Below, in pieces: positions 1 through 42,896 of a stretch of 42,896 bases of DNA. The translations under genes were made by a program, and so were the position numbers. The DNA lies in assembly GCA_015039365.1 (NCBI GenBank), contig WION01000450.1, positions 1 through 42,896 of the forward strand, written 5' to 3'. The DNA is from Amanita rubescens (Eukaryota; Basidiomycota; Agaricomycetes; Agaricales; Amanitaceae). Under the pieces are notes generated by a model. The model was not told where the DNA came from. It saw only the letters and a list, made by a program, of their open reading frames with translations, and made no database searches. Every line of letters begins with the position of its first letter. Within the stretch, counting starts at the first letter, position 1.

Positions 1-616
1 CAAGGAAAACCGGAGAGAAGAGCAAATCCACGTACTTTTGTGTCATTTGAGGATCGGAACTTGAGAGCGTCACGCCGGCAGCTGCAACCGCCAACGTGGA
101 CGCAGAAGCGAGCGCCCTTCCTGCGCGCGGCTATAATGCTTGGTTTTCAGCTACTTCTATTCATCATTGAGGCGGTTCACAAACCTTTGGGAACGCCCTA
201 AACATGGGGTTGGTATTCGCGTGTATTCACGTCCGCGCCGACGGGTGCAAACGGAAGTTACCGAGAAACCCGTTCACGTGACATGCCATGCAATTGCGAA
301 GGTTCTCTCAGAGAGCATAGGAGCTCGTGATGACGAGCGGATGACAATCAGCGTGAATGTATACGAGAATCGTGTTATCGTTAGACGGATTCTACGCAAC
401 GAAAGGGCCAGGGCGGTTAGAAGCTGCCTCTGAATGGCGAATCTCAGCTACAAGGGGTATGATCGAAATAGCTGCATCATGCATGCAAAGTATTACGAGG
501 AGTGAACTTGGCATGTTCGGACGAGGCCGCTGTAGATCAAAAAACGAATGGATTGTAATCTTATAAGGAGAGACACTGGAGAGACTCGGACTCGAGCGTG
601 ACATTACAGACAAACT
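1..616. other. No supported gene; upstream flank of the Mug135-like gene
   Basis: I see no convincing coding signal here; the open frames are short and unrelated to each other. A stretch at about 165-195 containing AACCTTTGGGAACGC recurs near 3182-3212, so this flank and the flank downstream of the second secreted-protein gene share a short piece of sequence. Confidence 0.5.
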
Positions 617-1415
617 ATGGCGTTGCAACTACCCCCACCACCTCGCGATCCCCGTGTTCACCTTCCCCAGCTCCCGCTCACCCTCCAACCCTCGACAACA
701 TCTACGAAGCTCACCGATATACCGTTCGTATTATGCAAAGCAAGAGCAAGTTGATTATTCATTTCGCCAGTGCAATGCTGACCATGTCACGCCATCTAGG
801 AAGCGCGGAGCCTGATTGTGCGACCGTTGATGATGTGGGACGTGCAATACTCTACGAAAGTTTCTGCGGCGCAAATTGCTTCTGCTGCTGCCATTGGTCC
901 TGGTTTGTGAAAAGTTCTTCGCCCGATGTGTGTTGAAAACTTTCGCTATTGAAGCTGTAGCGCCTCCCTGGTTTGCGCCGGTTCAGCAGCAACAGCTGAA
1001 CGGTATTCAACAGGAGCAGAACAATATCCGACAGCAACTTAATCGGATTGATAACAAGGCATCACGAGTATGTCCGTACCGATGTCTCGACCCTCTCTTG
1101 ACCCTCTATGTGCTACCCCTAGGCTCTCAATGCTACAAATGAAGATGGATTAATCTTCCCCTTTGAAATCGTCCTTTTTGTGGACGGAACAAATCCTACG
1201 GCACCTCCTGTTCGTACTTTTTTGCTTGATGATGGACATTGATGACCCTTGACAAATAGCATAACCTTCCCGCTCTTACTTCAACTGCAATCATTGACGC
1301 TCTGCAGGGGGTTCAGATTACTGAATATCTCAACGGTTATGGTATTCCGGTACCGCATCTCGTTGCTGAAAGCCGCCGCATCCTCAGTGCTTACCTTGGA
1401 TGCAGACAGCTATAA
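617..1415 (+). pseudogene. Mug135-like C-terminal domain protein, probably frameshifted
   Basis: The 3' half is clear. An exon after the AG at 960 encodes APPWFAPVQQQQLNGIQQ and a coiled coil. It is followed by LNATNEDGLIFPFEIVLFVD and, after an intron ending at about 1250, by LPALTSTAIIDAL and ITEYLNGYGIP, with a stop at 1413-1415. This pattern (polar helix, 'PFE(I/V)V.FVDGT.PT', 'LP.LTS...I..L', '..Y..GY..P') matches, from memory, the fungal Mug135-like C-terminal domain, named after a meiotically upregulated S. pombe gene. The 5' half starts MALQLPPPPRDPRVHLPQLP at 617. It continues coding-like (PPTLDNIYEAHRYTV, then FASAMLTMSRHL) only in the frame shifted by one, then returns to the first frame before the intron at 903-960. 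Two compensating frameshifts, or an intron I cannot resolve, are needed. Function is unknown. Confidence 0.55.
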
Positions 1416-1554
1416 ACACATGGATTATTATCATTCACACATACATAGCGATACTTCAGCCATTTGCACCACATTACCTACCATTACTTAGTGATACATT
1501 ATTGACAACAAGTATTCCAAATCTAAAACAGCTGAGCAGATTTCAACCTGGGCA

Positions 1555-2847
1555 TCACATCTCAGAAGTGAACGCATCCAAAAATGCCGAAGCCCAGGTG
1601 GGCCAAGCGTCCTTCTTCCTAGCCTCAATATCCTCTTCGATTTGTACGAAAGCTCCGGTAGCTCCCTCGACAGTAGCAAACTCAGTGCATACCCGGTCTT
1701 CGGGTACACCGTTGATCAACCTTCCAACAATATCCTTCGTACCGGTGAGACTACACGTCGAATGAGGCGATGTCGGAATAGTCACGTTCCACCATTCAAA
1801 TTGTTCCCGGAGCTCAGCAGCCAGCCGATGCACAGGAAAATCATCATGGTCACAGTCATCGTACCATAATTGGCTTGCCGGATCACGTCCCTAGATGTGA
1901 AAAAAAACGGTTAGCTTTGAGCATTAACTGGGAATGGAGAGACGTGCCTAACCCAGCTGAGAGGAAAATTTGCTCCCCTTTACACGTCGTCTTCGCCTTA
2001 CCATTGAACTGAATGTATGCGCACGATCCGTCAACATCGGTATCGATACATCCTCCTCCACCATTGGGATCATTTTGCCATTTCACAATCGCAGCGTATG
2101 TTTCAAACATCATCTCTCCCTATTAAATAAACAGATGAGCAGATTTAAACACAAGACTCCATCAGCGCAACGAACCTTATCATGTGTAGCATCCGTTTTC
2201 AAATACTCCGTCTTTGATTTCGGATCAACAACACAATCCGTAGGCTCGAGGAACGCCTTCCGAGACCGTCCAGGGATATACAAACTCTTCGCTCCCGTCT
2301 GTTCGAAAACATACGTAGCCTGTGCCGCCGTATAGAGGTCATAAACCGGATGAGGCGCCGACAAGTGCACACTCGTCCCAACCACCCCATTCGGATTCTT
2401 CCGGATGGGAACGACGAAAAGTCCCCAGCCTTTTCCGTATTCCTCGCCGTCGCCATGATCCCCGCGACGATGGACGGTGTCAACTTCCACCAAGGCGCAA
2501 AACTTCCCATTGTCCACTTCCGTCACAGTATATATGCCTTGCAGTTCGTGCGGAATACTCTCCCGGATAGTATAACAATCAGGGTGTTCGTAGTCCTCCG
2601 CGTTTAATAGGGAGGTTACGACGTCTCGCCATGCGGTCCTTTGTTGATCAGTTGGCTGGATGGCTGTATATGTCTCTGAAGTGAGGTTGCCTTGGATGAT
2701 CAGCGAGAGGTGGTCTGCTAGGAGGGATGATAGGTCCTGAGTCCGAATCGCCGCTGGGTGTGGTATCGGTACATTGGGGGCTCCCCCGATCCAGGGAAGA
2801 GTTGTGAAAGAGGACAGTAGAACCGTCACGAAGGAGGGAAGAACCAT
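1555..2847 (-). CDS. Secreted protein of unknown function, copy 1 (possibly decaying)
   Basis: There are three exons on the minus strand: 2847-2176, 2119-1948 and 1890-1555. The protein begins with a hydrophobic, signal-like segment (MVLPSFVTVLLSSFTTLPW). It carries the family pattern APHPVYDLYTAAQA, TGAKSLYIPGRSR, TDATHDK and CAYIQFNGK, with conserved cysteines near the end (CSLTGTKDIVGRLINGVPED). It resembles a secreted agaricomycete family without an established name. The spaced His/Asp motifs recall metal-dependent amidohydrolases, but that is only an inference. Copy 2 lies directly upstream on the same strand. Two oddities mark this copy. The third exon does not join in frame: the donor is GC where copy 2 has GT, and there is an extra G at the acceptor. 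The histidine of copy 2's QFHGK is asparagine here. Confidence 0.7.
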
Positions 2848-3362
2848 TTCGATAACAGCACTGTGTGTGCGACGGGTATGCTTAAATGGGGAAGAAAACT
2901 CGAGCGGGGTTAAGACGCTACCCTCCTTGTTCGTCTCCGGCCTTTACGTGGAACCGAATAACGAATGAACATGAGGTAAAGAACCGCCGAAGCTAGCCTT
3001 CAATTATACGTTAAAAACATCAGAAATTCAGGGGCCCTTGATTTAATTTGTATCCCGTGGTCTGCCGTACTTTCACTTTTCCAATTTGGTGATCCGGAGA
3101 AAAGATAGTCTCTGAGTCATGTTGAGCGTATAACAACGACTAGGGTGCCTGCACAGTTATTGATCTTTTATTCAACATTGAAGAAACTTACGAACCTTTG
3201 GGAACGCTTGAGTTTACTCTCAAGGCATCGCCGAGTGGCAGTGCCAGTTATTTGTCCTCGATAGATTGTTTGGTTTTACTGGTGTTGCCAAATAATCCCC
3301 TCGGCGAGAGGAAGGAGAAGAACCGGAAGGCGTTAGTGTATTGGTATTGAGCATTCCCAATT
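2848..3362. other. Intergenic spacer between the two secreted-protein genes
   Basis: This is the 5' flank of copy 1 and the 3' flank of copy 2. I see no gene. It contains the second occurrence of the short element also found near 165-195. Confidence 0.5.
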
Positions 3363-4664
3363 TCAATGTTTTTTGAACGCATCCAAAAACACCTCAACCC
3401 AAGTGTCCCAAGCTTCCTCTTTCCTAGCCTCTACATCTTGTTCGATGTGCACAAAAGATCCGGTGGCTCCTTCCGTAGTGGCAGAATCTGTACAAACCCG
3501 ATCTTCAGGTACACCATTTATCAGCCTCCCCACAACGTCCTTTGTCGCTGTCAGGCTACATGACGAATGGGGTGATGTTGGCATAGTCACGTTCCACAAG
3601 GGGAAGCGCTCCTTGAGGTGGGTGGATAGCCGATGAATAGGGAAATGATCATGAGCGTGATCAGTGTACCACGATTCACTGGCAGGATCGCGTCCTATAT
3701 GTGATAGGTAGTTAACTTGGGCATTATTGTCAGCAGAAACGCGTACCTAATCCAGCTGAGAGGAAAATCTGTTCCTTTCTACACGTCCGTTTTCCCTTTC
3801 CGTGGAACTGAACGTATGCACATGACGCTGACCCTGTGTCCGCATCCTGACAGCCTCCCCCACCACTCGGGTCGTTTTGCCAATCCAGGATTGCCCTATA
3901 GGTTTCGAACAGCATCTCTCCCTGCAAGCAGATCAGATCAACCATCGGTTCGTGAGCAAAGCATAAACACAACCAACCTTATCATGTGTGGGATCTGTTT
4001 TCCAGTACTGGCTTTTCGACGTGTTCGCAACACAATCGGTCTCCTCGAGAAACGCTTGGCGAGATCGTCCAGGGATATACAAACTCTTCGCTCCCGTGTG
4101 TTCGAAAACATGCGCAGCCTGGCCCGCCGTGTATAAATCAAAAACCGGATGGGGAGCCGCCAGGTGTAGAGTCGTTCCTAGTGCGCCATTTCCGTATTTT
4201 CCGGTGGGTACGACGAAAATACCCCAGCCTTTTCCGTACTCCTCGCTGTCCCCACGACGGACAGTGCCAACTTCGACCAACGCGCAGAGCTTGCCGTTGT
4301 CCAACTCCATGACGGTGTAGATTCCTTGCAACGCGTCGGGGATAGCCTCCTGGATGGAAAAACAGGCAGAGCTCCCGCCGCCAGCAGCTACGTTCAACAG
4401 GGAGGTCACGACGTTGCGCCATGAGACCCTTTGTAAAGGTGTAGGTTGGATTGCTGCATATGTGTCCAGTGTGAGGTTGCTTTGGATGATCAACGAAAGG
4501 TGGTTTGCCAGGAGAGATGATAAATCTTGAACCGGAGTCTGTACTGGGAACTGGTGACTGGGTGAAGAAGTTGTCGGCACGTTGGGGTTGTCAAAGGGGT
4601 ATCCCAAGAACGAGGGTGTCGTAAAACAGGACAGCAGGGCGGTTACGAAGGAAGAAAGGATCAT
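3363..4664 (-). CDS. Secreted protein of unknown function, copy 2
   Basis: Three exons, 4664-3978, 3921-3747 and 3694-3363, join in frame with canonical introns (GTTGGT..CAG and GTACGC..TAG). I start at 4664 (MILSSFVTALLSCFTT) rather than at the longer open frame from 4853, because this start aligns with copy 1 and gives an N-terminal secretion signal. Motifs in order are APHPVFDLYTAGQAAHVF, TGAKSLYIPGRSR, TDPTHDKGEMLF, CAYVQFHGKGK, FLSAGLGRDPAS and a C-terminal NGVPEDRVC. It is similar to copy 1 along its whole length, so the pair is a tandem duplication. Copy 2 keeps the reading frame and the FHGK histidine and is probably the working copy. The enzymatic activity, if any, is unknown; a metal-dependent hydrolase is a guess from the spaced His/Asp motifs. 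Confidence 0.8.
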
Positions 4665-4893
4665 TTTCGAAAGAAATAGAGATATCTGCGATACAGTGTT
4701 GGTGGATGGATCTTTTGAATGAATGTAGGACTCACGTATGCCGTCAAAGTGGAAGGGCTTGATAGCAGATGAACACATCCAAAGAAAGGAGAGCGGGACT
4801 GCGAGAGGGAAAATTCGAAGAGTTAGTTGTTTGAGACCTATCGACGGCCTCACGCTCGAAAGAAAGACATGAAGGGTAGAAAGTTGAAAAATA

Positions 4894-4980
4894 TTCGGAT
4901 ACGGGGAATCGAACCCCGAGCTGCCGCGTTCAGTCTCTCACGGTGAGAGGCGGCAATGTTAGCCTTTACACCATATCCGA
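4894..4980 (-). tRNA. tRNA-Glu (CTC anticodon) with intron
   Basis: The minus strand reads a 7-bp acceptor stem TCGGATA/TATCCGA, a D arm with GGCTAAC, an anticodon stem TGCCGC/GCGGCA around the loop CTCTCAC, and a T arm GGGGTTCGATTCCCC. An insertion of about 15 nt sits one base 3' of the anticodon, the usual place for a nuclear tRNA intron. The mature core matches the two other intact tRNA-Glu genes in this window. A in place of C in the D loop (GTAAAGG) is the main difference. Confidence 0.9.
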
Positions 4981-5315
4981 TATGGTAAGTCCTTCGTATA
5001 GCCCCCCATCTGATGAATGACTCGATCTACCCTCGACTCTCGAGTCAACTTCACGTTTTACGTTTGGACTGTCCAAAATTGAAAAGAGGAAAGCGTTTGC
5101 TGGAATTTGTGCATAAAACTTCAGGTGCTACTAATCCGAGGTGATAATAATTTCAACCTCCATGCGTTTGAAAATTGATGGCTCCCTCTACGGCTTTTAG
5201 GTACTACATCCTCAAGCAGGCTGGCATCAAAACTCCGTACAACTGATCATTTCTATCCGAACACCGGCAGTTGATCCGACTCAACCGATCACGAACCACG
5301 ACCTGCTAAATATGT

Positions 5316-5322
5316 TATATAA
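5316..5322 (+). promoter_or_regulatory. TATA box of transporter copy A
   Basis: TATATAA lies 118 bp upstream of the chosen ATG, followed by a pyrimidine-rich stretch. The position fits a fungal core promoter, but no transcript evidence is available. Confidence 0.45.
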
Positions 5323-5439
5323 ACCTCATTTTTCTGCATTGTGCCGGCAGGGACAGGGCGATCTAAATCGCTTCCCCCTCTTTGCTCCCCACCACTGTTT
5401 TTGTAAAACTTGGGCGCTGTCAACAATCAAGGCCACAGA

Positions 5440-6927
5440 ATGCTACGAGCCCTAGTCAAGAACAATGCCGGTCTCCTCCTGGTCGTAGCGTCCGAAGTGT
5501 TCTTTGTATTCATGAATGTATCAGTCAAGGTTCTCACGACAGACGGAGAGTCTGAGGTTTCTATTTTGGAGGTATCTTTCTATCACAGGTCTTTTTTACG
5601 TACCAGATCCTTACCCGAGTTCCTTAGATTATATTGCTCAGGATGGTGAGGTCTGAAATATATAGAGGAACAGGCTAAACATAAAATTGTGCTACGAAGA
5701 TTGTAACTTATGTTTTCTCGGTTGCGTATATGTGAGTCCTGACCCGAGTTAGCTAACACAAGCGAACTCACCCAGGATAAGGTATTGCTCAGGAATAAGC
5801 GATCCAATCCTCGGCCCACCGGGGGTTCGGTTGTTACTTATGAGCCGTGGTTTTTTTGGGTATGCACTGAATTCGAATCGTTGATGATAGCTTACTATTT
5901 TCTAAGATTTATTGGTCTCTTCGGGATCTACTACACACTGCAATTCCTTTCGCTCTCCGATACCATTGTCCTTACTTTCCTTGCGCCGTTATGCACAGCA
6001 ATTGGAGGTTCAATCCTTCTCAAGGAGAGATTCAGAAATGGAGAAGCATTGGCAGGGAGTTGCGTGCACCTATCATCTATTTTGGTTTTAAGATGCTCAC
6101 GTCGTTCCAGTGGTTTGTCTACTCGGCGTTGTTCTGATAGCTCGACCACCGTTCATCTTTGGTTCCGATGATCATCCAAATGAGAAAGACTTAGGGGCAG
6201 TGATTGAAAATGGTGTGACCGCAGAACAGCGGATGGCTGCTGTTTGGTGTGTGTTCCCGTTATTATCTATCAAGTTTTGGGCTCACCCTGGCTATAGCGT
6301 TTCTCTAATTGGTGTCATCGGGGCTGCCGGTGCATGTAAATCTAAATCCGTATCCTTCAAGTGGTCCTATGAATTAACTGCGTTGCTCAGTCATTTCAAT
6401 CCGCGCAATAGGAAAGCGTGCCCATCCCCTCCATAACATGGTCTATTTTTCTTTTTGGAGCATCGTTGTGTCTTCCGTTGCGTGAGTTCATTGTCGAAGT
6501 TATATTCCCTTCTATTTCTGACATGACTAGCTTAATCGCAACACGTACTCCCATCATCATCCCAAGACAGAAGCTATTTCTCGCCATGCTTTCCCTGATC
6601 GGCGTCTTTGGATTTATCGCCCAAACGCTCATGACCATGGGCTACCAAATTGAAGCGGCAGGCAGAGCCTCCATGGGTGTATACACCCAAATGATTTTTG
6701 GAGTGATTTTAGAACGACTTGTGTTTGGGACTGTACCAGGTCCTTTGTCGATTCTTGGGACATGTCTAATTCTGGGTTCAGGGTTGTATGTTACGATGGC
6801 GAAGGCGACGGAGGGAAACGGCGCTAGTACCGACGGCAAGATCGCATTACCGGAAGGGGAGGATGTCGAGAATGGCCCGACTTTATTTGAACCATACGAG
6901 GACGGGGATATGGATACCAACGAATGA
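5440..6927 (+). CDS. EamA/DMT-superfamily membrane transporter, copy A
   Basis: Nine exons (5440-5571, 5628-5645, 5700-5731, 5776-5859, 5907-6058, 6111-6246, 6298-6335, 6391-6481, 6531-6927) sum to exactly 360 codons, with every intron GT..AG. The 359-residue product is highly hydrophobic, with about ten membrane segments in two repeats, as in EamA (DUF6) transporters of the drug/metabolite superfamily. Characteristic pieces are GPPGVRLLLMSRGFFGF, LSLSDTIVLTFLAPL, LLGVVLIARPPF, ISIRAIGKRAH and GYQIEAAGRASMGVY. The tail is acidic (YEDGDMDTNE). The substrate cannot be told from sequence. Exon 2 is only 18 nt. A paralogue follows at 8591-10153. The gene looks intact. Confidence 0.88.
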
Positions 6928-8590
6928 ATGTCGAAGCGAATAAACTTGGGAGTCTGAAAATTTATAACTTACCCCAATTAGAAGTGATGAAAAGAAACAG
7001 ATGAAAACGTCCATGACGAGGTCCCGTACATCGACTCTCCTGGTGTTCAGCAGACACACTTCATCAAAAAGATGTTATGTGGTTCTTGAATCACATTCCA
7101 GGCTACAATAGCTGATGATCTCGAGCTGCTGCTCTCCATGACATTATCCTGACCGAGCAAGTAGCCGCAAAGGTGACACCAGTAGGAAGTTCTCTGCAGT
7201 TCGAGACGCCGAATCCCAATCAGCATAAAAACATATACTGAGTCTGAGCGGCTTTCCACGTTCTTCGCCAGCAGCAAGAATTTCCGCTTGTCAACCGGTC
7301 CATAGTAGCCTACCTACCCGCCCGCGAACCTTATTCTCTCGACACGGCAATTGGGTTTCATACGGCACATTGGAACCGTAATCCCGCGTCTAGAAGAAAG
7401 CGGACTTACTGGGGCAATAGAGTGTGTCAGTGATTTACTGTTTAGAGGTTGAATCAACGTACGTAATTTTTATTTGTTACGTTACCGATGCCCAAACATA
7501 TATCATAGAGGTCACCTCTTGAATAGTTGCTTGCCAGAGCTTGGGATGTGCTGGATGCTGTTCAGGCCAGTACAACCATAGACAAATATGCCGCAAGTGC
7601 TGTGGGGAACACCAGCGTCGAGGACATTAATAGATCCGCAGCCAGCGGATAGCGAGATGGGCGTCGCTGATCAAGGTACGCGTCATGATAACAACGCAAG
7701 GTGACATCGTGAATGACGTTAAAGGCCACTTTAGGGATTTGAATGCACGTAAGTGAGTAGGAACTCACTCGGGCCACCAAGTTCGCCTCCGGGCTTGGTG
7801 AGAAACTGACAAAATCATTGGAGTGGCATATGGGCTTGAGTGCCGATTCGACTAAGTAGCTTTTAATGGTTGCACGTACCATTTACGTACTGAAGTGGTT
7901 GACAGTGACTCGATGGTGCGAAAATGATCATCGAAAATGATCATGACAGGAATCGGGGCCCGAGGTGACGCGGTTAACTCCTTCTAATGAGAGGCGGCGA
8001 TGCTAGTCTGACACCGTATCCGAAGAAGTGTTTAATACTCGTTTGCTTTCTGCGGCACAATAACATACCCGTCTCAAGTTTCTATCTAGGCTGATCGACT
8101 CCACAGTCGGCTCTGGCACGGATCTGGCACCAGTGTGAGAACCATGCTAAACCGAATAAGATCCTAGTATCTTATCTTATCTTGCGGCCTCGCCTTGGCG
8201 CTTAGTGCAGCATCAACGTACTTACCACTGGCATTATCCACACGCCATCCTCAATTTATCCGCATTGCCCCCCTGGATTGGATCAATGAACTGAGTGTGA
8301 CTATCTTGCGAGTAGCCGTGCCAACGGTTAGTGCCATCAGTGGTGTCACCGCTGGCAGCTTGCATAATTGCTCACAAGCTCGTCTAGGAACAAAGCTATG
8401 TATCATGCCCTAAATTCGGCCGCCCCGGACCACCTTTTTTTCGGTTCAAGTTATTTCTGGCTATCCCCCGCTCGCCTATAATTAAGGAACTGTTGAACCG
8501 AATAGCAAGGCCTCAATCAATTTCCTCGTTGTTTCGCTCATAAAACCCCAGCGAATGCTAGCTATCCAGTTGAACGACTTCAAAACATAA
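6928..8590. other. Spacer between the transporter copies; no supported protein gene
   Basis: Apart from the tRNA relic at 7946-8023 I see no defined feature. Frames at 7562-7882 (-), 7540-7670 (+) and 8195-8413 (+) are short, lack a supportable start and match nothing I recognise. The spacer is long compared with other gaps here. Confidence 0.45.
7946..8023 (-). pseudogene. tRNA-Glu pseudogene
   Basis: The minus strand keeps the 5' half of the tRNA-Glu genes (TCGGATACGGTGT, then CGCCGCCTCTCA including the CTC anticodon) and a trace of the T arm (CTCGGG, CGATTCC). The 3' acceptor strand TATCCGA is lost, the anticodon stem no longer closes and the B box is altered. It lies between the duplicated transporters, so it may be a leftover of the duplication that also involved the tRNA at 4894-4980. 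Confidence 0.75.
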
Positions 8591-10153
8591 ATGTTGCGAG
8601 CTCTAATCAAGAATAATGCTGGCCTCTTCCTGATCGTCGCATCGGAAGTGTTCTATGCGCTCATGAATGTATCAGTCAAGGTTCTTACGACACACTGGCA
8701 AGAAGAGTTGCAAGTTCCCGTTTTGGAGGTATTTTTATAACAAATCAAATCCCGTACAGTTTCTTACTTACGTTTCCAGATTATATTGCTCAGGATGGTG
8801 AGTTCTGATGATTACCCGATATCCCAGGAATGAGCTTACTTACGTTTCCAGATTATATTGCTCAGGATGGTGAGTTCTGATGATTACCCGATATCCCAGG
8901 AATGAGCTAAACATAAAATCGTCTGAAGATCGTAACATACGTTTTCTCTGTTGTGTACATGTAAGTCTTAATTCGACGCCTAATACCATCGAACTTATCC
9001 AGGGAAAGGTTATGCGCGAAAATAAACCAGCCAATCCTGGGCCCACCTGGCGTTCGATGGCTGCTCATGAGTCGTGGTTTCTTTGGGTAGGCACTGAATT
9101 CAAATCATTGACGACCGATGATAACCACTCACTCTACCCCAAGATTCGTTGGTGTCTTTGGAATCTATCACGCATTGCAATACCTTTCGCTCTCCGATTC
9201 CATCGTCCTTACTCTCCTCACGCCCTTATCCACGGCCGTCGGTGGCTTACTTTTTCTCGAGGAGAAATTCAGCAGGCGAGAAGCATTGGCAGGGAGTTGC
9301 GTATATTTACCAACCATTTTTGACTTTAAATAAGATGCTGACCTTCTTTTTTCGTTCTAGTCGTCAGTCTAATTGGCGTGATTTTGATCGCTCGGCCTTT
9401 TGGACTCGACGGGCACACTAACAGAAACGATGATGACGAGAGCATAGGACAGCGGACGGTGGCTGTTTGGTGCGCTCTTGCCTCATTCTTTATACTTTTC
9501 CAGGCTTAAACTTGATGTAGCACGGCTTTACTTAGCGTCCTTGGAACTTCCGTCGCATGTAAATCAAATTTCTTATCTATAAAATGGCGCTATAATTGAC
9601 AGCATTATCTAGACATTTCAATACGAGCGATAGGAAAGCGTGCTCATTCCCTCCATAGCATGACCTATTTCTCTTTTTGGAGTGTCGTTATGTCTTCTGT
9701 TGTGTAAGTTTCTCTCACGTCGAATTCTCCAGTATATCTGACACGGCCCCCAGCTTGATCGCAACACGTACACCCATAGTGATCCCCAGACAAGAGTCAT
9801 TTGTCTACATGCTCTTCCTGATTGGCATCTTTGGATTTATTGCCCAAACGCTCATGACCATTGGTTACCAAATTGAAGCGGCGGGTAGAGCTTCGATGGG
9901 TATATACTCCCAAGTGGTTTTCGGAGTAATTTTGGAACGCCTTGTGTTTGGGACTGTGCCAGGCCTTTTGTCGATTTTGGGGACGTGTTTGATTTTGAGT
10001 TCGGGTTTGTATGTAACGATGACGAAGGCGAAAGAGGGAGGGGTCGATTCTACTACATACGGCAAGATCGCATTACCAGAAGGGGAGGATGTCGAGGCAG
10101 GTTGTGCCTTACCTGAACCGTACGAGGATGGTAATATGGAGGACGATAGATGA
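8591..10153 (+). CDS. EamA/DMT-superfamily membrane transporter, copy B
   Basis: Its gene structure parallels copy A: 8591-8728, 8852-8869 (or 8780-8797), 8929-8960, 9003-9086, 9144-9295, 9361-9469, 9521-9558, 9613-9703 and 9754-10153. Used with one version of exon 2 this is 354 codons in frame. Protein landmarks match copy A: MLRALIKNNAGLFLIVASEV, GPPGVRWLLMSRGFFGF, YLSLSDSIVL, ISIRAIGKRAH, GYQIEAAGRASMGIY. For exon 7 I chose the acceptor at 9520, which restores the 38-nt length seen in copy A. The 18-nt exon 2 is present twice with its own splice sites. The C-terminal tail diverges but stays acidic. The gene looks functional; the substrate is unknown. Confidence 0.87.
8763..8906 (+). repeat. 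72-bp perfect tandem duplication containing a mini-exon
   Basis: Bases 8763-8834 are repeated exactly at 8835-8906. Each unit holds the acceptor TTTCCAG, the 18-nt exon at 8780-8797 or 8852-8869, and the donor GTGAGT. Copy A of the gene has only one such exon (5628-5645). Perfect identity points to a recent event. Confidence 0.95.
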
Positions 10154-11092
10154 AAGCGAAGGGTTCGAAATTCTATGCCAATTCGAATTACTAGTGGTAA
10201 CCTCGAGCCTCGCTATAGATCGTGCGGAGAGCGACCGACATTTTCCTAGCCAGGAAAGGTTCAAGGTCGCCAAATCATTGGGAAGTCTCCGTTGCTGTTG
10301 TCAGTATTCTTCGCCGTTGCTGCCACTGCTCCCGTCGACGCAATTTCTTCGGCCAATCACCGCATTTTCAAGCTAGTAGGCTCTAGGTGTCTATGCACTC
10401 ATCATAAGCAATGTACGATTCAAACTCAATCGATACGTATGGGCATGCACGACGCGCTGAATATGACGATGAATAGACCGGATTGCACCAGCAAATTAAG
10501 ACAATCGTCACGTTGTCAAGCAGGGCAGTAACTGGGCGAACCGAGTTTAACTCAATGATAGGTAGACAAAATCATGTCCCACCAGGATTGATACGGCATG
10601 GTTTTTGTAAGGCTTCAGCGATGTAACATGGGCTCTGACCCGTCGGATTGAATGCCTACGACTAGTCAGCATTGAATTAGTGACAAACATTTCCCCGCTT
10701 GTAATTCCCAATCTTGCAGTCTGCTTCAGAGCTATTCTGAGAAATGACGGCAAGAGCCACTGCCAGAGTAAACCAGAACACGCAGTGTATCACGACTCTA
10801 CGGGCGGGGGCAGAAGAGGAGGGATGTGATGAGCATGTACCGGTTAGCCGGAGGGAACTGTGTACGTGCGTTATAGAGAGGAAAGAACTGTTTTATTTAT
10901 CACCGTGGGATTGAGGGAGTAAACAGATTTAGTACTCTGAATGAAAATTATCCGACTGCCTCAAAAGAGAGGGAGTAGGGCATTTCCGGAAGGCAACAGA
11001 GAGCTAGTAACATCTATAGCACCTAGTACCTGGAGCGCTTAAAGTTAAACGTGGTGGCTATGTGGCCGTGAGGGACGTCACACAGTAATGAT
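10154..11092. other. Intergenic region before the TFIIIC gene
   Basis: No supportable gene or RNA. Open frames are short and have no recognisable sequence. The 3' end of transporter B and the promoter of the TFIIIC gene must lie here. Confidence 0.5.
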
Positions 11093-14000
11093 ATGATTTC
11101 ATCGGAGCCTGAACACGCCAGCCTTGAATCCAGTGAAGAAGACGCGCTAGGTGTGCATTTCGCTTCAATGGCTTGAATTTAAATTTCACTCTATAAGGGT
11201 CGAGCGAGAGTGAAGTGTCTGAAAGTGAGGAGAGCGAGTTCGACCAAGCGGATGCAAGCGCCGAGAGGGAAATCGAGGGAGACTTCAAGTGTGTCTCATC
11301 ATATCTATTTTCACCTTCCATTGGACTCTAACCGGTCTGAAGTCGACTTGTGCAGAGTATCAGATTCAGAGACGCGTCAACTGCGGGTGTCTTGGCGAAA
11401 GATTGGGACATCAGTATCGAAGAGCGAGAGGCCGAGTTTCGGGATGACCTTCGCGAAGCTTCTGGTATTGGACGCAGGAGGAAGAAGGTGCGTTACAATC
11501 CTCTTTCAATTCACTATTTGTTAACAGCAGCAGCGAGGGCGGGCCGCAGGGCCAACACTGTCTCTCCAAGTCCGCTCTTTGATCGGTGAAGGAAACCAAG
11601 CTTATGTCGACAACGACCTCCCCGAAGCCATCCGCATCATGCAAGAAGTCATTCGGATAGAGCCACGGGCAGTAGCGGCCTGGTCTGTCCTTGCGCAGTG
11701 CTACTCTGACACGAACCAACAAGAAAAGGCTCTCCAGTTGAGAATCATGGGGGCTCATCTGACACATGATGCGGAGGAGTGGGATCGTTTGGCCAGGCAG
11801 TCACGGTGAATTGGTTGCTGTTACATTTCCGACTTCGCCCTAATAAATCTCATAGAGACGTGGGGCTCAAACAACAGGCTTTATATTGCTATCGCAAAGT
11901 GTACAGTCTGGACCCAACAAACGTAGATGCACTCTGGGATAGAGCTTCTTTAGCCGTGGAGATGGGGGAACTCAAAACAGTACGTTTTCTCGCGTTCTTA
12001 CTTTATCATGAACTCATCGTTTGTTCAGGCACGCAATGCATACATCGGTATCCTCAAACAAATACCTCGTGACATGGCCGTCCTGACCTCCCTCCGACCA
12101 ATCCTTATCGAAATATCTGACCTTCCAACCTGCACTATCCTCTTCCAACAAGCGTTCGATCATTACCAGACGATGTATCCCTCGGGCCGCCTCATAGACA
12201 TGTCGTCGACACCTGCTAGCGATATTCCTGGCGGTGGATTTACGCTTCTCGAGATCCTCGTACTTGCGGACCTGTACAATACGCAAGGGGAGTACGAAAA
12301 GGCAATAGTATCCATCAGAAAAGGTTGTCGATGGTTACAGGGACGCGCAGATCAACGGTATTGGGACCTGTGCGGGGATGATAGAGAATATGACGGAGAA
12401 GAGATTCCGCTGGGGACGAGAAGCATAATGGGAGAGGGTGTCGCGGGTGTCGAACAGGGACATTACTTGTTGGATATTAATGCACGGCACAGATTGGCTG
12501 TGGGAAGGATCAAGATGGGGGACGTGGACGAGGGCAAGGTACTTGCTTCTGATATTCTTTTTTTTGCAGCGATATCCAACTCATTTCGTGTCCCGACGTC
12601 AGCTTCATGCTAATGTAGTCTTGTCGCAAGACGTACTGGACTACGCACCCCTGTTTTGTGAAATTGCGGATGCTTATTTTGATCGCAAAATGTATGCGGA
12701 GGCTAAACCGATATACGAGATGCTCGGCTCAGATATTGCGGTGCGTATCGTTCATATCCAATTAACTGATCGGAATTGACTTTTCCTCTCCTGATGCTAA
12801 GACGAGTAGCATATACATTTTACTGCAAACAGCTGCATGCCTGCGCATGCTGAACGAATTGAAGGAGGCAGCTGAAGTATACGAGCATGGTTCGTACATC
12901 TCTGACCAGTCATGGACAGATAATTTTAGTTATAAACAGTGCGACTGGCTGATCCAACGAATAACGATGCCAAAATGAAATTGGCGGAGATATACGAGAT
13001 CATGAATGAACCTCGCAGAGCTTTGGAGCTCGTTTACGAAGGTAAATGACCTCTCCCTCCCCATCTCTTATACCTGACTCGTCTCAATGCTCAACTTTTT
13101 ATTCTTAGTAATTGACTCTCGTAAAAAACGGCCAAGAGAAGCTGCTTCTGCAGCGACAGCCGGTCCTTCTACAGGAACAGCATCTACATCGCTATTTCAC
13201 GAAGACCGCATGATGGTGAAGACAAAAACGACCGGTGGAGCCGCCGCTCGTCCTCAAAATCGACTTACTCACGCGCAGTTAAGGGAGCTAGAGGCCGAAA
13301 AAGAAAGGGAGGTATTAAGGGCATGGGCAAGGGTGCAGGACTTGTGGAGTGAGACGTTGACGAGTATGCATAGAGAAGAGCCCACGCAAGAGGAGAGGGA
13401 GTGGTTGCTCGAGGCGGAGAAATTGGTGGAGACGTTTAGGGAGACGAGGAATTTGTTTTTGACAAGTAGAGTGAGTTGATTCGTTGCCTCGATTGGACGT
13501 ATTAGCCATAATACGGCACATCGCAGAACTTGCCATTCAGGGGAATGTTTCCGAGGAGTAAAGCTGCCAGGCAACAGCAAGCGGAAGCGGAGAGAGAGGC
13601 GGCTGAGGAGCGGATGGCATCGAGGTTGCATCTCAATCTTGGTATGTGTTCAGCGGATCTAGAGTTGCGGGATGGCTAATAGGGTCTACCTAGAGTACGA
13701 TAGTATGTCGCGAAGAGCAGGAAAGAGTAAGGTTATCGGCGTTCAGGTGTTCCGTAGCGTCAACTTTGATGACTGGCTAAGGTTATTCATGCAGGTAAGG
13801 ATAACGTCGTGTTTCATATCAGTTGGCTGACATGAACGTAGTATGCATTTCTTCTGACAAAGCGCGGGCAATACGAGATCGCGGATGAGGTCCTTCGACA
13901 TATTCTCGTTTCCAATGCCTATCAATCAAGGGAGAGGCAGGACTCAATTCGGCTGGCGTTGATAAGTAAATCATATTATTTATCGAATGTTATGGACCTC

Positions 14001-15038
14001 ACGATGGTTTTTAGCGTGCGCTATTCATGCTGAGCGGCACACAGCAATCGTGGAGCATGCTCGAAAGCTTATCACAACACATCAGTTCAACAATGAACCA
14101 TTTCGCATATTGCTCGCCTCTCTTTCTAGCGGCCTGCGCGCTACAGACGCATTCATCACATCCACACTTCAGAAGCATTTGTTCAGGGAGATCAAAATGG
14201 CCGATGCCGCCGTGAAGGATCCTGGATCATTAAAGTGGAATCCTATCAATAAGAGATACGCGTCAGCATTACAAGGCAAAACGTCCGGTATGGGAGCGGG
14301 AGAAGAAGAGGATGCTGGAGAGGATGACGTAGATGATGCGGCTGCATGTGCCGGCGGAGGAGAATCACAGGAGATTGACGGTGCACCGAAGATACCAGCA
14401 AAGCACAATCCGATCATCGTCACGATTTATGGGCAAATATGCATCGCTGCACGGAGCTACCAGAGTGCGATATGTACGTTCTCAAGTGCTTCTTTCCGGT
14501 TCACAAGAAGCTGACGTTGTGCGCTTTCCTAATGACAGTTTATCTTCTCCATGCTTACGATTATTGCCCCGATGATCCCATGATATGTCTCTGCTTAGCT
14601 GTAGCATCCATTGGGCGTGCGATGCAAAGACAATCTGACAATCGCCATCATCTCGTGACGCAAGGGATGGCGTTCCTATCTAAATACCGAGAATTGAGGA
14701 AGGAGGAAGAAAACGCGATTGGAGAAGTAGAGTTCAACTTTGGACGAACGTTTCATCAGTTGGGTAAGCAGCGAGAGTGTATCGTCTTAAACTTTAAAGC
14801 CATTCATTGTCATAGGACTCTATTCTTACGCCGTAAAATACTATGAAAAAGTTCTCGAGCTAGCTGAGAAGGTAGAATCTATCGTGAGTATTGTTTGTTA
14901 CTCAAACGATTAGGAGATTGACCATTGCAGGAGCACACCTTAGCTCGCGAGGCAGCCCACAACCTCTCTTTGATATTCGTACAAACTGGGGCTGTTTCTT
15001 TGGCGGATCAGCTGTACCGTCGGTGGCTTTCCATATGA
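11093..15038 (+). CDS. Transcription factor IIIC TPR subunit (Sfc4/TFC4 type)
   Basis: This multi-exon gene (about seventeen exons) encodes the tetratricopeptide subunit of TFIIIC, which binds box A of tRNA genes and recruits TFIIIB for RNA polymerase III. The start at 11093 gives a short exon (MISSEPEHASLESSEEDALG) leading into an acidic Ser/Glu stretch. TPR motifs follow: GEGNQAYVDNDLPEAIRIMQ, IEPRAVAAWSVLAQCY, LKQQALYCYRKVYSLDP. The middle has LHANVVLSQDVLDYAPLF, YILLQTAACLRML and KMKLAEIYEIMNEP, then a charged linker. The C-terminal repeats end with LYSYAVKYYEKVLELAEK and LADQLYRRWLSI, then a stop at 15036-15038. The last residues agree with the family's usual end as I remember it, so the gene is complete. 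The junction near 11288-11357 is the least certain, since two nearby acceptors are possible. Confidence 0.88.
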
Positions 15039-15329
15039 TCATAGTAACTATTTCGATGATCTGCTAGTCATGCATTTTACGAGCAAGGAACTATTGCCTA
15101 ATGATGATCACAATGACGGCACCTAGATCTGACCATTCGTGTCAGTCAAGCGGGACGTTATTCTTGGCGGAGAAGAAATGGTGTCAAGTGACATTGAACT
15201 CCAATAGTAGTGGGAAAAATTAAGGCGGGGTATTCATTTTAGGGCAGTCGAGATGCCGCTCAAAATATATCGATATCGTACAGAGCGTAATTATATGTAG
15301 AAGATCCCTTATGGAGGTAAGAATACGCA
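15039..15329. other. 3' flank of the TFIIIC gene
   Basis: No gene is seen. The first 30 bases (about 15038-15066, CTATTTCGATGATCTGC) recur at about 15511-15539. An element with GTGTCAAGTGACATT near 15180 also occurs in the flanks of the two 200-residue genes. Confidence 0.5.
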
Positions 15330-15545
15330 TTCACTTTGACAAAGCGTGGGCAGGTAGTACGTCATTGCGGATGAGGTCCTCGTTTCAACGCTTATCGATC
15401 GAGAGAGGCAAGACTTGGCCGCCTCCTTGATATTTGTACAAGGGCTGTTTCTTCAGTGGCGGATCAGATCGATCAGATATACCATCCAAATTGGTGGCTT
15501 TCCATACGATCACAGTAGTAACTATTTCGATGATCTGCACATTAC
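15330..15545 (+). pseudogene. Rearranged fragment of the TFIIIC gene
   Basis: Bases from about 15338 read TTTGACAAAGCGTGGGCAGG and GCGGATGAGGTCCTCGTTTC, close to the TFIIIC exon near 13855-13920. They pass directly into sequence like the last exon and 3' flank near 14970-15066 (TTGATATTTGTACAAGGGCT, GGTGGCTTTCCAT, CTATTTCGATGATCTGC). The roughly one kilobase of exons between them is missing, small indels break the frame, and no start exists. It is a decayed internal-deletion copy beside its parent. Confidence 0.75.
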
Positions 15546-15573
15546 ATATTCTGCAACTTTGACCTCCTATCGC

Positions 15574-16286
15574 CTACTTATGATTCGTCGTCTCCCAACG
15601 CTCAACTCTATAGATCTTCTCCTTCAGTTCAGTCGCGGGCCCAACCTCAGTCTCCTTGTACCCCTCCTGATGGCGCCAGTACGGAGCCGTTTCTTTGAGA
15701 GTTTCCGCGTGCATCTTGAAACCTCGAATACCAAAGCGCCACGGTTCTTCGCCCGGATGGTCTCGATTAGGATCCTTTCCCCAATAAATCTCGGCGCCAA
15801 TGTGAGCTGCTTGTTTTAGGGTCGTATTCGCTGGATCCGAGTCGATTTCGAACCCCATCTCCTTGTATTTATCCCCTCCTTCTTTACGTTCCTGAACGAT
15901 AATCCCGTTCTCAACTACCTTGTTGTCCTTGTTGCGGGTTGCGAAGCTGTCGATTATAGGGCCCACAACTTCTATGCACACTTTGCGCATAGTCCCAGTA
16001 ATTTGCTGTTCCTTGTTGAGGTACGCAACAACCTGTTTCTTGATTTCAACGACCGCTTTGGCCGGGCTGTCGACCTTAACGTCTGTACCATCGACTTGAA
16101 TGGTAATCTAAAAACGATAGCATTAAGTGACATCTTGTTACGAATACGAGTAGTAGAATGCGAAATACCTCTCCAGCGGCGGCGTACTGGACCTAATGTC
16201 GACGTTAGTCGCAACTTTTTAGTCAAGGAAATTGACTCTACCTCGTCAGACATTGACGTGGGCGGAATATCAGAGTCGTCGGACAT
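15574..16286 (-). CDS. Unknown 200-residue protein, copy 1
   Basis: Three exons (16286-16242, 16192-16169, 16107-15574) join to 201 codons including the stop. The protein starts MSDDSDIPPTSMSDE, passes through an 8-codon exon (VQYAAAGE), then ITIQVDGTDVKVDSPAKAVVE, MRKVCIEVVGPIIDSF, YKEMGFEIDSDP, GAEIYWGKDPNRDHPGEEPW and EKIYRVERWETTNHK. It is charged and soluble, without a signal peptide or membrane segment. I recognise no named domain. The paralogue at 18585-19286 has the same exon lengths (45, 24, 534 nt) and most residues, and conservation of frame and splice sites between the copies argues that both make protein. The start is fixed by the alignment of the two copies. Confidence 0.8.
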
Positions 16287-17200
16287 TGTGCGGGCGATGT
16301 GAGGTATGCGAAGTGATTGTAGCGAGACGGGGTGGTAATGCAAGAGCCTGGAGCTCAAGGCTCACGCATCGCAAGGTATATATGCGAAGGAGCTTCTTGC
16401 GGATTTGTCGGAAATTCAAGCTGTCGGATAACTGTGGTACACACGCGGTGAAAAGCGGAAAAAGTTAGTACGACATTCCTACCCTTGAAAGGCTGAATAC
16501 AGCGGCACGTTTGTCAATCAATGCCAGTCGATGAGAAAGTACGACGCCCAACTAAGGACGGTACCCATTTATAGGTGTCCAGACCACTCCAATGCCAACG
16601 GGCCGGGCGTGGATCAAGCCTATCTGTCAAACGATATGAAAGAAGGCGAAGAAGGAATGGTGTCAAGTGACATTGAACTCCTATAGCGCCACATTCAAAT
16701 TTCCAATAGTCTGCCAGTTTCAAGTTGGTGCCAAGACCAATCGAATGCAGGATTGATCTTGTGAATTGCACCGCAGCCTCAGGCTGATCAAGTGGTGGGA
16801 GGTAGCATGAGGTTAACAGGTAGGCCGTCGCATCCCGATTCCGAAGGTATCGTTGATTGATTGAAGTATTTGTGTTCTCGTTCAAGTTATATAAATATCG
16901 ACTCGAACCTTGCTTGACATATTGTCCTTCGCAAGGTTCCATTACTTAACAGCTGTGGTTGGAGTGAGACGGTATTTGACCGCTTGCGGCCGCGGCATCA
17001 GCTTCTCTTCCTCGAGGCACTGGCTGTGGGATTGGTGCATCGTTGTGCCTTTGAAGTTCGTTTCCCCCCTCCTAGTCTCAAGATTCTTCATACATAATAC
17101 AAGCCATAATATGGTCGTAAAACATCGTTTATATTCTGTCCAAATCCCGAGGGATACTAGTGTCTGTTAGTAGTAGATGTAATCATGCGAGAAGTCATGA
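16287..17200. other. Upstream flank of the 200-residue gene, copy 1 (duplicated)
   Basis: About 16287-16890 is similar to 19287-19830 upstream of copy 2, for example GGCCGGGCGTGGATCAAG near 16603 and GGCCGGGTGTGGATCAAG near 19563. The minus-strand frames here are shared for that reason, and I do not call them genes. TATATAA near 16888 has a counterpart near 19819. Confidence 0.55.
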
Positions 17201-17239
17201 TGAAAAGTGAAAAACAATGAAGGAATGTCATCGCCACGG

Positions 17240-18130
17240 TAGGCTGCAGAATTGCGAACATCAGCCAACCGCCACCGTCAAGTGTTGGCAAGAACATCAC
17301 CTTTGCCTGCCAACTGGACCTTGAGCTCCGCGAGCTGAGGTTACAGCTCTTCGGTGTGCATTCTCTCTTCTGCAGCACGACACAACTCGCACTTCCTCCG
17401 CATGTTTTTTCTCCGCCTCCGCCTGCTCTTTAGCCTTCCAAGTATGCACGTTATGCGGGTTATTAATAAGATTATCAATCTGCCAAAATTCATTCAAGTT
17501 AGACCCGTCCTCGCCCCGGATCACAAAAAACGCACCTCCTGTCAAATCAAAGTTGTTCCATATTCGACAACCCCCTTGTTTCCCATCAACCGACTGAGGC
17601 TTCCCCAAATGGTGTTGCCTAAGCGCCTCCACGACTAGTTTAGGGGGCGGGGTTAGGCACAATACGTCCGATGAGCATCTACCATTTTGCCTCCTGTTTG
17701 TTCTTAGGGTCGTTGAGGGTGACTTCGTCCTCGTCCACGGCGTTCATTTGATTTTTTTTTGCTTTACCCCTCGTTGATGGTCGTCGTCGCGTCCTCCTGT
17801 TTAGAGTCAGAGTCAGAATCGGCGTTGCTACAAGGAGCGGGTTCACTGCGTGACCGGCTTTATGATGGCCTTTCCGAAGACTTTGGCGGAAGAGCCCTGC
17901 GGACGGCGCTCGATACAGGGGAGAAAGGTCCCTCCAGCTCCGCCGTTGAGTCAAGCACTCGTGCCTGTCTGAGGTTATTTTGTCCTGGTAGAGAGGTTGG
18001 AGTTTGTCAGCCCGGCGTAGAGCAAGCAGAGGTAGTCGCGGTAACTGGACGTCAATGCGGTGAACGCTTGTTGAGCTGGGGTTTGAGCCCTTTGGATTGG
18101 AAATGGTTGGGTTGTTGCAGGATTCGAAAA
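17240..18130 (-). pseudogene. Decayed minus-strand gene with coiled-coil C terminus
   Basis: Coding-like pieces lie in order on the minus strand but in different frames. They are QQAFTALTSSYRDYLCLLYA (near 18030-18090), STAELEGPFSPVSSAVRRAL (near 17890-17950), a Ser/Asp-rich SNADSDSDSKQEDATTTINE (near 17770-17830), VTLNDPKNKQEAKW, then GGCRIWNNFDLTGGAFFVIR and WKAKEQAEAEKKHAEE (17430-17580). The last piece is CRAAEERMHTEEL, followed by a stop and then PQLAELKVQLAGK. In-frame stops and shifts between these pieces mean it is probably a pseudogene, or a gene whose introns I cannot place. I do not recognise the family. Confidence 0.4.
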
Positions 18131-18584
18131 AAGACGGACGATGGAACTAAAGGTACAACGGGGGAATATGCCGGGATTTTTCTACGTACGACCTGCAACA
18201 TGACCAGACAATCTTCTGCGGTCGCACGGTATAATGGACACGATGATCGCCACAAGGTGGGATGGGCACAGTCGATTCATGCGCTTCAACGGATTCGTGG
18301 TTTTAAAAGCAGTTTACATGAATATTTTGATCAGGCGGGAGGCAGGCCAGTCCAACGTGACAAATCTCACAGAGTCACACGATCCGTCGGATTCCTTTCT
18401 TGAGTCTGTCACCGTCCGAACTCCGGCTCGTTCCTTATGCAGCTCCTTTACTGATGGTGCTTCTCGACGTGGGAAATTTTGGCATTTTTCGTACATGGAC
18501 ATGGTGGTACATACGGTAGAAGTTGGTAGAAGGGGATACACGAGGGCAGCGCGGCTGGGTCAGCGGCCGTCACCCGAAGATTTC
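18131..18584. other. Spacer without a supported gene
   Basis: No recognisable coding sequence, RNA or repeat; only short open frames on both strands. It ends at the 3' end of the second 200-residue gene. Confidence 0.45.
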
Positions 18585-19286
18585 TCACCGGGGATGATTC
18601 GTCGTCTCCCAACGCTCAACTCTATAAATTTTCTCCTTCATTTCCTTCTCCGGTCCGACCTCAGTCTCCGTGTATTTATCCTGATGGCGCCAGTACGGAG
18701 CCGTTTGTTTGAGACATTCGGCGTGCATCTTGAAACCTCGAGTACCAAAGCGCCACGGTTCTTCGCCCGGATGGTCTCGATTAGGATCCTTTCCCCAATA
18801 AATCTCGGCGCCAAAGTGAGCCTTTTGGTCTCGGGCCTTGTTCAGTGGATCCGAGTCGATTTCGAACCCCATCTCCTTGTATTTATCCCCTGGTTTACGT
18901 TCCTGAACGATAATCCCGTTCTCAACTACCTTGTTGTCCCTGTTCCGGTTTGCAAAGCTGTCGATTAAAGGGCCCACAGTTTCTATGCACACTTTGCGCA
19001 TAGTCCCAGTGATATACTGTTCCTTGTTGAGGTACGCAATAACCGCTTTCTTGATTTCAACGACCGCTTTGGCCGGGTTGTCGACCTGAACGTTTTTTTC
19101 CTCGGCTTTCGCGATAATCTAACGATAGCATTAACGACATCTTGTTACGAATATGAATAGTGAAATACCTCTCCAGCGTCGGTCAACTGGACCTAATGTT
19201 GACGTTAGTCGCAACTTTTTGGTCAAGGAAATTGACTCTACCTCGTCAGCCATTGAAGTAGGCGGAATATCAGAGTCGTCAGACAT
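18585..19286 (-). CDS. Unknown 200-residue protein, copy 2
   Basis: Exons 19286-19242, 19192-19169 and 19118-18585 give 201 codons, exactly the architecture of copy 1. The product begins MSDDSDIPPTSMADE, then VQLTDAGE, IIAKAEEKNVQVDNPAKAV, MRKVCIETVGPLIDSFANRN, GAEIYWGKDPNRDHPGEEPW and TETEVGPEKEMKEKIYRVER. Differences from copy 1 cluster in the segment after exon 2 and around SDPLNKARDQKAHFG; the centre is nearly identical. The intron sequences are also similar, so the duplication is not ancient. No domain is recognised and function is unknown. Confidence 0.8.
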
Positions 19287-20256
19287 TGTTCGAGTGATGT
19301 GAGATATGCGAAGTGGTTGTTGCGAGATGGGGCGGTAATGCAAAGTGCCTGGAGCTCAAGGGTACCTATCGCAAGATTTATATGCGAAAAAGCCTCTTGT
19401 GGATTTGTCAGAACATTCAAACTGTCAGATAACTGTAGTACACACGCGGTGAAAAGCGGTGAAAATTAGTACGACCCTCGAAAGGCTGAACACAGCAGCA
19501 CGTTTGTCAGTCGATGAGAATGTACGACGCCGAACTAAGGACGGTGCCCATTTAGACCAACGGGCCGGGTGTGGATCAAGTCTTTCTGTCAAACGATGTG
19601 AAGGGAGGCGGGGAAGCAATGGTGTCAAGTGACATTTAACTTCTCCGATAGGGTGCCAACATTCCAGCGGTCTGCTCATTCGTATGAAAAACTTGAGGTT
19701 CAACTTGAAGTTGATTCTGCCAAGACCAATTGAATGCGGAATTTATCTTGTGCGGAGGTAACATGAGACTAGCAAATGGCTTCTTGACAACGTTTCTCCT
19801 GTAGTATGGTTAGCGTATTATATAACCTCGTTGCCCGTCTCGCCCGTTGATTGATTGTATGTGTTTGTATCCGCATTCAGGTTAATGGTTATCGAAGTGG
19901 TCGAGCTGACCACTCCCGTGGCAAACGGGCCGAGCGTGCATCAAGTCGACCTGTCAAACAATTGAATGAATGCGAAAAAGAACTGCGTCAAGTGACATCC
20001 CAAAACATTCCACCACCGGTGTGTTCAGAGGCATTGTGATTGCCTGCATCAAGTCCGCCTGTTGTTATGCTCATGTGGTCGGAGATAACAAGTGCCATGC
20101 CGGCATATTCCGATCAGACCCGTTGCGCACGTCAAGCCATGTCCGAGTTCGATTGTGTGTGTTTGTTCGCATCATCCATAATGGTACGCTCACCCCTGCT
20201 CTCGCCCAGGTACGATGTTATGCAAAGGCTCCAGCATTTTCGTCGCGCTGACGCGT
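19287..20256. repeat. Duplicated upstream region with a further partial copy
   Basis: 19287-19830 parallels the flank of copy 1 at 16287-16890. A third, shorter relative lies at about 19895-20000: a run with AACGGGCCGAGCGTGCATCAA followed by CTGTCAAACAATTGAATG and GCGTCAAGTGACATC. From about 20060 the sequence belongs instead to the large duplication described below and matches 24875 onward. Confidence 0.65.
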
Positions 20257-20262
20257 TATATA
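20257..20262 (+). promoter_or_regulatory. TATA box of the truncated membrane-protein gene
   Basis: TATATA lies about 50 bp before the reading frame and is preserved at 25047-25052 in unit 2. Confidence 0.35.
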
Positions 20263-20305
20263 CGCATATAACTTCAAGTCTAGGGAAGGATTTGACCGGA
20301 ATCCT

Positions 20306-20931
20306 GTGAAACGCGGTCATTCAAACGACTCCCAAGAAACGCAAGATTCGCCATTTGGTTCCAGCCTTGCGACGCCTCTCGATCCGGATGACGTTAGTCT
20401 GAGGAACACCTCGACTTCCGCAGGCTCGGCGTTGCGGTTTCTCGCTGGGGCTGGGGACGCCCCTCTCCTCGACTATTTTAAATTCAAGAGAAATGGTTCG
20501 CCTATCTTATCGATGGCCCGCAATTTGAGCTCTGAGGGCAAGTTAACTGCTGAAGACATTGCCTCGGATTACACGAATGCAGGAACATCGCGTGTATGCA
20601 GCGCGATCGGTACACCCGCCGAGGACACCCTCGTCCGCAAGAAGGTAGGCACCTATGAATTACACGATTCCGTCCTAAATACCGGAGATGATGGAGCGTA
20701 TACGACTTGCCTAACCCGCCTATCGGTGTACAAGCCCGGCATTTTAGGCGCTCAGCTTCAGAGAGTTCTTCTGTGTTCGACCCGATGGACGACACGCGGG
20801 ACGCTTGTATCTCGGAAGATAATAAGACGCATATACTACTGGTTGATTCCTCAGAGACAGAAGACTGCACTCCTGGCGACGACTTCGCTTTCGCCGATGA
20901 AGATCTACTATTTTGCCACAAAACAAACAAC
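20306..20931 (+). pseudogene. Truncated copy of the small membrane-protein gene
   Basis: It matches the intact gene at 25096-26158 nearly base for base until about 20911, then stops at a junction with sequence that in unit 2 lies beyond 32220. The membrane-spanning 3' half is therefore missing. The single intron is also damaged: the acceptor that reads GATAG in unit 2 reads GATGG here. A long open frame runs through, but only because the unspliced frame stays open. The GTG at 20306 is not a likely start. Confidence 0.85.
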
Positions 20932-21075
20932 AAAACAAATTCTGATTAAGAGGTTGCAGCGAGAGGAGGTAAGGACTTCCATAATCTATCAGCATCTTGT
21001 ACATTCTATAGAACCATTTATATCATTACATTGATTCAATATCCGATCACACTCTCTGCAGGGGATGGCAGGTCA

Positions 21076-23642
<2,567 letters not shown>

Positions 23643-24440
23643 TGAAGGGGGTTGCGGGGAAAGTTGGTCGGCTCCTTCGCTCGTTATGTAGCCTGAGAGC
23701 GCCTCCGGACCTTTTAGGATACGCATACCAAGGCATTGGCGCAAGAGGTTCCATGGCGTGTTGACACGTGCTGTATCTCATGGAGAGAGATACCAACCAT
23801 CATTGCGTAACGAGCTCAGTAAGAAATGTATTGCGGCTATAAATAGGTCGGTCATGTCAATTCTGTGTAAATGTCCGTGTCAAAGGAGATCAAGGCTCAA
23901 GAGATAAACGAACCTATTTTTGGACAAGGCGAGGAGTGAAGGCGAGTGTAAGGAGCAAAGAGAGCGAGGTTGGCGGACTCTACCCAATATGTCGAACTTT
24001 TCACTGGTGGTTTGTCATGGTTTACCAAAATCAACAATTTTAATTAGACCTTGCAAAAAAAGTACGGTTCACGAGAGATCCCAATAGTGGATGACTTTAC
24101 CCACTATCACGTCGCGTAGTATTCCGTGATCGGACGTAATGTTCGTTATAATGGGTTTGTAATCGCATAGTAGGATATAGGACGGGCAAGGACCCGTGAC
24201 TGGGTAAAGTTGAACCTGCAAGCTATCGAAGAGCCCGTAATAACAAGATTCGCCTCAAGATTAGTAATGGCATCCTGCCGTCTTCTTCTCCTGTCATACT
24301 TTCGATAGCTCGTTGTGAAGCACGTTTTGCCCGCCACTCGGCGCTTCCTTTCTACTCCTGTCAATTCGCGCTTTTGTCGGGGAGATGGTGATAAGGACTG
24401 CGTCACAAATAAGAGCAAATGATGGACGACGAGGCGATCG
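23643..24440. other. Upstream region of FAD monooxygenase copy 1
   Basis: It is shared with 34944-35850 upstream of copy 2, with several indels. The palindrome-like CTATAAATAG near 23838 is conserved (near 35140) and could serve as a TATA element for the minus-strand gene. No separate gene is supported. Confidence 0.5.
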
Positions 24441-24816
24441 CTTTAGTTGAATCTTTGGGTCCTGAGGATGGCGAGGACCACGACGAGGACGAGGACGTTG
24501 GCTATGATGCACTATGAACGACATTTGGCTTGCGGCCAGGTATTGGTTTCATTCAAAAAGCGACCCACATACGTAGTTATTATTAACAGTAACTTGAAGT
24601 ACAAGCGTCGAGATACATGTATATACGACTCGGAATTACTATAATTGTAATTGGGCGCTACTACCTCCCGATGCCATGGTGTCAGCTGCCAGCCTGCTAC
24701 AAGCCTTGCCAGGCGGATGTGAGGCTGGGAACACCCTTGCCAGGCGGGGCAGAGCCTGGAACTGGCCTGGCCAGGGGCACAGCCACTGATCCATGTTCGA
24801 GCCGTTTTGTAGATGG
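24441..24816. repeat. Unique insertion at the junction of the two units, with GC-rich repeat
   Basis: This stretch is absent between the corresponding points at 35850, where unit 2 continues directly into a third partial unit. At 24690-24785 it holds G+C-rich sequence with CTTGCCAGGCGG twice and a GGCCTGGCCAGG palindrome, unlike its surroundings. It could be a short mobile element, but I see no clear terminal repeats or target-site duplication. Confidence 0.45.
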
Positions 24817-25046
24817 ACTAAGCTATCATGCAAGGTTACGCGTTACGAAAGGAAACTGCTTCGATCGCATTACTTATGCTCATTTGGTCGGAGATAGCAA
24901 GTGCCATGGCGGCATATTCCGATCAGACTCATTGCGTACGTCTGTGTGTGTTTGTTCGCATCATCCATGTCTGGTACGCTCACCCCTGCTCTCGCCCAGG
25001 TACGATGTTATGCAAAGGCTCCAGCATTTTCGTCGCGCTGACGCGT

Positions 25047-25052
25047 TATATA
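25047..25052 (+). promoter_or_regulatory. TATA box of the small membrane-protein gene
   Basis: TATATA, conserved in unit 1. It lies close to the first in-frame codon, which suggests that translation may start at an internal ATG. Confidence 0.35.
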
Positions 25053-25095
25053 CGCATATAACTTCAAGTCTAGGGAAGGATTTGACCGGAATCCT

Positions 25096-26158
25096 GTGAA
25101 ACGCGGTCATTCAAACGACTCCCAAGAAACGCAAGATTCGCCATTTGGTTCCAGCCTTGCGACGCCTCTCGATCCGGATGACGTTAGTCTGAGGAACACC
25201 TCGACTTCCGCAGGCTCGGCGTTGCGATTTCTCGCTGGGGCTGGGGACGCCCCTCTCCTCGACTATTTTAAATTCAAGAGAAATGGTTCGCCTATCTTGT
25301 CGATGGCCCGCGAGTTGAGCTCTGAGGGCAAGTTAACGGCTGAAGACATTGCCTCGGATTACACGAATGCAGGAACATCGCGTGTATGCAGCGCGATCGG
25401 TACGCCCGCCGAGGACACGCTCGTCCGCAAGAAGGTAAGCACCTATGAATTACCCGATCCCGTCCTAAATACCGGAGACGATAGAGCATATACAACTTGC
25501 CTAACTCGCCTATCGGTGTACAAGCCCGGCATTTTAGGCGCTCAGCTTCAGAGAGTTCTTCTGTGTTCGACCCGATGGACGACACGCGGGACGCTTGTAT
25601 CTCGGAAGATAATGGGACGCATATACTACTGGTTGATTCCTCAGCGACAGAAGACTGCACTCCTGGCGACGACTTCGCTTTCGCCGATGAAGATCTGCTA
25701 TGGTTCCTTCGTCCCGAACATTTTTCTTCTCTGGATATAACAGCATCGATTACAAGAGTCATTTGCTTCGTTCCTTGGTGTATCTGTGTTGGCGGAACGA
25801 TGCTTCTATGGCCCGATAAACTGGAGCAGGTCGCTTTCGAAGCCGGATATATGGATTCTACGCAAGGCATACGCAGGTTTGCGCACTGGGCGGACGTAGG
25901 CCATCAATTCGTTATGATATTTTTGGCGTTCCTTGCAACTGCTCTCTGGGCTTTACCCGTAACTGTCGGTGCTACTCTTTTCGTTGGTCTCGCCACCCGT
26001 TTCGGATATGTTTGGCGGGGATTCCCAGTGGACCACTCTATGCCCTTGGGAAATGATGACCGGCAGTCACTATACCTTTTGGCCACAGTAGGGCGAGACT
26101 TGATGGAGAAATCGGTCCTTGCCAAAACCGAAGCAGGGTTTGTTATTATCGCGTAGTG
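25096..26158 (+). CDS. Small membrane protein of unknown function
   Basis: Two exons, up to 25435 and from 25485 to the stop at 26156-26158, are joined by a 49-nt intron (GTAAGC..CTAAAT..GATAG) that keeps the frame. The N-terminal half is polar and Ser/Thr/Asp-rich (RGHSNDSQETQDSPFGSSLA, AEDIASDYTNAG). The C-terminal half has membrane segments (RVICFVPWCICVGGTMLLW and VMIFLAFLATALWALPVTVG). The start is uncertain: no upstream in-frame ATG exists before a stop at 25039. The frame opens with GTG at 25096, and the first in-frame ATG is near 25302 (MARELSSEGK). I recognise no family. Unit 1 has only a truncated, splice-damaged copy. Confidence 0.65.
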
Positions 26159-26645
26159 AGCGTAAACTCGGAGATTGGTGGGTCGAGATGTCGTTCAAAC
26201 TAATCGTACACTGGCACAACCTAATTATATGTATAGCGTCCATTGAATAGTAGTTACTTTAATTATAGCACCCCAGCTCGCTATTCTACCTTCGTTAAAA
26301 CCTCAGTTCTCGCAACCTGTCATGTGTCAGCCAATGCTGAAGTTACAGATTGATTACTTGCTGGTCGTGATGATCAACGCTTCAAAAGGGGCACATTTAC
26401 ATTACAAACTTGAAGGCAGAGCATCAATATACAAGTCAACAAAGGCTGCAGTATCCATGTTGAAAAGAAAAACAGCTTTAAATGAAATGTATGGATGCCA
26501 GACAAAGGAATGATATACAGACAAACAAAATGGGCAGACTGGGAAGAAAGATAGGTAGTTGAACATGTCATAGTCTTTAATATCCCATTCTGACCTGTAG
26601 CATATTTGAGCATATTTCCCATGCAAACTGTGCATGCACACACCA
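26159..26645. other. Spacer and 3' flank of the G-domain gene
   Basis: Base composition changes from mixed to A+T-rich at about 26300. The right part must hold the 3' untranslated region of the minus-strand G-domain gene. The short minus-strand frames here are not supported. Confidence 0.5.
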
Positions 26646-29600
26646 TCACTGGGTCACATGGGTAGTAATCTGTTCATAGAGAAATGTATACAAATCATCC
26701 TCATCAGAGGGTATAGACTTTGAAGTCATCTGAATCTTCAGGTTCTCTGCACAGTCTTGTGTCTTGAACTGGTCCAAGGCATCCAAGATTGAAGCCTGGA
26801 TTGGCTTCTTGATAAAGAATGATAGCTTGGCAATGATATTGATTGCTTTTGGATATTAGCCCAGCAAGTAAATCCAACATAATTGAACACATTACCAACT
26901 AGGATTTGGCAAGCTGTGATCTGATCACAAGAGGGTTAATTGCATATTGTATATCAAAGATATGTAGGTCTTACATCCTTGAAAAAGCTTGTTTTTGCAT
27001 CTCCAAATGAAGAGAAAAGCTCAGACTTTGAATGATGATAGGCAATACTCTTCAATTGAAATTTAGATGTGAACATACTAGCTATGTAAGAGATGAATTA
27101 GCATGTTCATTAAAACCATTAATAATATCATTTCTCACCTAAAGGAGTGAAAGAATAAATCTGTCACAAAGGGGTGTAAATAATATCTTACAATCTATGA
27201 ATATACAGCAGTAAAATCAATGAAGAAAAAAAAATATGAGTAGGCTAGTCTTTACTTACTTTCTGATGAGTTTACACATGTCACTAAGTTGTACACTTTG
27301 GGAAAAACTTGATCCACTTACCTCCTATTGACAATGGATGAGATATTCATGCCCAAGTACGGTGTGCATTGCTACTCACTGTCTGTTAATCATGTGCTGA
27401 AGTTACCCATAAAACAAGGATTGTGGCACTCACTGCCTAACATCATGCAATGCAATATAGTAACAATGTCTAGGAGAAAAAATACAGTGGCACTCACTTC
27501 CTTTTTCAGGTGATGAATTGTAATAAGAAGTTGGCATGTCCATATTGTATTACTCACTTCCTGATGGTCATGGGATGAGATGATAAGATATAAGCCTCAA
27601 GAGAATTTCATTTAAAATCACTTACCACCTGTTGGACATTGGATTGGAATCAATTGAGATTCTCCAATAAAATATGATATTGCTTACTTCCTGTTGATGA
27701 GGAATTGCATTTGATAAGGTTCCCAAAATAACAGAATCACTTACTTCCTACTCCATCAATGCAATGTAATACTATGATGAGAGCTGAGGAAAGGAATATG
27801 GTGTCACTTACAAACTGTCCATGATAGAATTGAATGTGATGATATTAATTGGCAGAATAAATGTATCATCACTTACAAACTGACAATTAATACATGTAAC
27901 ACTGATGAGAATGTGCAGCAGATCAATGCCGGTGTCACTCACTGTCTGGTCATTATGGGATAGTAGTAGGAGTTTGCCCGGTAAAAGATATATATGTTTC
28001 TTACCATCTATTGGTCATGGATGAGACTCGGACTGCATAAGTGGAAATATGTGCAATATGACTTACACTCTTTTGGTCATGCAATAAAGTATGTAGAAAA
28101 GGAAAATGCATTGTTACTCACTTTCTGTAGGTCAATCATGTCATGAGTGGTTTAAGTTGAAAGAAAGAGGATATTCAGTGATACACACAAGCTTTTGTCA
28201 CAAGGTGAGTGTGTTTAACAAAAAAAGAAAGGTATAGTGGTGCATACTTGCTGTTCATTGTATTGCAATGAGATGAACTGAGGAAAATGTAAAGTGTCAC
28301 TTACCATAGTGGCTCCCTATTGATCATGTTGAAAGATCACCTGGTGGGGAAATGTCCAATTTGACTCACATGCTGTCATGAGAGATGTAAAAAAACTGCC
28401 TTTCAGAAAAAATTGAATAACACTTACGTGCTATTGGTCATATTAATCAATAGAACTTATATGTTACAGCATTCCTTACATTCTGTTGTCATGGGACAAA
28501 ATGTGACAAAACTATTTGAAGAAAGATTCCTTCTTACCACCATCTGTTGGAAATGCAATAAGACATGATGGGAAAACTTGCCAACCAGTGTCACTGCACC
28601 ACTTACATACTGTTCACATTGCTTAACGCAACACAAGGCTATCATTCACTATCACTCACTCTCTGTTTGATTTATGACATGACTCAGATAAACATATCTG
28701 AGAGAGATGGCCTGGTGCTCACTGTCTGTTGGTCATGGGATAAGACCATCTGCCATAAAGTTTATGCTACTGCTCACTCTCTGTTGGTCAATGTATGAGA
28801 TATGATATTATAAATGTGGAGTTACTTACTGTCTGTTGTTAATAGAATGAGACTAAAAAAAAAAAATATAATGTATCACTGACTGTCTATGACCAAAGAA
28901 AATCAAAAACACATGAGGTTGGGCATGATGTCACTAACAAACTGTTTGCCATCAAATGATATATTCTTTAGACTAGCTGAGGAGATGTGCATAACATCAC
29001 TCACTTTCTGTAGACCACAAAATTTGGCAGATGAGATTTCCTGACAGGAATAAATGCAGCATTGCTTACATCCTGTTGGAATAAGATATGGAGACTGCCT
29101 GAGAGATCAGATATGCCACAGTCCACTTACAGACTGTTACAACAGTGTATGCCAAGATCTTTGAGGTTGCAGTAAAACAAATCCACAGCATCACTCACAA
29201 ACTGTTGATAGTCTGAAAACTGCCTGACCACCACAAATTGTAATGCTTACAAGCTATTCATCATGCATGGGAACAGTGTTTAGTGGGAAATAACAGTGTG
29301 ACTTACTGTCTATTAGTCACAACATTTTAATCAGTGAGGCTGCCATCTAGCAAACAGTTGATGTTACTCACTTTCTATTGGTGATATACATGATGAGATG
29401 GCCTGGAAAAAATGTGCAGATTCACTTACAAACTGTTGTGATCAGATGAGGTCAGGAGTGAGTGCTTGGCACTCTATTGCAATGTTACTACTCACTTCCT
29501 CCTGGTCATGAAATGAGATCAGGTGTTCTACAATAAAGGGTTACATAAAAGCCCACTGTCTATTTGGCATGATGTTGAACACCCAAGAGAAATGTACAAA

Positions 29601-31769
29601 GTCAAGGCTCACTGGCTGTTGGTCATGAAATGGGATGCAGTCAAAGCAATTAAAACAAAGTATGCTCACCTTCTATTGACAATAGGATAAAATGAAATGA
29701 GATCCCTACACAAAACTGGGTAAACTTACTGTCTGTTAGTCACAAGGTGACTCAAATGAGATGATGTTCCTAGCAGTGAAATGTACAGCACCACTCACTG
29801 CCTTTTAGTCATGTAGCATCAGATGCAAAGCCTCTGGCAGAGAATGTGGGGTATACTCACTTTATTCAGTTGCAAATTAGGATATGCATGGTGCATCTTT
29901 GCAGAAAAAAAAGTGATACTTGCAGTCTGTTGGAATTGAGATAGCATGGTAATGTGTGGTGTGGAATATAACACACTCTCTAGTATTTGTTGTACAATGT
30001 TTATGTAATCAAATGGCCTATCAGAATATAATTTTGCTCACTGGAGTTCTGGTGTGGCCATGGATGAGATGCATGAAAAGCATGGGTGAAAAATGGGTCA
30101 TGTCACTCACAAACTGGTGCCAATGGTAAGATGAACACTTATCAGGGTCATGGCTACTTCTTACCCACTATTATAAATGTCATTAGATAACTGTAGAACA
30201 TGTTGCAGTTTCACTCACATTCATTTCATTATCCTGTTTTCAAGATGTCATTGCCTGTCAGACCTTCCTACAGGTCAAGGGGAAAAGTGTAACATACATC
30301 CTGATTATCAGTTAACCAAGCATTTCTTTTGGAAAAATCATACTCACATCCTATTTCAATTTTCCCAACAGTCCATGTGTCTTTGCACAAATAGAGCTCA
30401 CATTTCTGTCTACCTGATTTTTACTTAGCTTTGTAGATCCACATCACAATATTTTGCAAACCTACCCAATAATGGGGAAACTTGCTAAGAACCATGCTCA
30501 TGACTGTACTCCATGAGAGTTCACTTTGAGCCAAGATATGTCTAAGGGTAGTTAATATCTGAAATTAACATTCTGAATCTGATCCTCACTGAAGTGCAGT
30601 ATTTGAACAAAGATCAAGATTGTTCATTTGTGTTGAGACAAAGAGTTCTTGTAGGCTACTATCATCAATTGCTTCTGCTGTCACTGTAGCTAATTCAGGA
30701 CAGTCCTTCTCTGGCAAATCCATATCTGCCAAAAATCATTACTTTTGCAACAAGGATTATTTGTTTTTCCTCCCTTCCAATTGTACATATGCTTTTGGAG
30801 GATGTTTAGTGTTCAAAACCTTGGGCAGATAAATTTGCTGGAAAGCAGCATTAGCATTTATCCTAGCTTCACCCCACTTATCTTTATCTTCTCCTGAATC
30901 ACACAATTTTCCATATTCTGCAATGATTTGGCCATCAAATTTAGTGAATATAGTCACCAAGGGGACTATTTAGATGAAATTTATATGTATGTAGACTGCA
31001 GTTGGCCTTGGACAGGACTTACCCTTCCCAGTTCCCTTGCTGAAAAATTCAAGTTCTGCAGATAAGAGAGGGCGAGGGCTGTCCATGGGTATACAATACC
31101 TATGAAAATTCATTCATTCACAGCAATGCAAAGAACCAGAATAAAATACCAAATTGCATGTAGCTGATCTCTTAGCTCAATTGAAGCAGAACGCTTTTCA
31201 ATGAATTTCCAAACAAGCTCCAGCTCCTCAGTACCACCAGATTCAAATCCTTGGGAATCATGGAAGACAAAGTTGCTGCCTTTATAAGTAATCTGGTGCT
31301 CAATCTCATGGAGACCCCTCTGAAGATTGTTGCAATCCATGAAAGCATCCATATTCCTTTATTTGACTCACTTCAGCAGATGGCATCAAATGTGTTTTAG
31401 AGGGTTCCAGTTTTTCACCTAAAAATCCTGAATGTCACAACAGTAGAAGCCTTTATTTTAGCTCAGCTTACCATTCTGGTCATATATCATGGAGATTGTC
31501 CCCCGTGCCACACTACAAACCTTCTCAAGAATGGTTGTTTTTCCAGCATTAGCCCTCCCTATGACAAGGATACGAAAATAGGGGCATCTGTATCGATCTT
31601 TAAGTGTCCTAAGCAAGAAGTCTGCATCGGTTAGCAAGTCAAATTCAGATCCAAACAACTGATGATAAAACTCACTGGACACCTTGCCGGAATTGTAGTT
31701 TAACTTTGAAATCTCTGCCAGCCTTGATTGACGACTCGGATGTGCATCGGTGATCTCCGAGTCTGCCAT
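26646..31769 (-). CDS. HSR1-like G-domain protein assembled from about 65 exons
   Basis: Seven ordinary exons (31769-31472, 31418-31372, 31319-31150, 31099-31023, 30965-30774, 30725-30590, 30541-30466) encode a GTPase domain. It has a P-loop GRANAGKTT, switch II DSQGFESGG, TKFD as the base-recognition motif, and a helical part ending in KFPHYW. Then come 55 micro-exons (27079-30413). Three ordinary exons (27025-26975, 26920-26896, 26845-26646) encode SELFSSFGDAKTSFFKD, ITACQILV, and a hydrophobic to acidic tail ending EQITTHVTQ. Exon lengths and phases all agree: 332 + 67 + 17 + 75 codons, a 490-residue product. I start at MADSEITD; a Met seven codons upstream is possible. One donor, after 30774, reads GG instead of GT, and two micro-exons lack an AG acceptor, so expression of the full product is not assured. 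The block is A+T-rich compared with its neighbours. Confidence 0.72.
27079..30413 (-). other. Array of 55 micro-exons, 50 of them a single codon
   Basis: Each site reads (C/T/A)AG, then 3n bases, then a donor, mostly GTGAGT or GTAAGT. In transcription order, as lowest + coordinate and residue: 30402 VDRN, 30348 D, 30298 D, 30219 DNEMN, 30165 W, 30111 F, 30042 P(?), 29977 R, 29924 T, 29861 K(?), 29799 A, 29730 T, 29670 K, 29613 P, 29557 T, 29496 EE, 29430 F, 29372 K, 29307 T, 29251 L, 29199 F, 29131 S, 29070 D, 29005 K, 28939 F, 28884 T, 28830 T, 28778 R, 28723 T, 28660 R, 28607 Y, 28538 MV, 28480 N, 28428 H, 28370 H, 28305 GATM, 28248 Q, 28189 L, 28122 K, 28067 S, 28005 M, 27943 T, 27877 F, 27812 F, 27745 E, 27688 E, 27626 V, 27558 E, 27498 E, 27434 A, 27380 T, 27322 E, 27260 K, 27192 I, 27079 L. 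Introns between them are 47-66 nt, the size used elsewhere in this genome. All junctions are phase 0 and none of the codons is a stop. Entries marked (?) lack a proper acceptor. Confidence 0.7.
27133..27141 (-). promoter_or_regulatory. Candidate recursive splice site (zero-length exon)
   Basis: On the minus strand TTTAG is followed at once by GTGAGA, with no exon bases between 27139 and 27138. The two flanking intron halves would be 53 and 57 nt, both normal intron sizes here. The site lies between the micro-exons at 27192 and 27079. Confidence 0.5.
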
Positions 31770-32220
31770 AACTATTGTTTGATCTAGCAAATACTAGTGA
31801 GATGCTCGCAATAAGCACAGGTAAAGAACGGAGAGCCTGAAAGTTAAAGAGCACGCAGAAGGAGCTGCGGCATGTGATTAGTAATCGTCACTAACAAATT
31901 TCCTCGTTCTCTCACCCTTTGATCTGGCATTTGGCGCTCCTGTGAGCTAACTACTGCGTCCGTATACGATCACATATATCCTCCTACGATCCTGCCAGCT
32001 CGATCGGACCCAATAAAGCAACCCAGTAAGAACGTAAGATGTTCACGACGGTCGGCGGCCCGGGAGCGGCGACTGATATCGCAATCATGGGCTCTGGACA
32101 CTCTCTAACGGACTGATCCTGTCTTTCGGGTGATAGGTTATGCGCATCAAAGGATTATTTGGAACTCCACCAAATGGGCAACATGAAATCAGCGGAGCGC
32201 TTCTCGGTAAGCTTTTAACC
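31770..32220. other. Promoter region of the G-domain gene and right edge of the unit-2-only block
   Basis: Composition returns to that of the flanks near 31900. Homology to unit 1 resumes at about 32221 (CACAAAGCAAACGACAAAAC against CACAAAACAAACAACAAAAC at 20917). I see no other gene. Confidence 0.55.
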
Positions 32221-32375
32221 ACAAAGCAAACGACAAAACGAATTCTGATTAAGAGGTTGCAGCGAGAGGAGGTAAGGACATCCATAATCTATCAGCATCT
32301 TGTACATTCTATAGTACCATTTATATTACATTAATTCAATATCCGGTCACACTCTGCGCAGGGGATGGCAGGTCA

Positions 32376-34943
<2,568 letters not shown>

Positions 34944-35990
34944 TGAAGGAGATTGCGGGGAAAGTTGGTCGGCTCCTTCGCTCGTTATGTAGCCTGAGAG
35001 CACCTCCGGACCTTTTCGGATACGCATACCAAGGCATTGGCGCAAGAGGTTCCATGGCGTGTTGACACGTGCTGTCATAGTATCTCATGGAGAGAGATAC
35101 CATCATTGCGTAACGAGCTCAGTAAGAAATGTATTACGGCTATAAATAGGTCAGTCATGTCAATTCTGTGTAAATGTCCGTGTCAAAGGAGATCAAGGCT
35201 CAAGAGATAAACGAACCTATTTTTGGACAAGGCGAGGAGTGAAGACGAGTGTAAGGAGCAAAGCGAGTGAAGCTGGTGGACTCTACCCAATATGTCGAAC
35301 TTTTCACTGGTGGTTTGTCATGGTTTACCAAAATGCAACAATTTTCACCTGACAATAATTAGACCTTGCAAAAAAAGTACGGATGGTTCACGAGAAATCC
35401 CAATAGTGGATGACTTTACCCACTATCACGTCGCGTAGTATTCCGTGATCGGACGTAATGTTCGTTGTAATGGGTTTGTTATCGCATAGGGTATAGGACG
35501 GGCGAGGACCCGTGACTGGGTAATGTTGAACCTGCAGGTGGTGTCACGCGTGAGTCTTATGCTGCAACTGTTCCTCAAGCTCTCGAGCCCGCAATAAAAA
35601 ATTGTCCAGGATGGTTCGCCTCGGGACTTAGTAATGGCCACCCGCCTTCTTCTCATGCCACAATTCCGATAGTTCGTTGTGAAGCACGTTTTGCCCGCCA
35701 CTCGCTTCCATTCTACTCAATTTCGACGGCATTTTCCCTTCTTTGAGCTGTCAGTTCGCGCTTTTGTCGGGGAGATGGTGATAAGGACTGCGTCAAAAAT
35801 AAAAGCAAATGATGGACGACGAGGCGATCGCTTTAGTTGTGACTAAGCTAACATGTAAGGTTACGAAAGGAAACTGCTTCGATCGTATTATGTACATGAG
35901 CGCAGCAAGCTTTTTTGGGCTGCATATCACCAGCATATGCTAATCTCAACGTAATGGTAGTAATAAATTGGCGTAAGCCCAATCAACAAG
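34944..35990. other. Upstream region of FAD copy 2 and remnant of a third duplication unit
   Basis: 34944-35850 parallels 23643-24440 with insertions, for example an extra stretch near 35535-35600. 35850-35905 repeats the start of unit 2 and then loses similarity. No gene is seen. Confidence 0.6.
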
Positions 35991-36077
35991 TCGGATATGG
36001 TGTAACGGCTAACATTGCCGCCTCTCATATTGCGAGATGGAACGCGGCAGCTCGGGGTTCGATTCCCCGTATCCGAA
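35991..36077 (+). tRNA. tRNA-Glu (CTC anticodon) with intron
   Basis: Acceptor stem TCGGATA/TATCCGA, D arm with GTAACGGCTAAC, anticodon stem TGCCGC/GCGGCA around CTCTCA, and T arm GGGGTTCGATTCCCC. The intron differs in sequence from the other two copies but sits at the same position one base 3' of the anticodon. Confidence 0.92.
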
Positions 36078-36607
36078 TATTTTTTTGTCACTCATCAGAC
36101 TGTTAACTGTTGCAGTGTATGTGAGCAGTCCATAGACTATGATGCGCTCGATACGCACTTATCGACATGTTATCTATGCCTAACGCGTTTTAGTGTAGTC
36201 TTCCGAGGGCCTATCTTACGAACAGAAATAGCGTCACTTTTAGCCGCGGACATTACCGTGGGCGCTGATGGGTTGATGGCGTCGGAATGAGACGGATATA
36301 TCAAGCTCCCCGAACGACTCTTCGGGAGACCGAGAAGTCTAGATCCATTTGGTGGTAGGCGGTGGTGGAGCAAAGTATAAGTGCACACAATAGCGAGGAC
36401 GCAGTTAGACTGCGCCAGAAGGATAAGGACAACCGCATGAGCGACTTAGGAGGTTCAGTCGCACGTTCATTGCCACAGGATCCGATTGCCAAGCCAAATA
36501 TATCGAGGACGAGCGGAAACTGGGAACAACACCCAAATAAGGACGACCACTGAAACAATTGACATCTAGTAAAAAGGCTCACTATGGCTTCCTAGTCTTT
36601 ATCCCTC
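36078..36607. other. Spacer and promoter region of the trehalose gene
   Basis: No supportable gene; the open frames on both strands are short and unrelated to known proteins. Confidence 0.5.
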
Positions 36608-39600
36608 ATGTCTTCCTTCAAGACCCATCGCGTCCTAGTCGCTTCACTCTTCCTCCCAACAACCGCCGTTCAAGGCGAGTCTCAGCCTTCCACCCCAGAT
36701 CTCTCAAATTCCTATCCTATCTCAATCTCCATTGCCGCTTCTGCTGTCGCCGCGGGCCTACCCGGAACAGAGGTATCAAAGCTCGGTGTTCCGCCAACTT
36801 CGCCTGCTCCCAAGCGATCCTCTTTTGCTACACATTCTCGGAAGCCCAGCAACTCTGGCGGCGCGGCACTCGGTAGCAGCCTAAGCCCTTTGAAGAGTAT
36901 CGTCGATGATCTCAAAGACAAGGTACGCACACTATTCGAGCATATATACGCAACACAGATAACACTTTGTTGTTCTAGACAAGGTTTTCCACCCCCAGTT
37001 CTCGCTCACCCACAGCGGAAATAGCCAATCCCTTTGCCAAAGTTCTTAGGTTCAGCACGGACGTCGTCGTCAACGCGGCAGGCAAGACAATTGAAGAGAT
37101 CCATGATGTTGATGGCGACTCAGTTTCTTCACCCGTTGACTTTGTGCCTCCTTCCGATTCTCCTGGAGCCGGCTCTCGGTCTGCTTCACGCAGGCACATA
37201 ACCACCCATTCTGACCTCGGCTCCGGACCTCGTGTTAAGCGCAAAAAGTCTCGCTCGTCTTCTCGACGCGTCACGGACACGGACACGGCCACCTCTTTGC
37301 GCGCTTCTGTTTCGAACGTTTCTTCTTACGCCAACAGCATCAACGGCGGGAATGAGAACGCCTGGCACTTTGTAGACAACTCCCACTGCAATGGAGGGCT
37401 CAAGAACGCTATTCAAAGTGTTGACAAGTTGAAGAATTTGCTGTGGGTTGGCACTCTCGGTACCCATACCGACGGCTTTAGCGAAGCTATGCGGAACGAT
37501 ATCGATACCAGAATGAGTGAAGAACGCTCCAGTGTCCCTGTTTGGATCCCAGACGACGAATTTAACAGCTTTTACGACGAGTTTTGTCATCAGGTTTGTC
37601 ACTCTATTTGTTCCGCCATATTTCGACTCATGTTTTGGTAGGTGTTGTGGCCGTGCTTGCACTATGCAGTTCCCGATGCTCCAAAGACAAAACTGTTTTA
37701 CGAGTCTGCGACCTGGAAGCAATATGTCGCTGTTAACCGTCGATTTGCAGATGTCATCATGGAGCACGTCCGAGACGGAGACATCAGTATGTTGCCTTCA
37801 TTCTTGACAGCTAGTTTTTCGGCTGAACGTGGATGTAGTTTGGGTCAACGATTACCACCTTATGCTTCTTCCTGCGCTCATCCGCAATCACCCCAAATAT
37901 TCCTCCTCACATGCTATCGGGTTCTTCATGCACGTCGCATTCCCCTCTTCCGAGATTTTCCGGTGTCTTAGTGTCCGTGAGGCGCTATTAAACGGAATAC
38001 TGGGAGCAGATCTCGTTGGCTTCCAAACCGCCAACTATGCACGGCACTTCCGTCAGACCGTTAGCCGTATTCTTGCTTATGAAGCGTTGCCCAAAGGAAT
38101 TCAAATCATTACTGATACCGAAACTGATCAAACCGAAGCGAACAACTTTAGGAATGGAAAGACTAGAGATGAAGCTGGAATGGGAACAGCTAGCATGGGT
38201 CGGTTTGTTGACGTCGGCGTTTTCCCTATGGGAATCGATGTAACGGCCTTGAAGGAAAAGAAGTAAGATTCTGCTGCCCGGTTTTCATTAGAGAGATGCT
38301 AACTTGTTCGTTTCATAGGAAGAACCCCGAAGTACGTGAATGGGTTCAGGTTTTGAAGCAACGGTATGCAGGCAAGAAGATTATCGTTGGAAGAGACAAG
38401 TTGGACGAAGTTCAGGTACTATATTCAGGTTATGAGTTATATAGATCTGCTGAACCAGCGGGTAGGGTGTACGGCACAAGATTCTGGCGTTTGAACGGTT
38501 CCTGGACCAAAATCCAGAATTTCAGGAGAAGGTGTGCTTCTTCTTCCTTCGTTAATCGATACTTTGACTCACTTTCTTGACAGGTTGTACTTATACAGGT
38601 TGCACTTCAAACGACTGAAATTAACGAATTTCATGGCGGAGTGGCGGATGTCGTGTCAAGGATTAATTCGAGATACTCGACGCTGACATATCAACCTGTG
38701 ATTTTCTTGCACACTCAGGTAATATTCATGACCCGTTCACATGGATTTTCGAACTCAGTCGTGTACAGGATTTAACTTTCAGCCAATATCTTGCGCTTTT
38801 GATTGTTGCGGATGCTTTCATGGTGACAAGTCTGCGAGAAGGAATGGCGTTGCGTACGCATGAATACGTCATTTGTCAGGAAGGCAACTACCATCCGTTG
38901 ATCTTGTCCGAGGTAGGCCTTCATACAGTGCTCTTCGTACGCAGACGCTCAGTGTAGCCTTTAGTTCACCGGCAGTTATAGTTACAGCGGATTCAGATCT
39001 TGCATCGCGGTTAATCCATGGGACAAAAGAGACACCGCAAATGCTATACATCAGGTATTCCAGAACTTTCTTCGCTCGCTTCCGCTGATGCATCTTCAAG
39101 GCCTTCACCATGGATCGCGAGCAAATGAAGACCCGCTGGGAGGTGATTATTTTCCCCCAAGTAACTTACAAGTTTGCTCAGAACAACCTGGTTTTAGGAA
39201 CTTCATAGCCATGTCGTTGCCCAAACGGCACAGGCGTTTGTTACATCTTTCTTGACGCGCTGCGTCCGGGCTCATACGGAACACATGCTGCACGACCTTT
39301 CAGAAGTGCCCACCTTTGATGCGCCGCTCGTAATTCCTAGATGGAAACACTCGAGTCGAAGAATAATTCTTGGTTCGTAAGATGGCTGACCTCTTAGTTT
39401 ATTGACTGACAGTTATGTAGTTGACTTTGAGGCAACATTATGGAAGAGAGATCTCACGAAGGAAGGTTTGGCGACCGTGATGGCGGGCGAAGTTGAAATA
39501 CCGGAAGAGCCGCTCAACGTCCTGAAATCTCTCGCGGAGAATAAGAATAACGAAGTATGGCTTTTGAGTGGGCTTCAAGTCAAGGGCGTCCTGGACCGTG

Positions 39601-40423
39601 TGGCAGAGAAAATACCTAAGCTTGGTATTGTGTGAGTAACACGCCCGTTTTTTGTTTGGTTCGGAAGTGGTCGCTGAACTTGCGGCTGGCAGCGCTGAAA
39701 ATGGATGCTTCATTCGTCCTCGTCCGAACGCACGCAAGAACACTGGTGAATGGTTGAACATGGTGTCTAACCTTGACATGTCCTGGAAAAATGCTTGCTT
39801 GGAAATGTTGCACTATGTCTGTGCCCTTTTTCTTGATATATGATATTGATCGGTTGACAAGTTTTATTCAGTTCACCGAGCGAACCCCTGGATCGTTCGT
39901 CGAGGAACGTGAGGCTTCGGTCGTATGGCGCTACTGGACTGGAGAGACGAAGGACGGTTCGGTCAGACCTTGGGCAAGGCGACAAGCCGCCGAAGCTCAA
40001 AACCACATTTTTGACAGGTAACGGGATTCACGACTTAACCAGTGCCCACTTACATAGTTTTCTAGTCTTGGCGAGCGCTTTGGGCTCCGTATCATTCCCG
40101 GGAAGAACAGCTTCCTCGTCCTTCCTAACAACATCTCGAGATCCACAGCCGTGGGTGCCATCCTTCATCCCGGTGGGCCTGCGCGCTCTCCGTTGTCGGG
40201 AACTCGAGGCCCTTGGCTTTCGTCTGATTTCGACGAGGTCACCAATGTAGGCGAAGACCTGGATCTACTCGTCGCCATCAGCTCGGACGAGAAGTTACTC
40301 AGACGCCTGAACGAGTTTGATAGGTCTGAAACGTGCTCCACTAGTGGCAGAAGAACAGACGCTAAATGGAAGTTGGATCCTAGCGAGGCCAAGAATGTGC
40401 TTGAACTGTTCATCCGCGTGTGA
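36608..40423 (+). CDS. Trehalose-6-phosphate synthase complex regulatory subunit (TPS3/TSL1 type, GT20)
   Basis: A multi-exon gene; first exons 36608-36922, 36979-37593, 37642-37786, 37839-38262 and 38319-38415. The N terminus has THRVLVASLFLPTTAVQG and a long Ser/Pro-rich extension. The GT20 synthase domain follows (LLWVGTLGTHTDGFSEAM, VPVWIPDDEFNSFYDEF, WVNDYHLMLLPALI, GFFMHVAFPSSEIFRCL, ADLVGFQTANYARHF, GVFPMGIDV, VGRDKLDEV, SLREGMALRTHEYV). The C terminus is a HAD trehalose-phosphatase-like domain (VDFEATLWKRD, NEVWLLSGLQVKGVL, GSFVEEREASVVWRYWTG). The HAD box is DFEAT rather than DxDGT, so the second catalytic aspartate is missing. That, and the long N-terminal extension, fit a regulatory subunit of the cytosolic complex that makes trehalose 6-phosphate from UDP-glucose and glucose 6-phosphate. 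The stop at 40421-40423 follows KNVLELFIRV. Confidence 0.85.
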
Positions 40424-40603
40424 ATTAATGTATGAAATAGAGTCTGTTGTTTGAATAGAGGAAGTTGTGTAGCAATAAGATAACATGGAATTAGAGTTGT
40501 TTAGATATCTGATTGTGATGGTTGAAATCGAATCATCGATCGATTTCGCCGAAGGTTACCTTATTTTATGGTCATGTTGATTATAGATGTAAATATATTT
40601 CAA
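40424..40603. other. 3' flank of the trehalose gene
   Basis: A short A+T-rich spacer before the tRNA gene; nothing else is seen. Confidence 0.5.
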
Positions 40604-40689
40604 TCGGATATGGTGTAACGGCTAACATTACCGCCTCTCATTGAGTGAGATGATCGCGGTAGCTCGGGGTTCGATTCCCCGTATCCGAA
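40604..40689 (+). tRNA. tRNA-Glu (CTC anticodon) with intron
   Basis: Acceptor stem TCGGATA/TATCCGA, anticodon stem TACCGC/GCGGTA around CTCTCA, and T arm GGGGTTCGATTCCCC. The anticodon stem carries a compensatory A-T pair where the other two genes have G-C, which argues for functional constraint. The intron is again 3' of the anticodon. A poly-T run directly downstream is a likely polymerase III terminator. Confidence 0.92.
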
Positions 40690-40700
40690 AACTTTTTTTT
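40690..40700 (+). terminator. RNA polymerase III oligo-T terminator
   Basis: A run of nine T follows the tRNA-Glu gene within a few bases, as expected for polymerase III termination. Confidence 0.6.
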
Positions 40701-41313
40701 TTGTAATTGTTGCGGCCCAACCTGGCCCAACCCACTAGACAAGCTACCTAGCTTGCAAGGTATCTGAAATATGAATTGCTTGGGTGACTCATTTTGGTTC
40801 CGAAAGGGCTTCAAAGTTGTGCTGATCTCTCGGATTGGGCGAGTTTTCAAACTCCGCCAGATATTTTCGCCGCACCTGGAAAGGTCGATCCCAGTGACTT
40901 CCATATTTTATATCAGGAATACACCAACCCATATCCCATATGTTGAAAAACCACCGCGTCACGGATTACAGCAAGTTGCTAATAGTTAGCGCAACATGAA
41001 GATGGCACCAGGCGTGAGTACTGAGTAATCTAAACAGACTAATAGTTGGCGCAACGTGAGGATGGCATCAAATTAGTACTCGTTCAAGTATCAACGCCTC
41101 ACAGGCCTCATCCGTCTTATTTCTCATCCCATCGTGTCAGAAACATCCAACCGCTTTACCTTCCAGAATCCAGAGCAAGGCCACAGCAGCGGTCGTACGG
41201 TACTAGTGATGAACGAAATACAAGCGAGTTTAATCTTCTATATAATGGTTCCAGTAGGATGTAAAATTGACTTTCGCGATCATCGATCATCGATCATCTA
41301 GGACGCGGATCTC
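40701..41313. other. Intergenic region before the membrane-protein gene
   Basis: No gene is seen. It holds a short direct repeat: AATAGTTAGCGCAACATGAAGA at about 40980 and AATAGTTGGCGCAACGTGAGGA at about 41041, each followed by GGCA. Confidence 0.5.
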
Positions 41314-42360
41314 ATGTCGGAAAAGAGCCTTCTGACGACTGCTGTGAGTAATGCTGTTTTCATCGGCAACTTTCTGCACACCTCATTTCCAAACAGCTGG
41401 TCAATGCAAAAGTTGAACGAAAGTTGGTATTACAGAAGATGCAATCACGACTCCACAATGTTTGTAGCACTGGGACCCTGGATTCAAAGGAATCCTCGTT
41501 TCCGGATAACGCTGCCATTTACACTAAAATTAATCGTGCGATTTGCGACATGGAAAAAGATGTACGATTCTGATTCTTCATCGCATCTAAGCCTTCTAAG
41601 TAAATTTCAATCAGTTGGACAATGTGAATCTCGAGTTGGTGAAGCGGGGTCATTACGACGGTGACGCTGTGGCATGGTCTAAGGCATGTCTTCTCGTCTG
41701 CATCGATCAAACAACTGATAGCAACATTTTGCAGGCAATGAAAGTTTGGATATCGGAGGACGTGTGCACGTGGGTGGCAACACTCTGTGGTGTTGGTGCG
41801 GCGTTTACGTACACAACCATTTTCAGGTTTTTCGTCTTTATCCGATTCCTGCTTTCGGGCCTCAATTTCTTTTTACGTCTAGCGCGACCCGTGGTTCTAT
41901 TGGCTTCATGTGTTGGGCGTTCGTTCTTTACCTCACAGGGCTCGTCCTTCCCATGGGCATTCGGGCTTTGCTTAGCGTGGCGGAGACACTCATATCTCAT
42001 TTCACCGGCGCTGGTACCCAACTGCCGCCAAGTCGGAGACAATTGAAGTTGGCTGAATCCTGCCTCTCATTCATCATGCTCATCGGATATTTTTCCGCGG
42101 CTTCGGCCGTATTTATTACCCTAATACCCTTGTACGGGCTCCAATATTCCCCAATCACCTCTGGGGCCTCTGCAACCACACTCTTATTCACGAACTCACC
42201 GCGAAACGCATTTTGGCTTGCCATGTCAATTACTTCCTTCATCTATCTAATCTATTCCGTGTTGTATACAGTGTGGTATGCCCGGGTGACTTATCGTATG
42301 TATCGGGTAGTTTTCAAACTTATTGTAGAGATGTATCTTAGTGCCTGTGATGCTATATGA
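41314..42360 (+). CDS. Multi-pass membrane protein of unknown function
   Basis: Five exons (41314-41343, 41397-41561, 41615-41683, 41735-41826, 41883-42360) sum to 278 codons including the stop. The product starts MSEKSLLTTA, has a charged helical region (LVNAKVERKLVLQKMQSRLH, NRAICDMEKD), then about four membrane segments (TWVATLCGVGAAFTYTTIF, FMCWAFVLYLTGLVLPMGI, SFIMLIGYFSAASAVFITLI, MSITSFIYLIYSVLYTVWY). The intron after 41683 has a GC donor (AAG|GCATGT) with a normal TTTTGCAG acceptor; the other introns are GT-AG. I do not recognise the family. An alternative frame read through the last intron ends at 42046, but it lacks the clear membrane pattern. Confidence 0.72.
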
Positions 42361-42896
42361 GGCATTATACATTATGCATTATAGTTGTGGCCCCATGCAA
42401 AGCAGTGGCACTGTGGAAAAAAATGACGCAGAGGTCCAAAATCGGGCTGCAGTAATTCTCTCTTCAATGGAACCATCAGTATCAAGTCACGTACATTTGT
42501 TGTCTTATTCAAAGCTTGGTTTCGTGAAGCGCCGTCTTCCGAGTCGCTGCGACCGGGCGGACAGTGGGAATCCGTTTGAGCACTACTTGGCGCTCGACAT
42601 CTGCAAAGATGTCACTGGGTCATTACGAAGGGCCCATTCAACAGATATCACTGGATTCGAAGGGATCTCAGTGGTAGTGAGGGCAGACCGTAAAATGGTG
42701 AGAGAGGGAGGGTCCCTACCGAAGGAGAGCGGAGGCGGAGTTTTGAGCCGATTGTACCCTGTCTAGTGCAGGACTTCGTAAGTGCGGCAGTCCGAGATGG
42801 GCGAGAGCACGGGACAGCTGCAGTGGCTGCAGTTTCAGCTCCATAGGACTTAAAGAGGGGTAGTTTTCCCGCAAGGAAACACGGGGGTTGCTGGAG
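42361..42896. other. Right end of the window; no supported gene
   Basis: A plus-strand frame runs to 42766 (with SGTVEKNDAEVQNRAAVILS near 42390), but it has no recognisable start, domain or paralogue here. It could be part of a gene that continues outside the window. Confidence 0.4.

Follow-up and report, generated by a model that had tools for sequence, protein, structure and literature searches.

Amanita rubescens carries a gene in which a stretch of protein appears to be encoded one codon at a time, and the question is whether this is real coding sequence or a repeat that only resembles it. We studied one such gene in a window of 42,896 nucleotides, by which we mean the whole stretch of DNA analysed (contig WION01000450.1 of assembly GCA_015039365.1). 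Its array of tiny exons sits between a GTPase domain and a C-terminal domain. We argue that the array is very probably real coding sequence: it is predicted to encode the variable loop of a dynamin/IRG-like GTPase through about 50 single-codon exons spliced serially, with recognition as the likely role. The relevant features are as follows.

30467..31769, minus strand: ordinary exons and introns of the G domain (MADSEITDAH... GRANAGKTT P-loop ... TKFD ... KFPHYW), from open frames
27079..30413, minus strand: micro-exon array of 52 exons, spelling VDRNDDDNEMNWFR...EEVEETEKIL, from the forced in-frame chain
30219..30233, minus strand: five-codon micro-exon DNEMN, the start of the family motif NEIxWF, from the forced chain
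30111..30167, minus strand: single-codon exons W (30167-30165) and F (30113-30111), which finish NEMNWF, from the forced chain
27434..27436, minus strand: extra single-codon exon GCA, counted in the original prediction and bypassed by the forced chain via a 115-nt intron
26975..27025, minus strand: first ordinary exon 3' of the array, SELFSSFGDAKT..., from open frames and the chain (3' end as first predicted)
26648..26846, minus strand: last C-terminal exon region (...IKKPIQASILDALDQFKTQDCAENLKIQ...), from open frames, with a tblastn match at 26667-26846

The G-domain exons have protein matches to the A. rubescens family, and tblastn with spliced homologues matches this part at 30463-31604. 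The SELFSSFGDAKT exon resembles PELFSVFGE of the homologue P0031, and NEIxWF has counterparts in HNEIDWF (P0029) and SNEIKWF (P0006). The window gene belongs to a large gene family in which arrays of this kind occur. The G domain, array and C-terminal domain lie on one strand in 13 of 16 array stretches, and all 10 stretches picked arbitrarily from other contigs lack them. All 20 array stretches tested have a G domain, a C-terminal domain or both. Viral contigs gave 4 matches to a three-unit pattern, all of them short tandem repeats and none with a chained array.

The original prediction was right that there is an array, but its 55 sites of the literal form YAG-(3n)-GTRAGT are too many. A strict reading of 26646-31769 gives 28, of which 25 are one codon long and three are 6, 12 and 15 nt. 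The larger figure includes near-consensus donors (GTGAGC, GTAAGC, GTATGT, GTTAGT and GTCAGT) and AAG acceptors. Likewise most exons are indeed single codons, but the tally of 50 plus exons of 2, 2, 4, 4 and 5 codons gives way to 47 of 52 plus exons of 6, 12, 12, 15 and 36 nt in a chain forced to be in frame and stop-free from 30466 to 27025. The introns of this array are mostly 47-66 nt. The best frame-free chain in the window has 53 exons; 46 of these are 3 nt and three are off-frame (4, 7 and 22 nt). The scoring of both chains favours 3 nt, so a scan without any length preference is a cleaner test. It counts donor sites preceded, within 24 nt, by an acceptor that itself follows another donor. 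The exon is 3 nt long at 205 of 223 such sites in the window plus 20 stretches, and at 2 in the reversed sequence. In sampled chains 387 of 405 exons are 3 nt. The splice-site model was trained on the 3-nt-exon sites of the same stretches, and L001-L008 were left out of all counts because they overlap L009.

The spacing is equally strict across the genome: 4,640 adjacent pairs have 3-nt exons, whereas exons of 2 nt account for 10 pairs and exons of 4 nt for 6. Stop-like TRA exon pairs number 7 genome-wide versus 891 for CRA, which has C for T, and none of 485 single codons is a stop where 26 are expected. The CpG in CGN codons is kept at 10x the intron rate (p 5e-11). Between the window and its copy L032, changes number 0/106 in GT, 1/106 in AG, 209/2,683 in intron interiors and 5/141 in single codons. 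These rates are taken from L032; another copy, L029, has single-base gaps where the window and L030 differ and is likely an assembly mixture. An allele comparison of L011 with L033 was uninformative (99.86% identical over 5,038 columns).

The main evidence that the codons are joined comes from P0029, a spliced homologue (478 aa; contig of 1,486 bases) that matches the paralogous L009 array. The L009 chain was built in frame without any protein as a guide. All 46 of its single-codon exons align with P0029, 39 of them are identical, and the longest ungapped run is 26. The score is 229, versus a maximum of 76 in 1,000 shuffles. The claim that single-codon exons give a continuous peptide is supported, since stops are avoided, GT and AG are kept, and P0029 spells a paralogous array residue by residue. 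Five of 8 other array peptides (L010, L012, L013, L015 and L017) score above all 500 shuffles, each against at least one of 7 homologues, although these matches are weaker than that of P0029 with L009 (z 4.8-5.9). The window's own array peptide, compared with the same homologues, does not score above its shuffles (best z 4.0 and score 44; best of 500 shuffles 45), and neither do those of L011 and L030. Splicing of the window copy is inferred from its relatives and from selection.

It must be noted that the JGI contigs carrying the spliced homologues are read as probable cDNA because they are about 1.5 kb long and their ORFs are unbroken; they may be processed genomic copies. Searching with the spliced loop and C-terminus for more homologues yielded only P0031, P0038 and P0029 itself, and no in-frame joint was resolved from the L009 array to the C-terminal exon. 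P0006 passes from loop residues into VCDIAQF, which is near VSDIAHF in the translated master intron. This is the pattern expected of a retained array intron. In P0089, which is annotated in A. rubescens, FPHYW joins the C-terminal domain directly. It lacks the loop, so the array may be skipped in some gene or in the annotation.

A protein-guided spliced alignment was replaced by the protein-free chain as the main evidence. Under a strong splice-site weight it drifted, giving 40 single-codon exons (3 identical) when shuffled versus 38 (23 identical) for the real case. Down-weighting the sites gave 25 exons with 19 identical, where 30 shuffles run with the same weight reached at most 6 identical, and a looser setting gave 29 exons with 23 identical. 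Several other pairs were tried residue by residue. With L017 the alignment to P0025 and to P0086 halted before the array and gave 0 exons. L011 had no convincing residue match with P0086 (14/45 identical) or P0083 (12/44), and L015 with P0031 reached 8/16. These five unmatched transcript-locus pairs are taken as probable paralogues with other loops.

The introns have a history of their own. Splice sites are conserved between copies, as first claimed, but the accompanying statement that intron interiors differ needs correction: they mostly resemble one master intron. In the window 36 of 50 introns of 45-80 nt score closer to it than 95% of shuffles do, which gives the introns the look of decayed copies of a single one. 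Genome-wide a 62-nt intron occurs in 352 exact copies (179 + 173), with 0 in the reversed control; of the 100 places listed, C13, C79 and C82 carry 99, in clusters, and C12 carries one. The L037 array is built from a second intron family without clear similarity. A third intron-like repeat lies near C321:99.9k and C605:4.4k. In the young array L034, 41 of 48 introns are identical, and substitutions stand at 33/129 in exons (26%) versus 7/2,976 in introns (0.24%). Identical variant introns in L034 and L035 have a common 5' codon in 1 of 28 pairs and a common 3' codon in 1 of 28. Two close copies keep their ends and have 24 versus 55 units. L036 contains repeated runs of as many as 6 codons in unchanged order. 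Off-length exons make up 5 of 48 in L034 and 16 of 45 in L035, where they include 1, 2 and 4 nt, so some array copies may be non-functional. Adjacent codons are not significantly alike, as a target-site duplication might have left them (lag 1: 32/325, shuffled mean 26, p 0.12).

One can imagine that all of this is a non-coding repeat within one long intron, with YAG-NNN-GT as decoys and 30466 joined to 27025. That joint is in frame, as was first pointed out, the introns form one repeat family, and P0089 is annotated without the array. We still consider this scenario highly improbable, since it does not explain the strict spacing and stop avoidance across the genome, the retained CpG of CGN codons, or an array peptide matched by P0029. 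A selfish intron (introner) is a better candidate, though an unlikely one. It would have invaded between the codons of one exon and been tolerated by the host, and the loop would vary only because it is unconstrained. The exact intron copies, the identical variants lying mostly between unrelated codons, and the second family in L037 all fit this. However, random insertion would not be expected to preserve a one-codon exon length, every stretch tested links the arrays to a single gene family, and close copies differ more than twofold in unit number.

The exon triplet could also be a mutation hot spot, where a targeted process rewrites three bases and leaves the introns untouched. The rates in L034 and the odd exon lengths in L035 are what one would look for. 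The older window array speaks against it, with its codons changing less than its introns between copies, as do the ordered codon repeats of L036, and we regard this mechanism as improbable. Combinatorial splicing, in which any donor joins any later acceptor in frame and one gene makes many loop variants through the skipping of codons, we hold to be possible if somewhat unlikely. Since nearly every unit is a whole codon in phase 0, skipping one would almost always keep the frame. The precedent in Tuber is described, in the accessible parts of the literature, as alternative splicing of codon-sized micro-exons, and P0089 could be a loop-less isoform or a matter of annotation. Against this, P0029 includes 46 residues of its paralogue's array, which makes faithful inclusion at least one outcome.

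In the main reading, of single-codon exons spliced serially, each short intron would be recognised by intron definition and excised on its own, as 3 nt leaves no room for both splice complexes. The product would be one full-length GTPase with an exposed, disordered loop. Judging from the young arrays, copying that omits the codons would keep the introns of an array uniform, and units could then be gained, lost and reshuffled in frame as the loop changes residue by residue. A more far-reaching reading, to which we give rather less than an even chance, is that these are codon-cassette arrays, a genomic system that edits a protein loop by single residues. Each residue would lie alone between copies of a uniform intron, introns would overwrite one another and leave the codons out, and the loop would be re-spelled as single codons come, go or are exchanged, with little risk to the frame. 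We infer both the recognition role and the diversification mechanism, and non-self recognition is the least certain step.

The protein family is consistent with a GTPase. The window P-loop (GxxxxGK[ST]) is GRANAGKTT, and GRANAGKTT, GKANAGKTT or GRANSGKTT occurs in 23 of 24 aligned proteins; the other, P0086, is a fragment without this part. Profile searches with 5 spliced homologues hit GTPase models best (MMR_HSR1, Arf), above the curated cut-off only for P0093, and none of the 5 matched NACHT, ankyrin or WD models at E up to 1. The best PDB match by sequence has E 0.36. In the AlphaFold model of P0031, residues 295-345, the segment that corresponds to the array, have pLDDT <50 and are flanked by ordered domains. 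The top structural matches over the G domain and helical part are Irga6 and GM4951 (IRG) and dynamin-like proteins; the IRG matches have 8-15% sequence identity and TM 0.3-0.4. The long variable loop would be particular to the fungal family. Among 120 fetched family proteins 43 have an FPHxW-like motif, which marks the array start; 31 of these stop no more than 30 residues past it, so gene predictors probably miss these array genes.

Serial tiny symmetric exons with a variable product are also found in the micro-exon genes of Schistosoma, where the exons are longer (6-36 nt) and encode secreted proteins, unlike the arrays here. The original prediction knew of no gene with such a run of single-codon exons. 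Long runs do have a precedent: NACHT-ANK (nank) NLR genes of Tuber melanosporum have dozens of 3-bp micro-exons, as cited from Iotti et al. 2012 (PMC4986451, PMC10197012, PMC3689799, PMC9815663). As far as the accessible portions of these sources go, both systems have consecutive codon-sized exons in an expanded fungal family with a nucleotide-binding domain, and a role in diversifying the recognition part is proposed for Tuber as we propose for the loop. Tuber is an ascomycete with NACHT-ANK proteins, while A. rubescens is a basidiomycete with a GTPase whose array lies between G and helical domains; near-identical introns decoupled from codons are a feature of A. rubescens that those portions do not mention. 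Introners and introner-like elements of fungi and algae likewise give a genome many near-identical short introns, according to the excerpts available (PMC9860276, PMC4457414), but in A. rubescens the introns are packed one codon apart at one site in one gene family. Literature searches on mushroom micro-exon arrays returned no account of the array GTPase family, with most subscription papers outside their coverage. Codon-sized arrays as such are therefore already known from Tuber; what is new is that the host is a basidiomycete and the protein an IRG-like GTPase, together with the scale and with uniform introns that are largely independent of their codons.

Accurate splicing of dozens of 3-nt exons is at the limit of what the spliceosome is presumed able to do, and with thousands of such exons in one genome, ordinary long-read RNA could test that limit. 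Because an intron copy is largely independent of the codons beside it, the arrays also inform the origin of new introns, and they inform how recognition proteins vary in fungi. If the codon-cassette reading is true, a mushroom would possess perhaps hundreds of GTPases as an immune-like repertoire.

On the minus strand of the window, between the G domain and the C-terminal domain of a dynamin/IRG-like GTPase, the gene region reads as the original prediction described it. It is a run of codon-sized exons, and 47 of 52 are single codons in a chain forced to stay in frame. The predicted 55 sites of the form YAG-(3n)-GTRAGT, 50 of one codon, take in further near-consensus sites; a literal scan of the region gives 28 (25 single-codon). 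The best stop-free chain admits near-consensus splice sites, with frame and absence of stops imposed, and its exons outside the 3-nt class measure 6, 12, 12, 15 and 36 nt. Translated, it reads VDRNDDDNEMNWFRMHHAYPNLQLNKATKPTEFKTLFSDKFTTRTRYMVNHHGATMQLKSMTFFEEVEETEKIL.

30466 to 27025, minus strand: in-frame chain, from the end of KFPHYW to SELFSSFG
27436, minus strand: single-codon GCA, among the predicted 55 sites and skipped by the in-frame chain

The array has ends like those of its family, NEMNWF at the start and EKIL-SELFSSFGD at the end. When frame is left free, 46 of 53 exons in the best chain are 3 nt. The splice-site model behind both chains was trained on 3-nt sites, and their score favours 3 nt. 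A scan with no length preference, across the window and 20 other stretches, finds 3 nt at 205 of 223 sites, against 2 in reversed sequence.

The coding constraint is plain across the 75.7-Mb assembly, of which the window is contig C386. Adjacent micro-exons flanking an intron of 44-69 nt were counted as pairs. There are 4,640 pairs of 3-nt exons (2,471 + 2,169) and 4 in a reversed-pattern control. Pairs of 2-nt exons number 10 against 25 in the control, 6 of the 10 being in young arrays of C13 and C749, and pairs of 4-nt exons number 6 against 8. The first exon is TRA, a stop, in 7 pairs, and CRA, with C in place of T, in 891. The fully read stretches contain 507 chained exons, of which 485 are 3 nt. 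Not one of these 485 codons is a stop where per-position base frequencies predict 26 (p 2e-12), in a set whose chaining permits stops and which counts in the near-copies L032 and L033. Without those two, 387 of 405 chained exons are 3 nt, reversed sequence gives 5 exons, and the printed peptides contain no stop codons.

Most of the arrays also share one location in the gene. G domain, array and C-terminal domain follow one another on one strand in 13 of 16 array stretches. All three are absent from all ten control stretches (L019-L028), taken at arbitrary places on other contigs.

L017 and L033: G domain and array seen
L018: array and C-terminal domain seen
L034 and L035: both G domain and C-terminal domain seen
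L036 and L037: G domain only, weak in L037

The G domain of the window gene has 278 exon matches at E <= 0.001, with 150 of 783 candidates scored. This is not a gene count since each gene matches exon by exon. The same copy is often found on several contigs; more than one haplotype is therefore probably present in the assembly, and what we count is places. Four or more further contigs carry the window gene itself at 94-98% identity, including L029 (C117), L030 (C772), L031 (C778) and L032 (C10). These are haplotypes or segmental copies. Elsewhere in the window, two perfect 72-bp tandem copies lie at 8763-8908, and the unit is also on C10 at 47,015.

These four copies were compared with the window. 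Against L032, the most different, GT is changed at 0 of 106 sites and AG at 1 of 106. The altered AG is at 29498; with the acceptor that lies 3 nt upstream of it, the exon has two codons. Intron interiors are changed at 209 of 2,683 bases, single codons at 5 of 141 and G-domain exons at 24 of 979. This implies that splice sites are held, interiors drift and codons drift less. Taken alone the codon-interior difference is small. Against both L030 and L031, 6 of 141 single-codon bases are changed, and interiors at 115 of 2,686 and 114 of 2,687, so there the two rates do not differ.

The window gene is a CpG-depleted block with sharp borders. CpG observed/expected is 0.05 in the array (27026-30466), 0.21 in the G domain and about 0.83-1.15 in the rest of the window, two 3-kb blocks overlapping the gene excepted. 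The loss likely reflects cytosine methylation and decay of repeats in a repeated family. That would account for the scarcity of codons ending in C ahead of GT, 2 of 485. CpG retention within codons is 10 times that in introns (17 CGN among 485 codons; p 5e-11), which is a further sign of selection on codons.

Homologous proteins offer another line of reasoning. P0029 (478 aa), P0031 (445) and P0038 (461) are long ORFs without interruption, on JGI contigs about 1.5 kb in length; P0083 and P0093, more distant, are likewise long ORFs on JGI contigs. We read these contigs as cDNA because introns are missing. The first three share a plan of KFPHYW, variable stretch and C-terminal domain. The stretch has a conserved start (NEIDWF, NEVDWF or NAVDWF) and a conserved end (REILPELFSVFG or REILPGLLSLF). 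The gene nearest P0029 is the array locus at C1:29.7-34.8k, with two exon matches at 88 and 91% identity. Its chain is in frame and used no protein, and its end acceptor was picked by score out of nine. P0029 contains its codons in order: 46 of 46 single-codon exons are placed, 39 are identical and the longest ungapped run is 26. The alignment scores 229, against a mean of 41.5 and a maximum of 76 in 1,000 shuffles. A 57-nt 'exon' of the chain opposite two P0029 residues is very likely a mis-call. The in-frame chain lacks a match to a W exon of P0029, and no in-frame joint was obtained from the array to the C-terminal exon. Eight other array peptides were compared with seven homologues. Five outscore each of the 500 shuffles against one homologue or more; the peptides of L011, L030 and the window do so against none. 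P0006 has loop residues followed by VCDIAQF, near the VSDIAHF of the translated master intron (an array intron of 62 nt), and is most simply a transcript retaining one array intron. We argue that the array codons are, with high probability, coding sequence spliced into the protein.

The loop is variable, and many of the array introns resemble a single master. The master intron has 352 exact copies. The window has 50 introns of 45-80 nt, and the interiors of 36 of them match it with scores beyond the 95th percentile for shuffles. Young arrays were scored against the commonest base, using introns that differ from the master at no more than 3 positions. In L034, where 41 of 48 introns are identical, 33 of 129 exon bases differ, but just 7 of 2,976 bases in introns; off-length exons number 5 of 48. 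The figures are 28 of 87 against 39 of 2,782 in L035 (16 of 45 off-length) and 52 of 135 against 43 of 2,380 in L036 (none). The L035 array (1919-5262, C749) has many identical introns, yet many exons of 1, 2 and 4 nt; it looks out of frame, and may be decaying or misassembled.

In a cassette reading of the arrays, introns would have been copied without codons and the loop re-spelled codon by codon. Identical non-master introns in four arrays have a flanking codon in common in 7 of 41 pairs (5') and 5 of 41 (3'), about what a background of 8-14% predicts, and most of the sharing pairs are in L036, where codon runs were duplicated. L036 and L042 are 91.6% identical over their best-aligned 2.5 kb, with 55 and 24 units, such numbers being assembly-dependent in arrays of identical units. 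Both keep GAA GAA CCT AAA CAA at the start and GAT ... AAA at the end, and the codons between differ. Intron identity has no dependence on distance along the array. Master-intron pairs in L034 weigh against full decoupling: 24% have a flanking codon in common (194 and 196 of 820) against 14% array-wide. When 13 arrays are pooled, near-copies included, codon identity rises only slightly with intron identity, from about 5-8% to 10-12%, the highest class having 5 of 28 and 2 of 28 identical pairs; per-base codon identity is 0.31-0.44 across classes. We consider the cassette reading as a whole possible, though we lean slightly against it.

The L037 array (1258-2643) has a second intron type, with a mean pairwise identity of 87% and no clear similarity to the master. 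Different introns have therefore probably given rise to arrays on two or more occasions. In L037 the 3-nt exons of this second family adjoin a divergent G domain, and the type is also listed at C13:358k and C45:115k. A third repeated intron-like unit (GTAAGTGATTCAGG...) is found at G000:C321:99870-100026 and G000:C605:4467 in the A. rubescens assembly, with 4-nt and 3-nt spacers.

Codon-sized exon arrays as such are already known. Passages on NACHT-ANK genes of Tuber melanosporum (PMC4986451, PMC10197012, PMC3689799, PMC9815663) describe dozens of alternatively spliced 3-bp mini-exons, and A. rubescens likewise has many codon-sized exons in series. It differs in phylum and in a protein without NACHT and, as far as those passages go, in having the array between two domains, with introns that are nearly identical and for the most part decoupled from the codons. 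The literature searched, which covers few subscription papers, yielded no description of such arrays in mushrooms.

The array introns would be removed singly, by intron definition, and the resulting protein would be a GTPase of full length whose loop is exposed. Copying of introns alone, with gain and loss of units, may have diversified this loop. Its variability and the analogy with Tuber NLR genes hint at a role in recognition. Among 120 fetched proteins of the family (P0001-P0120), 31 of 43 with an FPHxW-like motif stop within 30 residues of it, including ones from A. rubescens, A. brunnescens and Mycena galopus (P0114). Some end in DVSV or NVSS, letters resembling a read-through donor. This implies the arrays may be widespread in the Agaricomycetes.
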